DNA of 64,000 nt from Porphyromonas sp. (GTDB taxonomy: Bacteria > Bacteroidota > Bacteroidia > Bacteroidales > Porphyromonadaceae). The stretch covers positions 1-64,000 of the forward strand of contig NZ_JAUMXC010000005.1 of NCBI RefSeq assembly GCF_030529325.1, in the 5' to 3' direction. The translations under genes were made by a program, and so were the position numbers. The notes below the pieces were generated by a model. The model searched no databases and was not told the DNA's origin. It was given only the letters and a program-made list of their open reading frames with translations. Shown here one piece after another: positions 1 through 64,000 of this stretch (position 1 is its first letter; every line of letters begins with the position of its first letter).

Positions 1-22
1 CCTTGCTCTTGCAAAGTGATTG

Positions 23-52
23 CAAAGGTACAAAGATTTTTTATTCTCACAA
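23..52 (-). promoter_or_regulatory. Bacteroidota promoter reading out of the left edge
   Basis: On the minus strand this reads TTG, 19 bases, then TACCTTTG, matching the Bacteroidota -33/-7 pattern (TTTG / TAnnTTTG). It would start transcription near base 16 and drive a gene lying left of the window, which cannot be seen. Confidence 0.6.
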
Positions 53-189
53 TAGGAAATAAAAAAACGAGCCACAAAATTCCGAATTAACTTCACGAAC
101 CAAGCAAATGAAGACTCGAGATCCCAGCAAAAGGAAATTGAATACCTTAAAATATGAATACCGGATCAACACCTCAATGACAGTACAGA

Positions 190-274
190 GAAAAATATAG
201 TAGCCTCAAATTTAATTTGGCTAACTTAACAAATCGATGTGGCAACCTGCAGCATGAAGTTAGACGACTTTTTC
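190..274 (-). repeat. Dispersed three-arm element, copy 0 (decayed)
   Basis: Most diverged of six related intergenic copies. Read on the minus strand it begins GAAAAAGTCGTCTAACTT and ends CTATATTTTTC, with a decayed first internal arm (TGCAGGTTGCC) and a better second arm (TTAAGTTAGCC). It aligns over its whole length with the copy at 19773-19861 with one small gap. It lies beyond the lpdA terminator, in the same sense as lpdA. Confidence 0.75.
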
Positions 275-396
275 ATTCTCTTCAAAGACTCAATGCAGCA
301 ATAAGTTCTATCAACCGCTATAGGAAAAAGAACATCTTACGACACCACACTAAGACATAATCTATATGACTAAAAAAACAGATATACTAAAATAAA

Positions 397-432
397 AAAG
401 AGATCACCAATGCTTGACTTGGTAATCTCTTT
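397..432 (-). terminator. Terminator of lpdA
   Basis: Inverted repeat AAAGAGATCACCA (397-409) and TGGTAATCTCTTT (420-432) with one mismatch. Read on the minus strand it follows the lpdA stop and ends in a T-rich run, so it looks like an intrinsic terminator. Confidence 0.75.
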
Positions 433-470
433 ATCATATGTTCTATGATGACAATCAGGTAAAATCTCGA

Positions 471-1826
471 TCAGTGAAACAAAACCTCATGCATAATCTC
501 GGCAACCGTAGGATGAGGGAAAACATGTCTCCTAAATTCCTCTACCTTGGATCTATCCGCAATAGCAATACCGGCCAATACGATCAACTCAGAAGCAGGG
601 TTTCCGATCATATGGCATCCGATGATGGTGTCATCTTCACCCACAATTATCTTACAAAGGCCATTACCACCTTCATTCTCGACTACGAAGCGTCCAGAAT
701 AAGACATCGGCAACTTGATAACTTTATAGGGCTCACCCTTTGCCTGTAAATCCTCTTCTGTACGCCCGACTCCGGCAATCTCGGGATGAGTGTAGACCAC
801 ACCGGGAATTGCCCTATATGACATAGAATCATCTGCTCCTCCAAGAATATGATTGAGAGCCACCTCTCCCTCTCTTATCGCAGTATGAGCGAGAAGCGAA
901 AAGCCCGTAATATCTCCTACTGCATAAACTCTCTTATCCGAAGTCTGCATATACTCATTGACGACAACGGCATTGCGGTCCATCTTTATAGACAGCGTAT
1001 CAAGGCCAAGATTTTGACTCACCGGACGACGCCCCACGCTCAAAAGCACACGAGATGCAGGTATCTCTTCAACCACACCTTCCGGAGTTTCTATAGTGAC
1101 TGCATCGGAGGAGACCTCAACAACTTTTGTATTCAAATAGAACTTAATCCCTTTCTTGGCATACTCATCGCGCAACATAGCCGATGTTTCTTTATCCATA
1201 GCACCAAGGATTTCAGGCATCATTTCGACCACGGTGACCTTGACTCCCATGCTAGTAAAGATACTTGCAAACTCCATACCGATGACGCCACCTCCAATAA
1301 TAACAATATCCTCCGGGAGTTCCTTTGCATCTAGAGCTTCACGACTAGTCCAATACTCAACGGATTCGAGGCCCTTTATCGGAGGAATGACTGTCTCACT
1401 ACCGGTTGCAATGATTACTTTTTTTGCAGTATAAAACTCATCTCCGGCCTGAATGCGGAGCAACTCGCCGTCCTCTCCGGCAAGTTTTGCTTCCGCATTG
1501 ACTGTCGTAACTCCGGCAGCTTCAAGCTTCATTGCCACTCCGGCTATGAGCTTCTTGACTATTTTAGTTTTCCTCGCAACAATGCGCTTATAATCAGGAG
1601 CGAGAGTTCCCTCTACCTTGATTCCATATTTAGAACTTTCCTGCATCTCATCATAGAGATTTGCAGAGTGCAATAGAGCTTTTGTCGGGATACATCCCTC
1701 ATTGAGGCAGACTCCTCCGACCTTATTCTTCTCAAAAAGGACAGTCTTCAATCCCTTTCCGGCAGCTGCAGCCGCTGCATTGTAGCCTGCAGGACCTCCA
1801 CCAATGATTGCGATATCAAAAATCAT
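471..1826 (-). CDS. lpdA: Dihydrolipoyl dehydrogenase (E3)
   Basis: FAD-dependent pyridine nucleotide-disulfide oxidoreductase that reoxidises protein-bound dihydrolipoamide with NAD+ in 2-oxoacid dehydrogenase or glycine-cleavage complexes. From the chosen start the protein has 451 residues, normal for the family. The N-terminal FAD motif IIGGGPAG is at about 7-14, the redox disulfide is Cys40/Cys45 (CLNEGC), a second nucleotide motif IIGGGVIGMEF lies near 170-182, and the C-terminal catalytic pair His438/Glu443 sits in HPTVAE. An ATG 39 bases upstream (1865) would add 13 residues that do not resemble family N-termini; I prefer MIFDIAIIGG. It follows the M16 peptidase gene closely and is probably co-transcribed with it. 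The other complex subunits are not in the window. Confidence 0.93.
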   Translation of the reverse strand: MIFDIAIIGGGPAGYNAAAAAAGKGLKTVLFEKNKVGGVCLNEGCIPTKALLHSANLYDEMQESSKYGIKVEGTLAPDYKRIVARKTKIVKKLIAGVAMKLEAAGVTTVNAEAKLAGEDGELLRIQAGDEFYTAKKVIIATGSETVIPPIKGLESVEYWTSREALDAKELPEDIVIIGGGVIGMEFASIFTSMGVKVTVVEMMPEILGAMDKETSAMLRDEYAKKGIKFYLNTKVVEVSSDAVTIETPEGVVEEIPASRVLLSVGRRPVSQNLGLDTLSIKMDRNAVVVNEYMQTSDKRVYAVGDITGFSLLAHTAIREGEVALNHILGGADDSMSYRAIPGVVYTHPEIAGVGRTEEDLQAKGEPYKVIKLPMSYSGRFVVENEGGNGLCKIIVGEDDTIIGCHMIGNPASELIVLAGIAIADRSKVEEFRRHVFPHPTVAEIMHEVLFH

Positions 1827-1874
1827 ATTGTATACGATATTATTTAGGTTAGTTTGTGTTATCAAAGATAATAT

Positions 1875-3128
1875 TTAATCTTGTATACCCCGATATATGA
1901 GGGTATGTCGGGTGGAAAAAAGCTCTGTGGCAGCATTCAACAAAGAGGTTGTAGAGATCGCATCAAGAGACAAAGAGACTTCATCTATGCTACGATAAAA
2001 GCCAAAATGCAAAAGTTGCTTACCAAAATTAAGGAATCTACTCTCATGCTGCTCTGTCGTCAAAGCCAACTGTCCCTTGACTTGCTTTACCCAGGCTCGA
2101 AGCGCCGTATCCTTCAGCCCTGCCTCTATCAGGATGTCAAGCTCTGCGCAGACAACCTTTCTTGCCTTTTCAGCGTTTGAAGGATCACAACCAAAATAAA
2201 TCTGCCACCAACCGGTATCTGTAAGAGATGTAAGACTGCCTTCTACGTTGTAAACCCATCCACGCTTTTCTCTCAGCGCTAAATTCAAACGGGAATTCAT
2301 GCTTGAGCCCCCAAGATAATTCATCAAGAGAGAAGACTCAGCGCGGTGTTTATCAAACATTGTCGGACCCAGATTTCCAATTATTGTATGGGTCTGATGA
2401 GTGGGTTTGTCATGAGCAATTATCTGAGAGACCGTTAAGGGCGAGGGAATGATATCTCCTCCGACTTCCGAGTATCCGGATGGAGCTTCGTAAAAATACG
2501 CCTCACACAACTTCACAAAACGCTCCTCAGAGATCTGTCCCATACAAAAGCACACCATATTTTCAGCCCTAAAATACTTATGAGTATGCATGAGGAGAGT
2601 TCTCTGAGTCATGCGCCCGAGGCTATTCTCATCACCCAAAATAGGATTACCAAGTGGATGACCGGGATAAAGGACAGCATCGAAGTCGTCATATATTTGC
2701 TCTGCCGGTGTATCCTTATACAGATTGATCTCATCTGCAATCACATCCTTCTCTTTCACCAACTCGTGTTCAGGGAAAGTAGCATTCAGAACAATATCAC
2801 TCAATAGTTCGATTGAACGGCGCACCTCGCTCCGTGGCGAAATGGTATAGACGAACGTCTCCTCTTTTGAGGTAAACGCATTAAGTTCTCCACCGACCGA
2901 CTCCATCCGATTCAAAATATGCCAGGATTTACGACAAGTCGTTCCTTTAAAAATCATATGTTCGGCAAGGTGAGCCAATCCATGCAGACCATCCGGGTCC
3001 TGACGGCTCCCAACCTTGATCGCCACACCACAGTAGATAACCTTACTTTTAGTGGGAAAAAGAGCCACCCTAAGCCCATTGGGCAGCGTGTGAGAAAAAT
3101 AGCCTCGCTTAAATTGTGTCGTACTCAA
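1875..3128 (-). CDS. M16 family zinc metallopeptidase (417 aa)
   Basis: Single-unit M16 (pitrilysin/insulinase) peptidase of the processing-peptidase-like type. The inverted zinc motif HLAEH is at residues 53-57, in the usual setting of a Gly-rich loop followed by MIFKGT. A downstream EKDVIADEI segment supplies the likely third zinc ligand. Length fits the roughly 400-residue bacterial class with an N-terminal catalytic and a C-terminal inactive domain. No signal peptide is visible, so it is probably cytoplasmic. It is first in a minus-strand pair with lpdA and has a TAAATTTG box upstream (3162-3169). The substrate is unknown. A second, much larger M16 protein lies at 36628-39477. Confidence 0.88.
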   Translation of the reverse strand: MSTTQFKRGYFSHTLPNGLRVALFPTKSKVIYCGVAIKVGSRQDPDGLHGLAHLAEHMIFKGTTCRKSWHILNRMESVGGELNAFTSKEETFVYTISPRSEVRRSIELLSDIVLNATFPEHELVKEKDVIADEINLYKDTPAEQIYDDFDAVLYPGHPLGNPILGDENSLGRMTQRTLLMHTHKYFRAENMVCFCMGQISEERFVKLCEAYFYEAPSGYSEVGGDIIPSPLTVSQIIAHDKPTHQTHTIIGNLGPTMFDKHRAESSLLMNYLGGSSMNSRLNLALREKRGWVYNVEGSLTSLTDTGWWQIYFGCDPSNAEKARKVVCAELDILIEAGLKDTALRAWVKQVKGQLALTTEQHESRFLNFGKQLLHFGFYRSIDEVSLSLDAISTTSLLNAATELFSTRHTLIYRGIQD

Positions 3129-3145
3129 GATAATCTGTAATTTTG
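3114..3145 (+). promoter_or_regulatory. Promoter of kdsD
   Basis: TTG at 3114-3116, 21 bases, then TAATTTTG at 3138-3145. The start site would be near 3152, about 75 bases before the ATG. The -33 box lies inside the 5' end of the divergent M16 gene. Confidence 0.55.
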
Positions 3146-3161
3146 TAGCTTGTTAATGGCA

Positions 3162-3169
3162 CAAATTTA
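3162..3169 (-). promoter_or_regulatory. -7 box for the M16 peptidase/lpdA unit
   Basis: TAAATTTG on the minus strand, about 33 bases upstream of the M16 start codon. No clear TTG lies at -33. It is interleaved with the divergent kdsD promoter. Confidence 0.5.
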
Positions 3170-3228
3170 CTAAATTAACTTCTTTAGTTATCATCGTTCT
3201 TCACCAAATAGAACACATAAAAATATAG

Positions 3229-3861
3229 ATGAACAAGGATAATAACCCACGATTGGATACAGCAGTCCTACGTGATATTCTCATGAAAGAGGCTGAAGCT
3301 GTACAGAATATTCCTGTAGGACCGGAAGTGACAGAGGCTATCGACCTTATTGTTGAGCAAGTACATAAAAAAGGAGGAAAAGTCGTCACATCAGGCATGG
3401 GCAAGGCCGGTCAAATAGCAGCCAATATAGCTACCACATTTTCATCTACAGGCACTCCTGCCTTTTTTCTGCATCCGAGCGAAGCACAGCATGGGGACTT
3501 GGGCATCGTGTGTCCCAATGACATCATGATACTGATATCCAATTCGGGAAAAACCAGAGAAATCCTTGAACTCATTGATCTCTCACAACACCTTGTTCCC
3601 GGCATAGCTTACATATGTATCACGGGCAACCCTGAAAGCAAACTTGCAGAAAATGCCTCTGTTGCACTTTTCACAGGAGCTCCAAAGGAGGTCTGTCCTC
3701 TTGGCCTCACCCCGACGACAAGCACGACCGTAATGACCGTTATAGGAGACCTCCTTGTAGTGGGAGTCATGACAGCAATAGGTTTTGACTATGAGTCATA
3801 CTCTAAGAGACATCATGGAGGTTATCTTGGCGATATCAGCCGAAAGAAATCTAATATCTGA
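3229..3861 (+). CDS. kdsD: Arabinose-5-phosphate isomerase, SIS domain only
   Basis: Predicted to interconvert ribulose 5-phosphate and arabinose 5-phosphate, the first step toward Kdo for lipopolysaccharide. The 210 residues are one sugar isomerase (SIS) domain: SGMGKAGQIA near 63-72, SNSGKTREIL near 104-113, and GLTPTTSTT near 161-169, all typical of KpsF/GutQ/KdsD. The CBS-domain pair that brings most family members to about 320 residues is absent; the frame closes normally after YLGDISRKKSNI. Short SIS-only isomerases are known in Bacteroides, so this is probably lineage-typical rather than a truncation. It has its own promoter and a strong terminator, so it seems monocistronic. Confidence 0.85.
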   Translation: MNKDNNPRLDTAVLRDILMKEAEAVQNIPVGPEVTEAIDLIVEQVHKKGGKVVTSGMGKAGQIAANIATTFSSTGTPAFFLHPSEAQHGDLGIVCPNDIMILISNSGKTREILELIDLSQHLVPGIAYICITGNPESKLAENASVALFTGAPKEVCPLGLTPTTSTTVMTVIGDLLVVGVMTAIGFDYESYSKRHHGGYLGDISRKKSNI

Positions 3862-3893
3862 AGCTAAGAAGTAACGCTTCAAGGAACATAAAA

Positions 3894-3956
3894 TCCCCCC
3901 AATATCCGACAGGAGAGAAATTAGCTTTCCATTGGATATTGGGGGATATTATTTTG
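3894..3956 (+). terminator. Terminator of kdsD
   Basis: Long inverted repeat ATCCCCCCAATATCC / GGATATTGGGGGAT (about 3893-3907 and 3934-3947) with a 26-base loop, followed by ATTATTTTG. It lies 30 bases after the kdsD stop. Confidence 0.75.
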
Positions 3957-3974
3957 TAGAAGTCCCAACAGGCC

Positions 3975-4060
3975 AAAAAAGTTGTCTAACTTGACGCGTT
4001 AAGTTAGACTGATTGATTCATCAAGTTAGACACATTAATTTGGAAGGTTCTATACCTCTC
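3975..4060 (+). repeat. Dispersed three-arm element, copy 1
   Basis: Forward arm GTCTAACTTGA (3984-3994), first reverse arm TTAAGTTAGAC (3999-4009, one mismatch) and second reverse arm TCAAGTTAGAC (4021-4031, perfect). The 3' part, ATTAATTTGGAAGGTTCTAT then ACC, matches the other copies. It lies just beyond the kdsD terminator, in the same sense as kdsD. Confidence 0.85.
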
Positions 4061-4182
4061 TCAACACGCATCATTTTTCGGTGATAGCAGGCAATAAACA
4101 GTGTCCATGAAATATCAAACTCGATTTTTCAAAAAACACAATTTAATCCCGGCACAAAATCTATTCAATAGACAAAAATCGC

Positions 4183-4190
4183 TATATTTG
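4183..4190 (+). promoter_or_regulatory. -7 box for the antiporter gene
   Basis: TATATTTG, 31 bases before the ATG at 4222. It has no obvious TTG at -33. Confidence 0.5.
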
Positions 4191-4221
4191 TCTACCTAAC
4201 GAATCAATACATTAACCCTAT

Positions 4222-5727
4222 ATGCCGATAACCGCAGAGTTCTTACTATTATACGGATCAATACTTGTCATTTTTGGTCTTTTCCTATGTAAAGCAGGCT
4301 TCAAATTAGGGATGCCCACGCTGCTACTCTTCCTCGGAGTTGGAATATTGGCGGGGTCCGGAGGTTTTGGTATAGAACTCAATGATCCCGACATAGCTCA
4401 ATTTATAGGGGTGTTGGCTCTCACAGTCATCCTATTTTCAGGGGGGATGGATACCGAATTCAAAGAGATACGGCCCGTCATAGGTCCCGGAGCGGCATTG
4501 GCATCTGTAGGTGTATTGATAACTGCAGTCCTTACAGGGACATTCATATTTTACCTGTTTCAATTGTTTGAAGGAGTGAACCTCTCCTACCCGCAGGCAT
4601 TGCTCTGCGGAGCTGTTATGTCTTCGACAGACTCGGCCTCGGTTTTCTCTATTCTTCGATCAAAAAGTGTACAACTCAAACAGAGATTGAAACCAACTTT
4701 GGAGTTTGAAAGTGGTAGTAATGACCCTATGGCATTTCTCCTCACAATCCTCCTTATACAAGTAATCCAGGCAAACGAATTTAATACATGGACAGCCCTT
4801 TGGCTACTCTCAAAACAGCTTGTACTGGGAGCTCTGCTCGGTGTCCTACTTGGAAAAGTTGCGGTATGGATGCTCAATCGATTTGTCCTGCCTTCCACAT
4901 CCTTGTATTCGATCCTCTTACTAGCTTGTGCCTCATTTATCTATGCTGCCACAAGCCGAATGGGAGGCAACGGATATCTCGCGGTGTACATCGCAGGGCT
5001 TGTGGTCGGTAACGCTAAAATATCAAATAAAAAGACGATAGCCAATTTCTTTGATGGCTTTGCATGGCTATGGCAACTGATCATGTTCCTCACCCTTGGT
5101 CTGCTTGTCAACGCCAAAGATCTATGGAGTGTTGCGATACCGGCCCTCCTCATCGCTGTATTTGTGATCCTAATAGGGAGACCTCTGTCAGTATTTTTGA
5201 CATTGATCCCGTTCCCAAAATTCTTCACTCTAAAAGCAAAGACATACATCAGCTGGGTTGGTCTCCGTGGAGCTGCTCCGATTATATTTGCCACATACCC
5301 TTGGCTTGCAGGGGTAGAACATTCACAGCTCATATTTCACATCGTCTTCTTCATCACCCTCGTATCTCTCATCGTACAAGGAGGAACAGTGACCTTTATG
5401 GCCTCAAAATTAGACCTGATAGACAGGAGTCGAAAAGAAAAGAAGTTTGCAAGTTTTGACCTTCCTGACGAAATAAAAAGCGCACTAAGTGAGATCATCG
5501 TCAATCGTTCAATGATCGAAAAAGGGAATAAGCTCAAGGATCTTCCCCTTCCGGATCACACCCTCGCGCTCATGATACAAAGGGATGGCCGATACAGAAT
5601 CCCCAAAGGGAATACCGTATTGAAAGAGGGAGATCATGTCTTGCTTATCTCAGATGATGAAGAAGCCTTGCTTCAATCCTACGAAGAGCTTGGCATCACG
5701 TCATACAGCTTGGAACGCAACTCTTGA
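4222..5727 (+). CDS. K+/H+ antiporter, CPA1 family with C-terminal TrkA-C domain
   Basis: Inner-membrane cation/proton exchanger of the NhaP2/CvrA type, 501 residues. Residues 1-390 are strongly hydrophobic with about 12 membrane segments. Conserved antiporter signatures are visible: FSGGMDTEF near 73-81, SSTDSASVF near 134-142 and SGSNDPMAF near 163-171, followed by VGLRGAAPI near 345-353. The soluble tail from about 400 resembles an RCK_C/TrkA-C domain (GNKLKDLPLPDHTLALMIQR), expected to bind a regulatory ligand. Family knowledge suggests K+ (or Na+) export and protection against high internal K+; the ion cannot be decided from sequence. It has its own promoter and no visible terminator. 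Confidence 0.9.
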   Translation: MPITAEFLLLYGSILVIFGLFLCKAGFKLGMPTLLLFLGVGILAGSGGFGIELNDPDIAQFIGVLALTVILFSGGMDTEFKEIRPVIGPGAALASVGVLITAVLTGTFIFYLFQLFEGVNLSYPQALLCGAVMSSTDSASVFSILRSKSVQLKQRLKPTLEFESGSNDPMAFLLTILLIQVIQANEFNTWTALWLLSKQLVLGALLGVLLGKVAVWMLNRFVLPSTSLYSILLLACASFIYAATSRMGGNGYLAVYIAGLVVGNAKISNKKTIANFFDGFAWLWQLIMFLTLGLLVNAKDLWSVAIPALLIAVFVILIGRPLSVFLTLIPFPKFFTLKAKTYISWVGLRGAAPIIFATYPWLAGVEHSQLIFHIVFFITLVSLIVQGGTVTFMASKLDLIDRSRKEKKFASFDLPDEIKSALSEIIVNRSMIEKGNKLKDLPLPDHTLALMIQRDGRYRIPKGNTVLKEGDHVLLISDDEEALLQSYEELGITSYSLERNS

Positions 5728-5851
5728 TCCAAGGACTGTCATAGCCCCCCCAAAGAAAGCAAAAGACCACGAAGACTCTCAAGCATATACAGATAGAGGC
5801 AGACAGTTCTCAAGTATCACAATTTGCACAAAGCCTTGATAAAGAGGATCA

Positions 5852-5883
5852 TTTGGGACTTCATGTATTTTTTCGTACCTTTG
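5852..5883 (+). promoter_or_regulatory. Promoter of the thioredoxin-like gene
   Basis: TTTG (5852-5855), 20 bases, TACCTTTG (5876-5883): an excellent match. Transcription would start near 5890. Confidence 0.7.
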
Positions 5884-5890
5884 CTCCTCT

Positions 5891-5925
5891 GTATCATCAG
5901 CGGATGATACCCGTCCGAAACTCGG
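5891..5925 (+). promoter_or_regulatory. Structured 5' leader (two small hairpins)
   Basis: Directly after the predicted start site lies a perfect 8-bp hairpin GTATCATC-AGCG-GATGATAC (5891-5910), then CCG-AAACT-CGG (5915-5925). It could be an mRNA-stabilising or regulatory 5' structure. It matches no riboswitch class that I recognise. Confidence 0.35.
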
Positions 5926-5972
5926 AAGCCCCATTATATTGGTCTCTGTGATGGGATATCTGGTGGGGTTAG

Positions 5973-6485
5973 GTGAAACGAAACTTATTATTTATGAGAT
6001 CGAAAACTTTCGTTCTTGGGTTGCTCTCATTAGCTTTTGCAATCTTTGCTACCTTGTTTATATCAGCATCAGATGCAAAAACAAAGATAAATACCGGATA
6101 CAATCCCGGGGAAATGCTCCCAAGTATCAAGGTGGACGACATAGACCTACAAGATATCGGCACAGACAATGTGACCCTTGTAGTACTATGGTCTAAGCGT
6201 GATCCTAAGTCACGCATGGTTAACTCTTGGTTGAGCCACAAAGGTGTTCCAGATAAAGTCATCTCGGTATGTATAGACGCAAACACAGAAGAGGCTAAGC
6301 AGTACGCAAGTATCGATGGAGTATCTCCGGAGATATGCATAAAAGGGACAAACCAAAGTAAAAAATTGGTCAAGGAGTTAGGAATGTCAAAAGGACTGAA
6401 AACGCTCACCATAGAAAATGGCGTCATCGTAAACTCCACCGGCACGGCAGTGCTATGGGATCAATTGGAAAACATTGAAAAATGA
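5973..6485 (+). CDS. Exported thioredoxin-fold-like protein lacking redox cysteines
   Basis: 170 residues if the GTG at 5973 is used. An ATG at 5994 gives MRSKTFVLG and a cleaner signal peptide or membrane anchor (hydrophobic run through FISASDA). After that, NVTLVVLWSKRDPKSRMVNSW has the layout of a thioredoxin/TlpA-like beta-strand followed by an active-site helix, but the WCxxC position reads WSKRDP, so no redox disulfide is possible there. The only cysteines, in SVCID and PEICIKG, are elsewhere. The function is unknown; a periplasmic structural or binding role is an inference. Good promoter and terminator flank it, so it is monocistronic and real. Confidence 0.65.
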   Translation: MKRNLLFMRSKTFVLGLLSLAFAIFATLFISASDAKTKINTGYNPGEMLPSIKVDDIDLQDIGTDNVTLVVLWSKRDPKSRMVNSWLSHKGVPDKVISVCIDANTEEAKQYASIDGVSPEICIKGTNQSKKLVKELGMSKGLKTLTIENGVIVNSTGTAVLWDQLENIEK

Positions 6486-6522
6486 TTTTTTTTGAGAGGA
6501 TAAAAATTCTCGCAATAAATCG

Positions 6523-6574
6523 AAAAGGACTCGTATAATCAGGCATAGCTTGTATTATTTATGAGTCCTTTTTT
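6523..6574 (+). terminator. Terminator after the thioredoxin-like gene
   Basis: AAAAGGACTC (6523-6532) pairs with GAGTCCTTTT (6563-6572); the stem is extended by TATAAT/ATTAT. The stem itself ends in a T run, so it may work in both directions. Confidence 0.7.
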
Positions 6575-6808
6575 ACATCCACATCACTAAATCTAACAAG
6601 ACAGAGGGATCTTATATTCCATTCGGAAGACACCCGAAAAGGAATCACATATAAAACTAACTTTCAAGATATTACATTAACAAAAGATCTCAAAAATACA
6701 CATTAAATGTCAACAGCAACTTCATGGCAATCGGTTACAGGTAAAATATCAAGGAAGATCTTCATAAAAACGAAGTTCTTTTTATTTTAGAATATCGAAA
6801 GAAAGGAC

Positions 6809-6816
6809 TAAATTTG
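6809..6816 (+). promoter_or_regulatory. -7 box for the alpha-glucan operon
   Basis: TAAATTTG, with a T-rich segment (TTTATTTTAG) at about -33 instead of a clear TTTG. It lies 44 bases before the debranching-enzyme ATG. Confidence 0.5.
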
Positions 6817-6859
6817 AGTAAAACAAAAGGTATCAACACTGATAGTATGTTCAAAAGCT

Positions 6860-8821
6860 ATGGGATACGTAAAATTTGACCGAAACAATATGAGTAATCT
6901 CGAGGTATCTCTCAGCAAAGAAATGCTTCGGACAAATCGTAGAGGCGCTTATCATGCCTCTACAATATTGAACTGCAACACTCGTAAGTATCATGGTCTA
7001 TTGGTGGTCCCAAACAGCTTTGCAGATGAACATAGCAGTGTACTGCTCTCATCATTTGATGAGACCGTCATACAGCATGGGGCGGAGTTCAATCTTGCAG
7101 TACATAAGTATCAGGACGGTACCGTGGCACCCAATGGTCACAAATACATAAGAGAGTTTGATATCGACACGATACCCAAGATACTCTATCGTGTGGGAGG
7201 CGTGATACTATCAAAAGAGCTCATATTTGCAGCAAATAGCAACAGAGTACTTATACGGTATACCTTGCTTGATGCGCATTCTCCCACAACACTTAGATTC
7301 AGGCCAATCCTGGCATTCCGAAGTACCAAAGAGTTGACAAGCGAAAACAACGCCATCAACTGGAACTTCAAAGAGGTTGAGAATGGGATTATGATGAATT
7401 TGTATGAGGGCTACCCCGAACTGTATATGCAATTTTCATCTCCGGTCACATGGAGTCATATGCCTGTATGGTACAAAGGATTCCTCTATGAGAGAGAATT
7501 GGAAAGAGGTCATGCTTGTACTGAAGATCTACCTAACCCGGGCTATTTCGAATGCAACATCAAAAAGGGGCAATCTATCATCTTTGCTGCTGGTGATGCA
7601 CCGGTATCTCCAAAAGAGCTGGATGATATATTTGAGAAAAATATAGAACAGCGAACTCCTCGCAACAATTTCACGAATTGTCTCATCAATGCAGCAGATC
7701 AATTTTACTTGCAAAAAAACAATGATAAACATTATCTACTTGCAGGTTACCCGTGGTTTGGCATCAGAGCAAGAGATCAATTCATTAATCTCACGGCATG
7801 TACTTTCGGTATAGGAAAACCAGAACGGTTTGACAAGATATTTAACACAGCATGGCCTGCAATACATCACTTCATGAAAACAGGCGAAGGCGACAAAGAT
7901 ATCATAGGTATAGAAGCTCCGGATACCCTTCTTTGGGTCATCACATCGATACAAGACTATATGAAATGGAGAGGTATAGATGAGACGAGATCCAAATTTG
8001 GAGAGAGGGTACGAGAAATGATCCGGTATTTGATGGATAGTCGTCATCCAATGATGCGTAGGATGGAAAATGGCCTTCTCTACACCATATCAAAAGATCG
8101 GAGTCCTATCACGTGGATGAATTCAAAAATTGACGGACACTCAATTGTTGATAGACAGGGGTACATAGTTGAGTTCAATGCGTTATGGTACAATGCCCTA
8201 TGCTTCTGCAGGGAGTTATTTGACATCACGGACGATACCTACACACATTTGATAGAGAAAGTCGCAGAGTCATTTGTGCGGGTATTTGTGAACGAACACA
8301 ACTACTTGTTCGATTATGTCTGTGAGGGACGTTCTCAAGATTGGAACGTAAGACCCAATATGATATTTGCAACAGGGTTGAAGTACTCGCCTTTATCAAG
8401 AGATATGCAACGAGCAGTATTGGATATAACAACAAAAGAGCTGCTCACTCCAAAAGGTCTAAGATCATTGAGTCCTAAAAGTCCGGATTATAAGGGCTAC
8501 TGCAATGGCACTCTTAGAGAACGTGCCTATGCCTCTGTACAAGGAGCCGTATGGCCGTGGCTGATGTATCCATACTTGAGTGCTTATCTCAAATTATTCA
8601 AACACAGCGGGATTTCATTCGTAGAAAGGTTACTCATATCTTTTGAAGATGAGCTGACTCTTCATGGCATAGGAACCATCAGCGAGATGTATGATGGCAC
8701 ACCTCCTTTTGTAGGGAGAAGCGGCATATCTTATGCAGGAAGTGTGTCAGCAATACTAAGGATACAAAACCGCCTCAATGACTACTATATGGAAGAGGAT
8801 CTTATGAACATACAGAGATAG
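6860..8821 (+). CDS. Glycogen debranching enzyme (amylo-alpha-1,6-glucosidase)
   Basis: 653-residue member of the bacterial/archaeal GDE family, hydrolysing alpha-1,6 branch points in glycogen. The N-terminal domain (about 20-230) opens with the family motif RRGAYHASTILNCNTRKYHG. The C-terminal (alpha/alpha)6 barrel starts near 280 with YPWFGIRARDQFI and continues with GIEAPDTLLWVI, GYIVEFNALWYNAL and SLSPKSPDYKGYCNGT, the acidic, aromatic-rich segments typical of the active site. No signal peptide, so cytoplasmic. First gene of a three-gene operon with a glycosyltransferase and a GH57 enzyme, which supports storage-glucan turnover. Confidence 0.9.
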   Translation: MGYVKFDRNNMSNLEVSLSKEMLRTNRRGAYHASTILNCNTRKYHGLLVVPNSFADEHSSVLLSSFDETVIQHGAEFNLAVHKYQDGTVAPNGHKYIREFDIDTIPKILYRVGGVILSKELIFAANSNRVLIRYTLLDAHSPTTLRFRPILAFRSTKELTSENNAINWNFKEVENGIMMNLYEGYPELYMQFSSPVTWSHMPVWYKGFLYERELERGHACTEDLPNPGYFECNIKKGQSIIFAAGDAPVSPKELDDIFEKNIEQRTPRNNFTNCLINAADQFYLQKNNDKHYLLAGYPWFGIRARDQFINLTACTFGIGKPERFDKIFNTAWPAIHHFMKTGEGDKDIIGIEAPDTLLWVITSIQDYMKWRGIDETRSKFGERVREMIRYLMDSRHPMMRRMENGLLYTISKDRSPITWMNSKIDGHSIVDRQGYIVEFNALWYNALCFCRELFDITDDTYTHLIEKVAESFVRVFVNEHNYLFDYVCEGRSQDWNVRPNMIFATGLKYSPLSRDMQRAVLDITTKELLTPKGLRSLSPKSPDYKGYCNGTLRERAYASVQGAVWPWLMYPYLSAYLKLFKHSGISFVERLLISFEDELTLHGIGTISEMYDGTPPFVGRSGISYAGSVSAILRIQNRLNDYYMEEDLMNIQR

Positions 8822-8875
8822 ATAATGGTGAGACAAGATTTTAAAATAAGTAGAGATCGCGAAAGACGCTAAAGT

Positions 8876-10150
8876 ATGAAGGCATTGATGTTTGGTTGGG
8901 AGTTCCCACCCCATATACTTGGAGGATTAGGCACAGCAAGCTATGGATTGACCAAAGGGATGAGCCTACAAGAGGACTTAGAAACGACTTTCGTGATACC
9001 CAAACCTTGGGGCGATGAGGACAGATCCTTTTTAAATATCATCGGAGCCTCCCAAGTTCCGGTTGTATGGAAAGATTCCACTCGAGATTATATTCAAGAG
9101 CGCATTGGTCACCTCTTGTCTCCCGACACTTACTACAACTTGAGGAATCACATATACGCAGACTTCAGCTACATTCAGACTGATGATCTTGGCTGTATTG
9201 AATTTTCCGGGCGTTATCCGGACAATCTCCATCAAGAAATCAATAATTACTCAATCGTTGCAGGAGTCATCGCAAGAAGTATCCAATGTGATGTAATACA
9301 CTCTCATGACTGGCTTACATACCCTGCCGGGATCCATGCAAAGTCTGTAACAGGTAAACCTCTCGTCGTACACGTCCATGCGACGGACTTTGACAGAAGC
9401 AGGGGAAATGTCAACCCTATCGTCTATAACATCGAAAAAGATGGTATGGATCATGCAGATCACATCATAACAGTCAGCGACCTCACGAGATCTACCGTAA
9501 TAGAGAAATATCACCAAAGTCCCGAAAAAGTAACAACAGTACACAATGCTGTAACACCTCTAAGTCCGTCAATACTTTCAATACCGGACAAAAGAGGTGT
9601 AAAGGAAAAAGTCGTCACTTTCCTTGGCCGTATAACGATGCAAAAGGGATGTGAGTACTTTGTCGAAGCAGCTTCGAAAGTATTGCAGAAGACAAAGAAC
9701 GTGAGATTTATCATGGCTGGAAGTGGAGATATGACAGACCAAATGATACAACTTGCGGCAAAGAGAAACATCTCAGATCGGTTTCATTTTACGGGGTTTA
9801 TGAAGGGAAATCAAGTCTACGAAGTATTCAAAGCAAGTGATGTTTATGTGATGCCTTCTGTATCTGAGCCGTTTGGAATATCCCCGCTTGAAGCCATGCA
9901 GTGTGGTGTCCCTTCTATCATATCCAAACAGTCCGGTTGTGCCGAGATTATAAACTATGCGGTCAAAGTAGACTACTGGGACACAGACGCGATGGCAGAC
10001 GCCATCTATGGGCTAGTGACCTATCCCGCATTTAATCAGTTCCTAAAAGAAGAAGGTCTGAAAGAGGTCAATAGTATCAAATGGGAAGATGCAGGATTAA
10101 AAGTGCGCCGCATCTATGATAAAATAACAGGCATGTCAAGCGCATACTAA
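8876..10150 (+). CDS. GT4-type glycosyltransferase, probable glycogen synthase
   Basis: 424 residues with the GT-B fold. The N-terminus MKALMFGWEFPPHILGGLG is the starch/glycogen-synthase-like glycine loop. DVIHSHDWLTYPAG near 140-153 and HATDFDRSRGN near 163-173 form the acceptor side. The nucleotide-sugar domain has VVTFLGRITMQKG, FIMAGSGDM and the E-x7-E motif EPFGISPLEAMQ near 333-344. Family knowledge makes it a retaining GDP/UDP/ADP-glucose glucosyltransferase of the kind found beside GH57 enzymes in Bacteroidota. The donor is not determinable here. The gap to the debranching gene is 54 bases and to the GH57 gene 21 bases. Confidence 0.85.
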   Translation: MKALMFGWEFPPHILGGLGTASYGLTKGMSLQEDLETTFVIPKPWGDEDRSFLNIIGASQVPVVWKDSTRDYIQERIGHLLSPDTYYNLRNHIYADFSYIQTDDLGCIEFSGRYPDNLHQEINNYSIVAGVIARSIQCDVIHSHDWLTYPAGIHAKSVTGKPLVVHVHATDFDRSRGNVNPIVYNIEKDGMDHADHIITVSDLTRSTVIEKYHQSPEKVTTVHNAVTPLSPSILSIPDKRGVKEKVVTFLGRITMQKGCEYFVEAASKVLQKTKNVRFIMAGSGDMTDQMIQLAAKRNISDRFHFTGFMKGNQVYEVFKASDVYVMPSVSEPFGISPLEAMQCGVPSIISKQSGCAEIINYAVKVDYWDTDAMADAIYGLVTYPAFNQFLKEEGLKEVNSIKWEDAGLKVRRIYDKITGMSSAY

Positions 10151-10171
10151 AAAGACAAAAACGATAAGTTT

Positions 10172-11467
10172 ATGAAAAACATATGTTTTAACTTTCAGGT
10201 TCACCAACCGTTCAGACTAAAACGCTACCGTTTTTTTGACATTGGTAACGACCATTACTACTTTGATGATTTTCAAAACGAAGAGATATTCAAGCGTATA
10301 GCCAGGGAGTCTTATCTGCCTGCCAACCAGATGCTGCTTGATATGATCAAAAAAAGTAATGGGGGAGTAAAAGTCTCTTTTGCTCTGTCAGGTACAGCGA
10401 TAAGTCAGATAGAGATGTACGCTCCGGAACTCATTGATAGTTTTGTTGAGTTAAGCAATACCGGATGTGTTGAATTTCTTGCAGAACCATATGCTCATAG
10501 CCTATCATCACTCGGCGATGTTGCAGAATTCAGATCTCAGATACAGATGCACTCACGGAAGATTCAAATGATGTTTGGGCAGAAACCGGCAGTATTCCGA
10601 AACACAGAGTTGCTCTACTCAGATGAGATAGCGGAGGAGATTGAAGAGATGGGATTCAAGGGGATGATCACCGAAGGCGCCAAGCATGTTCTCGGTTGGA
10701 AAAGTCCTAACTATATCTATCAATCCGCCACAAGCAAAGGCATGCCCCTACTCCTCCGCAATCGTAGATTTAGTGATGACATCCTAAAAAACTTTAGTCG
10801 ATATGATTGGAGCGAATATCCTCTGACAGCCGATAAGTTTGCTGACTGGATCTCTGCTCTACCAAAGGATGAAGAAGTCATCTACATAGATATGGCTTAC
10901 GAGGTCTTCGGGCAAGCTCAGCCGACAAGTTCAGGTATTTTTGACTTCTTCAAAGCGCTTCCAATTTACTTCTTTGAGAAAGGGTTAAAGTTTGCAACCC
11001 CCTCGGAAGTTATCGCAAGGTACAAGCCTGTGAGTACGATCTCGATCCCCTTGGCTATCTCATGGTCAGAAGAAGAAAAAAATACCAGCACATGGCTGGG
11101 AAACAGTTTGCAATCAGAGGCTTTTACAAAACTTATCCAATGGGGAGAACGAACTCGTCTCTGCCAAGATAGAAGATTATTACAAGATTGGCTATATTTG
11201 CAAAGCAGTGATCATTTTCTATATATGACTACGACAAATAAGGATGTTCGACTTTTCAGTCCATACGATGGGCCTTATGATGCATTCAACAATTATATGA
11301 ATATCCTAAGTGACTTTCACCTAAGGGTCGAAGCTCAGTATCCGAGTTCTATAGAAAATGAAGAGTTGAATGCTCTTCTACTCACGATCAAGAATCAAGG
11401 TGAAGAGATCGAGGCTCTCAAGGCTCAACTTGAAAAGAAACAAAAATCGGTAAAGAAAAAGGTATAA
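10172..11467 (+). CDS. Glycoside hydrolase family 57 (alpha-amylase-like)
   Basis: 431-residue GH57 protein. The N-terminal NFQVHQPFRLKRYRFFDIG is the first conserved GH57 region. FRNTELLYSDEIAEEI near 147-162 carries the probable nucleophile Glu in the usual position, and EVIYIDMAYEVFG near 236-248 is the probable acid/base region. A coiled coil of about 30 residues rich in Glu/Lys closes the protein. Activity could be alpha-amylase, 4-alpha-glucanotransferase or branching enzyme; GH57 subtypes are hard to separate by eye. As no GH13 branching enzyme is in the operon, a transferase role is worth considering (inference). Confidence 0.85.
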   Translation: MKNICFNFQVHQPFRLKRYRFFDIGNDHYYFDDFQNEEIFKRIARESYLPANQMLLDMIKKSNGGVKVSFALSGTAISQIEMYAPELIDSFVELSNTGCVEFLAEPYAHSLSSLGDVAEFRSQIQMHSRKIQMMFGQKPAVFRNTELLYSDEIAEEIEEMGFKGMITEGAKHVLGWKSPNYIYQSATSKGMPLLLRNRRFSDDILKNFSRYDWSEYPLTADKFADWISALPKDEEVIYIDMAYEVFGQAQPTSSGIFDFFKALPIYFFEKGLKFATPSEVIARYKPVSTISIPLAISWSEEEKNTSTWLGNSLQSEAFTKLIQWGERTRLCQDRRLLQDWLYLQSSDHFLYMTTTNKDVRLFSPYDGPYDAFNNYMNILSDFHLRVEAQYPSSIENEELNALLLTIKNQGEEIEALKAQLEKKQKSVKKKV

Positions 11468-11492
11468 AACACCTAAATAACTAACTACTTAA

Positions 11493-12524
11493 ATGAACGA
11501 ACCTATGCAAGAAATTGAATGGTCAAAATTAAGCTTTGGTTACTATCCAACAGCTTGGAATGTAAGATGTTACTACCGTGATGGTAAGTGGGGTGAAGTA
11601 GAGCAAACTCAAGACACCAACATCAGTATGCACATGGCTGCGACTTGCCTACACTACGGACAAGAAGCATTTGAGGGCCTCAAAGTCTTCAAGGGGAAAG
11701 ACGGCAAAGCTCGCCTATTCAGAGTGGAAGAAAATGCTCTCCGCATGAATCGCTCTTGCGAAGGCATCATGATGCCGGAAATACCTGTCGAGCTATTCAA
11801 AGAAATGGTGAATAAGGTGATCAAACTCAACATCGAGTACCTCCCACCTTACGAATCGGGAGCATCACTTTACATCAGACCTCTTGTGATTGGTACAGGT
11901 CCTCAAGTAGGTGTACGCCCTGCGACAGAATACCTGTTCATCATCTTCGTTACTCCGGTAGGCCCTTACTTTAAAGATGGATTCAAGCCTACCCCTATGG
12001 CTATCCTACGCGGATATGACCGTGCAGCACCTCTTGGTACGGGAACTATCAAAGTCGGTGGTAACTATGCTGCAGGTATCAAGGCCGGACATATTGCACA
12101 CGAAAAAGGTTACTCTGCAGTCCTCTTCCTCGATGCAAAAGAAAAGAAGTATATCGATGAGTGCGGTCCTGCAAACTTCTTCGGTATCAAGGGTAACACA
12201 TACATTACACCAAAGTCTGAGTCTATCCTTCCTTCTATCACCAACAAAAGCCTTATGCAGGTAGCTGAAGATCTTGGTATGGAGGTTGAACGCCGTCCGA
12301 TCCCTGTGGAAGAACTTGCTGAATTTGATGAAGCTGGAGCTTGTGGTACAGCAGCCGTTATCAGTCCTATCCTACGTGTTGATGACTTGGATGACAACCA
12401 CAGCTATGTCTTCTCAAAAAATGGTGAGGCCGGTCCTATATGTACCAAGTTGTACAATGCTCTTCGTGCAATCCAGTACGGAGACGCTGAAGACAAGCAT
12501 GGCTGGGTTACTATAGTTGAGTAA
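11493..12524 (+). CDS. ilvE: Branched-chain amino-acid aminotransferase
   Basis: PLP-dependent class IV aminotransferase, 343 residues, transferring amino groups between Leu/Ile/Val and 2-oxoglutarate. The PLP lysine lies in GTIKVGGNYAAG near 187, and substrate or cofactor contacts are in HYGQEAFEGLKVF, YIRPLVIGTG and DECGPANFFGIKG; the C-terminal GACGTAAVISPI binds the phosphate. The gene follows the GH57 gene by 25 bases, so it may be read with the glucan operon, although the functions are unrelated. A perfect 15-bp terminator follows. Confidence 0.95.
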   Translation: MNEPMQEIEWSKLSFGYYPTAWNVRCYYRDGKWGEVEQTQDTNISMHMAATCLHYGQEAFEGLKVFKGKDGKARLFRVEENALRMNRSCEGIMMPEIPVELFKEMVNKVIKLNIEYLPPYESGASLYIRPLVIGTGPQVGVRPATEYLFIIFVTPVGPYFKDGFKPTPMAILRGYDRAAPLGTGTIKVGGNYAAGIKAGHIAHEKGYSAVLFLDAKEKKYIDECGPANFFGIKGNTYITPKSESILPSITNKSLMQVAEDLGMEVERRPIPVEELAEFDEAGACGTAAVISPILRVDDLDDNHSYVFSKNGEAGPICTKLYNALRAIQYGDAEDKHGWVTIVE

Positions 12525-12547
12525 ACAGCATTTCACTAAGTCATAAG

Positions 12548-12580
12548 ATAGGATACATAGGGTTGCCCTATGTATCCTAT
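12548..12580 (+). terminator. Terminator of ilvE
   Basis: Perfect 15-bp inverted repeat ATAGGATACATAGGG / CCCTATGTATCCTAT with a 3-base loop, followed by TCTTATT. Confidence 0.85.
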
Positions 12581-12756
12581 TCTTATTCCCCCTGAATGTA
12601 TCGAAAGAAAAGTTCTCCAGGTCGATAAAATAAGGTAAACGCATTGACTCATCGAAATAGACATATAGATTTTGAGGGGAGCTGACCTTTTACCCAAAAG
12701 TACTCAGTATTCTGGTGATCTCCCCATATGTCGGAAGTATCTCCTCTTCTCAAAAT

Positions 12757-12801
12757 CAAATATGGGACAACCCCGAAAGTACGAGGGTTGTCCCATGTTT
12801 G
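12757..12801 (-). terminator. Terminator of the rlmD-type gene
   Basis: CAAATATGGGACAACCC (12757-12773) pairs with GGGTTGTCCCATGTTTG (12785-12801) with one mismatch. It follows the minus-strand stop at 12821 and its minus-strand end is T-rich. Together with 12548-12580 it separates two converging genes. Confidence 0.75.
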
Positions 12802-12820
12802 TTATGTGTTAAATATCAAT

Positions 12821-14242
12821 TTATCTCTCTTTATGAGTCATCAACAAGATGTTCTCTACATGATGAGTGTGAGGGAACATATCCACCGGTTGAGAAACTT
12901 CAACATCATACGCATGTAACATCTTTGCTACATCACGAGCCTGACTTGCAGGATTACAACTCACATAGACGATCCGCCTGGGAGCCGCACGGAGGATGAC
13001 GTCTACAACATCGTCATGCATCCCTGCACGTGGAGGGTCTGTGATGATGACATCCGGACGTCCATGCTGATTGACAAAATCGTCCGTCAATATATCCTTC
13101 ATATCTCCGGCATAAAATAAAGTGTTAGCTATGCCATTCACTTCAGCATTGATTCGAGCATCCTCAATAGCCTCAGGAACATATTCAATACCTATGACCT
13201 GGCGGGCTTTGCGAGATACAAAGCTAGCAATCGTACCGGTACCGGTATAAAGGTCATACACAAGTTCTTCTCCGGTCAAATCTGCAAGTTGGCGAGTGAG
13301 AGAGTACAGACGATAAGCTTGTTCGCTATTGGTCTGATAAAAGGACTTGGGACCTATCTTGAACCTCAACCCTTCCATCTCTTCCCATATGTGATCTTCA
13401 CCACTATATAGGTGCACATCAAGATCACCAAAGGTGTCATTCCGTTTTTCGTTAATGACATACATGAGCGATGTAATCTCAGGAAACTGTTTTTTGAGAG
13501 CAGAAAGAAGAGCCTCCCTCTTAGCTTCATCCTCATGTGCAAAGACCACCACAACCATAAGCCCTCCGATGGTAGTATTTCGGATCATCAGGGTCCTCAT
13601 AAAGCCAGTCTGCTCACGAAGATCAAAAAATGGATACCCGTCATGACTATGACAAAAATCTTTGACAAAAAGACGAATCCTGTCAGAGATATTATCTTGG
13701 AGTAGACAAGTCTTGATATCAAGGACTTTGTCAAACATGCCCGGGATATGAAATCCCAGCCCTTCTCTCTGATGTATATCGTCAATCGTGCCGATCTCTT
13801 CATTTGTAAGCCATCTGCGATTAGAGAAGGTATACTCGAGTTTATTGCGGTATTGATAAATCTTCTCTGAACCAACTATAGGTCGTGCATCCTTGATCTC
13901 TATTTTACCTATCCGCTGCAACTGGTCATTGACCTGCTGCTCTTTGGCAGACAACTGCATCTGATAAGGAATATGTTGCCATTTACAACCACCACAGACC
14001 GTGAAATGAGGACATGGGGCAGGAATACGATGTGGCGAAGGCTCAACTATACTCAAGAGTCTGCCTTCAGCATAGGCTTTGCGCCGCTTCGTCAGTTGGA
14101 TGTTCACCTTATCTCCCGGAGCTACAAACGGGACAAAGACAACTCGCTCGTCCGGAAGGTAAGAAACACATTTTCCCTCTGCTGCAATTGTCTTGATTTC
14201 TAGATTTTCTACTGTGATAGGAGATTTTTTATTTCTTGCCAT
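12821..14242 (-). CDS. rlmD: 23S rRNA (uracil-5-)-methyltransferase, RlmD/RumA type
   Basis: 473-residue SAM-dependent m5U methyltransferase. A TRAM RNA-binding domain occupies about 8-68 (VSYLPDERVVFVPFVAPGD). The 4Fe-4S cysteines are CPHFTVCGGC near 77-86 plus a later Cys. The SAM domain has DLYTGTGTIASF near 310 and DPPRAGMHDD near 385, and the catalytic cysteine is in VSCNPASQARD near 413-423. The family includes RlmC, RlmD and TrmA-like proteins; the RlmD position (U1939) is a family default, not proven. It is 53 bases downstream of the EamA gene on the same strand. Confidence 0.88.
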   Translation of the reverse strand: MARNKKSPITVENLEIKTIAAEGKCVSYLPDERVVFVPFVAPGDKVNIQLTKRRKAYAEGRLLSIVEPSPHRIPAPCPHFTVCGGCKWQHIPYQMQLSAKEQQVNDQLQRIGKIEIKDARPIVGSEKIYQYRNKLEYTFSNRRWLTNEEIGTIDDIHQREGLGFHIPGMFDKVLDIKTCLLQDNISDRIRLFVKDFCHSHDGYPFFDLREQTGFMRTLMIRNTTIGGLMVVVVFAHEDEAKREALLSALKKQFPEITSLMYVINEKRNDTFGDLDVHLYSGEDHIWEEMEGLRFKIGPKSFYQTNSEQAYRLYSLTRQLADLTGEELVYDLYTGTGTIASFVSRKARQVIGIEYVPEAIEDARINAEVNGIANTLFYAGDMKDILTDDFVNQHGRPDVIITDPPRAGMHDDVVDVILRAAPRRIVYVSCNPASQARDVAKMLHAYDVEVSQPVDMFPHTHHVENILLMTHKER

Positions 14243-14295
14243 TAAGGATGTTATGAAATTGAAGTGTACATTCTTGCGAAAGTAATGATCGGTAT

Positions 14296-15195
14296 TTATT
14301 GCTTGTCTCTGATAACAAGGTAGACCGAAAGTAATATTAAAACTACACCTGCCATCCCACCAATACTGAGGCTTTCACCAAAGATCATCACTCCGATGAC
14401 GAGAGCTGTAAGAGGCTCCAATGCCCCCAATACTGAGGCCTTGGACGAACCGATATGTTTGACCGCAACAATAAGTGTGAGATTGGACACAATAGTGGGA
14501 ACAAGCGCGAGGAGGATAGCATTAGTGTAATTGCTTACAGCACGCAGAGGTTGAATGTAACCTTGATTGAAAAGAGAAACTACACAAAACATGACACATG
14601 CTACAAACATCACGTACAATGTGGTTCGAAATCCGGGAAATCGGGAGAGTCTTGTATGCTTCAACTCAACAATATATGCAGCATAAGTGAATCCTGAAAA
14701 TAGTATCATCGCAATGCCTGCAAATGAAGTAGAGGGATCAAGCTCTGTCCCCGAAAACATCGAAATGCTCGCGACTCCTCCCACTGCAAGAAGGATAGCA
14801 AGCATAGACTTGAAGGAAGGTCTTTTCCCAAAGAGAACAAGGAGAATAAGAGCGACAAAAAACGGGTAGGAAAAGTGTATGGTCGTCGCCAATCCACTCG
14901 ATATATACGTATAGCCGATGAGTAGAAACCATGCTGAGCAGAAATAAAATATTCCTCCAAGAACAAAGAAAGGGACATCCTTCCATGAGATGGTAAATGG
15001 GATCTTCGCAAAAAGCATGTAAACAGCCAAACCGATACTACAAAAGAGTGTACGATAAACCAATACATCGGTAGCAGAATACCCATCATGAAAGAGAGGT
15101 AGTACGAACAGAGGAATAAATCCGAACGTGCATGCTGAAACGATAGCCGAAATATAGCCGATCGTCGTGCTTCTATCATTCTTCACTGTATCCAT
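14296..15195 (-). CDS. EamA/DMT family permease
   Basis: Drug/metabolite transporter with two EamA repeats and ten predicted membrane segments, 299 residues from MDTVKNDRSTTIGY. A longer frame to 15309 exists, but it would run through the terminator of the upstream gene (15217-15248) and overlap its 3' end, so the shorter start is preferred. Typical features: YTYISSGLATTIHFSYPFF near the middle and HIGSSKASVLGALEPLTALV in the second repeat. Substrate unknown; the family exports amino acids, nucleobases or other metabolites. Confidence 0.85.
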   Translation of the reverse strand: MDTVKNDRSTTIGYISAIVSACTFGFIPLFVLPLFHDGYSATDVLVYRTLFCSIGLAVYMLFAKIPFTISWKDVPFFVLGGIFYFCSAWFLLIGYTYISSGLATTIHFSYPFFVALILLVLFGKRPSFKSMLAILLAVGGVASISMFSGTELDPSTSFAGIAMILFSGFTYAAYIVELKHTRLSRFPGFRTTLYVMFVACVMFCVVSLFNQGYIQPLRAVSNYTNAILLALVPTIVSNLTLIVAVKHIGSSKASVLGALEPLTALVIGVMIFGESLSIGGMAGVVLILLSVYLVIRDKQ

Positions 15196-15216
15196 AAATC
15201 TCTCTTCTCTATACAG

Positions 15217-15248
15217 AAAAGCCCCACTCCTAAAAGAGCGGGGCTTTT
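15217..15248 (-). terminator. Terminator after nfnB
   Basis: AAAAGCCCCACTC (15217-15229) pairs with GAGCGGGGCTTTT (15236-15248) with one mismatch. The A/T flanks on both sides would let it work in either direction. Confidence 0.85.
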
Positions 15249-15259
15249 TCATTATTTTA

Positions 15260-16738
15260 TCACTGTTCGGATAGATATGCATGCATTCCCGCTGCGGCAT
15301 CACGACCATCTCCCATAGCTAAGATAACCGTTGCTCCTCCACGGACAATATCTCCTCCGGCAAAGACATCTTTTAGATCAGACTGCTTATTCTCTCCGAC
15401 GACGATAGTACCATGCCTTGTAACATCAAGTCCCTTGAATGTACGAGGGATGAGAGGATTAGGAGATACTCCCACACTTACAATCACCTCATCTACAGGG
15501 ATCTCTATGATATCACCTTCAATAGGCTCCGGACTGCGACGACCTGATGCATCCGGCTCGCCGAGACGCATACGTTGCAATCTCATCGCGCAGACCTTAC
15601 CCGTACCATCATTGAGATACTCGATCGGATTGTGAAGAGTAAGGAAGTCTATGTCCTCTTCCTTCGCATGATGAACTTCTTCAAGACGAGCAGGCATTTC
15701 CTCCTCACTACGACGGTAAACAATCATAGCACGTTCAGCACCGAGTCTCTTTGCAGTACGCACCGAGTCCATTGCAGTATTACCACCACCAATGACGGCA
15801 ACGTGGCGACCACGAGAAACAGGGGTCTCACTATCCCTCTCGAATGCACCCATAAGATTGACACGAGTAAGGTACTCATTACTTGACATGACACCAACAA
15901 GGTTCTCACCGGGGATATTCATAAACTTTGGCAGACCTGCACCGCTACCTGCAAATATCCCCTTGAAACCCTCTTCATGGAGATCTTCATAAGAGATCGT
16001 TTTACCCACGATACAATTGGTCTCAAACTTAACTCCAAGTTTACGCAACTTGTCTATTTCAAAATCGACAATGTTATTAGGGAGTCGGAACTCAGGGATA
16101 CCATACCTTAGCACTCCCCCAACATCATGTAGAGCCTCAAATACAGTTACATCGTAACCATACTTTGCCATATCACCGGCAAATGAGAGACCGGCAGGCC
16201 CGCTACCGATGACAGCAACCTTAATTCCATTTGGCACAATCGTAGGCTCAGGAATATCAACAGTCCCGGAAAGAGTAGCTTCGCGCTCATAATCCGCAGC
16301 AAAACGCTCCAAATATCCGATAGCAACCGCTGGTTTACCGAGCTTTAGAGTATAGATACAATTCTTTTCGCACTGTTTTTCCTGTGGGCACACACGACCA
16401 CAAACGCCAGGTAGAGAGCTTGTCTCTCTAATGACCCTCGCAGCTTCCAAAAATTCGCCGCGTTCGATGTTCTTGACGAAAGTAGGGATGTGTATACTTA
16501 CAGGGCAACCCTCCATACAAGTAGGATTGGCACAGTCAAGACATCTTAGAGCCTCTGCTTGAGCTGCTTCCGGAGATAAGCCTTGATTTACTTCTTCATT
16601 ATTTTTGTTTCGATAGTTGCCGTCAAGTGCAGGCATTTGCACACGTACGGCATCCATTCGATCCTTTGTCTTCACACTCTTACGGAGAGATTCTCGCCAC
16701 TCTTCTTTACGTCTTTCCGTAATCAGTTGGTCTACCAT
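15260..16738 (-). CDS. nfnB: NfnB: NADPH-binding large subunit of bifurcating transhydrogenase (GltD-like)
   Basis: 492-residue GltD-type flavoprotein. The N-terminal two-cluster ferredoxin domain has CLDCANPTCMEGCP (about 68-81) and CGRVCPQEKQCEKNC (about 112-126). It is followed by an FAD site VIGSGPAGLSFAG near 176-188 and an NADPH site VIGGGNTAMDSVRTA near 315-329. A C-terminal GDIVRGGATVILAMGDGR closes the FAD site. Alone it would be called the glutamate synthase small subunit, but no large subunit is present and the preceding co-directional gene encodes the NfnA partner. The pair is therefore best read as ferredoxin:NADP+/NAD+ oxidoreductase (Nfn), which uses NADH and reduced ferredoxin to make NADPH, or the reverse. 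Confidence 0.85.
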   Translation of the reverse strand: MVDQLITERRKEEWRESLRKSVKTKDRMDAVRVQMPALDGNYRNKNNEEVNQGLSPEAAQAEALRCLDCANPTCMEGCPVSIHIPTFVKNIERGEFLEAARVIRETSSLPGVCGRVCPQEKQCEKNCIYTLKLGKPAVAIGYLERFAADYEREATLSGTVDIPEPTIVPNGIKVAVIGSGPAGLSFAGDMAKYGYDVTVFEALHDVGGVLRYGIPEFRLPNNIVDFEIDKLRKLGVKFETNCIVGKTISYEDLHEEGFKGIFAGSGAGLPKFMNIPGENLVGVMSSNEYLTRVNLMGAFERDSETPVSRGRHVAVIGGGNTAMDSVRTAKRLGAERAMIVYRRSEEEMPARLEEVHHAKEEDIDFLTLHNPIEYLNDGTGKVCAMRLQRMRLGEPDASGRRSPEPIEGDIIEIPVDEVIVSVGVSPNPLIPRTFKGLDVTRHGTIVVGENKQSDLKDVFAGGDIVRGGATVILAMGDGRDAAAGMHAYLSEQ

Positions 16739-16780
16739 TTTTGTATAGATGTTTTAGTGTTGTGAAAAACTTCTCCAGAC

Positions 16781-17581
16781 TTATTTGCGTGTTTCGGCAT
16801 CTCTATAAGCACTCATTCTCATGAGCATCTCATCAAAATCAACCTTATGAGCGTCGAACTCAGGCCCATCGACACAGACAAACTTTGTCTGTCCATCAAC
16901 AGTAACACGACAAGCTCCGCACATACCGGTCCCATCCACCATGATAGTATTTAGGGAAGCCATTGTAGGCACTTCATACTTTTTAGTCAATGCAGAAACA
17001 AATTTCATCATGATAGCAGGACCTATCGTCACACATAGGTCAACCTTCTCTCGATTGATGATTTCTTCTATACCATCGGTAACCAATCCCCTTTTACCGT
17101 AGCTACCATCATCTGTCATGACGACAACCTCATCACAGTGCTCTCGCATCTCCTTTTCCATGATCACAAGATCTTTGGTACGAGCAGCCAGCACTACAAT
17201 CACACGGTTACCGGCCTTATGCATAGCCTGGACGATTGGATACAAAGGAGCTACTCCGACACCACCTCCGGCACAGACAACCGTCCCAAACTTTTCAACG
17301 TGTGTCGCCTGACCGAGGGGACCCACAACATCATGAATGTATTCACCCTCGTTGAGTTCGCACAATTTTGCTGAGCTACGCCCAACATTTTGGACAACCA
17401 TTGTGATGGTGCCTTTCTGCACGTCAGAGTCAGCAATAGTTAGGGGGATACGTTCGCCTCTCTCGCCCACACGGATGATGACAAAGTGGCCGGCTCTACG
17501 AGACTTAGCGATGCGAGGAGCTTCAACCTCAAACTTGACAACACGTTCGGAAAGGTACTCCTTACTTACGATTTTGTTCAT
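16781..17581 (-). CDS. nfnA: NfnA: FAD/NAD-binding small subunit with 2Fe-2S cluster
   Basis: 266-residue ferredoxin-NADP reductase-like subunit, homologous to the dihydroorotate dehydrogenase electron-transfer subunit. The FAD domain has ERIPLTIADSD near 41-51, and the NAD domain has AGGGVGVAPLYPI near 102-114. The 2Fe-2S site near the C-terminus is Asp216-x4-Cys221-x2-Cys224-x11-Cys236; an aspartate ligand in place of a fourth cysteine is characteristic of Nfn small subunits. It is the first gene of the pair, 42 bases before nfnB, with a TACCTTTG box upstream (17679-17686). Cytoplasmic. Confidence 0.87.
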   Translation of the reverse strand: MNKIVSKEYLSERVVKFEVEAPRIAKSRRAGHFVIIRVGERGERIPLTIADSDVQKGTITMVVQNVGRSSAKLCELNEGEYIHDVVGPLGQATHVEKFGTVVCAGGGVGVAPLYPIVQAMHKAGNRVIVVLAARTKDLVIMEKEMREHCDEVVVMTDDGSYGKRGLVTDGIEEIINREKVDLCVTIGPAIMMKFVSALTKKYEVPTMASLNTIMVDGTGMCGACRVTVDGQTKFVCVDGPEFDAHKVDFDEMLMRMSAYRDAETRK

Positions 17582-17678
17582 AATATTGAATTAAAAAATA
17601 TATCTATGCTCCTAATGCAAGGATGTCACGAGGAGCTTCACCATATAGTCAATTATAGGTATAATTCTCTAATTTCGC

Positions 17679-17686
17679 CAAAGGTA
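17679..17686 (-). promoter_or_regulatory. -7 box for nfnAB
   Basis: TACCTTTG on the minus strand, about 98 bases before the nfnA ATG. No clear -33 TTG. Confidence 0.5.
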
Positions 17687-17769
17687 ATAATTATTCGCAA
17701 TATACATTGTAAATATCTGTATAAACAGAGACAAAGAATGCTGTATAACAGATTAAATAACTGAGAGAA

Positions 17770-17791
17770 GACTCCCTAATTGTGGGGAGTC
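17770..17791 (-). terminator. Terminator overlapping the rfbB stop
   Basis: GACTCCC (17770-17776) pairs with GGGAGTC (17785-17791). On the minus strand the stem begins at the rfbB TGA and is followed by TCTTCTCTCAGTTATTT. Confidence 0.6.
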
Positions 17792-18863
17792 AGAGATCGT
17801 ACATTTTGCGATAATAGTCTTTATATTCGCCTGAGATAATCTCTTTCAACCAATCTTGATGTTGCAAGTACCATTCCACAGTGTGTTGAAGTCCCTCTTC
17901 AGGAAGATACCTTGGGACGAATCCGATTTCATTCCTGAGTCTTGAAGCATCTATGGCATATCTCACATCATGCCCCAACCTATCTCTAACAAATGTCATC
18001 AGATTGAGGGAATGCCCGTCCGAGTTACCCATCTCCTTGTCCATGAGAGAGATTATCATCTTGATCATATCAATATTTCTCATCTCATTGTTTCCACCGA
18101 TATTATACGTCTCCCCGACTTTGCCCTTGTGGAGAATAGCATCGATCGCATCCACATGATCATCGACATACAACCAATCTCTCACCTGACATCCATCTCC
18201 ATAGATGGGTATATCCCGACCTTGAAGGATATTGAGGATGCAGAGGGGAATTAGCTTTTCAGGAAACTGATACGGGCCATAGTTATTACTGCAATTGCTG
18301 ATTATCGTAGGAAGCCCATATGTATCATGATAAGCCCGGACAAAATGGTCAGAACCGGCCTTACTTGCCGAGTATGGCGAATGCGGATCATAAGGAGTAT
18401 TCTCAGTAAAGGGAGAGTCTGTAGCTGAAAGGCTTCCATAAACTTCGTCTGTCGAGATGTGATAAAAGAGTCTGTCAGAAAAATTTCCTTCCCACTTTGC
18501 CAAAGCCGTATTCAGCAAGTTTACAGTCCCCAATACGTTGGTACGAACGAACAACAGAGGATCCTTTATACTCCTATCGACATGACTCTCAGCTGCAAGA
18601 TGTAACACATGAGTGACTCCAAACTCTGAAAACAAAGCCTCGAGTCCTGTCGCATCCGTAATATCTATATTCCGAAAAATATAATTATCGGCAGACTCAA
18701 GAGAGGAAAGATTTTTGAGATTTCCGGCATACGTAAGCGCATCCACATTGATGAACAAATACTCGGGATATCTTGGAACAAGGCGTAACAACAAGTTACT
18801 ACCAATAAAACCGGCGCCTCCGGTGACGACTACGATCTTCTCAAACTGTCTGAAATCATTCAT
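17790..18863 (-). CDS. rfbB: dTDP-glucose 4,6-dehydratase
   Basis: Extended short-chain dehydrogenase that converts dTDP-glucose to dTDP-4-keto-6-deoxyglucose, the second step toward dTDP-rhamnose and related envelope sugars. The NAD motif VVTGGAGFIGSNLL is at about 11-24, and HLAAESHVDRSI near 84-95, the STDEVYG segment near 136-142 and the catalytic YSASKAGSDHF near 166-176 are intact. I chose MNDFRQFEK (357 residues), not the in-frame ATG at 18938, because a promoter box lies at 18891-18898, inside that longer frame. The partner enzyme RfbA is encoded 40 kb away at 58134-59018. Confidence 0.95.
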   Translation of the reverse strand: MNDFRQFEKIVVVTGGAGFIGSNLLLRLVPRYPEYLFINVDALTYAGNLKNLSSLESADNYIFRNIDITDATGLEALFSEFGVTHVLHLAAESHVDRSIKDPLLFVRTNVLGTVNLLNTALAKWEGNFSDRLFYHISTDEVYGSLSATDSPFTENTPYDPHSPYSASKAGSDHFVRAYHDTYGLPTIISNCSNNYGPYQFPEKLIPLCILNILQGRDIPIYGDGCQVRDWLYVDDHVDAIDAILHKGKVGETYNIGGNNEMRNIDMIKMIISLMDKEMGNSDGHSLNLMTFVRDRLGHDVRYAIDASRLRNEIGFVPRYLPEEGLQHTVEWYLQHQDWLKEIISGEYKDYYRKMYDL

Positions 18864-18890
18864 ACACACCAACTGCTTGCAATAATGCCG

Positions 18891-18898
18891 CAAAGATA
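18891..18898 (-). promoter_or_regulatory. -7 box for rfbB
   Basis: TATCTTTG on the minus strand, 28 bases before the chosen rfbB ATG at 18863. This helps decide the start. Confidence 0.6.
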
Positions 18899-18934
18899 CA
18901 AATTTTCTATGCTCTTCCCCTACACGCAGACCTA

Positions 18935-19729
18935 TCACTCACAAGCCGACTTGAGATAGTAGCAAGCTGTTTTTGTCAATGATTCAGGAGGTGGATAATG
19001 AAGATCGTGGCGTTCACAAAGCACCTTAAAACACAAACGGGTAAGGCAGACATTTCTCCATGATGTCACAGGATGATCCTCAAGGGATTTCTGAGAGATT
19101 CCTGTCAGACTACTTGCCAAAAAAGGCAATTTGACATATCGATATTCTTGGCCTAAAAGATGTTCCTCAAAGCGCATAACACATATGGTCTTTTTGCGAG
19201 CAAATACTTCGAATGCTTCAACAGACAAATGCTTTCTCATCATACGGCAAAGCACTTGAACATCAAACTCCGCATTGTAAAAAACCAGCGTCTGACCATC
19301 ACCGGTGGCATCACTCATCATCTTACAAACATCGGACTCTCCAAGCCCAAATTTAGCAAGTTGATCTGCACCGATCTTGTGCACTCTCCTTGCCTCGGCA
19401 GGACCAAGATTATCCTGTCGGATCAAAACAGTCTTGTGATCCAACACGGAAAAATCTTCTGAAAGATGCATCCAAGATACCTGCAAAGGATCGGGAGAGA
19501 TACCGGATTCTTCAATAAGCCCATTCGTCTGAATATCAACAACAGTATATTTCACGTCCTCTTGCTCATCGGCCTTAGGAGGGAAAAAAGGATTTTCCGT
19601 AGATGGAGTGTGAGACAAATGATCCGATGATACAGACACAGTATCTTCCCTCTTTCTGTAAAAGACAAGGGAAATAAGAACCCACACAAAGCAGAAAAGT
19701 AATATTGCAGCTAATATACTCATCAACAA
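18935..19729 (-). CDS. Membrane-anchored DEDDh exonuclease-like protein, active site degraded
   Basis: 264 residues. Residues 3-24 are a hydrophobic anchor followed by YRKRED, so the rest is probably cytoplasmic. From about 60 it follows the RNase T/DNA polymerase epsilon exonuclease layout: motif I YTVVDIQTNGL (Asp65, but Gln67 where Glu is required), the VHKIGADQL segment (116-124), motif II NAEFD (Asp156), and a motif III region DHPVTSW in which His219 is kept but Trp224 stands where Asp is required. Two of the metal-binding acidic residues are thus replaced, suggesting loss of nuclease activity while the fold is kept. The frame is intact with no stop, so the gene appears maintained. Role unknown. 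Confidence 0.7.
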   Translation of the reverse strand: MLMSILAAILLFCFVWVLISLVFYRKREDTVSVSSDHLSHTPSTENPFFPPKADEQEDVKYTVVDIQTNGLIEESGISPDPLQVSWMHLSEDFSVLDHKTVLIRQDNLGPAEARRVHKIGADQLAKFGLGESDVCKMMSDATGDGQTLVFYNAEFDVQVLCRMMRKHLSVEAFEVFARKKTICVMRFEEHLLGQEYRYVKLPFLASSLTGISQKSLEDHPVTSWRNVCLTRLCFKVLCERHDLHYPPPESLTKTACYYLKSACE

Positions 19730-19744
19730 CTAAATATTTATCCA

Positions 19745-19752
19745 CAAATTTA
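19745..19752 (-). promoter_or_regulatory. -7 box for the exonuclease-like gene
   Basis: TAAATTTG on the minus strand, 16 bases before the ATG at 19729. A TTTG lies 16 bases further upstream, at the edge of the repeat element. Confidence 0.45.
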
Positions 19753-19772
19753 GCATATTATCTGTAACCAAA

Positions 19773-19861
19773 GAAAAAGGTATAGAAGGGTCAAAATTCA
19801 TGTGTCTAACTTGATGAATGAAGTTGTCTAACCTAATGCATCAAGTTAGACAACTTTTTTC
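19773..19861 (-). repeat. Dispersed three-arm element, copy 2 (89 bp)
   Basis: One of the best-preserved copies. Minus-strand reading: GAAAAAAGTTGTCTAACTTG at the start, first reverse arm TTAGGTTAGAC, second reverse arm TCAAGTTAGAC, and end CTATACCTTTTTC. The ends form an imperfect inverted repeat (GAAAAAAG / CCTTTTTC). It is the only copy between two divergent genes. Confidence 0.88.
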
Positions 19862-20175
19862 AGGCCCTATGAGATCATTGATGAGACGGGAATCTGAGGA
19901 TAGGTGAGTCCCAAAACACGAGTAAAAGTGTTTCATAGACATTTTGTAACTGATTTTAAATACGTTAACGCAAAAATCACACACAATAAGAGCCAAATAA
20001 GATTAACAACAAAACAGAGTACAATACTCGCGAACTAAGAATAATCCAACCTACATCCACTACCTATCATAAAAATAATATGTACCTTTACTCTGATAAG
20101 CTACTTCTGACGAAGTCGCAAGATATCTTTTCAGGTAATACTTTTTTGGTATTGTAAATCGACAACAATATAAGC

Positions 20176-21093
20176 ATGATCGTTTCCGTAATAGGATCTA
20201 TACATCAAAAGTGCTCACAAGAGGTTTTAAGTGAGTTGATGAGCACAATAATTGAGGGAAGCAGAGGGCACAGACTCAGGATAGACAGTGGATTCTTCGA
20301 TTATCTTCGCCGCACAGGTATCAAACTTCCGGCCGAACTCTCGTCGGCAGTGAGAAAAGAGCCTCAGACAGATCTCCTCATCAGTCTCGGCGGAGACGGG
20401 ACATTCCTCCGTTCTGCAAAACTAATTGCCGGGACATCTGCAACAATACTTGGCATCAATACAGGACGCCTCGGTTTTCTCACGGGGACTTGCCCAAATG
20501 AGTTGAAACAGATGTGGGACGACATCATAGAAGGCAGGTACGAGACAGAGTTGAGGAGTATGCTCGAGATATCTACAGAAGCAGATGGGGTAATCAAAAG
20601 ACTTCCCCCTGTGCTCAATGAAGTTGCAATACTCAAGAGAGATACTGCAAGTATGATCGGGGTACACACTTCTGTGGATGGAGAGAGAGTCGCCACTTTT
20701 GAGGGAGACGGGCTTCTTATTGCCACCCCCACAGGTTCGACGGCATATTCGCTTAGTGTAGGAGGCCCGATAATTCATCCTTATTGCCCCACCCTACTCT
20801 TGGCGCCTATAGCTCCACACACTCTCAATATGCGCCCCATCGTAATCCCGGATAATGTAGTCTTGGAAATGAGTGTAACCACCCGCAATGATGCAATCCT
20901 ATTATCCTCTGATGGATATAGCACACCACTGCCCGGATCAGCCAAAATAAAAGTATGGAGATCGGAAAAGGAAGTACGTATAGTGCGCCACCCCATCCAC
21001 ACATTCTATGATACCCTCCGCAACAAACTGATGTGGGGACAGGATGTGAGAGGGATGAATAATGAACAGAATAGGCACTGCCCCAACTTCTGA
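20176..21093 (+). CDS. nadK: NAD kinase
   Basis: ATP-dependent phosphorylation of NAD+ to NADP+, 305 residues. The GGDGT motif (ISLGGDGTFLRSAK) is at about 71-84, NTGRLGFLTG near 97-106, and the diagnostic DGLLIATPTGSTAYSLSVGG near 178-197. These cover the nucleotide and NAD sites of the diacylglycerol-kinase-like fold. It opens a six-gene plus-strand run to 28902. With NfnAB on the other strand, it is the second NADP(H)-supplying function in this window. Confidence 0.95.
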   Translation: MIVSVIGSIHQKCSQEVLSELMSTIIEGSRGHRLRIDSGFFDYLRRTGIKLPAELSSAVRKEPQTDLLISLGGDGTFLRSAKLIAGTSATILGINTGRLGFLTGTCPNELKQMWDDIIEGRYETELRSMLEISTEADGVIKRLPPVLNEVAILKRDTASMIGVHTSVDGERVATFEGDGLLIATPTGSTAYSLSVGGPIIHPYCPTLLLAPIAPHTLNMRPIVIPDNVVLEMSVTTRNDAILLSSDGYSTPLPGSAKIKVWRSEKEVRIVRHPIHTFYDTLRNKLMWGQDVRGMNNEQNRHCPNF

Positions 21094-21165
21094 CAATTGG
21101 AGGACAAATAAAGATACACCTCCTATCGAGCGCAAATTCACAGATATTCAAACACTATTTACGCA

Positions 21166-22887
21166 ATGATACACTTACAAAGAGTTTTCAGGTTTTCTAT
21201 ACTACTGTTAGCAGTGCTGACGTCATCGCTGACATCGTATGGACAAAATACAGGTAAGTCAAAAAAAGCAGATAGCCAATTGGAGATTGGAAGAGCCATA
21301 CAAGTATTCAGATCTGTACTGGCAGGAGTAGAGACCCTGTACGTAGACACCGTAGACATAAAGGGGATATCTGCGAGAGGTATCAACACAATGCTATCTC
21401 AACTTGACCCTTACACAGAGTATATGACCGACAATGAAAGTAAAGACTTTATTTTCATGACAACAGGGGCGTATGGAGGAATAGGCGCATATATCCAAGA
21501 GAAGGACTCCGCCGTGTACGTTCAAATGCCCATGCCCGGTACTCCGGCGGAAAAGAGCGGCCTCAAAATGGGAGACAAGTTTGTTGTCATCGAAGGAGTC
21601 CCTGTTGTTCCTGCCACTGCTACAAAGGTGAGCGGGCTACTAAAAGGTCAAGTAGGCACCAAAGTAAAAGTAAAAATACTGAGGTTGGGTGAAACAAAAG
21701 AGCGAGAATTCACCCTGACAAGAGATAATGTAGTGGTGGATCAGGTCGTACACAGGGGAATCTATCGTGACAATATCGGATATATCCGACTCAGTTCGTT
21801 TACCAACAAAAGTGCGGAGGATGTGCGCAAAGCTTATAATGAACTCAACAGTACACGCAAGCTGAAATCACTCATACTGGACCTCAGAGGTAATGGTGGC
21901 GGAGTGATGGATGATGCCATCAAGATCCTTGGCATGTTTTTGCCGGAAAAGACCCTTGTTCTCTATACAGAAGGGAAGTTGCCCGAAACATCTCAGAAGT
22001 ACTATACGACAGATAAGCCTATAGACACCAATATCCCGGTGGTGGTACTCATCAATGGCGGCTCAGCCTCAGCTTCCGAAATTGTTTCAGGTGCAATGCA
22101 AGACCTCGATAGAGGTGTAGTACTTGGTAGCAAAAGTTTCGGAAAAGGTTTGGTTCAGTCCACTCGTCCACTCCCCAATAAGGGGATATTGAAGGTAACA
22201 ATAGCACGCTACTACATCCCAAGCGGCAGATGTATCCAGCAACTCGACTACTCTCACCGCAACCCTGATGGCTCGGTAGCATCGGTTCCCGACAGCCTTG
22301 CCAATCAGTTCAAAACAAAGAACGGCAGGATAGTCAAAGATGGAGGTGGGATACGTCCGGACTTGGAAATACAGGATGAGATATTACCGGTGTCTGTATT
22401 CAATATGATCAGAGGAGGCTACATCTTTGAATTTGCAAACAAACTATTTGTCAATAGAAAGGGAACGGCAGCTCCCCAATCAGTCCAAGATATCGGTGTG
22501 ACAGACAAAGACTTTGAAGACTTTCTGACTTATCTCGAGGAACAAAAGTTTGAGTATGGTAAACTAAGTCTCAATGCCCTCAATCGTCTCAGGGAACTTG
22601 CAGAATTTGAAGGATACAAAGAACAAAGCAAAGAGGCATTCAAAGAGCTTGAAAAAGCCCTATCTCCCTCACTCCGTAAAGATCTTGCACAACACAAGGA
22701 TATGATCATCAGCCAATTGAGGAGCTCATTAGCTTCTCACTATTTTGGTATGTCCGGACAATACACTGTAGGTCTGGAAAGTGATCCAACATTTGAGAAA
22801 GCTCTGGAAATTCTCTCCAACAAAGAGACATACCGAAAACTGCTTACCCCTCAAAGGGACAGTAAGAACATCAAGGTGCAAAAGTGA
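21166..22887 (+). CDS. S41 family C-terminal processing peptidase
   Basis: 573-residue CtpA/Prc-like serine protease. Residues 1-26 form a signal peptide (FSILLLAVLTSSLTSYGQ), so it acts in the periplasm or at the envelope. A PDZ domain spans about 95-180 (GIGAYIQEKDSAVYV, PAEKSGLKMGDKF). The S41 core has LILDLRGNGGG near 236-246, the serine motif GGSASASEI starting near 298 and the lysine motif GSKSFGKGLVQ near 321-331, giving the Ser/Lys dyad. The C-terminal 150 residues are helical and charged. The family trims or degrades exported proteins by their C-termini. The gap from nadK is 72 bases. Confidence 0.92.
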   Translation: MIHLQRVFRFSILLLAVLTSSLTSYGQNTGKSKKADSQLEIGRAIQVFRSVLAGVETLYVDTVDIKGISARGINTMLSQLDPYTEYMTDNESKDFIFMTTGAYGGIGAYIQEKDSAVYVQMPMPGTPAEKSGLKMGDKFVVIEGVPVVPATATKVSGLLKGQVGTKVKVKILRLGETKEREFTLTRDNVVVDQVVHRGIYRDNIGYIRLSSFTNKSAEDVRKAYNELNSTRKLKSLILDLRGNGGGVMDDAIKILGMFLPEKTLVLYTEGKLPETSQKYYTTDKPIDTNIPVVVLINGGSASASEIVSGAMQDLDRGVVLGSKSFGKGLVQSTRPLPNKGILKVTIARYYIPSGRCIQQLDYSHRNPDGSVASVPDSLANQFKTKNGRIVKDGGGIRPDLEIQDEILPVSVFNMIRGGYIFEFANKLFVNRKGTAAPQSVQDIGVTDKDFEDFLTYLEEQKFEYGKLSLNALNRLRELAEFEGYKEQSKEAFKELEKALSPSLRKDLAQHKDMIISQLRSSLASHYFGMSGQYTVGLESDPTFEKALEILSNKETYRKLLTPQRDSKNIKVQK

Positions 22888-22902
22888 CACCTGATCAAAC
22901 TG

Positions 22903-23271
22903 ATGATGGGAAGAAACAATAAAAGCTCAAAAGGAAGCGAAAGTGATGGGTTGGTCTTCTCTACCAACACCGAATTACTTCAGAAAATACAACTCGGAAA
23001 TATTATTTCGATCGAGACACTACCGACATCCGATCAGAGATTGATAGTGCAGCTTGATACAAAGGCAAGAAAGGGTAAGATCGTAACGCTTGTAACCGGC
23101 TTTGAGGGACAACAGTCTGATCTTGAAGCCTTAGGTAAGCGCCTCAAAACGGCATGCGGTGTCGGAGGAAGTGTCAAAGATGGAGATATCATAGTACAAG
23201 GCTCTTATGTGGACAAGGTATTGTCCCTTTTGATAGAATGGGGTTATACCAAAACAAAGAGAAAAGGATAA
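22903..23271 (+). CDS. SUI1/YciH translation initiation factor-like protein
   Basis: 122 residues; the C-terminal 80 form the SUI1 (eIF1-like) domain: GKIVTLVTGFEG, LGKRLKTACGVGGSVKDGDI and QGSYVDKVLSLLIEWGY. YciH-type proteins contact the ribosomal P site and are thought to influence initiation fidelity in some bacteria. The 40-residue N-terminus is polar. It sits 15 bases after the S41 gene and 15 before the AddA-like gene, so it is clearly in the operon. Confidence 0.9.
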   Translation: MMGRNNKSSKGSESDGLVFSTNTELLQKIQLGNIISIETLPTSDQRLIVQLDTKARKGKIVTLVTGFEGQQSDLEALGKRLKTACGVGGSVKDGDIIVQGSYVDKVLSLLIEWGYTKTKRKG

Positions 23272-23286
23272 TCATGTAGGTGAGAA

Positions 23287-26200
23287 ATGGAGTTCCCTCT
23301 CAAAATATATAAAGCCTCAGCGGGATCAGGAAAGACTTACACTCTAACAGCGGAGTACCTCAAACTCCTCTTTGAAAATGCGGATGATCCTTATGCTTTT
23401 CGAAAGATCTTGGCAGTGACTTTTACCAATAAAGCTACCGCCGAGATGAAACAACGTATCCTCTCTGAACTATATAAAATAAGTCTTGGAGAAAAAGGGA
23501 GTATATACGATCTGATAAAAGAAAATAGCGCACTAAGAGATGATGAGCTTACCCGGAAGGCTCGCATAATCCTCAAAAATGTGCTTGAAGACTACTCTGC
23601 ATTCAAGGTACAGACCATAGACTCATTCTTTCAAGAGATTGTAAGGAGTTTTGCCATGGAGATGAACCGCCAAAGCGCGTTCGGGATAGAAATGGACTCC
23701 GAAAATGTCATCACCTTATCTCTTGAAAGTCTGATAGATAGGCTGGATGGTCAGTCCGAGAGTATACTGACCCTGCATCAATGGATAAGCAGGATTTATC
23801 AGGAAAACTTGGAAAATGAAAGCCATACGAGTACTTTTGAAGACATCAAGCGCCTGGCCAACGCCCTCCTTTTCGACGAAAATAACAGTGCCATAATCAA
23901 ATCTTTGAGTAGTATTACTCCAAGCCAAATAGGTGAGGCAAAAAAAAGGCTCAAACAAATAGCAGAAGAGGGCCTACAGGAGTTTATAAATGAATGCAAA
24001 GGGATTGTCTCGTTTTTTGCTCAAAATGGTATAGATCCTCAGAGTAGTTTTCGTAAATATCTCTCAAAATTTGGGGATCTGCTTGCCGATGATGAAACTG
24101 CAAAACTCTTTCTTGAGGATGAAAAAAAAGGCTTCAACTCTTCCCTCATCAGTATAGGTTATGAGGAAGGCCCACTATATGCAAAAAGTGCAAGTGCTTC
24201 TATAAAAGAGTCTTTTGACCGACATGAAACAGAAATCAGGGAAAAGGTACGTGCTGTCATCAAGGTTCACCAAGAGTCCCAGGAAAAGGTCATCACAGCA
24301 GGACTATTGCTGAAGTATATAGATGCTGTACCGGGAATGATTGAACTGATTCACGATATAGAAAACTATCGAAAGGAAAATAACTGCCTCATTATTTCTG
24401 ATATAAATCAGCTATTGAATGCCATCATAAACGATTCGGAGCTACCGTTTGTATACGAAAAGGTTGGGACTCGTATCAATCATTACATGATAGATGAGTT
24501 TCAAGATACAAGCCCCTTGCAGTGGGCAAACTTCAAGCCATTACTCCGAGAAAGCTTGGATAATGGCAATCGCAACATGATCGTGGGAGATGTGAAACAG
24601 AGTATATACCGTTTCCGTGGGACAGACAGCTCCCTTCTCGGCTACAAAGTAAATAAAGAGTTTGGGAAACATGTAGAGGAGGAAATGTTGGAGTACAACT
24701 GGAGAAGCGAAAAAAATATCATAGACTTCAACAACGCATTCTTCGAACAATCGTATGATTTTGAAAGATATTACAAAGAGCAGTTTGAAAAAGAGCTAAC
24801 TCAAAAATCAGAAGATTTAGAAGCGCACGAAGATTCCTACAAGGGAGCGACTCAAAAATTTCCCAACAACCGCAGCTCGGACGGATATGTGACGATCACC
24901 GAACTCCCCCCTGCAAGGAAAATAGAGATAGAGGATATTGCAGCATCTATAGAAGAGAAGCTGGTTCATCTCCAAAAAGAGCAAGGATACTCTCCCTCTG
25001 ATATAGCCTTTCTCGTGCGTAACAAAGCAGAAGGCATGATATTGGCAGAGCTCCTTTCCACCCTTTCTGAGAAATATTCCGATGACCACGAAGTATCCTT
25101 TAGATTTCTATCAGATGATGCACTGCTGATCAACAACTCTATAGTAGTGAGGTTACTGATGTGTCTACTCAGGTGCTTTGCATCGCCTGGGCAGGAGGAG
25201 AACGAGAAAGAATTGTCTCTACATATCGAGAGATATATCCGAATGTATCGAAACCATCTATCCGATAATCGTAAAGCTCTCACTAAAGCCCGGTTGCTGA
25301 ACATATTGTCGTACGGACTAACTATATATGAATCCGTATCTAAGGCCATAGAGATAATATCTTTTGTACCGGAGCAGGATGAAACTTACGTCAGTTCATT
25401 CTTGGATATCATATTCTCCTTCTCATCACAAAAAATGGGATCATACAGTCTGTTTGTTGAATGGTGGGAAGAGCATAAAGACAAGGCCATGGTCAACATG
25501 GGTGAGGGACAGACAAACAGTATCACCATAACAACGATACACAAGTCCAAAGGTTTGGAGTATCCTATTGTGTTTCTACCATTTGCATCATGGGAAATCA
25601 CAAAGAAGAGTTCTGCTGCTCCACGGATAGTCACAGCAGATGTACTCCCACCGATGTTTGGCTTACTTCCATTCTACATCATCCCGACAAACTATAGCAA
25701 GTTTGCAAAGAGCTATCTTTCAAGTATTGCTGAGACTCAATTTGAAGCAGACTACACTGATACGCTCAATCTCTTATATGTGGCATTTACAAGAGCTTCA
25801 AGTGAGTTACATGTCTATACTCACACGAACCTAAAGAATAACTCTGCTGACATAATAACCAACAGACTGAACCTCATCAATGAGCTTTTACCTATAGATA
25901 CGGCGGAAGATCCTGATACTGGCATCATTACGTCCTATTATGGTAATGAGACCCATAAAAACAAGGACATAGAAGAAGAGCAGAAAGGCCAAAATGAACT
26001 TAAGGGGCTGACCGCATCTCCACGTTATGAGGATCTACTTCTTAGCCGAAAAGCTTACGGCTTATCTCTTGAAACAGAAGAAGAACGCCGAAAGGGAATC
26101 ATTATGCACGAGATATTGTCTCGCACCAAAACTCTCAAAGACTTTGAAAAAAATATTGAAAAAGAAGTTCTCCTCAACAGGCTTAGTGAGGAAGACAAGA

Positions 26201-26517
26201 AAATTTATACCGACAAGTTTACTCAAGCTATGCAACACCCCACCATCGGGACATGGTTTACAGTTGATAGCTCTTCTATATCTCTGACAGAACAAGATAT
26301 TATGACAAAAGCAGGCAATTATCGTCCTGATAAGTTGATAATAAATGGAGATAAAGCGGTTGTGGTAGACTACAAGTTTGGCGTACACCGCAACCAAAAG
26401 TACAGACGACAGGTAGATAACTACTTGAATTTGCTCCAAAGTATGGGATATACTTCACCTGTCGGATACATCTGGTACAATCTCGAAAATGACATTGACA
26501 AAGTAACACTACCATAA
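23287..26517 (+). CDS. UvrD/AddA-like helicase-nuclease
   Basis: 1076-residue SF1 helicase with a C-terminal RecB-type nuclease, presumably the AddA-like subunit of a double-strand-break repair enzyme. Walker A is ASAGSGKT at 10-17, motif II DEFQDT at 403-408, then GDVKQSIYRFRG, motif V ITTIHKSKGLEYP near 746-758 and motif VI LLYVAFTRASSE near 827. The nuclease domain shows IMHEILSRT near 939 and VVVDYKFG near 1025-1032, the PD-(D/E)xK core. Length is close to AddA (about 1,200). No AddB-like gene is in this window. The stop codon overlaps the rlmN start by one base (TAATG), so the two are translationally coupled. Confidence 0.9.
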   Translation: MEFPLKIYKASAGSGKTYTLTAEYLKLLFENADDPYAFRKILAVTFTNKATAEMKQRILSELYKISLGEKGSIYDLIKENSALRDDELTRKARIILKNVLEDYSAFKVQTIDSFFQEIVRSFAMEMNRQSAFGIEMDSENVITLSLESLIDRLDGQSESILTLHQWISRIYQENLENESHTSTFEDIKRLANALLFDENNSAIIKSLSSITPSQIGEAKKRLKQIAEEGLQEFINECKGIVSFFAQNGIDPQSSFRKYLSKFGDLLADDETAKLFLEDEKKGFNSSLISIGYEEGPLYAKSASASIKESFDRHETEIREKVRAVIKVHQESQEKVITAGLLLKYIDAVPGMIELIHDIENYRKENNCLIISDINQLLNAIINDSELPFVYEKVGTRINHYMIDEFQDTSPLQWANFKPLLRESLDNGNRNMIVGDVKQSIYRFRGTDSSLLGYKVNKEFGKHVEEEMLEYNWRSEKNIIDFNNAFFEQSYDFERYYKEQFEKELTQKSEDLEAHEDSYKGATQKFPNNRSSDGYVTITELPPARKIEIEDIAASIEEKLVHLQKEQGYSPSDIAFLVRNKAEGMILAELLSTLSEKYSDDHEVSFRFLSDDALLINNSIVVRLLMCLLRCFASPGQEENEKELSLHIERYIRMYRNHLSDNRKALTKARLLNILSYGLTIYESVSKAIEIISFVPEQDETYVSSFLDIIFSFSSQKMGSYSLFVEWWEEHKDKAMVNMGEGQTNSITITTIHKSKGLEYPIVFLPFASWEITKKSSAAPRIVTADVLPPMFGLLPFYIIPTNYSKFAKSYLSSIAETQFEADYTDTLNLLYVAFTRASSELHVYTHTNLKNNSADIITNRLNLINELLPIDTAEDPDTGIITSYYGNETHKNKDIEEEQKGQNELKGLTASPRYEDLLLSRKAYGLSLETEEERRKGIIMHEILSRTKTLKDFEKNIEKEVLLNRLSEEDKKIYTDKFTQAMQHPTIGTWFTVDSSSISLTEQDIMTKAGNYRPDKLIINGDKAVVVDYKFGVHRNQKYRRQVDNYLNLLQSMGYTSPVGYIWYNLENDIDKVTLP

Positions 26518-27545
26518 TGGAAAAAGATATATTACTTGGTTTGACACTTGCGGAGATGCAAGAAATCATAACAAGCATAGGAGAACCCAAATACAGAGCA
26601 AAACAAATCATAGAGTGGTTGTATCAGAAGAGAGCAACCTCTTTTGATGAAATGACAAATCTCCCTAAAGCTCTTCGTGACAAATTAGATGAACAGTATA
26701 CAATAGGCAGACACGATATTATCGCTCGACAGATATCTAAGGATGGCACGGAAAAATATCTATTCAGCGTTACTCATGCTCCGGATCAAGCAATAGAAAC
26801 AGTTTACATACCTGAAGCAGACAGGGCTACATTGTGTGTATCCAGCCAGGTAGGATGTAAGATGAACTGCTCATTTTGTCATACAGGCAAGATGGGCTTC
26901 AAGTCGAATCTGCGTCCCTCCGACATCATGAATCAAATCCTCAGTGTTCCTCATCATGACAAGCTGACCAACATTGTTTTTATGGGGATGGGAGAACCAT
27001 TGGATAACTATGAATCCGTAGCCAAGGTGTTACAGATAATGACAGCAGACTGGGGACTGGCATGGAGTCCTAAGCGTATCACCGTAAGTACAATCGGGTC
27101 TAAGGAAGGTCTAAAAAAGTATCTATCTGAACAGCAGTGTCATCTTGCAATCAGCATACACAGCCCATTCAGTGTGGAAAGACTCTCACTTATGCCGATC
27201 GAAAAGGCTTTCCCCATTCAAAGCATCATAGAGACTCTCAAGCAATATGACTTTTCGGGACAAAGGAGACTTTTTTTCGAGTACATTCTATTTGATGGAT
27301 TCAATGACTCGCTTCAACATGCAGAAGCCCTCAGGAAGCTGCTCGCACCACTTGACTGCAGAGTCAATCTCATACGTTATCACTCCATTCCCGATGTAGA
27401 CCTACAGTCACCATCACCTCGGGCTGTACAAGCATTTGAAGACTATCTCAATGAGCATGGAATAAGGTGTACAACAAGGCGCTCGAGGGGAGAAGATATT
27501 TTTGCAGCTTGTGGTATGCTCTCCACCAAGAAAGACAAACAATAA
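26517..27545 (+). CDS. rlmN: Dual-specificity 23S rRNA/tRNA adenine-C2 methyltransferase
   Basis: Radical SAM methyltransferase making m2A2503 in 23S rRNA and m2A37 in some tRNAs; 342 residues. The 4Fe-4S motif CKMNCSFC lies near 115-122 within SSQVGCKMNCSFCHTGKMGF. The SAM-contacting GMGEPLDNY is near 160-168, and the catalytic C-terminal cysteine is in FAACGMLS near 331. The start overlaps the stop of the upstream helicase gene. Confidence 0.95.
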   Translation: MEKDILLGLTLAEMQEIITSIGEPKYRAKQIIEWLYQKRATSFDEMTNLPKALRDKLDEQYTIGRHDIIARQISKDGTEKYLFSVTHAPDQAIETVYIPEADRATLCVSSQVGCKMNCSFCHTGKMGFKSNLRPSDIMNQILSVPHHDKLTNIVFMGMGEPLDNYESVAKVLQIMTADWGLAWSPKRITVSTIGSKEGLKKYLSEQQCHLAISIHSPFSVERLSLMPIEKAFPIQSIIETLKQYDFSGQRRLFFEYILFDGFNDSLQHAEALRKLLAPLDCRVNLIRYHSIPDVDLQSPSPRAVQAFEDYLNEHGIRCTTRRSRGEDIFAACGMLSTKKDKQ

Positions 27546-27549
27546 TACG

Positions 27550-28902
27550 ATGTCACAAAAAGCAGCGAGAGAAGTACGGATACTGACAGAAGGAAGTATC
27601 CCTCTACACCTGTTCAAACTTGCCCTTCCAATACTGGGCACTTCCTTTGTACAGATGCTGTACAGCTTTACGGATATGGCCTGGCTCGGGAGGCTCAACA
27701 GTGAAGCCATTGCAGCTGTAGGGGCGGCCTCGGTCTTCTTATGGCTGGCTATATCTATATCACTTATCAACAAAGTGGGTAGCGAAGTTACCGTAGCCCA
27801 TTCTGTCGGGAAGCGAGACGAAAAGAGTGGATTGCACTTCGCTAATCACAATATTCACTTATCACTCATAATAGGAAGTATATTAGCAGGAATTTTTCTT
27901 GTCTTTGGCTCATATCTTTTGAAATTCTATGAGTTAGAGCCAAGTATCCATAGCGAGGGCTTGGTATATCTTAGGATTGCATCAATAGGACTTCCATTTA
28001 CCTTTTGTAGTGCAGCACTCACAGGTATATATAACGCTACCGGTCATAGTAAGATCCCGTTTATAATCAGCTCTGTAGGACTCTTTCTGAACATGGGTTT
28101 GGATCCGCTGTTCATTTTCACCTTTGGAATGGGATCAAAAGGCGCCGGAGTGGCTACTGTACTAGCACAAATTATAGTCTGTGCGCTATTTATTTTTCAG
28201 ATCAAGTACAAAGACAGACTGTTGGGAGGAGTTTCTTTCTTTGCCAAACTATCATGGGGGACCTGCTATAAGATCTTCAAGATAGGCATCCCTGTAGCCC
28301 TTTTCAATAGCCTTTTTGCCTTTATAAATATGTATCTCGGACGCCTTGCGTCTCTTGCTGGAGGACATATAGGAGTCTTGACTCTTACGACAGGAGGGCA
28401 ACTGGAAGCCATATCATGGAACACAGCCCAGGGTTTTTCCACTGCGTTAAGTGCCTTCATCTCCCAAAACTACGGAGCAAAGAAGCTCTCTCGAGTGATA
28501 GATGCTTTTAAATTCACTCTAAGGATGACTTTTATCTTTGGATTAGGATCGACAGCCTTGTATGTCTTTGGTGGCGAAGGTCTCTTCAGCCTCATAGTTC
28601 CTGATCCCATTGCATACGAGGCAGGAGGAATATACCTGCGTATCAGTGGATACTCACAGTTATTCATGATGCTTGAGATAACTACTCAAGGATTTTTCTA
28701 CGGTATCCGAAAGACCATTCCTCCCGCAGCAATCAGCATCGGAGGCAATCTCTTACGTATTCCTATATGCCTTGTAGCTCTTCAATATTTTCCTTCTGTA
28801 GAAACTATTTGGATTGTAATAGCAGCCACGACAACGCTCAAAGGTTTTTTGGCAATGCTATGGTACTTACGTGAGCGGCAACGGCTCCTCAAAGAAGGGT
28901 GA
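27550..28902 (+). CDS. MATE family efflux pump
   Basis: Multidrug and toxin extrusion transporter, 450 residues, 12 predicted membrane segments in two homologous halves. The N-terminus LTEGSIPLHLFKLALPILG and the MLYSFTDMAWLGRL segment are typical of the DinF/NorM group; the second half opens near KIGIPVALFNSLFAF. An in-frame ATG at 27502 lies inside rlmN; MSQKAAREVR at 27550, four bases after the rlmN stop, is the better start. Substrate unknown; Na+ or H+ driven by family. The gene converges with the crp-like gene only 14 bases away and I see no strong terminator between them. Confidence 0.88.
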   Translation: MSQKAAREVRILTEGSIPLHLFKLALPILGTSFVQMLYSFTDMAWLGRLNSEAIAAVGAASVFLWLAISISLINKVGSEVTVAHSVGKRDEKSGLHFANHNIHLSLIIGSILAGIFLVFGSYLLKFYELEPSIHSEGLVYLRIASIGLPFTFCSAALTGIYNATGHSKIPFIISSVGLFLNMGLDPLFIFTFGMGSKGAGVATVLAQIIVCALFIFQIKYKDRLLGGVSFFAKLSWGTCYKIFKIGIPVALFNSLFAFINMYLGRLASLAGGHIGVLTLTTGGQLEAISWNTAQGFSTALSAFISQNYGAKKLSRVIDAFKFTLRMTFIFGLGSTALYVFGGEGLFSLIVPDPIAYEAGGIYLRISGYSQLFMMLEITTQGFFYGIRKTIPPAAISIGGNLLRIPICLVALQYFPSVETIWIVIAATTTLKGFLAMLWYLRERQRLLKEG

Positions 28903-28916
28903 CACAGTAGACTCAA

Positions 28917-29588
28917 TCAGATCATACACTCCAACCTGAATCTACTGAGAACCTTTATTTCCTTCTTGTCCCACTCTATCACGCCTTCTCCCACAAGCTC
29001 TCTTATGGTACGAGAAAGAGAAGGTCTCTGTACTCCGAAGTGCTCTGCTAACTGAGTAAGTGTGCGTGTCAATTTGAATGAAGGACTTTTTACTGATGTG
29101 TTTTCAAGGATATAGAGGGCGAGTTTGCCTTTGACACTTTTGATGGACATCATCTGGACTTTATTTGATAGAAAGACCGCAATATTCGAAGTCAATCGCA
29201 CAAAGTTCAACAACAGCCTATCATTATCCTGCATCTGAGCCAGTAATTTAGTCTTGTCTATTACATACACAACCGTTTCTTCCGCAGCTATCACGTCTAC
29301 CGGAAAGATATTACGATCTGCAAAGAGAAACGCCGGGGCAAGCGGCCTCAAGGCTTCAATAAAGTCTATTTCCACAACATTCCCCTCTTTTGTAATCATT
29401 TCAGTACGCACGAAGCCGGATACAGGCAGTAAAAGATGCGTTACAAGATCTCCCTGCCTCACAATATGTTCTCCTTTGTGACACACCTTAGTACCAACCA
29501 TGCAACGTTCCAAAATGTCATTGGCATCGCCATGCTCCACTCCTGCAAAGAGAGGGCTGCCTGTCAGATCAACATTGTCCGGTATCAT
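28917..29588 (-). CDS. Crp/Fnr family transcriptional regulator
   Basis: 223 residues: cyclic-nucleotide-binding-like beta-roll (about 15-125, with CHKGEHIVRQGDLVTHLLLPVSG) and a C-terminal winged helix-turn-helix (about 165-215, LAEHFGVQRPSLSRTIREL). The effector is not evident; no Fnr-type cysteine cluster is present, so it does not look like an Fe-S oxygen sensor. It is last in the minus-strand unit ricT-gldH-crp, 30 bases after gldH. Targets cannot be inferred from the window. Confidence 0.88.
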   Translation of the reverse strand: MIPDNVDLTGSPLFAGVEHGDANDILERCMVGTKVCHKGEHIVRQGDLVTHLLLPVSGFVRTEMITKEGNVVEIDFIEALRPLAPAFLFADRNIFPVDVIAAEETVVYVIDKTKLLAQMQDNDRLLLNFVRLTSNIAVFLSNKVQMMSIKSVKGKLALYILENTSVKSPSFKLTRTLTQLAEHFGVQRPSLSRTIRELVGEGVIEWDKKEIKVLSRFRLECMI

Positions 29589-29618
29589 AGTTCAAACAGT
29601 ATGAGAAGTAGTTATGGT

Positions 29619-30101
29619 TCAGTCTCGAGACTCTACTATCAGCCCCAACTCAACAAGCCCTGTCAAAACCGAATCTTGAGAGAGATGTCTCAAGCTTATT
29701 GTATAAAGGCCTTTATTGGGAAAATGCCAGAGCGAGTCGATCTTATAAGTAGACTGAAATATGTTGTATCCATTCTTAGTCGAAAGTAGCTCCGAGCGTT
29801 CCAAATGCCACTGTAGCACCTGAGTCCGAAACTGTCTCTTGGGATCCTCCACAACCAAGCCGAGAGGCAGGACCTTGGGGGTAAAATCAGGAGAATATCT
29901 GAGAGAGGCTGTCATCTCATAAGCCCTTGTCGTGTCCTCGATATAAAAGGAATAGAATATCTCATCCGTCATATCCCATCCGTTGGGGTCTATGGGCTTA
30001 TACTCCGCATATACTCTCGGTCTGGCACAGGCAGACACAAAGAGGATGAGTAGTAACCAACCACTCATCCAACCCTTCATATATCTATACCACCTACCCA
30101 T
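29619..30101 (-). CDS. gldH: Gliding-motility lipoprotein GldH
   Basis: 160 residues with a lipoprotein signal peptide ending in LFVSAC, where Cys becomes the lipidated N-terminus. An alternative start at 30080 (MKGWMSGW) gives a more usual signal length. The mature part is beta-rich and matches GldH segments (DPNGWDMTDEIFYSFYI, NIFQSTYKIDSLWHFPNKGLY). GldH is one of the Gld lipoproteins of Bacteroidota and is retained in non-gliding species with type IX secretion. The location next to ricT is conserved in the phylum and supports the call. Envelope, periplasm-facing. Confidence 0.8.
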   Translation of the reverse strand: MGRWYRYMKGWMSGWLLLILFVSACARPRVYAEYKPIDPNGWDMTDEIFYSFYIEDTTRAYEMTASLRYSPDFTPKVLPLGLVVEDPKRQFRTQVLQWHLERSELLSTKNGYNIFQSTYKIDSLWHFPNKGLYTISLRHLSQDSVLTGLVELGLIVESRD

Positions 30102-30132
30102 AGTAAAGTGTCATCCTCCATCCCACAAAAGG

Positions 30133-31419
30133 TCAAGCCTCCTTTGCAGTCTGAGTTTTACCTGATGGCTTGTGTTGCCCGTCCTCTCTTTGCTTCATCT
30201 TGTGAGGTCTGTTACCATTTCGATGTTGGCGTCTGTTCTCAGAATGAGAGGTTTCCTGTCCTTCGTTCGAGCCTGAGGGACGATGAGAAGGATTATCACT
30301 TCTCCGCTCTTCGGCGTTTTTTCTTCGATTACGTCCCTTTCGACGCGCCACAGAATCAAATCGAGTCAAACTATTCTCATCAAGAATATCTGTCGAAGGT
30401 GCAGGACGTTGTGTTCCCTCACTATCAAGTTGAAGAGAAAACGGCTTATCCCCCCTCTTATTCATATTGATGATTTGGAACACCCTCTGCGTGGATAGAC
30501 CTATGATTTCGCCACTTTCCTTCGGATTTTTATTGATGTAATACACTGTTCCGGATAGAGCGTCCCCCTTAAAGTGACGATAAGCACCTTGCGAAGTTTC
30601 AAGTTCTATTTCACGAGATGGCATCCGCCTCTGAGCCTCAAAATAGACGTCCACCTCGTAGTTGAGGCAACACTTGAGCTTTGCACACTGTCCGGCCAGT
30701 TTTTGTGGATTCATCGACAAGTCTTGCAGTCTTGCAGCATTGGTGCCGACAGAAACAAAGTTGGTCAAAAATCCAGAACAGCAAAGTTGTCGTCCGCAAG
30801 GCCCTATCCCTCCGATACGAGCAGCTTCCTGTCTCGCACCGATCTGCTTCATCTCTATGCGCACATGAAAAGCCTCAGCCAATTTCTTGATAAGCTGTCT
30901 GAAATCCACACGTCCATCCGCAATGTAGTAAAAGATAGCTTTTTGTCCATCTCCCTGATACTCAACATCTCCAATCTTCATGTCCAATCCGAGATCAAGC
31001 GCGATCTGGCGCGAGCGTATCATTGTATCATGCTCCAAAGCCTTGCACTCCTCAAACTTGTCGATGTCTGTCTGTTTTGCAATACGATAGATGCGCTTAG
31101 GCTCGCCATTATTCCGGTAGTTGGCCTTGCGCATTTGCAGTTCCACCAACTTTCCCGTGAGAGATACCGTACCGATGTCATGTCCCGGAGTCGCTTCTAC
31201 TGCAACGACATCCCCCTTAAAAAGTGGAAGTTTAAGGCTGTTGAGGTAATACCCCTTACGAGTATTTTTGAACTGCACTTCCACATAATCCTCAACGTTA
31301 CACCCCTTCGGCAAGTCGCTGAGGTAATCAAACGTATTCAGTTTCTTCTTCATACAACCGCAACACCCTCTGGCAGTCATCTTATTGCACGAAGAACTAT
31401 TATTATCTTTAAATCTCAT
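30133..31419 (-). CDS. ricT: PSP1-domain protein, RicT (YaaT) homologue
   Basis: 428 residues. The PSP1 C-terminal domain covers about 95-180. The iron-sulfur cysteines typical of RicT are visible in GPCGRQLCC near 207-215 and CAKLKCC near 248-254. In Firmicutes RicT works with RicA and RicF on mRNA maturation; the role in Bacteroidota is unproven. The N-terminus carries a further Cys cluster (GCCGC near 18-22). The last 90 residues (from about 340) are low-complexity and strongly basic, rich in Arg, His, Asn and Ser, like an RNA-binding tail. First gene of the ricT-gldH-crp unit, with a TAAATTTG box at 31489-31496. Confidence 0.85.
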   Translation of the reverse strand: MRFKDNNSSSCNKMTARGCCGCMKKKLNTFDYLSDLPKGCNVEDYVEVQFKNTRKGYYLNSLKLPLFKGDVVAVEATPGHDIGTVSLTGKLVELQMRKANYRNNGEPKRIYRIAKQTDIDKFEECKALEHDTMIRSRQIALDLGLDMKIGDVEYQGDGQKAIFYYIADGRVDFRQLIKKLAEAFHVRIEMKQIGARQEAARIGGIGPCGRQLCCSGFLTNFVSVGTNAARLQDLSMNPQKLAGQCAKLKCCLNYEVDVYFEAQRRMPSREIELETSQGAYRHFKGDALSGTVYYINKNPKESGEIIGLSTQRVFQIINMNKRGDKPFSLQLDSEGTQRPAPSTDILDENSLTRFDSVARRKGRNRRKNAEERRSDNPSHRPSGSNEGQETSHSENRRQHRNGNRPHKMKQREDGQHKPSGKTQTAKEA

Positions 31420-31803
31420 TTATCTTAATATCAAATCTTTATGCGTGCTATAGTATGACCTCCACGCCCAACACGCCTAATATAATTACAAATTTACAGT
31501 TTTTCATCGAAACCCTGCGGACAGATACAAGTTTTCGCTCCCAAATACCAACCTAAAGGTATATAATGTGTAGTCATAAAGCCTGCAAAAAATTCTGAGC
31601 AAAAATAGATTCCTCTAAGCTCACACTCAGACACAATCGTGACAATTATTAAAAGTTGCTTCACAAAGAAAACATCACGATAGTATTAAAATATTAAAAT
31701 CCCCGATTTCTTCTTGTTTATTGCCAATAGGCGAGTTAACTTTAGGGCTATTCATCAGCAATAGTGGGGAAAATAGGTTATTCACTTTTTATGCATAGGA
31801 GAG
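31420..31803. other. Divergent intergenic region ricT / nitroreductase-like gene
   Basis: Contains the ricT -7 box and, on the plus strand, TTG (31714-31716), 20 bases, TAACTTTA (31737-31744), one base off the consensus, which may drive the nitroreductase-like gene. AGGAGAG at 31797-31803 directly before its ATG is an unusually Shine-Dalgarno-like stretch for this phylum. No other feature seen. Confidence 0.45.
31489..31496 (-). promoter_or_regulatory. -7 box for ricT-gldH-crp
   Basis: TAAATTTG on the minus strand, 70 bases before the ricT start. No clear -33 element. Confidence 0.5.
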
Positions 31804-32775
31804 ATGAACAAAGTACTTACACAAAATCCGGACTACGCGTTTATGATCGAACAAGCGATCAAAGCACCTTCGGGACACAATACACAGCCTTGGTTATTCG
31901 AGGTAGGAGCGACAAGCATTGACATTCTCCCTGATTTCACGAGATCATTACCAATAGTCGATCCCGATAATAGAGAACTATTTATCAGTCTCGGATGTGC
32001 CACCGAAAACCTCTGTATTACGGCTTTGCATAGGGGCTATGAGCCAACGGTGACCATCACTAAAAATGGTGCAATTCACATAGAACTCGCCAAACAAGGC
32101 TGCAGCCGCCCTTCTTCTCTGTTGTCCCAGATAAATATCAGGCAAACAAATAGGAGTATCTATAATGGCAATAAAATTCCTAAAGATCAGATTGAGACAC
32201 TTAGGAAAATTGAAACAACCCACGATATCAAACTTCGATTTTTCGAAAATGGCACGAAGGAATTTGAAGCCATCTCAGAAATAATCTACGAGGGAAACAG
32301 AAGACAGATGGGAGATAAAGATTTCAAAAATGAATTGAAACAATGGATGCGCTACAACAAAAAGCACCAAGATGCAACAAGAGATGGACTCAGCTACGCA
32401 GTCTTCGGAGCTCCCAACCTGCCTTGCTTCATTGCAAAAGCTATTATGTCACAAGCCATCAACGAGAAGATGCAAAACAAAAGTGACAAAAGAAAGATAC
32501 TTTCCTCCTCTCATCTCACACTACTTACAACGCGACACAACACGATCGAAGAATGGATAAATCTGGGTAGGATACTGGAGTTTTTCCTCCTCAAATCCAC
32601 GGAGATGGGCATAGTGCATGCTTATATGAATCAACCCAATGAAGTCCAAGAGCTTTCAAGAATAATGGCAAAGACACTCGATATAGATAATGAGTATCCT
32701 ACGATCTTGCTGCGCATAGGTTATGGGAAAAAGATGCCGTACTCATCGAGAAAAGAGGCAGAGACACATCCGTGA
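31804..32775 (+). CDS. Acg-like nitroreductase-family FMN protein
   Basis: 323 residues. The N-terminal APSGHNTQPWLFEV (about 22-35) is the FMN-binding opening motif of the nitroreductase superfamily, and INIRQTNRSIYNGNKIP near 109-125 and the closing PTILLRIGYGKKMPYSSRK also fit. The longer central region resembles the Acg-type FMN proteins, in which two nitroreductase units are fused and which may store FMN rather than reduce nitro compounds. The substrate is unknown. Monocistronic; the dispersed element follows 20 bases after the stop. Confidence 0.72.
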   Translation: MNKVLTQNPDYAFMIEQAIKAPSGHNTQPWLFEVGATSIDILPDFTRSLPIVDPDNRELFISLGCATENLCITALHRGYEPTVTITKNGAIHIELAKQGCSRPSSLLSQINIRQTNRSIYNGNKIPKDQIETLRKIETTHDIKLRFFENGTKEFEAISEIIYEGNRRQMGDKDFKNELKQWMRYNKKHQDATRDGLSYAVFGAPNLPCFIAKAIMSQAINEKMQNKSDKRKILSSSHLTLLTTRHNTIEEWINLGRILEFFLLKSTEMGIVHAYMNQPNEVQELSRIMAKTLDIDNEYPTILLRIGYGKKMPYSSRKEAETHP

Positions 32776-32796
32776 TAATATGTGTACCAAGGGTCG

Positions 32797-32884
32797 GAAA
32801 AAGGTTGTCTAACTTGAGGTATCAAGGTAAGCAACTTAATTCATCAAGTTAGACACATTGATTTGAACGCTTCTACAGCTTTTC
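32797..32884 (+). repeat. Dispersed three-arm element, copy 3 (88 bp)
   Basis: Begins GAAAAAGGTTGTCTAACTTG, first reverse arm diverged (TCAAGGTAAGC), second arm perfect (TCAAGTTAGAC), end TTCTACAGCTTTTC. No independent terminator is visible between the nitroreductase stop (32775) and this copy, so here the element may itself end transcription. Confidence 0.85.
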
Positions 32885-33028
32885 TAAATAATCCATTTTG
32901 AGGGAGATCTTTATTTCGTCTCACTTTATCAAAGTGATAAACGTTATGACGCCGAAATCTGACGGACACTTTAAAGACAAAAAGTAAGATTGAATGCCTT
33001 ACACAAAGAGAAAACTCTCCTGAAGGTA

Positions 33029-33059
33029 TTGCATATTTGAAAGGATATTCATAACTTTG
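33029..33059 (+). promoter_or_regulatory. Promoter of tRNA-His
   Basis: TTG (33029-33031), 20 bases, TAACTTTG (33052-33059). The whole segment resembles the rpsP promoter (43624-43653), with TTGxxATTTGAAAG and ATAACTTTGCA in common. Confidence 0.7.
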
Positions 33060-33098
33060 CATCGCTGTTAAGGAAAATCACAGCAACTGAATTGATAT

Positions 33099-33171
33099 GG
33101 TGGTTGTAGCTCAGTGGTAGAGCACCGGATTGTGGTTCCGGGTGTCGCGGGTTCGAACCCCGTCTTCCACC
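33099..33171 (+). tRNA. tRNA-His (GTG)
   Basis: Cloverleaf with the extra G-1 opposite C73 typical of tRNA-His, D-arm GCTC-AGTGGTA-GAGC, anticodon arm CCGGA-TTGTGGT-TCCGG (anticodon GTG) and T-arm GCGGG-TTCGAAC-CCCGT. The acceptor strands GTGGTTG and CTTCCAC leave two adjacent U-U oppositions at 5:68 and 6:67, which is unusual. CCA is not encoded. Confidence 0.93.
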
Positions 33172-33181
33172 CTTCTAAGAA

Positions 33182-33224
33182 AAAGAAGACTTTCTGCACA
33201 AAGCAGCAGGTCTTCTTTCTTTTT
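33182..33224 (+). terminator. Terminator of tRNA-His
   Basis: AAAGAAGAC (33182-33190) pairs with GTCTTCTTT (33210-33218), with an inner CTGC/GCAG pairing, followed by CTTTTTT. Confidence 0.85.
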
Positions 33225-33297
33225 TCGATCAATATGGAACATATATGATTACCACCGAAAGATCAAGACATTTGCATTCATTTTTTGTAACTTTGTG

Positions 33298-33305
33298 ACC
33301 TGCTA
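33298..33305 (+). promoter_or_regulatory. -7 box for metG
   Basis: TAACTTTG, 27 bases before the metG ATG. Confidence 0.55.
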
Positions 33306-33331
33306 CAAAATAAGTAAAACACTATCAATAT

Positions 33332-35380
33332 ATGAGCAACAACAACTATAAGCGCACCCTCATCACCTCAGCCCTGCCTTACGTCAATGGGCCGGTACAT
33401 ATAGGTCATGTGGCAGGTGTGTACCTACCGGCAGACATATATGCGAGATATCTGAGGATGAAGGGCGATGATGTCCTATTTATCGGAGGCTCGGATGAGC
33501 ACGGTGTACCCATCACCATCCGTGCGCAAAAGGAAGGTGTAACACCCCAAGATATTGTAGACAGATATCATAACCTGATCAAAAAGTCATTTGAAGACTT
33601 TGGGATCAGCTTCGATATCTACTCTCGTACCACAAGTGATACACATAAGAAGCTGGCATCGGACTTCTTCCGTAAATTGTATGACAAGGGCGAATTTCTC
33701 GAAATCGAATCCGAGCAATACTATGATGAGGAGGCAGGACAATTCCTCGCAGACAGATATATCATAGGCACATGTCCTCACTGTCACAACGACGGGGCTT
33801 ATGGTGACCAGTGCGAAAGATGTGGCACATCACTGAACCCAACAGACCTCATCGATCCGAAATCAGCATTATCCGGATCAAAACCGGTCATGAAAGCAAC
33901 AACTCATTGGTATCTGCCACTTGACAAACATGAGGCTTTTCTGAAAGAATGGATCCTCGAAGGGCATAAGGAATGGAGGCCCAATGTGTACGGTCAATGC
34001 AAAAGTTGGCTTGATCTCGGACTTCGTCCAAGAGCCGTGAGTCGTGACCTCAACTGGGGTATCCCTGTACCTGTGGAAGGTGCTGAGGGCAAAGTCCTAT
34101 ACGTATGGTTTGATGCTCCGATAGGCTATATTTCCAATACCAAAGAACTTCGTCCGGATGACTGGGAACTATGGTGGAAAGATAAGGACACAAAGCTGGT
34201 GCACTTCATAGGCAAAGACAATATCGTTTTTCACTGTATTGTGTTCCCTGCAATGCTCCGTGCGGAGGGATCATATATCCTCCCCGATAACGTCCCATCC
34301 AATGAGTTTCTCAACCTTGAAGGGGACAAAATCTCAACTTCCCGTAACTGGGCGGTATGGTTACATGAGTATCTCGTAGACTTTGCAGACAAACAGGACG
34401 TACTCAGATATGTACTTACTGCCAATGCTCCGGAGACCAAAGATAATGACTTCACATGGAAAGACTTCCAAGCTCGCAATAACAGCGAACTTGTAGCAAT
34501 ATTGGGGAACTTCATCAATCGTGCAATCGTACTGACACACAAATATTTTGAAGGAAAAGTCCCTGCAAGGAATACCCTTACGGAATATGACAAGGAGGTC
34601 ATAGCTCAAATCACTGCGATAAAAGATGAAGTAACAAAACTGCTCGATGGCTATCACTTCCGCGATGCTCAACGTGCGGCAATGGGACTTGCACGACTTG
34701 GCAACAAATATCTTGCCGACACCGAGCCTTGGAAGTTGGCGAAGGAAGATATGAACAGGGTATCAACGATACTGAGTATCTCTCTAGAATTGTCTGCTAA
34801 CATTGCAATCTTGATGGAACCATTCTTGCCATTCTCGATGAAGAAGCTGCGCGAAATGCTTGCAATGACGCAAAAGCCGACATGGGACATTGTTGGCTCT
34901 GAACTTCTACATGAGGGACAGCAATTGATGCCTGCAACCTTGCTATTCGACAAACTCGAAGACGAAGTCATCAATGCTCAGATCGAAAGATTAGAAGCTA
35001 TCCGTAAGGAAAATAAAGCCAATGAAGTACCGGCGGCAGATCCGATAGCGCCCGATGTACCGTTCGAAGATTTCCTTAAGGTGGACATGAGAGTGGGAAC
35101 GGTATTGGAGTGCTCAAAGGTGCCTAAAGCCGACAAATTACTCCACTTCATCATCGATGATGGTATAAAAAAGCGCACCATACTCTCAGGTATAGCAGAA
35201 CACTACAGTGATCCATCCCAACTAGTAGGCAAACAAGTTTGCTTTGTAGCCAATCTTGCACCACGTAAGATCAGAGGCATTGTATCTGAAGGTATGATAT
35301 TATCGGCTGTTGATCCTAAAGGCAAACTTACGCTGCTGACAACACTATCTGACACACTGCCGGGATCCAAGATCTCATGA
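33332..35380 (+). CDS. metG: Methionyl-tRNA synthetase
   Basis: Class I synthetase, 682 residues, MetG1 type. HIGH-like PVHIGHVAG at about 17-25, zinc knuckle cysteines [18 protein letters not shown] near 149-166, and KMSKS-like [12 protein letters not shown] near 332-343. The C-terminal 110 residues (from about 573, [17 protein letters not shown]) are the Trbp111/OB-fold tRNA-binding and dimerisation domain. The end overlaps mnmA by four bases (ATGA). Confidence 0.96.
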
Positions 35381-36453
35381 AGACTGCACTACTTCTTTCA
35401 GGAGGTGTAGATAGTTCGGTAGCTCTTCACCTGCTGCATAGCCAAGGGATACGCCCCGACCTATACTATATACGTATCGGAATGGAAGGGGAAGAGTTCC
35501 CTGACTGTCCTGCGGAGGAAGACATTGAGATGGTGAAATGGTTGGCGCGTAAGTACGACTGTCCTCTGGAGATTGTCTCTCTCCATGACGAGTACTGGGA
35601 CTATGTGGTCAAGTATATGATAGATACCGTGAGTGCGGGACTGACCCCCCACCCTGACATGATGTGCAACAGAATCATCAAGTTTGGGTATTTCAACGAA
35701 TATTGGGGGCATAAATACGATGCTATTGCAACAGGGCATTACGCAGATAAACGGATAATTGATGGAATTCATTTCCTTGCCACAGCACGGGATTTGATTA
35801 AGGATCAGACCGACTTCTTGGCCCAGATCACGTATCCTCAACTTCTGAAAGCTCTCTTCCCTCTCGGAGCTCTGCCCAAGGCCGAAGTTAGAGAAATTGC
35901 CCGACGCGAAGGCCTGGTGACAGCAACAAGAAAAGACAGTCAGGGGATATGCTTCTTGGGGAAAGTCAATTACAATGATTTTCTGAGAAAATATGTTGGA
36001 ACAAAGCCGGGAGATATCGTTGACATAGAAACAAGCAAAAAAATAGGAACACATGAGGGATTTTGGTTCCACACGATAGGACAGCGCAAAGGACTAGGCC
36101 TTAGCGGTGGGCCGTGGTTTGTCGTACGTAAGGATGTCCCGTCCAATACTATCTTCGTGAGCAGAGGTTATGACCCGATCGAGCAATATGGCAACATAAT
36201 AGAGATGAGTGAGATGAACTTTATCTCTGTAAATCCGATGCCTGAAGGCGGTTCCGATCTTGACATTACTTTCAAAGTGAGGCACACACCGGAGTTTACG
36301 AAAGGCATACTGTATACAACACCCTATGGCTACGAAGTGAAGTCTGCCGATCTTGTTCAAGGAATTGCACCGGGACAGTATTGCACCATATATGATAAGG
36401 ACTCGATCTTGTGCTATGGTTCAGGTATGATTTCAGGCGGACGCAAGGAATAG
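35377..36453 (+). CDS. mnmA: tRNA-specific 2-thiouridylase
   Basis: ATP-dependent 2-thiolation of U34 in tRNA-Lys, -Glu and -Gln; 358 residues. PP-loop [15 protein letters not shown] at about 6-20. The catalytic cysteines are in [10 protein letters not shown] near 95-104 and [12 protein letters not shown] near 188-199. The C-terminal half is the beta-barrel domain. It overlaps metG by four bases, so the two are translationally coupled. The substrate tRNA-Glu (TTC) is encoded twice in this window. Confidence 0.95.
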
Positions 36454-36523
36454 AGCACGCCATCAGGACATCATTCCTCCTCCAATAGAAACATCAGAAA
36501 CAATTTTCACAATGAATTTATTT

Positions 36524-36562
36524 AAGTACTATGCAATATATACTTGCGATAGTACTTTTTTT
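36524..36562 (+). terminator. Terminator of metG-mnmA, overlapping the next promoter
   Basis: AAGTACTAT (36524-36532) pairs with ATAGTACTT (36549-36557), followed by TTTTT. The -33 TTG of the next promoter (36544-36546) lies inside its loop. Confidence 0.7.
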
Positions 36563-36572
36563 TATAGCTTTG
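36544..36572 (+). promoter_or_regulatory. Promoter of the 949-aa M16 peptidase
   Basis: TTG (36544-36546), 18 bases, TAGCTTTG (36565-36572). Start near 36579, about 50 bases before the ATG. Confidence 0.6.
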
Positions 36573-36627
36573 TGATTAAATTTTGAATTAACAATTACTA
36601 CAAACCTAAAAACAAAGAATTAACAGT

Positions 36628-39477
36628 ATGTTCTTAAACAAGATTAAAAGTCTTGGGCTGTTGCTTTTTGTCGCATTAGGCGTTCAGAGTGCCTTTGCTC
36701 AAGGACAGCTTCAGCCACTACCTATCGACCCGATGGTACGATATGGCAAGTTGGACAACGGTCTGACTTATTTTATCCGTCACAACGAACAACCCAAAGA
36801 ACGTGCTCACTTCTATATTGCACAGAGAGTGGGTTCAATGCTTGAAGAAGATAGTCAAAGTGGTTTGGCTCACTTCCTTGAGCATATGGCATTCAATGGA
36901 ACTAAGAACTTCCCCGGTAAAAATCTCATCAATTATTTGGAAAGCATCGGTATTAAGTTCGGTTCCAACCTAAATGCCTACACAGGTTTTGATGAAACAG
37001 TGTACACCATCATGGATGCCCCAACAACAAGACAAGGCATCGTAGACTCTTGTTTGCTTATCCTTCATGACTGGAGCAACAACATCACTCTTGATCACAA
37101 GGAAATCGATGACGAAAGGGGTGTTATCCATGAAGAGTGGAGAGGTAGCCAAAATGCCAATATGAGAATGATCGAAAAGATACTTCCTTTGGCATTCCCT
37201 AATGGCAACATGTATGGTAAGCGCCTTCCTATCGGTTCAATGGATATTGTCCTCAATTTTAAGTACAAAGAGATCAAAGATTACTACAAAAAATGGTACC
37301 GTCCGGATCTCCAGGCTCTTATCATTGTAGGAGACATTGATGTAGATTATGTCGAAAATAAGATCAAAGAACAGTTTGCCGATGTCAAGAAGCCGGAAAA
37401 TGCAGCAGAAAGATTCTACACACAAATTCCGGATAACAAGGAACCTATCGTTGCCATCGCTACAGACCCTGAAGCGACATTGACAGGTTTGTCATTCAGC
37501 TACAGCAGAGATGTTCTTCCTGAAGAGGTCAAGTCTTCAGTACAAGGTCTTGTACTTGATTATCTCAGTGCTGCTATTTCAACAATGTTCAATGAGCGTA
37601 TCTCGGAAATCCTACAAAAACCAAATGCACCATTCCTATCTGCGTCTATGTCCAATGGTAAGTACATGGGCTTGGCAAAGACTAAAGATGCATTGGGCTT
37701 TGACGTTTATGCAAAAGAGGGACAATACCTCACTGCCATGAATGCTCTTATTGCTGAGATGAAGCGTGCTAAAGACTTTGGATTTACAGCAAGTGAATAT
37801 GATCGTTTTCGCACGAATATCCTCAAGTCAAGTGAAGAAAGTTTGAAAAACAAAGCCAACAAAACTAATGGCGCGTACGCAGAAGAGTACAAAGACTTCT
37901 TCACTGACGGAGGCCGTATCCCAGGTGTTGAAGTTGAACACCAACTTCTAAGCATGATTGCCCCTCAGATTACAGTGGAGCAGGTCAATGAGTATTTCAA
38001 GCAAGTAGCTCACGGTGAAAATCTCCTCATCACACTTATGGGTCCCGAAAAAGCAGGCCTAAAGTACCCAACATCTGAAGAGCTACTCTCACAATATAAT
38101 GCAGCTCTTCAACAAACAGTAGAGCCATACAAGGAAGAAGTCTCGAACGAGAAACTTATCGAAAACCTACCAAAAGCAGGTAAAGTTATCTCAGTGAAGA
38201 AAGATCTACCTTATGAAACTACTCTTTGGACACTAAGCAATGGTGTAAAGGTTTACCTCAAAAAGACAGACTTCAAGGAAAATCAGATCATCCTCTCAGG
38301 TATGAGTCCCGGTGGTTTCAGAATGCTTAATGTAGACAAAGAAGTAGAAAACATCAAACTCCAAGGCGCTGTAACGTCTCTTGGTGGGGTGGGCAACTTC
38401 AACACTATCCAACTATCAAAAGCGTTGACCGGTCGTGTAGCAACAGCTTCAGCAGAGGTTGGAGAGTTTTATGAGACAGTATCAGGAGCTTCGAGCAACA
38501 CAGATGTTGAAACTATGCTCCAACTTGTATATCTCAGAATGACAGCAAACAGAAGTGACAAGGAAGCATTTGAAGCATTTAAGCAAAATGCTATCGAGCG
38601 TATCAGAAGTGCAGCAGCCAATCCGATGAGTTCTATCTCTGATACTATCCCGGCGATGCTTTATCCTGGTGTTGCTCTCCGCGTACCTCTCAAGGAAAAA
38701 GATTTTGATAAAGTAAACTACGATCGTATCATGGAGATATATCGTGAACGCTTCGCTGACGCAAGCGACTTCTCATTCTTTATCATTGGTACGTTTGACG
38801 AAGTAACACTCAAGCCATTGGTAGAGCAATATCTCGGTGCTCTTCCTGTTGTGGAAAGAAAAGATGTAAGCCACTTCAACAAGGCTGAAGCTATCACTCA
38901 AAAGGCAGTGATCAAGCATTTCAACAAAGAAATAGACACTAAGATGGCGAACGTTCTCGATATATTTGTAAGCAAAGTTCCATACTCTCTTGAATCCCGC
39001 ATGAAGATGCAGATATTGGGCGAGATCTTGACTCAACAGTATCTAAAGTCTATCCGTGAAGAAGAAGGAGGAACATATGGTGTCAGCGCAAGCGGTAGCG
39101 TACGCAAGTATCCGGAAGGCGAAGCCACTATCATCATCAACTTCCAGACAGCTCCTGAGAAGTCCCAATATCTCAACGATAAGATCAAGAAGGAGCTAAA
39201 CGAAATGGCAGAACATGGAATCAATGAGGAGTTCTTCAACAAAACAGTCAAGAATATGGAAAACAACTACAACCAAAATCAAAGAGAAAATGGTTATTGG
39301 TTGAATATAATGGTTTCTAAATTTATTGACCAGGAAGACAACCATCCGATCTATCTTGATACTCTCAAGAAAATCACACCTGCAAGTATCCAACAATACT
39401 TGAAAGACTTCTTGAAGAATCACCGTTACTTCGAAATGGTCGTAACTTCTCAAGGCAAAGAAAAGACTGTCAACTAA
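36628..39477 (+). CDS. Exported M16 zinc peptidase, double-length
   Basis: 949 residues. A signal peptide (about 1-24, LLLFVALGVQSAFAQ) points to the periplasm. The first M16 unit carries HFLEHMAFNG with the inverted zinc motif HxxEH near 83-87 and the downstream DDERGVIHEEWRG third-ligand segment. The second unit (about 520-940) lacks HxxEH, as expected for a two-unit peptidase with an inactive second half. Compared with the 417-residue paralogue at 1875-3128 it is fused, exported and under its own promoter and terminator. In Bacteroidota such proteins are usually annotated as insulinase-family peptidases; substrates are unknown. Confidence 0.9.
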   Translation: MFLNKIKSLGLLLFVALGVQSAFAQGQLQPLPIDPMVRYGKLDNGLTYFIRHNEQPKERAHFYIAQRVGSMLEEDSQSGLAHFLEHMAFNGTKNFPGKNLINYLESIGIKFGSNLNAYTGFDETVYTIMDAPTTRQGIVDSCLLILHDWSNNITLDHKEIDDERGVIHEEWRGSQNANMRMIEKILPLAFPNGNMYGKRLPIGSMDIVLNFKYKEIKDYYKKWYRPDLQALIIVGDIDVDYVENKIKEQFADVKKPENAAERFYTQIPDNKEPIVAIATDPEATLTGLSFSYSRDVLPEEVKSSVQGLVLDYLSAAISTMFNERISEILQKPNAPFLSASMSNGKYMGLAKTKDALGFDVYAKEGQYLTAMNALIAEMKRAKDFGFTASEYDRFRTNILKSSEESLKNKANKTNGAYAEEYKDFFTDGGRIPGVEVEHQLLSMIAPQITVEQVNEYFKQVAHGENLLITLMGPEKAGLKYPTSEELLSQYNAALQQTVEPYKEEVSNEKLIENLPKAGKVISVKKDLPYETTLWTLSNGVKVYLKKTDFKENQIILSGMSPGGFRMLNVDKEVENIKLQGAVTSLGGVGNFNTIQLSKALTGRVATASAEVGEFYETVSGASSNTDVETMLQLVYLRMTANRSDKEAFEAFKQNAIERIRSAAANPMSSISDTIPAMLYPGVALRVPLKEKDFDKVNYDRIMEIYRERFADASDFSFFIIGTFDEVTLKPLVEQYLGALPVVERKDVSHFNKAEAITQKAVIKHFNKEIDTKMANVLDIFVSKVPYSLESRMKMQILGEILTQQYLKSIREEEGGTYGVSASGSVRKYPEGEATIIINFQTAPEKSQYLNDKIKKELNEMAEHGINEEFFNKTVKNMENNYNQNQRENGYWLNIMVSKFIDQEDNHPIYLDTLKKITPASIQQYLKDFLKNHRYFEMVVTSQGKEKTVN

Positions 39478-39506
39478 TCTGACGATAACGTCAATAACAC
39501 CAAATC

Positions 39507-39546
39507 AAGGTCTGTGTCAACTTAGGATGACACAGACCTTTTTTTT
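39507..39546 (+). terminator. Terminator of the M16 peptidase
   Basis: Perfect 13-bp stem AAGGTCTGTGTCA / TGACACAGACCTT followed by six T. Textbook intrinsic terminator. Confidence 0.93.
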
Positions 39547-39650
39547 ATTTCACCATAGTCTACGCTATGACTGCAAAAACAAACCTCATGCCCGAGAGAG
39601 ATAGAATAATCTATCCCTTCAAACCCTGCCTCAAATAGGGTTATTGATGA

Positions 39651-39736
39651 AAAGGTAAAGAAGGTGACAAATCAAGGTGTCTAACTTGATGAATGAAGGA
39701 GTCTAACTTGATCTCTCAAGTTAGACAACCTTTTAA
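39651..39736 (-). repeat. Dispersed three-arm element, copy 4 (86 bp)
   Basis: Minus-strand reading: forward arm GTCTAACTTGA, first reverse arm TCAAGTTAGAC and second reverse arm TCAAGTTAGAC, all perfect; this is the only copy in which both alternative hairpins are flawless. Ends are TTAAAAGG and ACCTTTTC. It lies 105 bases beyond a strong terminator, antisense to the upstream gene. Confidence 0.88.
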
Positions 39737-39951
39737 AAGGCCGATAATAAAGTATACAATATACATCAACCATGCTGAATACGAAGCAAAGAATAAAGAT
39801 CAGAAGAACCCTACCGGTAATGTAGCAATTTGGTTCAGTGCTGTTTAATAAAGCATGTTTAAAAAGTACACTTGAGCCAATATTGGAAATAAAATTCAAA
39901 TCAAACGAAAAAATATGCGACTCCTGACATCGAACTCACATTATATTATCG

Positions 39952-39959
39952 TAACTTTG
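39952..39959 (+). promoter_or_regulatory. -7 box for pyrG-yidC
   Basis: TAACTTTG; predicted start near 39966, leaving an untranslated leader of about 93 bases. No clear -33 TTG. Confidence 0.55.
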
Positions 39960-39974
39960 TGTGTTGGGTACAAT

Positions 39975-41690
<1,716 letters not shown>

Positions 41691-41747
41691 ATCTCAACAA
41701 TAAAGCATTATTGCATACATACAAACAGTAGAAGCAAACAACATCGA

Positions 41748-43610
41748 ATGGATAGAAACACGATCATCGGGTTTGTCCTCATGGCATTAGTACTTGTACT
41801 ATTCACATGGCTGGGACGCCCCTCCGAAGAGCAACTTGCACAACAAAAAAGATACAACGACTCTATTGCAGCCGCACAAAAGGCTCAGGCAGAGGCAGAC
41901 TCCCAAGTCACACATTTTGCCCAAGACTCTACGGCAACAGTCACAGAGGAGATGAGCGACTCTGCTCGTATGAGCAATCAAGCACGTGTGTTCGGAGACT
42001 TGTCTCTTGCAGCATCAGGGGTCGAAGAAGTAGTTACTCTCGAAAATGACTCTATAAAAGTTGCATTTTCAAATAAGGGTGGAACACTCATATCTACCGA
42101 GCTAAAGACATACAAAGACTACAAGGGTGAAAATGTGAGACTCATTCGTCCCGAAGAGGCCGAGTTCAACTATACTTTCGTCACAGCCTCCAACCGTATC
42201 ATCAACACCAAAGATCTATTTTTCAGATCACAGAAGATTGATGATAAGACTGTACGCATGACTCTTGCTTCAGATAATGGACAGGAGCTATCATTTATCT
42301 ACCATCTGAGAGATAAATTCAGAGTCGATGTCCGGATCGAAAACAATAACTTTGATAAGGTTATTGCTCCGAATGCTCTCTATCTTGATGGACATATAAA
42401 GCTCCCAATCTACCAAAACGAAAAAAGCGATAAAACTGAAGCCAGATATTCCGGTCTCGCTTATGAGCACAGCGGAGGTGATGTTGAAAAATTGAATACC
42501 GGCAAGGATGTAAAAGAGAATATCAGCGGATCTGTCAAGTGGATTGCGTTCAGAGACATGTTCTTCTCCACAATACTATACAGTGACAAAGGGCTTGAAA
42601 GTGTTTCGCTCAGTAGCTCTGTCAATGTAGGCACAGATTACCTCAAGACTCTTGAGTCTAAGTTTGTATTGGCTTTGGAAGAATCGGGAGAACCACAGCC
42701 GGCCCTTACCATTTATCTCGGCCCTAACGACTACTCTCTCCTCAAGGCAGTCGACAAAGAAATGGGTAAAAGCACTCAGTTTGCAAAGATTGTAGACATG
42801 GGAGATTGGTTCAGATTTATCAATATTTGGCTTGTCATCCCTGTATTCAACTTCCTTGAGAAGATGTTCTCCAACTATGGGCTTATCATATTCCTATTGA
42901 CTCTGTTCATCAAGATTCTCCTCAGCCCATTCACATACAAGTCTTTCATTGCACAAGCAAAGATGAGAGTACTCCGCCCACAAGTGGAGGAAATCAACAA
43001 GAAGTATCCGGGGGATGACAATATGATGCAGCGCCAAAGAGCAACTATGGAGCTCTACAAAAGAGCCGGAGCAAGCTCAATGGGCGGCTGTTTACCGATG
43101 CTTCTCCAGATGCCATTCTTGATCGCGATGTATCAATATTTCCCAACAAGTATCAATCTTCGCGGTGAAAGTTTCCTTTGGGCAAGTGATCTTTCGACTT
43201 ACGATGACATTATCCGTTTGCCATTTGAGATACCATTCGTCGGTAGCCACATCAGTCTGTTCTGTCTCCTCATGACCATCACTCAGGTAGTATACATGAA
43301 GATCAGCCAAGCCAACCAACCCCAGGCTCCGGGTATGCAGGCCATGAAGTTCATGCCTTATCTCATGTCCATCATGCTCTTTGTGTTCCTAAACCAAAAC
43401 GCATCAGGTCTCAGCTACTACTACCTACTCTCGATGCTTATATCTATAGCTCAGACCGGTGTATTCAGACTTGCAATCAATGAGGAGAAACTGCTTGCTC
43501 AGATGGAAGAAAACAAGAAAAAGCCGATGAAGAAATCGAAGTTCATGCAGCGCCTCGAAGAGATGCAAAAGCAACAAATGGAGCTTCAGAAGCAACAAAA
43601 AAGGAAATAA
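41748..43610 (+). CDS. yidC: Membrane protein insertase YidC
   Basis: 620 residues, Gram-negative type. An N-terminal membrane anchor (about 6-22) is followed by a large periplasmic beta-supersandwich domain (about 80-350) and the five-helix insertase core (about 360-570), with KILLSPFTYKSF and GASSMGGCLPMLLQMPFLIAM recognisable; the conserved hydrophilic-groove Arg is expected in the first core helix region. The C-terminus is a lysine/glutamine-rich tail that could contact the ribosome. It inserts inner-membrane proteins with or without SecYEG. Co-directional with pyrG. Confidence 0.95.
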   Translation: MDRNTIIGFVLMALVLVLFTWLGRPSEEQLAQQKRYNDSIAAAQKAQAEADSQVTHFAQDSTATVTEEMSDSARMSNQARVFGDLSLAASGVEEVVTLENDSIKVAFSNKGGTLISTELKTYKDYKGENVRLIRPEEAEFNYTFVTASNRIINTKDLFFRSQKIDDKTVRMTLASDNGQELSFIYHLRDKFRVDVRIENNNFDKVIAPNALYLDGHIKLPIYQNEKSDKTEARYSGLAYEHSGGDVEKLNTGKDVKENISGSVKWIAFRDMFFSTILYSDKGLESVSLSSSVNVGTDYLKTLESKFVLALEESGEPQPALTIYLGPNDYSLLKAVDKEMGKSTQFAKIVDMGDWFRFINIWLVIPVFNFLEKMFSNYGLIIFLLTLFIKILLSPFTYKSFIAQAKMRVLRPQVEEINKKYPGDDNMMQRQRATMELYKRAGASSMGGCLPMLLQMPFLIAMYQYFPTSINLRGESFLWASDLSTYDDIIRLPFEIPFVGSHISLFCLLMTITQVVYMKISQANQPQAPGMQAMKFMPYLMSIMLFVFLNQNASGLSYYYLLSMLISIAQTGVFRLAINEEKLLAQMEENKKKPMKKSKFMQRLEEMQKQQMELQKQQKRK

Positions 43611-43623
43611 CAGAAGTAACGCA

Positions 43624-43653
43624 TTGTTATTTGAAAGATTATCAATAACTTTG
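43624..43653 (+). promoter_or_regulatory. Promoter of rpsP
   Basis: TTG (43624-43626), 19 bases, TAACTTTG (43646-43653). Confidence 0.75.
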
Positions 43654-43655
43654 CA

Positions 43656-43698
43656 CCCAAATCCTAAATTGGGATGTATTCCCGGGTTATGGATACAT
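43656..43698 (+). promoter_or_regulatory. rpsP 5' leader with two stem-loops
   Basis: CCCAA (43656-43660) pairs with TTGGG (43669-43673), then ATGTAT (43674-43679) pairs with ATACAT (43693-43698). They occupy most of the leader between the start site and the ATG at 43734, as expected of a ribosomal-protein autoregulation site, but no known RNA family is recognised. Confidence 0.35.
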
Positions 43699-43733
43699 AC
43701 AAAGTTTTATAAATAGCTAAACAAAACAATTTA

Positions 43734-44318
43734 ATGGCAACAAGAATTAGATTGCAAAGACACGGTCGCAAGAACTATCCATTCTACAAGATCGTTGTCG
43801 CAGACAGCAGGGCTCCACGTGATGGAAAATTTATTGAAAGATTAGGTTCTTATAATCCGAATACTAATCCTGCTACAATAGATTTGGACTTCGATAGAGC
43901 TTTGTATTGGATGAATGTAGGTGCACAACCATCAGACACTGTCCGCAGTATCCTCTCTAAAGAAGGTGTGCTCCTCATGAAGCACCTCCAAGGTGGTGTG
44001 CGTAAGGGCGCATTTGATGAAGCTACAGCAAAGGCTAAGTTTGAAGCATGGTTGAAGGACAAAAAAGAAGGTCTTGCTTCTATCAAGAACAAAGCTCTTG
44101 AAGCAAAGAAAGTTGAAGACAAAAAGCGTCTTGAAGCAGAAAAAGAAGTAAACAAGGCTAAGGCTGAAGCTCTCGCTGAAAAGCGTGCAGAAGAAGCTAA
44201 GGCAAAGGCTGAGGCTGAAGCAGCAGCAAGAGCTGAAGCTGAGGCAGCAGCGGCAACAGAAGAAGCTCCGGTAGCAGAAGAAGCATCTGAAGAAGCACCG
44301 GCTGAAGCAGAAGCTTAA
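43734..44318 (+). CDS. rpsP: 30S ribosomal protein S16 with long Ala/Glu/Lys tail
   Basis: 194 residues. Residues 1-80 are canonical S16 ([51 protein letters not shown]). Residues from about 100 to 194 form a low-complexity tail, first Lys/Ala-rich ([19 protein letters not shown]), then Ala/Glu-rich, likely helical and solvent-exposed. S16 of most bacteria ends near 80-90 residues; extended S16 is familiar in Bacteroidota, but the tail function is unknown. Own promoter, leader structures and terminator. Confidence 0.95.
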
Positions 44319-44340
44319 GATATAGTTTGCCAAAACTCCG

Positions 44341-44377
44341 ACTCCTATAGATCCGAGCGATCTGTGGGAGTTTTTTT
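44341..44377 (+). terminator. Terminator of rpsP
   Basis: ACTCCTATAGATC (44341-44353) pairs with GATCTGTGGGAGT (44359-44371) using two G-U pairs, followed by TTTTTT. Confidence 0.85.
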
Positions 44378-44551
44378 ATGCTCGATTGAACAGGATAAGT
44401 TGTAGAACATTTTCAGGCTCGTAAAGCATCTCTTCACAAACCGACATTCTCGTCTTTTTGATTTAAGCACCAATCTGAACCTTGGGGAAAGCAATAGACG
44501 CAATCAGGAATCATAGGCAATAAAAAAGATTTAGATGTCAAATAAACTTGT

Positions 44552-44559
44552 TATCTTTG
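44552..44559 (+). promoter_or_regulatory. -7 box for pyrH-frr-rsgA
   Basis: TATCTTTG, 45 bases before the pyrH ATG; no clear TTG at -33. Confidence 0.55.
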
Positions 44560-44603
44560 CTTGCACGAGTTTATAATAAGAACTTCAACAACGACAACTA
44601 TTC

Positions 44604-45314
44604 ATGCCAAAGTTTAGACGCGTATTACTCAAACTTAGTGGTGAATCCCTCATGGGGAATCAGGGTTACGGTATAGATCATAACAGGCTTGAGACATATG
44701 CCAACGAAATCAAAACGATTTCCGAAAAAGGAGTACAAGTGGCCATTGTCATAGGAGGAGGTAATATCTTCAGAGGACTGTCGGGCACGGCCTCCGGATT
44801 TGACAGAGTAAAAGGTGACCAAATGGGAATGTTGGCAACTGTGATCAACAGCCTGGCTCTGAGCTCTGCATTGGCGGAGAAAGGAATCCGCGCATCAGTA
44901 ATGACTGCTGTACGTATGGAGCCTATCGGCACTTTTTATGACAAATGGAAGGCCATTGAGCAACTTGAATCCGGAGGAGTGGTTATATGTGCAGCAGGTA
45001 CGGGGAATCCATACTTTACAACAGATACAGGATCTTCTCTACGCGCAATAGAGCTCGAGTGCGATGCCATGCTCAAGGGTACTCGTGTGGACGGGATATA
45101 CACTGCAGATCCGGAAAAAGATCCCACAGCAACACGTTACGAAGAGATCACCTATGACGAGATATACAAGAAAAACCTAAAGGTGATGGACCTCACTGCA
45201 ACGGCAATGTGTATGGACAACAAGATGCCTATTGTCGTCTTTGATATGGATACACCGGGCAACCTTATCAGACTCATGGATGGAGAAAAGATAGGGACGC
45301 TTGTCACATTATAA
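44604..45314 (+). CDS. pyrH: UMP kinase
   Basis: Amino-acid-kinase-fold enzyme phosphorylating UMP to UDP; 236 residues. The N-terminal RVLLKLSGESLMG (about 6-18), GGGNIFRG near 52-59, DQMGMLATVIN near 72-82, GTGNPYFTTDT near 133-143 and VDGIYTADPEKD near 164-175 cover the ATP, UMP and GTP sites. First in a tight unit with frr and rsgA, a conserved neighbourhood for pyrH and frr. With pyrG it gives two steps of UMP to CTP synthesis within 5 kb. Confidence 0.96.
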   Translation: MPKFRRVLLKLSGESLMGNQGYGIDHNRLETYANEIKTISEKGVQVAIVIGGGNIFRGLSGTASGFDRVKGDQMGMLATVINSLALSSALAEKGIRASVMTAVRMEPIGTFYDKWKAIEQLESGGVVICAAGTGNPYFTTDTGSSLRAIELECDAMLKGTRVDGIYTADPEKDPTATRYEEITYDEIYKKNLKVMDLTATAMCMDNKMPIVVFDMDTPGNLIRLMDGEKIGTLVTL

Positions 45315-45353
45315 GGAGATATATAATCAACATTACATAGAGATAACAGATTT

Positions 45354-45914
45354 ATGAAGGACATTGAAACGATTTTGAAAGAGTCTAAGGAGAACATGCA
45401 AGAGACAATTGCATTCTTGGACGAAAAGTTGGCAAAGATCCGCGCAGGAAGAGCTAATCCTAAAATCTTGGATGATATCCTCGTCCCATATTACGGATCC
45501 CCCACTCCACTTAACAATGTGGCAAATGTTACTGTACCTGATGCAAAGACTATCATCATCACACCATACGAAAAATCAATCATCAGAGACATCGAAAAAG
45601 CCATCATAGACTCCGAGGTAGGTATAACTCCGGAAAACAATGGTGAAATCATCCGTCTTGGCATCCCACCCCTCACAGAAGAACGTCGTAAGCAGTTGGC
45701 AAAACAAGTCAAGGGTGAAACTGAAAATGCAAAGATCAGTATCCGTAATGCGCGCCGTGATGCGATAGACCTCTTCAAGAAAGGGACAAAGGAGGGTCTT
45801 CCTGAAGATGCTGCAAAGAATGCAGAGACAGATGTCCAAAAGTTGCATGATCAGTTTGTCAAAAAGATCGACGAACTATACGCTGCAAAAGAAAAGGAAA
45901 TCATGACAGTCTAA
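45354..45914 (+). CDS. frr: Ribosome recycling factor
   Basis: 186 residues, normal length. It splits post-termination ribosomes together with EF-G. The three-helix-bundle start ([20 protein letters not shown]), [15 protein letters not shown] near 29-43, and the C-terminal DEIRKLHD-like [20 protein letters not shown] identify it. 39 bases after pyrH. Confidence 0.96.
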
Positions 45915-45976
45915 CCTCTATCAAGACCTCTTCAGGCGAGACATCGGCACTGTTCTTGGTAGTCGAGGCTTAACAT

Positions 45977-46936
45977 ATGGTCACATACAGCGAAGGAGTA
46001 GTCATAACAAACACAGGAAGTTTCTACACGGTAAAAGTGCAGAACGAAACCTTTATTTGTAAAGTTAAGGGGTCATTCAAACTCAAAGGTATACGCACTA
46101 CCAATCCTGTAGCTGTGGGAGACCATGTCTCCATTGAGGTTTCGGAGGATAATAATCTACAGAACGCGGGATGGATCACAAAGATCCATCCGCGTTCTAA
46201 CTATATCATACGCCGCTCATCTAACTTATCAAAGCAGGCACATATACTTGCGGCAAATATTGACCGGGCCTTACTCTTGGTCACGGTCAATTACCCGGTT
46301 ACGACCACAACATTCATAGACAGATTCCTCTCAACGGCTGAGGCTTACAATATAGAGACTACTATTGTCTTCAACAAGATAGACAGGTATAATCACAAAG
46401 ATCTTGAGGATATGGAAACTCTAAAAAAAATCTATGAGGAAGTTGGTTATAAGTGTTTTGGGGTCTCTGCAATCACAGGGGAAGGGGTAGATGCCCTACT
46501 CCAACATATCCGATACGGGGTCACCCTTGTCAGTGGGCATTCCGGCGTGGGGAAATCTACGTTTATCAACAAAATAATCCCTAATGCCGACCTTAAAACA
46601 GCTGATATCTCGGAGGCTCATAACACAGGGATGCATACGACAACCTACTCGACAATGATCCCATTAGAAGGTTCTGAAAACGGATATGTAATAGACACGC
46701 CCGGTATCAAGGGCTTCGGGACTCTCGAGTTTGAGAAAGAGCAGGTCGGGCATTTCTTCCCTGAAATTTTCAGGATATCTGAAGAATGCAAGTTCAACAA
46801 CTGCACACATACCCATGAGCCAAACTGTGCAGTCCTTCAAGCTCTGGCTGACGGCAAGATAGCACCAAGCCGGTACAAAAGCTACCTGAGCATTATCAAT
46901 GATGAAGAGGAAGATAAGTACCGTAGCGCATATTAA
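45977..46936 (+). CDS. rsgA: Ribosome small-subunit-dependent GTPase A
   Basis: Circularly permuted GTPase in late 30S maturation, 319 residues. An OB-fold occupies about 1-75 ([16 protein letters not shown]). G motifs appear in permuted order: NKID (about 135-138), then [12 protein letters not shown] near 190-201, then DTPGIKGFG near 240-248. The C-terminal zinc site is [14 protein letters not shown] near 273-286. 62 bases after frr. The hut operon begins only 33 bases further on. Confidence 0.95.
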
Positions 46937-46969
46937 ACGAAAAATTCAACTATAAAAACATAAAAAAAT

Positions 46970-48952
46970 ATGGGAAACACGAAAATGTTTACTTTAGATT
47001 CTCAACTTCCAAAGTACCCAAAATTTGAAGAAGGGATCAGAAGAGCCCCGGACAGAGGCTACCGTCTGACTAAAGAACAGACAAAAGTCGCCCTCCGTAA
47101 CGCATTGAGGTACATTCCTAAGGAGCTACACAAAGAATTAGCTCCTGAATTTTTGGAAGAACTAAAAACAAGGGGAAAGATCTATGGCTATAGGTTCAGA
47201 CCTGAGGGCAACCTAAATGCGAAGTCCATTGACGAATATCCCGGTAAATGTATTGAAGCCAAGGCTTTTCAAGTAATGATAGACAATAACCTATGCTTCG
47301 ACGTAGCGCTCTATCCTTACGAACTTGTCACTTATGGAGAGACAGGACAAGTCTTCCAAAACTGGATGCAATACAGACTTGTCATGAAGTATCTCAGTGA
47401 GCTTACAGAAAATCAAACCCTTGTCATAGAAAGCGGCCATCCTCTCGGACTTTTTGAATCGAAACCCGATGCACCACGTGTAATCATCACAAATTCGATG
47501 ATGATAGGTTTATTTGACAACATCAAAGACTGGGAAGTTGCAGCTCAAATGGGAGTAGCCAACTATGGACAGATGACTGCGGGAGGATGGATGTACATAG
47601 GGCCACAGGGGATTGTCCATGGCACTTACAACACCCTACTAAATGCCGGCCGCCAACGTCTCGGAATCGGTGCAAATGGAGACTTGAGTGGAAAACTTTT
47701 TGTATCATCGGGGCTCGGTGGAATGAGTGGAGCTCAACCTAAAGCAGCTGATATTGCAGGCGCTATTTCTATCGTAGCTGAAGTGGATGAGTCTCGCATC
47801 ATGACGAGATACAACCAAGGCTGGGTGCAACACATAGCGCGTAGCATCGAGGAAGCTTTTGACCTTGCAGCAAAAGCTCAGGGTCCTACCTCGATAGCTT
47901 ACCTTGGCAATATCGTTCATCTATTGGAATATGCCGTCGAAAAGAATATACATATCGATCTTCTTTCCGATCAGACAAGCTGCCATGCAGTATATGAAGG
48001 TGGATATTGTCCTGCCTCTTTGACGTTTGAAGAGCGTACTCAACTCCTAAAAAATGATAGAGAGGCCTTCAAAGTTGCTGTGGATGAAGGTCTAAAGCGC
48101 CACTTTGAAGTTGTAAAAAAACTCGTGGCTAAAGGCACATACTTCTTCGACTATGGTAATGCATTCATGAAGTCCATTTATGATGCCGGAGTCATGGAAA
48201 TCTCGAGGAATGGTATAGATGACAAAGATGGATTCATCTGGCCAAGCTATGTTGAGGATATCATGGGACCAGAGCTGTTCGACTATGGTTATGGTCCATT
48301 CAGATGGGTTTGTCTCAGTGGTAAACACGAAGACTTGATTAAAACTGATAAAGCTGCCATGGATTGTATAAATCCTGACCGCCGCCCGCAAGACAGGGAT
48401 AACTGGATATGGATCAGAGATGCGGAAAAGAATGCTTTGGTTGTCGGGACTCAGGCACGTATCCTTTATCAAGATGCTCTCGGACGCCTTGAGATCGCTC
48501 TAAAGTTTAATGACATGGTTCGTAGAGGAGAAGTCGGACCGATCATGCTTGGTCGTGACCACCACGATGTGAGTGGTACAGATTCTCCATTCAGAGAGAC
48601 AGCAAATATCAAAGACGGAAGCAATGTCATGGCAGACATGGCGGTGCAATGCTTTGCCGGTAACGCCGCGCGAGGGATGAGTCTCATCGCACTGCATAAT
48701 GGTGGTGGTGTTGGCATTGGAAAGTCAATCAATGGAGGCTTTGGTATGGTACTTGACGGATCAGAGCGAGCAGACACTATCTTACGCACAGCCATGCTTT
48801 GGGACGTAATGGGAGGTGTTGCTCGTCGCTCTTGGGCTCGCAACACAAATGCAATGGAGACAAGCAAGGCATTTAATGAAAGCCATTCTTCCGGCTATCA
48901 CATCACGATGCCTTATCTCGTAGATGATGAAATTATCGATTCTCTCATCTAA
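46970..48952 (+). CDS. hutU: Urocanate hydratase
   Basis: NAD+-dependent conversion of urocanate to 4-imidazolone-5-propanoate, step two of histidine degradation. At 660 residues it is somewhat longer than the classical HutU of about 555; the long form is common in Bacteroidota. Recognisable segments are GQMTAGGWMYIGPQGIVHG near 204-222, SGLGGMSGAQPKAADIAG near 246-263 and LLSDQTSCHAVYEGGYCP near 325-342. It is the first gene of hutU-ftcD-hutI-fchA-hutH. Only 33 bases separate it from rsgA and I see no TAnnTTTG box there, so read-through from pyrH-frr-rsgA or a promoter inside rsgA is possible. Confidence 0.94.
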   Translation: MGNTKMFTLDSQLPKYPKFEEGIRRAPDRGYRLTKEQTKVALRNALRYIPKELHKELAPEFLEELKTRGKIYGYRFRPEGNLNAKSIDEYPGKCIEAKAFQVMIDNNLCFDVALYPYELVTYGETGQVFQNWMQYRLVMKYLSELTENQTLVIESGHPLGLFESKPDAPRVIITNSMMIGLFDNIKDWEVAAQMGVANYGQMTAGGWMYIGPQGIVHGTYNTLLNAGRQRLGIGANGDLSGKLFVSSGLGGMSGAQPKAADIAGAISIVAEVDESRIMTRYNQGWVQHIARSIEEAFDLAAKAQGPTSIAYLGNIVHLLEYAVEKNIHIDLLSDQTSCHAVYEGGYCPASLTFEERTQLLKNDREAFKVAVDEGLKRHFEVVKKLVAKGTYFFDYGNAFMKSIYDAGVMEISRNGIDDKDGFIWPSYVEDIMGPELFDYGYGPFRWVCLSGKHEDLIKTDKAAMDCINPDRRPQDRDNWIWIRDAEKNALVVGTQARILYQDALGRLEIALKFNDMVRRGEVGPIMLGRDHHDVSGTDSPFRETANIKDGSNVMADMAVQCFAGNAARGMSLIALHNGGGVGIGKSINGGFGMVLDGSERADTILRTAMLWDVMGGVARRSWARNTNAMETSKAFNESHSSGYHITMPYLVDDEIIDSLI

Positions 48953-49031
48953 TAATAAAGCGAGATCAACCAACTCAACGTAAAAAACACAAACAAACTA
49001 ATCAATAACTCAATAATCACTACAAGCTATT

Positions 49032-49937
49032 ATGGAGAATAATAAAAGGGTCATAGAGTGTGTTCCTAATTTCAGCGAAGGTCGTGACAAAGCGGTAATG
49101 GAAGCTATCCTTGAGCCATTCCGTACAACACCTGAAGTCAAACTACTTGACTATAGTAACGATGAAGATCATAACCGCATGGTTGTCACCATCGTAGGAG
49201 AACCCCAAGCAGTCAAAACTGCTGTCATAGCTGCAGCAAAGATTGCAGTATCAAAGATTGACCTAAACAAGCATGAAGGTCAGCACCCACGTATGGGAGC
49301 AGTGGACGTCATACCATTTATCCCCATCCGTAACGTATCTCTTGATGAAGCTGTCGAACTATCTAAAGAAGTTGGTAAGGTCATCGGAGAAGAAGTAGGT
49401 GTACCTGTATTCCTTTATGAAAAATCTGCAACATCTCCTGATCGTGAAAACCTTGCAAAAATACGTAAGGGCGAATTTGAAGGAATGGCTGAAAAGATCA
49501 AAGATCCGGCATGGCATCCGGACTTCGGCCCATGCGAACGCCATGCTACAGCAGGAACTGTGGCTATAGGTGCACGTATGCCTCTTGTCGCTTATAACGT
49601 TAACTTGAACACTTCAGATCTCTCAATCGCTGATGCAATTGCAAAGAAAGTACGGTTCATCGGTGGTGGTCTTAGATTCTGTAAGGCCATGGGCGTCGAA
49701 CTTACGGACAGGCACATCACGCAGGTGTCTATGAATCTCACAGATTATACTAAAACATCTGTGTACCGTGCTCACGAACTTATCCGCATTGAGGCTCGTC
49801 GATACGGAGTAGAGATCGTGGGAGCTGAGATCGTAGGACTCGTTCCTCTTGCTGCTCTTGTCGACACAGCTGAATACTACTTGGGCTTGGAAAACTTCTC
49901 AATAGACCAAGTGTTGGAAACCAGAATGATGGAATAA
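49032..49937 (+). CDS. ftcD: Glutamate formimidoyltransferase
   Basis: Transfers the formimino group from N-formimino-L-glutamate to tetrahydrofolate, yielding glutamate. 301 residues, i.e. the formiminotransferase part only; the animal enzyme is fused to the cyclodeaminase, here a separate gene (fchA). Starts VIECVPNFSEGRD and has HPRMGAVDVIPFIP near 82-95 and GARMPLVAYNVNLNT near 182-196, the folate and substrate regions with the catalytic His. 79 bases after hutU, 8 before hutI. Confidence 0.95.
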   Translation: MENNKRVIECVPNFSEGRDKAVMEAILEPFRTTPEVKLLDYSNDEDHNRMVVTIVGEPQAVKTAVIAAAKIAVSKIDLNKHEGQHPRMGAVDVIPFIPIRNVSLDEAVELSKEVGKVIGEEVGVPVFLYEKSATSPDRENLAKIRKGEFEGMAEKIKDPAWHPDFGPCERHATAGTVAIGARMPLVAYNVNLNTSDLSIADAIAKKVRFIGGGLRFCKAMGVELTDRHITQVSMNLTDYTKTSVYRAHELIRIEARRYGVEIVGAEIVGLVPLAALVDTAEYYLGLENFSIDQVLETRMME

Positions 49938-49945
49938 ATTCTGCT

Positions 49946-51217
49946 ATGAAAGCGAATCTTTATATCCACAATATCGGACAACTTATTACCTGCCAAGGCT
50001 CCTACCGAAAAGGAGCCAAGGCGATGGGTGATATCGGAGTAATCGAAGGCCCATGCGCTGTCCTTATCAAGGATGGTGTCATTGCATTTGCGGGCAAAGA
50101 AAGTGAAGTTGCCGAATCCATGACCAAAGGCATTGAGAGCTTAGATGCACAAGGCTCAGCAGTCCTCCCGGGCTTCGTAGACTCCCATACTCATGTTGTC
50201 TTCGGCGGATATCGTGAAGACGAGTTTCAATGGAGACTTGCAGGCGAAAGCTACATGAGCATCATGCAAAAAGGTGGAGGTATAGCCTCAACAACCAAAG
50301 CTACTCGTGCAGCATCTCATGAGGAACTCAAACAAGCAGCCCTCCTTCATCTCTACAATATGCTCTCAATGGGTGTTACAACTTGTGAGGCCAAAAGCGG
50401 ATACGGGATGGATCTTGAGACCGAGATACGACAACTTGAAGTTATCAATGAGATAGGCAAGTGTCAACCGATTGATATCTGCCCGACATTTATGGGAGCA
50501 CATGACACACCTACAGAGTTCAAGGGTGATCCCACGGGATATATCGAATATATTGTCAAAGAAGTACTCCCTATCGTCAAAGAAAAAGGTTTGGCCGATA
50601 TCTGCGACATCTTCACTGAAAAGGGAGTATTTGATCATGCTCAAACAAGGAGACTACTTGATGCAGCAAAAGCAATGGGCATGAAGGTCAAGATGCACGC
50701 TGACGAAATTGTTCCATTTGGTGGTGCAGAGTTAGCTGCTGAATTGGGCTGCCTGTCAGCAGATCACCTTCTTCAAATATCTGAAAAAGGGATAAAAGCC
50801 CTTGCTCAAAGCGAAACTATCGCGACCCTTCTTCCCCTCACAGCATTCAGTCTCAAGGCTGACTATGCACCAGCTCGTAAAATGATCGACGAAGGGTGTG
50901 CTGTGGCTGTAGCATCGGACCTCAATCCCGGGAGCTGTTTCTCTGCCTCTATTCCATTGTTGATTGCTCTTGCGACAATCAATATGGGCATGACCATTGA
51001 AGAGACGATATCAGCAATGACCATCAATGCAGCAAAAGCAATAGACATGCACGATAAAGTCGGTAGCATTGAAGTCGGCAAAAAGGGAGATCTCATCATT
51101 CTACAGTATCCGTCATATAAGTTCCTTTCCTATCACTTTGGGATGAATATCGTGAAGACTACAGTAAAAAACGGCATCCCGTATCACAATCAAATATCTA
51201 ATATTCAATCAAAGTAA
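49946..51217 (+). CDS. hutI: Imidazolonepropionase
   Basis: Amidohydrolase-fold metal enzyme hydrolysing imidazolonepropionate to N-formimino-L-glutamate, 423 residues. The metal motif DSHTHVVFGG is near 79-88, MHADEIVPFGGAELA near 251-265, and the DLNPGSCF motif, with the conserved metal Asp, near 326-333. The substrate loop GGGIASTTKATRAAS is intact. Eight bases after ftcD. Confidence 0.95.
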   Translation: MKANLYIHNIGQLITCQGSYRKGAKAMGDIGVIEGPCAVLIKDGVIAFAGKESEVAESMTKGIESLDAQGSAVLPGFVDSHTHVVFGGYREDEFQWRLAGESYMSIMQKGGGIASTTKATRAASHEELKQAALLHLYNMLSMGVTTCEAKSGYGMDLETEIRQLEVINEIGKCQPIDICPTFMGAHDTPTEFKGDPTGYIEYIVKEVLPIVKEKGLADICDIFTEKGVFDHAQTRRLLDAAKAMGMKVKMHADEIVPFGGAELAAELGCLSADHLLQISEKGIKALAQSETIATLLPLTAFSLKADYAPARKMIDEGCAVAVASDLNPGSCFSASIPLLIALATINMGMTIEETISAMTINAAKAIDMHDKVGSIEVGKKGDLIILQYPSYKFLSYHFGMNIVKTTVKNGIPYHNQISNIQSK

Positions 51218-51230
51218 ACCTAAAATTAAT

Positions 51231-51854
51231 ATGCTTAAAGATCTAAAAATAACCGAGTTTATTGATAAAACAGCAGGATCAGATCCCGTCCCCGGCGGTG
51301 GTAGCGTTTCTGCACTATGTGGTTCTATCTCTGCAGCCCTTGCTCAGATGGTAGCTCAACTGACTATCGGCAAAAAGAAATATGTCGAAGTAGAGGAAGA
51401 GATGAAGACCATCGCTCAGAAGGCTGAAAGCATCCTCAATGAACTTATCCTTGACATCGACAGAGATAGTGATGCCTACAATATGGTGTTTGATGCATTC
51501 AAGCTACCAAAGGAGACAGATGATGAAAAAGCTAAGCGCAGCGATGCGATCCAAGAAGCAACAAAGCATGCGGCTCAAGTACCAATGGAAGTAGCAAAGA
51601 AGACATTCTCTCTCCTACCTCTTATTGAAGCCGTGGTAGAAAGAGGGAATCAAAACGCCATCACAGATGGTTGTGTAGCTATGATGTGTGCACGTACTGC
51701 AGTTCTCGGCGCACTCCTCAATGTTCGCATCAACCTCGGGTCTATCAAAGACGAAGCCTTCGTAAATTCTTTGGCTACAGAAGCTAAGAAGATGGAAGAA
51801 GAAGTCCAAGTTGTCGAACGTAGAGTTCTCGAAAAGACCTACGCAGCACTCTAA
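51231..51854 (+). CDS. fchA: Formimidoyltetrahydrofolate cyclodeaminase
   Basis: Releases ammonia from 5-formimino-THF to give 5,10-methenyl-THF, feeding one-carbon metabolism. 207 residues, all helical. The diagnostic DPVPGGGSVSALCGSISAAL lies at about 18-37 and DSDAYNMVFDAFKLPKE near 81-97. It stands between hutI and hutH and completes the ammonia-releasing branch, so no HutG or HutF is needed. Confidence 0.94.
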   Translation: MLKDLKITEFIDKTAGSDPVPGGGSVSALCGSISAALAQMVAQLTIGKKKYVEVEEEMKTIAQKAESILNELILDIDRDSDAYNMVFDAFKLPKETDDEKAKRSDAIQEATKHAAQVPMEVAKKTFSLLPLIEAVVERGNQNAITDGCVAMMCARTAVLGALLNVRINLGSIKDEAFVNSLATEAKKMEEEVQVVERRVLEKTYAAL

Positions 51855-51858
51855 TGCC

Positions 51859-53370
51859 ATGAGTAAGGTTTTTATCATAGGCAAAGATGATCTTACACTT
51901 GATGGTCTTGAAACTTTTATCCATTCTCAAGACATCAAGGTAGAGCTATCTCAAGAAGGGAGAGAACGTATCCAAAAATGCCGCGACTATCTTGACAACA
52001 AAGTCAAGGAGTCTGACCGTCCACTCTATGGTATTACCACAGGCTTCGGCTCATTGTGCAACCGTTCGATATCTCTTGAGGACCTTACCACCCTGCAGGA
52101 AAATCTCGTCAAGAGTCATGCTTGCAGCTGCGGCAATGAAGTAAAAGTTGAGATAGTGCGTCTCATGTTGCTTCTCAAAGCTCATGCGCTTTCACTCGGC
52201 TATAGCGGGGTTCAAGTAGATACGGTAGAGTGCATTGTTTCAATGCTCAATCATGGTATCACTCCTGTAGTTTACGATAAGGGTTCTCTCGGAGCATCAG
52301 GAGACCTTGCGCCACTATCGAACCTATTCCTCCCTCTCATTGGGGAAGGAGAAGTGTATTACAAAGGAGTTAAAAGGAACTCAATCGATGTCTTTAATGA
52401 ATTAGGATTGAAGACTATTACGCTCAAAAGTAAAGAAGGCCTAGCCCTCCTCAATGGTACACAGTTTATGTCTTCGCACGGAGTATATGCCCTGATCAAA
52501 GCTCGTCGCATCATGAAGATGGCTAACTGTATCGGAGCACTTTCTCTCGAAGCTTTTGATGGCCTTGCCGCTCCATTTACAGCCGGTCTGCATATCGTCA
52601 GACCTCACAAAGGACAGCAAGTCGTTGCAGAGCAGATGCGATCCCTACTTTCAGGGAGTCCGATGCAATCGAAAGCCAAGGCTCAAGTCCAAGATCCCTA
52701 CTCTTTCCGTTGCATCCCTCAGGTGCACGGAGCCAGCTATGACAGCATTGATTATGTGAGCTCTGTTGTCACTCGTGAGATCAACTCTGTAACAGACAAT
52801 CCTACTATATTCCCTGAAAATGATCTCATCGTCAGCGGAGGAAACTTTCATGGACAGCCACTGGCTTTGGTCTATGACTTCCTCGCCATTGCACTTTCAG
52901 AGCTTGGCAACATTTCGGAACGCAGAGTGGCACAGCTAATACTTGGTTTGAGAGGTCTTCCTGAATTTCTGGTTGCAGCTCCCGGGCTCAATTCCGGTTA
53001 CATGATTCCTCAATACGCAGCTGCTTCGCTTGTCAGCCAAAACAAGATGTATTGCTATTCTGCTGCTTCAGACAGTATCGTGAGCAGTAATGGACAAGAA
53101 GATCATGTTTCTATGGGTGCCAATGCCGCAACAAAGCTCATGCCTCTTATCCAAAATCTTGAAACGATTTTTGGTATTGAGTTGATGAACGGAGCTCAGG
53201 CATTTGACCTTAGAGGTGCAGAAGCCATAACTTCAGAAAAGTTGACTAAGCTACACAACGACTTCCGCAAGTCTGTACCTATGGTACACGATGATGTTGT
53301 CATGTACAAATTGATACAGGACGCAACCGAATTTGTACGCACATACAACTTCGATCAACTCCTCGCTTAA
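51859..53370 (+). CDS. hutH: Histidine ammonia-lyase
   Basis: First step of the pathway, histidine to urocanate and ammonia; 503 residues from MSKVFIIGKDD. The self-formed MIO cofactor derives from Ala-Ser-Gly in GSLGASGDLAPLS near 144-156; the catalytic Tyr region YGITTGFGSL near 57-66, and the QDPYSFRCIPQVHGA and NFHGQ segments, are intact. An in-frame ATG at 51811 lies inside fchA and gives an unrelated N-terminus; the ATG four bases after the fchA stop is preferred. It is last in the operon, with a terminator at 53394-53428. Confidence 0.96.
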   Translation: MSKVFIIGKDDLTLDGLETFIHSQDIKVELSQEGRERIQKCRDYLDNKVKESDRPLYGITTGFGSLCNRSISLEDLTTLQENLVKSHACSCGNEVKVEIVRLMLLLKAHALSLGYSGVQVDTVECIVSMLNHGITPVVYDKGSLGASGDLAPLSNLFLPLIGEGEVYYKGVKRNSIDVFNELGLKTITLKSKEGLALLNGTQFMSSHGVYALIKARRIMKMANCIGALSLEAFDGLAAPFTAGLHIVRPHKGQQVVAEQMRSLLSGSPMQSKAKAQVQDPYSFRCIPQVHGASYDSIDYVSSVVTREINSVTDNPTIFPENDLIVSGGNFHGQPLALVYDFLAIALSELGNISERRVAQLILGLRGLPEFLVAAPGLNSGYMIPQYAAASLVSQNKMYCYSAASDSIVSSNGQEDHVSMGANAATKLMPLIQNLETIFGIELMNGAQAFDLRGAEAITSEKLTKLHNDFRKSVPMVHDDVVMYKLIQDATEFVRTYNFDQLLA

Positions 53371-53393
53371 CGACAAATAAAGAAAAGCAAGAA

Positions 53394-53428
53394 AAAAGGC
53401 TGGTTCTTTCCAAAAGAGTCAGCCTTTT
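53394..53428 (+). terminator. Terminator of the hut operon
   Basis: AAAAGGCTG (53394-53402) pairs with CAGCCTTTT (53420-53428), with an inner TCTTT/AAAGA pairing, followed by CTATTTAATTT. Confidence 0.85.
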
Positions 53429-53478
53429 CTATTTAATTTAATCTGACTGCGAAGATTTAACCCGCACCCAAGGGGGAT

Positions 53479-53562
53479 GAAAAAGTTGTCTAACCTGATA
53501 GATCAAGGTAGGCATCTTAATTCATCAAGGTAGCCACGTTAATTTCGAGAGTTCTACTCTCG
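53479..53562 (+). repeat. Dispersed three-arm element, copy 5
   Basis: Begins GAAAAAGTTGTCTAACCTGA. The reverse arms TCAAGGTAGGC and TCAAGGTAGCC differ from the consensus in the same way, as if changed together. The end TTCTACTCTCG is decayed. It lies 50 bases beyond the hut terminator, in the sense direction. Confidence 0.8.
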
Positions 53563-53744
53563 TCAAAAATATCCAATAAGGAGTAAGCCACAAACCTTCA
53601 ATTTTGTTGCTCACTCCACTTTTCTTTTTGGATATTAAGTTGGGAGCCCCACTACTAAAGGATTTCTTACGAAGAATAAATTGTCAAAAACAAAAAATAC
53701 TCAAAGGCATTTTTGATCATTACATATAAAACCATCCAAAACTC

Positions 53745-53775
53745 TTGTGTATAAGGAATAAAAGCCCTATCTTTG
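53745..53775 (+). promoter_or_regulatory. Promoter of rpsO
   Basis: TTG (53745-53747), 20 bases, TATCTTTG (53768-53775). It lies inside a longer rpsO frame and so rules out the upstream start. Confidence 0.75.
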
Positions 53776-53852
53776 CGGAGTTAATCCGGCCCATCCATAT
53801 GGAGAGGATGACAAAATTATTAACACTTTCAAGCAATAAACCTTTTAGAATC

Positions 53853-54122
53853 ATGTATTTAGATTCACAAAAAAAGAAAGAAATCTTCGAGAAGCACGGA
53901 AAGTCTAACACTGATACTGGTTCACCTGAGAGCCAGATAGCATTGTTTTCATACCGTATCTCCCATTTGACCGAACACCTAAAGGTCAATAGAAAGGATT
54001 ATAGTACTGAAAGAGCTCTTAAAATGCTAGTAGGTAAGCGTCGTCGCATGCTTGACTACCTCGCAAGCAAGGATATCGAAAGATATCGTGCTATTATCAA
54101 AGAGCTCGGCATCCGTCGCTAA
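53853..54122 (+). CDS. rpsO: 30S ribosomal protein S15
   Basis: 89 residues from MYLDSQKKKEIFEKHG, the normal S15 length. The conserved NTDTGSPESQIALFSYRI, HLKVNRKDYSTERAL and GKRRRMLDYLASKD, which contact 16S rRNA, are all present. An open frame extends upstream to 53745, but the promoter sits within it. Monocistronic: its own promoter, and a terminator at 54170-54209. Confidence 0.97.
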   Translation: MYLDSQKKKEIFEKHGKSNTDTGSPESQIALFSYRISHLTEHLKVNRKDYSTERALKMLVGKRRRMLDYLASKDIERYRAIIKELGIRR

Positions 54123-54169
54123 GCTTCGACAAGGCACAAGGCAGATACATTTCTGCCTAAAGCCTCAGG

Positions 54170-54209
54170 AACAAAGAGCGTATTAGGACTTTCCTTAACG
54201 CTCTTTGTT
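54170..54209 (+). terminator. Terminator of rpsO
   Basis: AACAAAGAGCG (54170-54180) pairs with CGCTCTTTGTT (54199-54209); the stem continues inward with one bulge. Confidence 0.75.
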
Positions 54210-54280
54210 GCTTTGCTCTCTCCAAAGAGACACTCCAAACCACAAAGTTTTGCCCAACCCAAAACTTTTTCTATGAAAGA

Positions 54281-54313
54281 TTTGGAAGTATCAAAATTTA
54301 TTCCGTATCTTTG
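54281..54313 (+). promoter_or_regulatory. Promoter of tRNA-Glu / rpsT / tRNA-Glu
   Basis: TTTG (54281-54284), 21 bases, TATCTTTG (54306-54313). It is the only clear promoter before the three-gene unit. Confidence 0.7.
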
Positions 54314-54372
54314 CAGACGCAAAACCACTCCAACAAGTGAGACTCTCACTAAGATCTTAAGGAGTAAAATTT

Positions 54373-54444
54373 GGCCCATTCGTCTATCGGTTAGGACGCA
54401 AGATTTTCATTCTTGAAAGAGGGGTTCGATTCCCCTATGGGCTA
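54373..54444 (+). tRNA. tRNA-Glu (TTC), copy 1
   Basis: 72 bases. Acceptor GGCCCAT / ATGGGCT (first pair G-U), anticodon arm CAAGA-TTTTCAT-TCTTG with anticodon TTC, T-arm GGGG-TTCGATT-CCCC. CCA is not encoded. Identical to copy 2 at 54796-54867. Confidence 0.95.
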
Positions 54445-54478
54445 CAAATAAAAAGAATAAGAAAACAAAAAAGTAGTC

Positions 54479-54730
54479 ATGGCAAATCACAAGTCAGCAC
54501 TTAAAAGAATCAGACAAAATAAGACTCGTCGTCTACGCAATAGATACTACGGAAAGACTATGCGTAATGCGGTTCGCAACTTCAGAAACCTAACAGACAA
54601 GGCAGAAGCTATGGCAAAGTTGCCGGAGATCACCTCTCTCCTTGACCGCATGGCTTCTAAGGGACGTATCCACAAGAACAAGGCGGCGAACCTCAAGTCA
54701 AAGCTTACTAAGCAAGTCAACGCTCTTTAA
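54479..54730 (+). CDS. rpsT: 30S ribosomal protein S20
   Basis: 83 residues, very basic: [20 protein letters not shown] at the N-terminus and [20 protein letters not shown] near the C-terminus are the rRNA-binding helices of S20. It lies between two identical tRNA-Glu genes, 34 bases after the first and 65 before the second, so the three are probably one transcript processed by tRNA maturation enzymes. Confidence 0.96.
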
Positions 54731-54795
54731 GATTTTGACAGAAGATGTACCCTACCCTTTTAATATGTAGGAGTACGGATTCTCAAAGAAATATT

Positions 54796-54867
54796 GGCCC
54801 ATTCGTCTATCGGTTAGGACGCAAGATTTTCATTCTTGAAAGAGGGGTTCGATTCCCCTATGGGCTA
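54796..54867 (+). tRNA. tRNA-Glu (TTC), copy 2
   Basis: Identical to copy 1 across all 72 bases; identity extends only a few bases on either side. Followed by an intrinsic terminator. Confidence 0.95.
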
Positions 54868-54871
54868 CAGT

Positions 54872-54906
54872 AGCTATCCAATATGAAATATATTGGATAG
54901 CTTTTC
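54872..54906 (+). terminator. Terminator of the tRNA-Glu/rpsT unit
   Basis: AGCTATCCAATA (54872-54883) pairs perfectly with TATTGGATAGCT (54891-54902), followed by TTTCTTG. Confidence 0.85.
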
Positions 54907-54956
54907 TTGTTTATCTCAGATCGCGAATAGAGAGTACAAATAAGAGAACCCGGACA

Positions 54957-55529
54957 ATGGACAAAGCAGTGGACAAACGCCGGTTATGGCTACTCTTCAA
55001 GACATTTACACTCATAGGTGCATTTACCTTTGGGGGTGGCCACGCCATGCTTCAACTCATACGAGAAGAGATCGTCTCAAGACGAAAATGGATGACGGAC
55101 GAAGAGTTTATAGACCTATTTGCCGTAGCTCAGTCTCTACCCGGGGTATTTGCGGTCAATATCTCCATATTTGTTGGATATCGACTTCAGGGCTTTTGGG
55201 GAGCATGTGTATGTGCACTTGGGACGACTCTGCCAAGTATGCTCACTATCCTCATCATAGCCATGTACCTGACACAGTTCAGAGAGAACCCTTATGTAGA
55301 GAAAGTCTTCAAGGGTATAAGGCCGGCCGTGGTGGCACTCATAGCAGCTCCGGTGGTCAGCACTTGGAGGACAATGAAACTCGGGTGGAAATTGACATGG
55401 ATACCCGCTTTATCTGCAGTATTGGTATGGCATTGGGGGATCAACCCCGTAACAGTCATCGTCGTAGCAGGAACACTGGGCTGGATGTATATCATGTTTG
55501 TCAAGAAAAGAATCAATCATCACAAATAG
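54957..55529 (+). CDS. Chromate-transporter-family protein, first half
   Basis: 190 residues, about six membrane segments, one ChrA (CHR) domain: FTFGGGHAMLQLIREEIV near 19-36 and AVAQSLPGVFAVNISIFVGY near 51-70 are the family motif regions. Followed nine bases later by a second single-domain member. Such short-chain CHR pairs act as antiparallel heterodimers in place of one double-domain ChrA. Chromate export is the named activity of the family, but the substrate here is undetermined. Confidence 0.85.
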   Translation: MDKAVDKRRLWLLFKTFTLIGAFTFGGGHAMLQLIREEIVSRRKWMTDEEFIDLFAVAQSLPGVFAVNISIFVGYRLQGFWGACVCALGTTLPSMLTILIIAMYLTQFRENPYVEKVFKGIRPAVVALIAAPVVSTWRTMKLGWKLTWIPALSAVLVWHWGINPVTVIVVAGTLGWMYIMFVKKRINHHK

Positions 55530-55538
55530 CTGTCCGAT

Positions 55539-56063
55539 ATGATATATCTCGAACTACTCCGGGTGTACTTGAAGATAGGCTTGTTTGGCTTTGGAGGTGG
55601 CTATGCCATGTTATCCTTGATACAAGAGGAGGTAGTACACAAGCATGGTTGGCTGACGATGCAGGAGTTTACGGACATCGTTGCAGTATCGCAAATGACA
55701 CCCGGCCCCATTGGGATCAACAGTGCCACATATATAGGATATACAGTAACAGGAAATATCTGGGGCAGTATACTGGCCACTTTTGCGGTAAGTTTACCCT
55801 CTTTCGTATTGGTGCTGCTTATATCCCTGTCTTTCGCGAAGATTCGACACAATAAACACATAGATGCGATATTTACCGGCCTGAGACCGGCAGCTGTGGG
55901 TCTTATAGCAGCTGCAGCACTATTGTTGATCAATACTGAAAACTTTATCGACTATAAGAGCTATCTACTCTTTGGCATCGTCCTTGTATTTGTCCTCAAA
56001 AAGTGGCTGCACCCCATCCTTCTCATCATATTGGCCGGGATCTCGGGACTGATATTATACTGA
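55539..56063 (+). CDS. Chromate-transporter-family protein, second half
   Basis: 174 residues, one CHR domain: LFGFGGGYAMLSLIQEEVV near 14-32 and AVSQMTPGPIGINSATYIGY near 48-67. Partner of the preceding gene; each has its own start and a full domain, so this is a genuine two-gene transporter and not a frameshifted single gene. Confidence 0.85.
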   Translation: MIYLELLRVYLKIGLFGFGGGYAMLSLIQEEVVHKHGWLTMQEFTDIVAVSQMTPGPIGINSATYIGYTVTGNIWGSILATFAVSLPSFVLVLLISLSFAKIRHNKHIDAIFTGLRPAAVGLIAAAALLLINTENFIDYKSYLLFGIVLVFVLKKWLHPILLIILAGISGLILY

Positions 56064-56072
56064 ATCAAGGTC

Positions 56073-56104
56073 TTTGTGAGTTTACTTCAATTCATGTAAC
56101 TTTG
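56073..56104 (+). promoter_or_regulatory. Promoter of topB
   Basis: TTTG (56073-56076), 20 bases, TAACTTTG (56097-56104), about 60 bases before the ATG. Confidence 0.75.
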
Positions 56105-56163
56105 CCCCTATCCGATACAAAAGGGGTAAAGTCAGTAGAAGTCTCACAAAACACAGTATCCAC

Positions 56164-58137
56164 ATGATCCTATGCATTGCCGAAAAACCCTCAGCTGCAA
56201 GAGAAATTGCCCAAGTCATAAGGGCGACTTCCCGGCATGACGGCTACTTTGAAGGCAATGGTTACCGGGTGACATGGACTTTCGGACATCTCTGCACCCT
56301 CAAAGACCCTGGAGACTACAAACCGGAGTGGAAGAGATGGACTATATCTTCCCTACCATTAATCCCTGAAAGGTTCAGTATAAAACTTATCGAAGACAAG
56401 GGGATAGAGGCTCAGTTCAACACCATAAAGAGACTTGTGAGCGAAGCCTCTGTGGTCATCAACTGTGGGGATGCCGGACAAGAAGGGGAGTTGATACAAC
56501 GCTGGGTTCTTCAGCTTGCAGAGTGTAAGTGTCCCGTAAAAAGGCTTTGGTTGTCGTCAATGACAGCGGAAGCTATCGCAGAGGCATTTCAAAATCTTCG
56601 AGATGCATCAGAGTTTCAAAATCTATATTATGCCGGGCTTAGTAGAGCTATTGGGGATTGGATCCTGGGACTGAATGCCACCAGATTGTACACTTTAAAG
56701 TTCTCAAGACCGGGAGAGAAACTTCTGTCTGTCGGACGTGTACAGACCCCTACCCTCGCTCTCATAGTAGAGAGATATGAAGAAATACAAAACTTCAAAC
56801 CCGAGCCTTACTGGGAGATAAAGACGACTTACAGGGAGGCGATCTTTGCTTCTACAAAAGGACGCTATACAACTGTCCAGGAAGCACAAGAAATCATCGA
56901 TAAGATAGCATCAAAGGATCTTACAGTAACTGATATCAAAGTAAAAAAGGGAAAAGAGGGAGCTCCCAGACTATTTGACCTCACCTCCCTTCAGGTAGAG
57001 TGCAACAAAAAGTTTTCCTACACGGCTGAAGAGACCCTCAGATATATACAGTCCCTGTATGAGAAAAAGTTGACGACTTATCCTCGCGTAGACACGACCT
57101 ACTTGACAAGCGATCTCTATGATAAATGCCCAAGCATCCTCAATGGGCTGTATCAGATCGTGCCACACTTGATAGAGCCTCTGAAATCAAAAAAACTTCC
57201 CAAACAAAAAAAACACTTCGATGACTCGAAAGTAACTGATCACCACGCCATCATACCAACGGGATATCAGCCTTCAGGACTCTCTGTATTTGAGCAAAAT
57301 GTATACGACATCATACTCAAACGATTTATAGCCATCTTCTACCCTGATATGCAATATGAGGGTACTACAGTAATGGCAGATATCGGTGGCATAGAATTCA
57401 AAGCAACGGGACGCGTCATAACAGACTTGGGGTGGAAAGCAGTATATGACTTCTCAACGTCAGATGACGAAGAGGGCGGAGAGAATGAGGACAAGAGAAC
57501 CCTCCCTGTCTTTTCAAAAGGAGAACATGGGCCACATAAGCCGGATCTCTTGGAAAAAGAGACTCAGCCACCTAAAAACTATACAGAAGCATCGCTACTT
57601 GTAGCCATGGAAACTGCCGGCAAACTTGTGGATGACGAAGAGCTCAAGGATGCGATGAAGCAAAAAGGAATCGGACGTCCTTCTACTCGTGCGGCCATAA
57701 TAGAGACTCTTCTCAAAAGAAAGTATATACGGAAAGAAAGAAAAAGCCTCATACCTACCCCAATGGGTATGGAGTTGATACATATCATAGATAATGAGCT
57801 TCTGAAAAGTGTCCGTCTGACAGGAGAATGGGAGTATAAGTTAAGGCTGATAGACAAGGGAGAGTACGCACCGGAACAGTTCCTGAACGAACTCAAAGAA
57901 ATGGTATCCAACCTTATGCTGGAAGTAAAGCTCGACAATCGCTCGATGCACTCTTTACTTGAATCAGCACATCAAAGAGCTACAGATAAGACAAATAAAA
58001 AGGACACCAATCTCCTAAAAGAAGGAGACAAGTGCCCCAAGTGTGGCAAAGGAACAATCATACGAGGAAATACAGCTCTCGGATGTTCCAGATATAAGGA
58101 AGGATGTGATATGAGAGCACCCTTACCTAAAAATTAA
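56164..58137 (+). CDS. topB: DNA topoisomerase III
   Basis: Type IA topoisomerase, 657 residues. The Toprim domain begins with [17 protein letters not shown] (about 3-19), with [12 protein letters not shown] near 101-112. The central domains include [17 protein letters not shown] near 191-207 and the catalytic tyrosine in [11 protein letters not shown] near 306-316. [13 protein letters not shown] near 502 is also conserved. A C-terminal zinc ribbon [13 protein letters not shown] ... CSRYKEGC lies near 621-650. Decatenates DNA and processes recombination intermediates. Its last four bases overlap the end of the convergent rfbA gene. Confidence 0.94.
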
Positions 58138-59018
58138 CCAAAGCGATTTATCAAACTTTCAAGATACAAGGCATAGTCACTTCCCTTGTATCTGTCGATG
58201 ATTGGCAGCAATATCCCCTTATCTATCCACCCATTAGTCAAAGCAATCTCTTCAAGACAAGCAATCTTGAGTCCCTGACGCTGTTCTATAGCTCTGACAA
58301 AATCTCCGGCCTCATACAATGATTCATGTGTACCTGTATCCAACCATGCAAAGCCACGGCCTAAGGGTTCGACACGAAGTTGGTTAGCCTCAAGAAAATA
58401 TTGATTGACCGAGGTAATCTCGAGTTCACCTCTTGCTGAGGGCTTAACCTTCGCAGCAACATCGACTATAGAGGGGGGATAAAAGTAGAGACCTACAACG
58501 GCATAATTACTCTTTGGAGTTTGAGGCTTCTCTTCTATCGAAATTGCGCGATGCTCAGAATCAAACTCTACAACCCCGTATCGCTCTGGATCTCTTACAT
58601 AGTAAGAAAAGATTACAGCATCACCTGTTTGCTCTACATGCTGTAGCACTCTTCTGAGTGTGTGAGTAAAAGATTGTCCATAGAAAACATTATCACCAAG
58701 GATAAGGCAGACGCTATCTGTACCTATAAACTCTTTTCCGATAAGAAAAGCTTGGGCAATACCTTCCGGCTTAGGCTGGACAGCATAGGTCAACTCCATT
58801 CCCCACTGAGATCCATCCCCCAAGAGTTTTTCAAATAGTCCCCTGTCATCCGGAGTTGTGATAATCAATACCTCCCTGATCCCCGCTAACATGAGCACAG
58901 ACAAAGGATAGTATATCATCGGCTTGTCATACAAGGGGATTAGTTGTTTGGAAAAAGGTAGCGTTGCTGGGTACAGACGCGTCCCACTACCTCCGGCAAG
59001 TATAATACCTCTCATCAC
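58134..59018 (-). CDS. rfbA: Glucose-1-phosphate thymidylyltransferase
   Basis: Makes dTDP-glucose from dTTP and glucose 1-phosphate, the first step of the dTDP-sugar pathway; 294 residues. The N-terminal [17 protein letters not shown] and [20 protein letters not shown] hold the nucleotide site; [11 protein letters not shown] near 106-116 and [19 protein letters not shown] near 162-180 follow. It starts a minus-strand stretch with a lipoprotein gene immediately upstream (3-base gap), and converges on topB. Its pathway partner rfbB is 40 kb away; rfbC and rfbD are not in the window. Confidence 0.95.
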
Positions 59019-59021
59019 TAA

Positions 59022-59936
59022 TTATTTTTCTTTAAGCCAGTCACTCAAAGCCTCGACTGTAATATCACGCCTCAAAACCCTTTTGTTTTCATCCAAAAGA
59101 TATATAGTTGGAAACGCTCGAATGAAATATAGCTCTTCATTCTCAATCTTCTGCTCAAACTCATGTCCAAGCGTAACAAATGCCGGAACTTTACTTCGAG
59201 AGAGCTCATAATCAGTCATCATATTTCCCGCATATATGCAGACCAACTTCATACGTCCGGTCTCAACAGCTTTTTTTATGACACTGTCCGATACAATATG
59301 ATCAAATGCCTCTGAACATGTTTCACAGTTAGGCTCATAAAACATCAATGCCAGCAATGGAGACTTTATCTGATGAAGGGCAGTTTTTCCCCCACCAAAT
59401 TCCTGTATAGCAAAGTCCCTGGCAATCTCTCCAGGCTTATTTCTTTCGTACATCTCCAATCGATGGACAAATCTGACACTATCAGCATAGGAGAGGACAG
59501 GACTTTTAAGTGCTTGAATGATGAGAATAGCGTAAGCATCTTCATTATATATCGGAGAGTTAGCATGATCTAAGTACATCTCGCCAATGTCCATAGAATG
59601 TGCATAAAACTCTGATGTAGATTTAGATAGAGCAGTAGCTATAGATTCAGAAAAAGCCTGTCCTTCAGCAATTGAACCTATTGCGAAGTAGTCTACCATA
59701 AATTGCTCAAAAGCGTCTTTTGACTCAAACAAATCAATTGTAAGAGAGTCATAACCATTCCACACATTTCTAACAATAAACGAAGCCCTATCCTTGGGTT
59801 CAATCATAGTAGCCGGAGGGACAGGAAATTTTGGAGGAGATGATAGCCTCTCGGCTGTGTTTTTCTTCGTTGTCGTGCATGATAGTGCAAGAACGAAAAA
59901 AACACAGCCGAGAGTAAAACTAAGACAGCGTCTCAT
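59022..59936 (-). CDS. Lipoprotein with DUF5106-like and thioredoxin-like domains
   Basis: 304 residues. Lipoprotein signal peptide ending in LALSC. Residues about 40-180 resemble the DUF5106 domain found before thioredoxin domains in Bacteroidota. From about 188 a thioredoxin-like fold follows: LLALMFYEPNCETCSEAF has a CxxC (CETC) in the active-site position, and AFPTIYLLDENKRVL supplies the cis-Pro strand. Likely a periplasm-facing thiol-disulfide protein. It sits between rfbA and the CoA-transferase gene with gaps of 2-3 bases, so all three are probably co-transcribed, though functional linkage is not evident. Confidence 0.75.
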   Translation of the reverse strand: MRRCLSFTLGCVFFVLALSCTTTKKNTAERLSSPPKFPVPPATMIEPKDRASFIVRNVWNGYDSLTIDLFESKDAFEQFMVDYFAIGSIAEGQAFSESIATALSKSTSEFYAHSMDIGEMYLDHANSPIYNEDAYAILIIQALKSPVLSYADSVRFVHRLEMYERNKPGEIARDFAIQEFGGGKTALHQIKSPLLALMFYEPNCETCSEAFDHIVSDSVIKKAVETGRMKLVCIYAGNMMTDYELSRSKVPAFVTLGHEFEQKIENEELYFIRAFPTIYLLDENKRVLRRDITVEALSDWLKEK

Positions 59937-59938
59937 GC

Positions 59939-61435
59939 TTATTTTTTAAACTTTGACCAATCGACATTTTTCATTGTTCCAGTTTCCATAAACTGTCTGT
60001 GATATTCAAAGCAAGCACCCAAGTGTTGAGGAGTTTGCCCTTTCACTCCGAGAGCAAGATATTCTCTCAAATTTTCTCGATAGTCAGGATGCACGCAATT
60101 ATCAATGATACACTCAGCTCTCTCGATAGGAGACTTACCACGGAGGTCTGCAATTCCATACTCAGAGATTATAATCTTGACAGAGTGTTCACTATGATCC
60201 ATATGTGCAACCATGGGCACAAATGCACTGATATTACCATCCTTAGCAGTAGAAGGCGTAGTAAAGATAGAGATGTATCCCGATCTTGTAAAGTCTCCCG
60301 AACCACCGATACCATTCATCATCTTAGTACCCATGACATGTGTAGAGTTGATGTTACCAAAAATGTCTGCTTCGAGGGCTGTATTGATAGTAATAAGTCC
60401 AAGGCGACGGATTACTTCAGGATGATTGGAATACTCCTGCGGACGAAGAAGCAACTTATCCTTAAAGAAATCAAGGTTTGCATAGATATCCTTGATAACA
60501 CTTCTTGATACTGAGAGAGAGCAACCACTCGCAAAGGTAACTTTTCCCTTCTTCATCAGGCCGATAACAGCATCTTGTATCACCTCAGTGTATACCTGGA
60601 ACTTAGGGATGTCAGGATTGTCTCCCATAGCTCCCAATACTGCATTGGCAACATTACCGACACCACTCTGCACCGGGAGAAGAGAAGCAGGGATTCTTCC
60701 CGATTTTATCTCATCAACCAAGAACTTAGCCACATTTTCTCCGATGGCCTTTGTGACATCATCAAGGGGAGCAAACTCACCTTCATCGTTGTCTTCAGAA
60801 GTACGAACAACGGCAACAATCTTCTGTGGATCGACTTTAACAAAAGGTTGCCCCACGCGATCCGAGACATTGTAGATAGGGATAGCCTCACGACAAGGAG
60901 GATCCTTAGGCTCAGCAATATCATGGACACCACGAATTTCCTTGGGATGCTTATCATTAAGCTCAACAATGATGCGATCTGCCAACCTACAGATCGTAGG
61001 CAAGATGCCTACGGCAGCCGTAGGTACGATCTCTCCATCTTCAGTGACATCAGCCGCCTCGATGATGGCCACATCAACTTTGCCCAAGAAACCATATCTC
61101 AACTCCTGAGGAAGGAGAGACAAGTGCATATCAAAGTAGTGAGTACCGCGCGAATTTAACAGTTCTCTGAGGTCTTTATTGGACTGATATGGAGTTCTAA
61201 ATTTTATAGCATTTGCTCTCGCCAATGCACCGTCAAGCTTATCCCCTGTCGATGCTCCGGTAAACATTCCTATTTGAAACGGACGTCCCGCCTCATGTTC
61301 ACGGAGGGCGCGCTCAGCTATAGCTTGTGAGACCACCTTAGGACAACCCGCAGGCGTAAAGCCACTGAAGCCCACATTATCGTTATGATTGACAAACATT
61401 GCAGCCTCTTCGGCAGAAATAAAGTTTAAGGCCAT
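59939..61435 (-). CDS. Acetyl-CoA hydrolase/succinate CoA-transferase family enzyme
   Basis: 498 residues, Cat1/AarC class I CoA-transferase. N-terminal NVGFSGFTPAGCPKVV; GVGNVANAVLGAMGD near 258-272 and YTEVIQDAVIG near 281-291, the latter with the probable catalytic glutamate; C-terminal GIGGSGDFTRS near 377-387. The family exchanges CoA between succinyl- (or butyryl-/propionyl-) CoA and acetate, conserving the thioester in amino-acid fermentation. The exact acyl pair is not determinable. A TATATTTG box lies upstream (61518-61525). Confidence 0.9.
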   Translation of the reverse strand: MALNFISAEEAAMFVNHNDNVGFSGFTPAGCPKVVSQAIAERALREHEAGRPFQIGMFTGASTGDKLDGALARANAIKFRTPYQSNKDLRELLNSRGTHYFDMHLSLLPQELRYGFLGKVDVAIIEAADVTEDGEIVPTAAVGILPTICRLADRIIVELNDKHPKEIRGVHDIAEPKDPPCREAIPIYNVSDRVGQPFVKVDPQKIVAVVRTSEDNDEGEFAPLDDVTKAIGENVAKFLVDEIKSGRIPASLLPVQSGVGNVANAVLGAMGDNPDIPKFQVYTEVIQDAVIGLMKKGKVTFASGCSLSVSRSVIKDIYANLDFFKDKLLLRPQEYSNHPEVIRRLGLITINTALEADIFGNINSTHVMGTKMMNGIGGSGDFTRSGYISIFTTPSTAKDGNISAFVPMVAHMDHSEHSVKIIISEYGIADLRGKSPIERAECIIDNCVHPDYRENLREYLALGVKGQTPQHLGACFEYHRQFMETGTMKNVDWSKFKK

Positions 61436-61517
61436 GATTCTTCAGTATTACTTTTTAGTTCTAAAATAATTTTGTGTTTATATTATCCTCTATGAAGAGT
61501 GATTGCTACAAGAGTAA

Positions 61518-61525
61518 CAAATATA
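61518..61525 (-). promoter_or_regulatory. -7 box for the CoA-transferase unit
   Basis: TATATTTG on the minus strand, about 83 bases before the ATG, at the very 3' end of the preceding small membrane-protein gene. Confidence 0.4.
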
Positions 61526-61903
61526 TCAAAACTTTCGTTGCAATATTTCACTTAAAATTACAGCTCGTCGCAATTCTTGAGGATCATTATCTATAATATC
61601 GTCTCCGTAAGTTTCGATTTCATCCTCGAGTTTATGGACTTGAAGAAGTTCTTGCTTCAAGCCTACCGATCGTGGAGCCTCTTTCATCACGACTACCTCT
61701 CGATCATAATCATATTGCGCTGGTTTCTCATCAGTTAGGATCCATTCTCGGACAGCCCCTTCTTCCTGAATCTCATACTCATATACAGGTTCTTCGGGGT
61801 CTATCAATTTTCCTTGTTCGACATCTTGATACGCCGACATCTGCTTTTTCAGATAAAAAAACACAATCGCAAATATTACAAAAATAAACCCTATAAGAAT
61901 CAT
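61526..61903 (-). CDS. Small acidic membrane-anchored protein, unknown
   Basis: 125 residues. Residues 1-18 are a strongly hydrophobic segment (ILIGFIFVIFAIVFFYL) followed by KK, then a soluble acidic tail rich in Glu/Asp/Tyr (PEEPVYEYEIQEEG) and a C-terminal helix DPQELRRAVILSEILQRKF. The basic residues after the segment suggest the tail is cytoplasmic. I do not recognise the family. It has a convincing promoter and intact frame, and lies upstream of the CoA-transferase gene on the same strand. Confidence 0.65.
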   Translation of the reverse strand: MILIGFIFVIFAIVFFYLKKQMSAYQDVEQGKLIDPEEPVYEYEIQEEGAVREWILTDEKPAQYDYDREVVVMKEAPRSVGLKQELLQVHKLEDEIETYGDDIIDNDPQELRRAVILSEILQRKF

Positions 61904-61931
61904 AATTAAAAGCTAATAGCATTAGTTTTCG

Positions 61932-61939
61932 TACATTTG
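61932..61939 (+). promoter_or_regulatory. -7 box for miaB (plus half of a palindrome)
   Basis: TACATTTG within the perfect inverted repeat GTACATTTG-TCTT-CAAATGTAC (61931-61952). Start near 61946, about 79 bases before the miaB ATG. Confidence 0.55.
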
Positions 61940-61943
61940 TCTT

Positions 61944-61975
61944 CAAATGTACTTATTACTTTCTCCGCAAACAAA
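61944..61975 (-). promoter_or_regulatory. Promoter of the small membrane-protein gene
   Basis: Minus strand: TTTG (61972-61975), 20 bases, TACATTTG (61944-61951). It shares the palindrome with the miaB -7 box; the two RNA polymerases would face each other over the same 22 bases. Confidence 0.65.
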
Positions 61976-62024
61976 TTCGGAGACACATTTTTACTCAAAC
62001 AATCATTACTATTTATTCCACAAA

Positions 62025-63401
62025 ATGAGTTTGAATACAAACGATAATCTTCACGAGAATACTACCGCAAAGAAACTCTATTTAGAAACCTACGGTTGCC
62101 AAATGAATTTGGCAGATAGCGAAGTAGTCCACTCCATCATGCAAATGGACGGTTATGAGATGACCGAAGACATCAACAATGCAGATGCGGTGTTCCTCAA
62201 CACATGCTCTGTCCGAGAAAATGCAGAGCAAAAAGTCTATAATAGACTGAGCCAGATAAACGCTCTTCGACGTAAACACAACCCCAACATGATCATCGGA
62301 GTGCTTGGATGTATGGCAGAGAGGGTCAAACAAACTCTCATAGACGAACACCATGCAGATTTGGTTGTAGGTCCTGACTCCTACCTGGATCTACCTAACC
62401 TTGTCGGAGCAGCCGAAAAGGGTGAAAAAGCCATAAATATCGAACTCTCCAAGGAAGAGACATACAAAGACGTAATCCCACTCAAAATAGAAGGTCTGCA
62501 TATCTCCGGATTTATTTCCATCATGAGAGGATGTAACAACTTCTGTACCTACTGTATCGTACCTTACACACGGGGACGCGAACGCAGTCGCGAGGTGAAA
62601 AGTATCCTCAATGAGCTCGATGCAATGGTAGAAAAAGGATATAGAGAAGTCACACTACTGGGACAGAATGTCAACTCCTACAAGTACAAGAATCCCGAAG
62701 GAGAAGTCGTAGACTTTACAGCATTGCTTGACATACTCGCCGCAAGAGCCCCCAAGATGCGCATTCGGTTTACATCACCTCACCCCAAGGACATGAGCGA
62801 TGAGACGATAGCCATAATGGCCAAGCATCCCAATATCTGCAAACACATTCATCTCCCCGCTCAGTCAGGAAGTAACAAAATACTCAAGCTCATGAACCGT
62901 AACTACACTCGTGAGTGGTACTTGGACAGGGTTGCAAAGATCAGAGAAGCCATGCCGGACTGTGGTATATCTTCGGATATATTCTGCGGATTTCATAACG
63001 AGACAGAAGAAGATTTCCAAGAGACATTGGATCTCATGAGAGAAGTAGGCTATGACTCTGCCTTTATGTTCAAGTACTCTGAGCGTCCGGGGACTTATGC
63101 CGCAAAAAAACTCGAAGACAATGTTCCAGAGGAAGTTAAACTTGATCGCCTCCAACGCATGATCAACCTGCAAAACCAACTCTCTGAAGAAAGCAATAAG
63201 AGAGATATAGGCAAAACTTTTGAGGTCCTCATCGAAGGCTTTTCAAAGAAGTCGAGAGAACAGCTTTTCGGGCGCACACAACAAAACAAAGTTGTAGTCT
63301 TTGACAAAGGGGATGCGAGGATAGGTCAGTTTGTATATGTAAAAATAGATCAGGCTTCTTCTGCGACCCTCATAGGTCACAGAGTAGAGGCGTCTGAATA
63401 A
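62025..63401 (+). CDS. miaB: tRNA-2-methylthio-N6-dimethylallyladenosine synthase
   Basis: Radical SAM methylthiotransferase for A37 of tRNAs; 458 residues from MSLNTNDNLHEN. The N-terminal UPF0004 domain holds the first cluster cysteines (ETYGCQMN, NTCSVREN, GVLGCMAER). The radical SAM motif CNNFCTYC is near 171-178 in IMRGCNNFCTYCIVPYTRGR. A TRAM domain closes the protein (about 390-455). The longer open frame from 61947 begins inside the promoter palindrome and is rejected. Together with rlmN, mnmA and rlmD it makes four RNA-modification enzymes in this window. Confidence 0.95.
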   Translation: MSLNTNDNLHENTTAKKLYLETYGCQMNLADSEVVHSIMQMDGYEMTEDINNADAVFLNTCSVRENAEQKVYNRLSQINALRRKHNPNMIIGVLGCMAERVKQTLIDEHHADLVVGPDSYLDLPNLVGAAEKGEKAINIELSKEETYKDVIPLKIEGLHISGFISIMRGCNNFCTYCIVPYTRGRERSREVKSILNELDAMVEKGYREVTLLGQNVNSYKYKNPEGEVVDFTALLDILAARAPKMRIRFTSPHPKDMSDETIAIMAKHPNICKHIHLPAQSGSNKILKLMNRNYTREWYLDRVAKIREAMPDCGISSDIFCGFHNETEEDFQETLDLMREVGYDSAFMFKYSERPGTYAAKKLEDNVPEEVKLDRLQRMINLQNQLSEESNKRDIGKTFEVLIEGFSKKSREQLFGRTQQNKVVVFDKGDARIGQFVYVKIDQASSATLIGHRVEASE

Positions 63402-63415
63402 CAGTGGATATACAT

Positions 63416-64000
63416 ATGCAAAACAACAACATACCGTCACATCTTTCACAAGAGATCATCGAGAGATACAACGTACCGGTCCCCAGATATACAAGTTATC
63501 CTCCGGCAAATCTCTTCACAACAGACTACACTCACGAGCGATACATAGAGGACATCTCCTACTCCAATACTCATGGGGCTTCGGATCTCTCCTTTTACAT
63601 CCATATACCATTCTGCAAAAAGATATGCTCTTACTGCGCATGCAACAAGGAGCTCTTCCCGCAGGAAAAGGATGGCATTGCTCTATATATAGACTATGTA
63701 CTCAAGGAGTTTGATCTCTTGATCCCACACATATTGAAAGATCGAAAGATATCACAGATACACTTCGGAGGAGGCTCTCCGACAGCTATACCTCTACATT
63801 ATATCGAAAAGATACTCACAAGGATCATCTCATCTTTCGAGCTCAAAGAGGATGCAGAAATAGCTATAGAGTGTCATCCGGGCTATCTCAAGGAGGAAGA
63901 CTGGGACTACCTTCTCGATCTCCCATTTACGAGATATAGTCTGGGAGTTCAGGACTTCAAGGAAGATGTCCTCAAGGCCGTCAAACGGACACCCTCCAAG
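63416..64000 (+). CDS. hemN: Oxygen-independent coproporphyrinogen III oxidase (5' part)
   Basis: Open frame from the ATG at 63416 to the window edge, 195 codons seen, so the gene is cut off. The start IIERYNVPVPRYTSYPPA is the HemN signature, and IHIPFCKKICSYCACNKE carries the radical SAM cysteines CxxxCxxC plus the extra C. FGGGSPTAIP follows. It oxidatively decarboxylates coproporphyrinogen III without oxygen in haem synthesis, suiting an anaerobe. 14 bases after miaB and probably co-transcribed. Full HemN is about 450 residues, so roughly 60 percent lies outside. Confidence 0.92.
   Translation, partial: MQNNNIPSHLSQEIIERYNVPVPRYTSYPPANLFTTDYTHERYIEDISYSNTHGASDLSFYIHIPFCKKICSYCACNKELFPQEKDGIALYIDYVLKEFDLLIPHILKDRKISQIHFGGGSPTAIPLHYIEKILTRIISSFELKEDAEIAIECHPGYLKEEDWDYLLDLPFTRYSLGVQDFKEDVLKAVKRTPSK

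Follow-up and report, generated by a model that had tools for sequence, protein, structure and literature searches.

The described element nearest in kind to the repeat analysed here is BrickBuilt, a MITE of P. gingivalis that is present in 19 copies of 84-991 nt and consists of a 23-nt tandem unit with IS5-like ends (PMC4596501). Both repeats occur in the same family, are intergenic, carry a short tandem unit between distinct ends and vary in the number of units, and the described BrickBuilt example likewise follows a terminator belonging to the upstream gene (PMC4596501). The present element differs in its length of ~85 bp, in its roughly 200 copies and in the presence of an inverted arm. 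The two are not identical: the 23-nt BrickBuilt unit, AGAYCATARTATCCTCTCRTRTG, had no match at up to 3 mismatches in the source genome or in its sister species, and it had 218 and 29 matches in two other genomes of the same family (G020 and G022, respectively), neither of which matches the model of the element.

REP/BIME sequences and REPINs resemble the element in that they consist of short palindromic units in a mosaic of direct and inverted order and occupy intergenic regions in more than 100 copies. They differ from it in the 22-bp unit periodicity and the 3.5-kb exclusion reported below; no description of an exclusion distance for REPs was found in the literature searched. CGTC-tagged REPs, palindromes of 20-40 bp with a CGTC tag that are known from Bacteroidetes among other phyla (PMC3733652), are likewise palindromic repeats without a dedicated transposase, and by their description differ from the ~85-bp element as shorter, tagged palindromes.

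A further parallel is offered by the ends of Tn7 and Mu. Tn7 ends carry 22-bp TnsB sites (PMC11406308), and Mu in vivo makes no insertions within 1.5 kb, with a boundary of cis-immunity near 5 kb (PMC7350765). The element shares with these ends repeated 22-bp units, both direct and inverted, and a disfavouring of another copy within a few kb. However, it is non-coding, and the genomes that carry it lack a Mu-transpos_C protein; exclusion near an existing copy, as in Mu and Tn7, is seen here for positions and not for insertion events. The analogy is one of behaviour, not of membership.

Architecture and copy number of the repeat

The source genome is a draft of Porphyromonas sp. (2.18 Mb, 93 contigs, 94% complete), from which a stretch of 64 kb, hereafter the window, was taken for the initial analysis. 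In the window, we identified 12 matches to the 11-bp arm GTCTAACTTGA at no more than 1 mismatch, compared to 1.36 ± 1.23 expected, and no shuffled sequence reached 12. In copy 4, all three arms are perfect and lie at 39679-39689 (+), 39701-39711 (+) and 39716-39726 (-), so that the order on the plus strand is forward, forward, reverse, with arm starts at 0, +22 and +37. The original prediction described a single forward arm opposite two reverse ones, which is the same layout read on the minus strand.

The whole of copy 4 spans about 39652..39735 (+), where it scores 88.8 bits with the covariance model. Its head segment (39652..39678, consensus AAGGTATAGAACCTTCGAAATCAATGT) is followed by arm A1 (39679..39689), an 11-bp spacer, the remainder of the 22-bp unit (39690..39700), arm A2, the 5' side of a compact hairpin (39701..39711), the 4-nt loop of that hairpin (39712..39715), the reverse arm R on the minus strand, which can pair with A2 in the compact hairpin or with A1 in an outer one (39716..39726), and the tail AACCTTTT(AA), which lengthens the compact stem and forms a T-run in most copies (39727..39736). 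Alignment of 65-66 copies shows an element of ~85 bp with sharp edges, information content being at background outside about -27..+56 relative to 39679 (65 aligned copies). The consensus reads AAGGTATAGAACCTTCGAAATCAATGT, then GTCTAACTTGA TGAATGAAGTT, then GTCTAACTTGA TGCG TCAAGTTAGAC AACCTTTTTT. A unit of 22 bp accordingly comprises an 11-bp arm and an 11-bp spacer and occurs in direct and inverted orientation, and since the head resembles a degenerate further unit, the element can be viewed as a mosaic of 22-bp units.

The covariance model recovers four other copies in the window: copy 1 (3975..4058, -), with a diverged element in the orthologous gap of the sister species, copy 2 (19777..19860, +), copy 3 (32798..32881, -) and copy 5 (53479..53562, -), which carries the alternative arm type GGCTACCTTGA/GCCTACCTTGA. 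Two degenerate copies were detected as well, one at the left of the window (187..284, +; 43 bits, E = 5e-5) and one at 12606..12689 (-), where the profile score is 37 against a control maximum near 2 and the covariance model match is weak (E = 0.24). No Rfam family scored above its gathering score for the element, and the only matches in the window were tRNA genes (33100-33171, 54373-54444 and 54796-54867), one of which lies ~220 bp from copy 3 and two of which lie ~1 kb to the right of copy 5.

In the source genome, 268 exact arms were found, compared to 3 for the reversed control pattern. We identified 129 loci in 1.18 Mb, or 54% of the genome, degenerate copies included, which corresponds to roughly 200-240 copies genome-wide. 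None of the 129 has its centre deeper than 60 bp within a called gene. Most copies have the architecture forward, 22, forward, 15, reverse. The first 817 kb contain 82 copies, 70 of them in forward-forward-reverse order; in 10 others the middle arm is inverted while both ends stay the same, and the remaining 2 are unclear. The two main arm types, GTCTAACTTGA and GCCTACCTTGA/GGCTACCTTGA, are mixed within copies. In one locus with a different layout (C9:25492 in the source genome; L095:5492-5568), four forward arms follow each other in direct order, spaced by exactly 22 bp. Elements show no strand bias relative to local GC skew (40/77). Searches for a phage, plasmid or viral origin returned no match. 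The element is best read as belonging to a dispersed intergenic repeat that is non-coding, specific to the lineage and of mobile-element type. Some contig ends coincide with copies: of the 34 that were checked, 7 are no more than 200 bp from one (e.g., those of C5, C54, C67, C75, C90 and C40), indicating that the repeat breaks the assembly in places.

Alternative hairpins, arm similarity and transcription

The original prediction proposed two mutually exclusive hairpins, and as a statement about folding this is correct, the predicted stabilities of the compact and outer forms being similar. Predicted folding of copy 4 is significant on both strands (z = -3.8), with ensemble probabilities of 0.36 for the compact hairpin and 0.63 for the outer one; in perfect copies, the predicted values are 0.47 and 0.52, respectively. 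The alternative hairpins are therefore physically plausible, but they are not evidently conserved as a pair. It had also been claimed that in copies 1-4 the second arm is perfect whereas the first varies. In copies 1-3 of the window, the outer arms are indeed perfect and the middle arm varies, but the pattern does not extend to the family, in which 42 of 91 copies have a perfect outer pair and 39 a perfect compact pair. Likewise, the two reverse arms of copy 5, TCAAGGTAGGC and TCAAGGTAGCC, have one change in common as proposed, but differ at another base.

Comparison of the arms across the alignment shows 21 double-change cells in the compact helix vs. 7.5 ± 2.2 in shuffles, and 7 in the outer helix vs. 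4.0 ± 1.7. However, similarity of arms within copies (permutation) is also pronounced between the two direct arms, which cannot pair with each other: in the source genome, z = -3.1 for the direct arms, -2.7 for the outer pair and -4.7 for the compact pair, and in the sister species -4.2, -3.9 and -4.5, respectively. Where A1 and A2 differ, R matches A2 in 56 cases, slightly above the permuted value (48.7 ± 3.5), and matches A1 in 52, slightly below it (56.2 ± 3.6). Because direct arms are as alike as pairing arms, the apparent covariation mostly reflects the resemblance of duplicated units. The covariation check across genomic copies that had been suggested thus leaves the outer helix with no excess over direct-arm similarity, and there is a small extra signal in the compact hairpin only.

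These comparisons bear on the proposal that the element is an RNA switch, in which a transcript would choose between the compact and the outer hairpin and so control termination or read-through. Mutually exclusive hairpins of similar predicted energy, the T-run that follows the reverse arm in most copies and the covariation of the compact pair are all compatible with a switch. Nevertheless, we consider it very improbable: complementarity of the outer pair does not exceed the similarity between the non-pairing direct arms, the elements have no preferred orientation relative to genes, most genes have a terminator of their own ahead of the element whichever way it points, and several copies in the sister species have no inverted arm. 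Two alternative hairpins follow from the presence of three copies of one arm, and they probably do not constitute a conserved RNA switch. Of the other possibilities raised for the same arrangement, a protein-binding array or a transposition-related sequence fits better. More generally, covariation between arms in repeats made of duplicated units needs to be compared with direct-arm similarity before it is taken as evidence of RNA structure.

The position of elements relative to genes argues in the same terms about a second role in transcription, namely that they are portable intrinsic terminators maintained by selection, with the compact hairpin and the T-run as the working part. A stem of ~14 bp, a 4-nt loop and a T-run in most copies would suit such a role. 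However, in codirectional gaps 31 elements are oriented against the neighbouring genes and 34 along them, and 25 of the 107 occupied gaps are divergent. Moreover, a terminator-like site of the gene's own precedes the element in 31/45 (along) and 27/45 (against) of the genes that read toward an element, compared to 74/206 with such a site within 160 nt of the stop in element-free gaps, in a simple scan in which segment lengths differ between element-bearing and element-free gaps. Copy 4 conforms to this picture: a strong hairpin with a T-run at about 39507-39547 lies directly behind a gene for an M16 peptidase, whose closest named relatives are from Porphyromonas, ~100 bp before the element. 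Elements mostly sit where genes no longer read, their placement is independent of orientation, and we regard the terminator role as improbable.

Spacing between copies

Copies of the element avoid each other. In the first 817 kb, the minimum distance between nearest neighbours was 3.5 kb, and the coefficient of variation (CV) was 0.56, compared to 0.83 ± 0.08 for random intergenic placement. The 3.5-kb threshold was taken from this first data set, and both the contigs added later and the sister species serve as independent checks; the null placement models rest on simple gene calls made for this analysis. In the later contigs (362 kb), the smallest distance between elements was 4.1 kb. Over all 129 loci in 1.18 Mb, no nearest-neighbour distance fell below 3.5 kb, compared to 26.9 ± 3.8 expected. 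For the sister species, 2 distances below 3.5 kb were observed vs. 5.8-7.6 expected, a weaker effect in the same direction. The overall CV was 0.53-0.56 in the source genome vs. 0.75-0.83 expected, and 0.63-0.69 in the sister species vs. about 0.97. When only long gaps in the source genome were considered, the CV test became weaker (p = 0.11 and 0.35), because this restriction thins the set of elements, whereas the test for close pairs held (p ≤ 0.0003).

No pairs occur up to 3.5 kb, and from that distance on their density is normal, with no preferred period. Correspondingly, of the 137 suitable gaps that lie less than 3.5 kb from an element, none is occupied (0/40, 0/50 and 0/47 in successive bins), compared to 19 of the 54 gaps at 3.5-4.5 kb (35%), which equals the base rate. 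For 24 pairs of neighbours, there is no gap between the two; given that adjacent gaps can both be filled when they are far enough apart, the rule concerns distance. An origin of the rule in assembly breaks is unlikely, since 7 of the 34 contig ends checked are at an element and both members of a close pair would have to coincide with a break for it to be missed. Spacing that never falls within 3.5 kb is unusual, and it points to one insertion preventing others in its vicinity; a limited literature search gave no published description of a distance rule for repeats of this type.

The exclusion could also arise after insertion, if close repeats recombined harmfully and were lost. Repeats are prone to recombination, and expansion of units is seen in a tandem array of the sister species described below. 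Against such loss, the density rises in a step at 3.5 kb and is normal immediately beyond, and degenerate copies obey the rule too. Among neighbour pairs closer than 7 kb, 17 are direct and 19 inverted, and this equal frequency is evidence against an origin by deletion between direct repeats. Post-insertion loss thus appears unlikely to us.

Relatives of the repeat and its possible spread

Among 12 genomes of the genus, clear relatives of the element were found only in the sister species (median protein identity 82%; 1.2 of its 2.4 Mb covered), and the ten other congeners had no match to the element model. In the wider family, one further genome has weak matches, mostly of dissimilar sequence. 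The unit in the sister species is about GTTAGACTTGATGACGAAAGTC, with arm sequences that differ from those in the source genome, and several of the copies are plain direct arrays with 22-bp periodicity. At C1:812621-813109 of that genome, ~8 near-identical 22-bp units stand in tandem between AAAAAAAGTC and GACCTTTTT; the orthologous gap in the source genome does not contain the array.

Comparison of 101 conserved gaps shows an element in both species in 3, in the source genome only in 6, in the sister species only in 3 and in neither in 89. Sites are shared above the level expected under independence (Fisher p = 0.009), 3 of the 9 sites of the source genome in conserved gaps being common to both. 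At one site scored as absent from the sister species, a related degenerate sequence lies just outside the called gap, so that sharing is perhaps somewhat underestimated. Sites turn over between the two species, and some are old or re-used.

Repeats of a comparable style occur elsewhere. Another genome of the genus carries an unrelated dispersed repeat of ~280 bp, with six copies in its first 100 kb that are 10-24 kb apart (G003, loci L179-L183). It has two arms spaced by 22 bp (AACACGTTTAC) together with inverted ones (TTAACGTGTTTA), pointing to a recurrence of this architecture within the genus. In a different genome of the family (G034, loci L149, L151 and L153), a multi-arm intergenic element, AACTTCCCGAAC / GTTCGGGAA, has T-runs and is similar in style and different in sequence.

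The distribution of sites is relevant to a role in chromosome organisation, in which the units would be bound by a nucleoid or topology protein and kept ~10 kb apart by selection. Over-dispersed placement in two species, location beyond terminators in both orientations and the partial sharing of sites are consistent with such a role. We nonetheless judge it a minority possibility, because beyond 3.5 kb pairs are as dense as at random, without a preferred period, mean spacing differs about twofold between the sister species, and the ten congeners have no match.

No transposase able to mobilise the element was identified in the searches of the carriers for Y1/RAYT, Mu-transpos_C and rve. The Y1 tyrosine transposase/RAYT family (PF01797) had 0 matches in the source genome, as a 94%-complete draft, and in the sister species; it is present in four congeners that lack the repeat (G001, G005, G006 and G011). 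A RAYT-associated REP/REPIN was rejected on the same grounds, although the high-copy intergenic palindromic units do match. Mu-transpos_C (PF09299, TnsB/MuA-type) is absent from both carriers. Of two rve matches in the source genome, the one examined (C67:109342) belongs to an IS3-like orfA/orfB pair (L108:8530-9954) that lies ~100 bp from a copy of the repeat, which is probably a coincidence. A scan for half-elements in 54% of the source genome returned orphan half-hits, and no autonomous parent element sharing terminal inverted repeats was recognised in it. A search for target-site duplications, with inexact element boundaries, showed no fixed offset enriched above the level set by internal similarity.

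We consider it moderately probable that the element is a mobile repeat of 22-bp units that is bound by a protein, mobilised in trans and subject to distance-dependent exclusion at insertion. The 22-bp units would most likely be DNA binding sites for a protein, and that protein may also spread the element in trans. An existing copy would stop another from settling within ~3.5 kb, a behaviour like target immunity, and the exclusion would act at insertion and not through later selection; a step at a fixed distance makes exclusion at insertion the simplest account. Several observations weigh against this explanation, namely the absence of Y1/RAYT and Mu-transpos_C from the carriers and the IS3-like nature of the rve match examined, the search for target-site duplications, which found none at a fixed offset, the different range of exclusion in the sister species, where two pairs are closer than 3.5 kb, and the 3 of 9 conserved-gap sites common to both species, indicating that some sites are old or re-used. 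A more specific version, which we put forward tentatively, is that the ~85-bp element is non-autonomous and its 22-bp units are bound by a putative immune transposition system, yielding a self-avoiding array of ~200 copies, each of which closes ~3.5 kb on either side to further insertions. If so, it would represent target immunity in a miniature element.

Sequence is the usual basis for cataloguing high-copy bacterial repeats, and a sharp minimum distance between copies is a measurable rule that can separate immunity at the time of insertion from later selection. If exclusion does act at insertion, the repeat would record transposition immunity at ~200 natural chromosomal sites.
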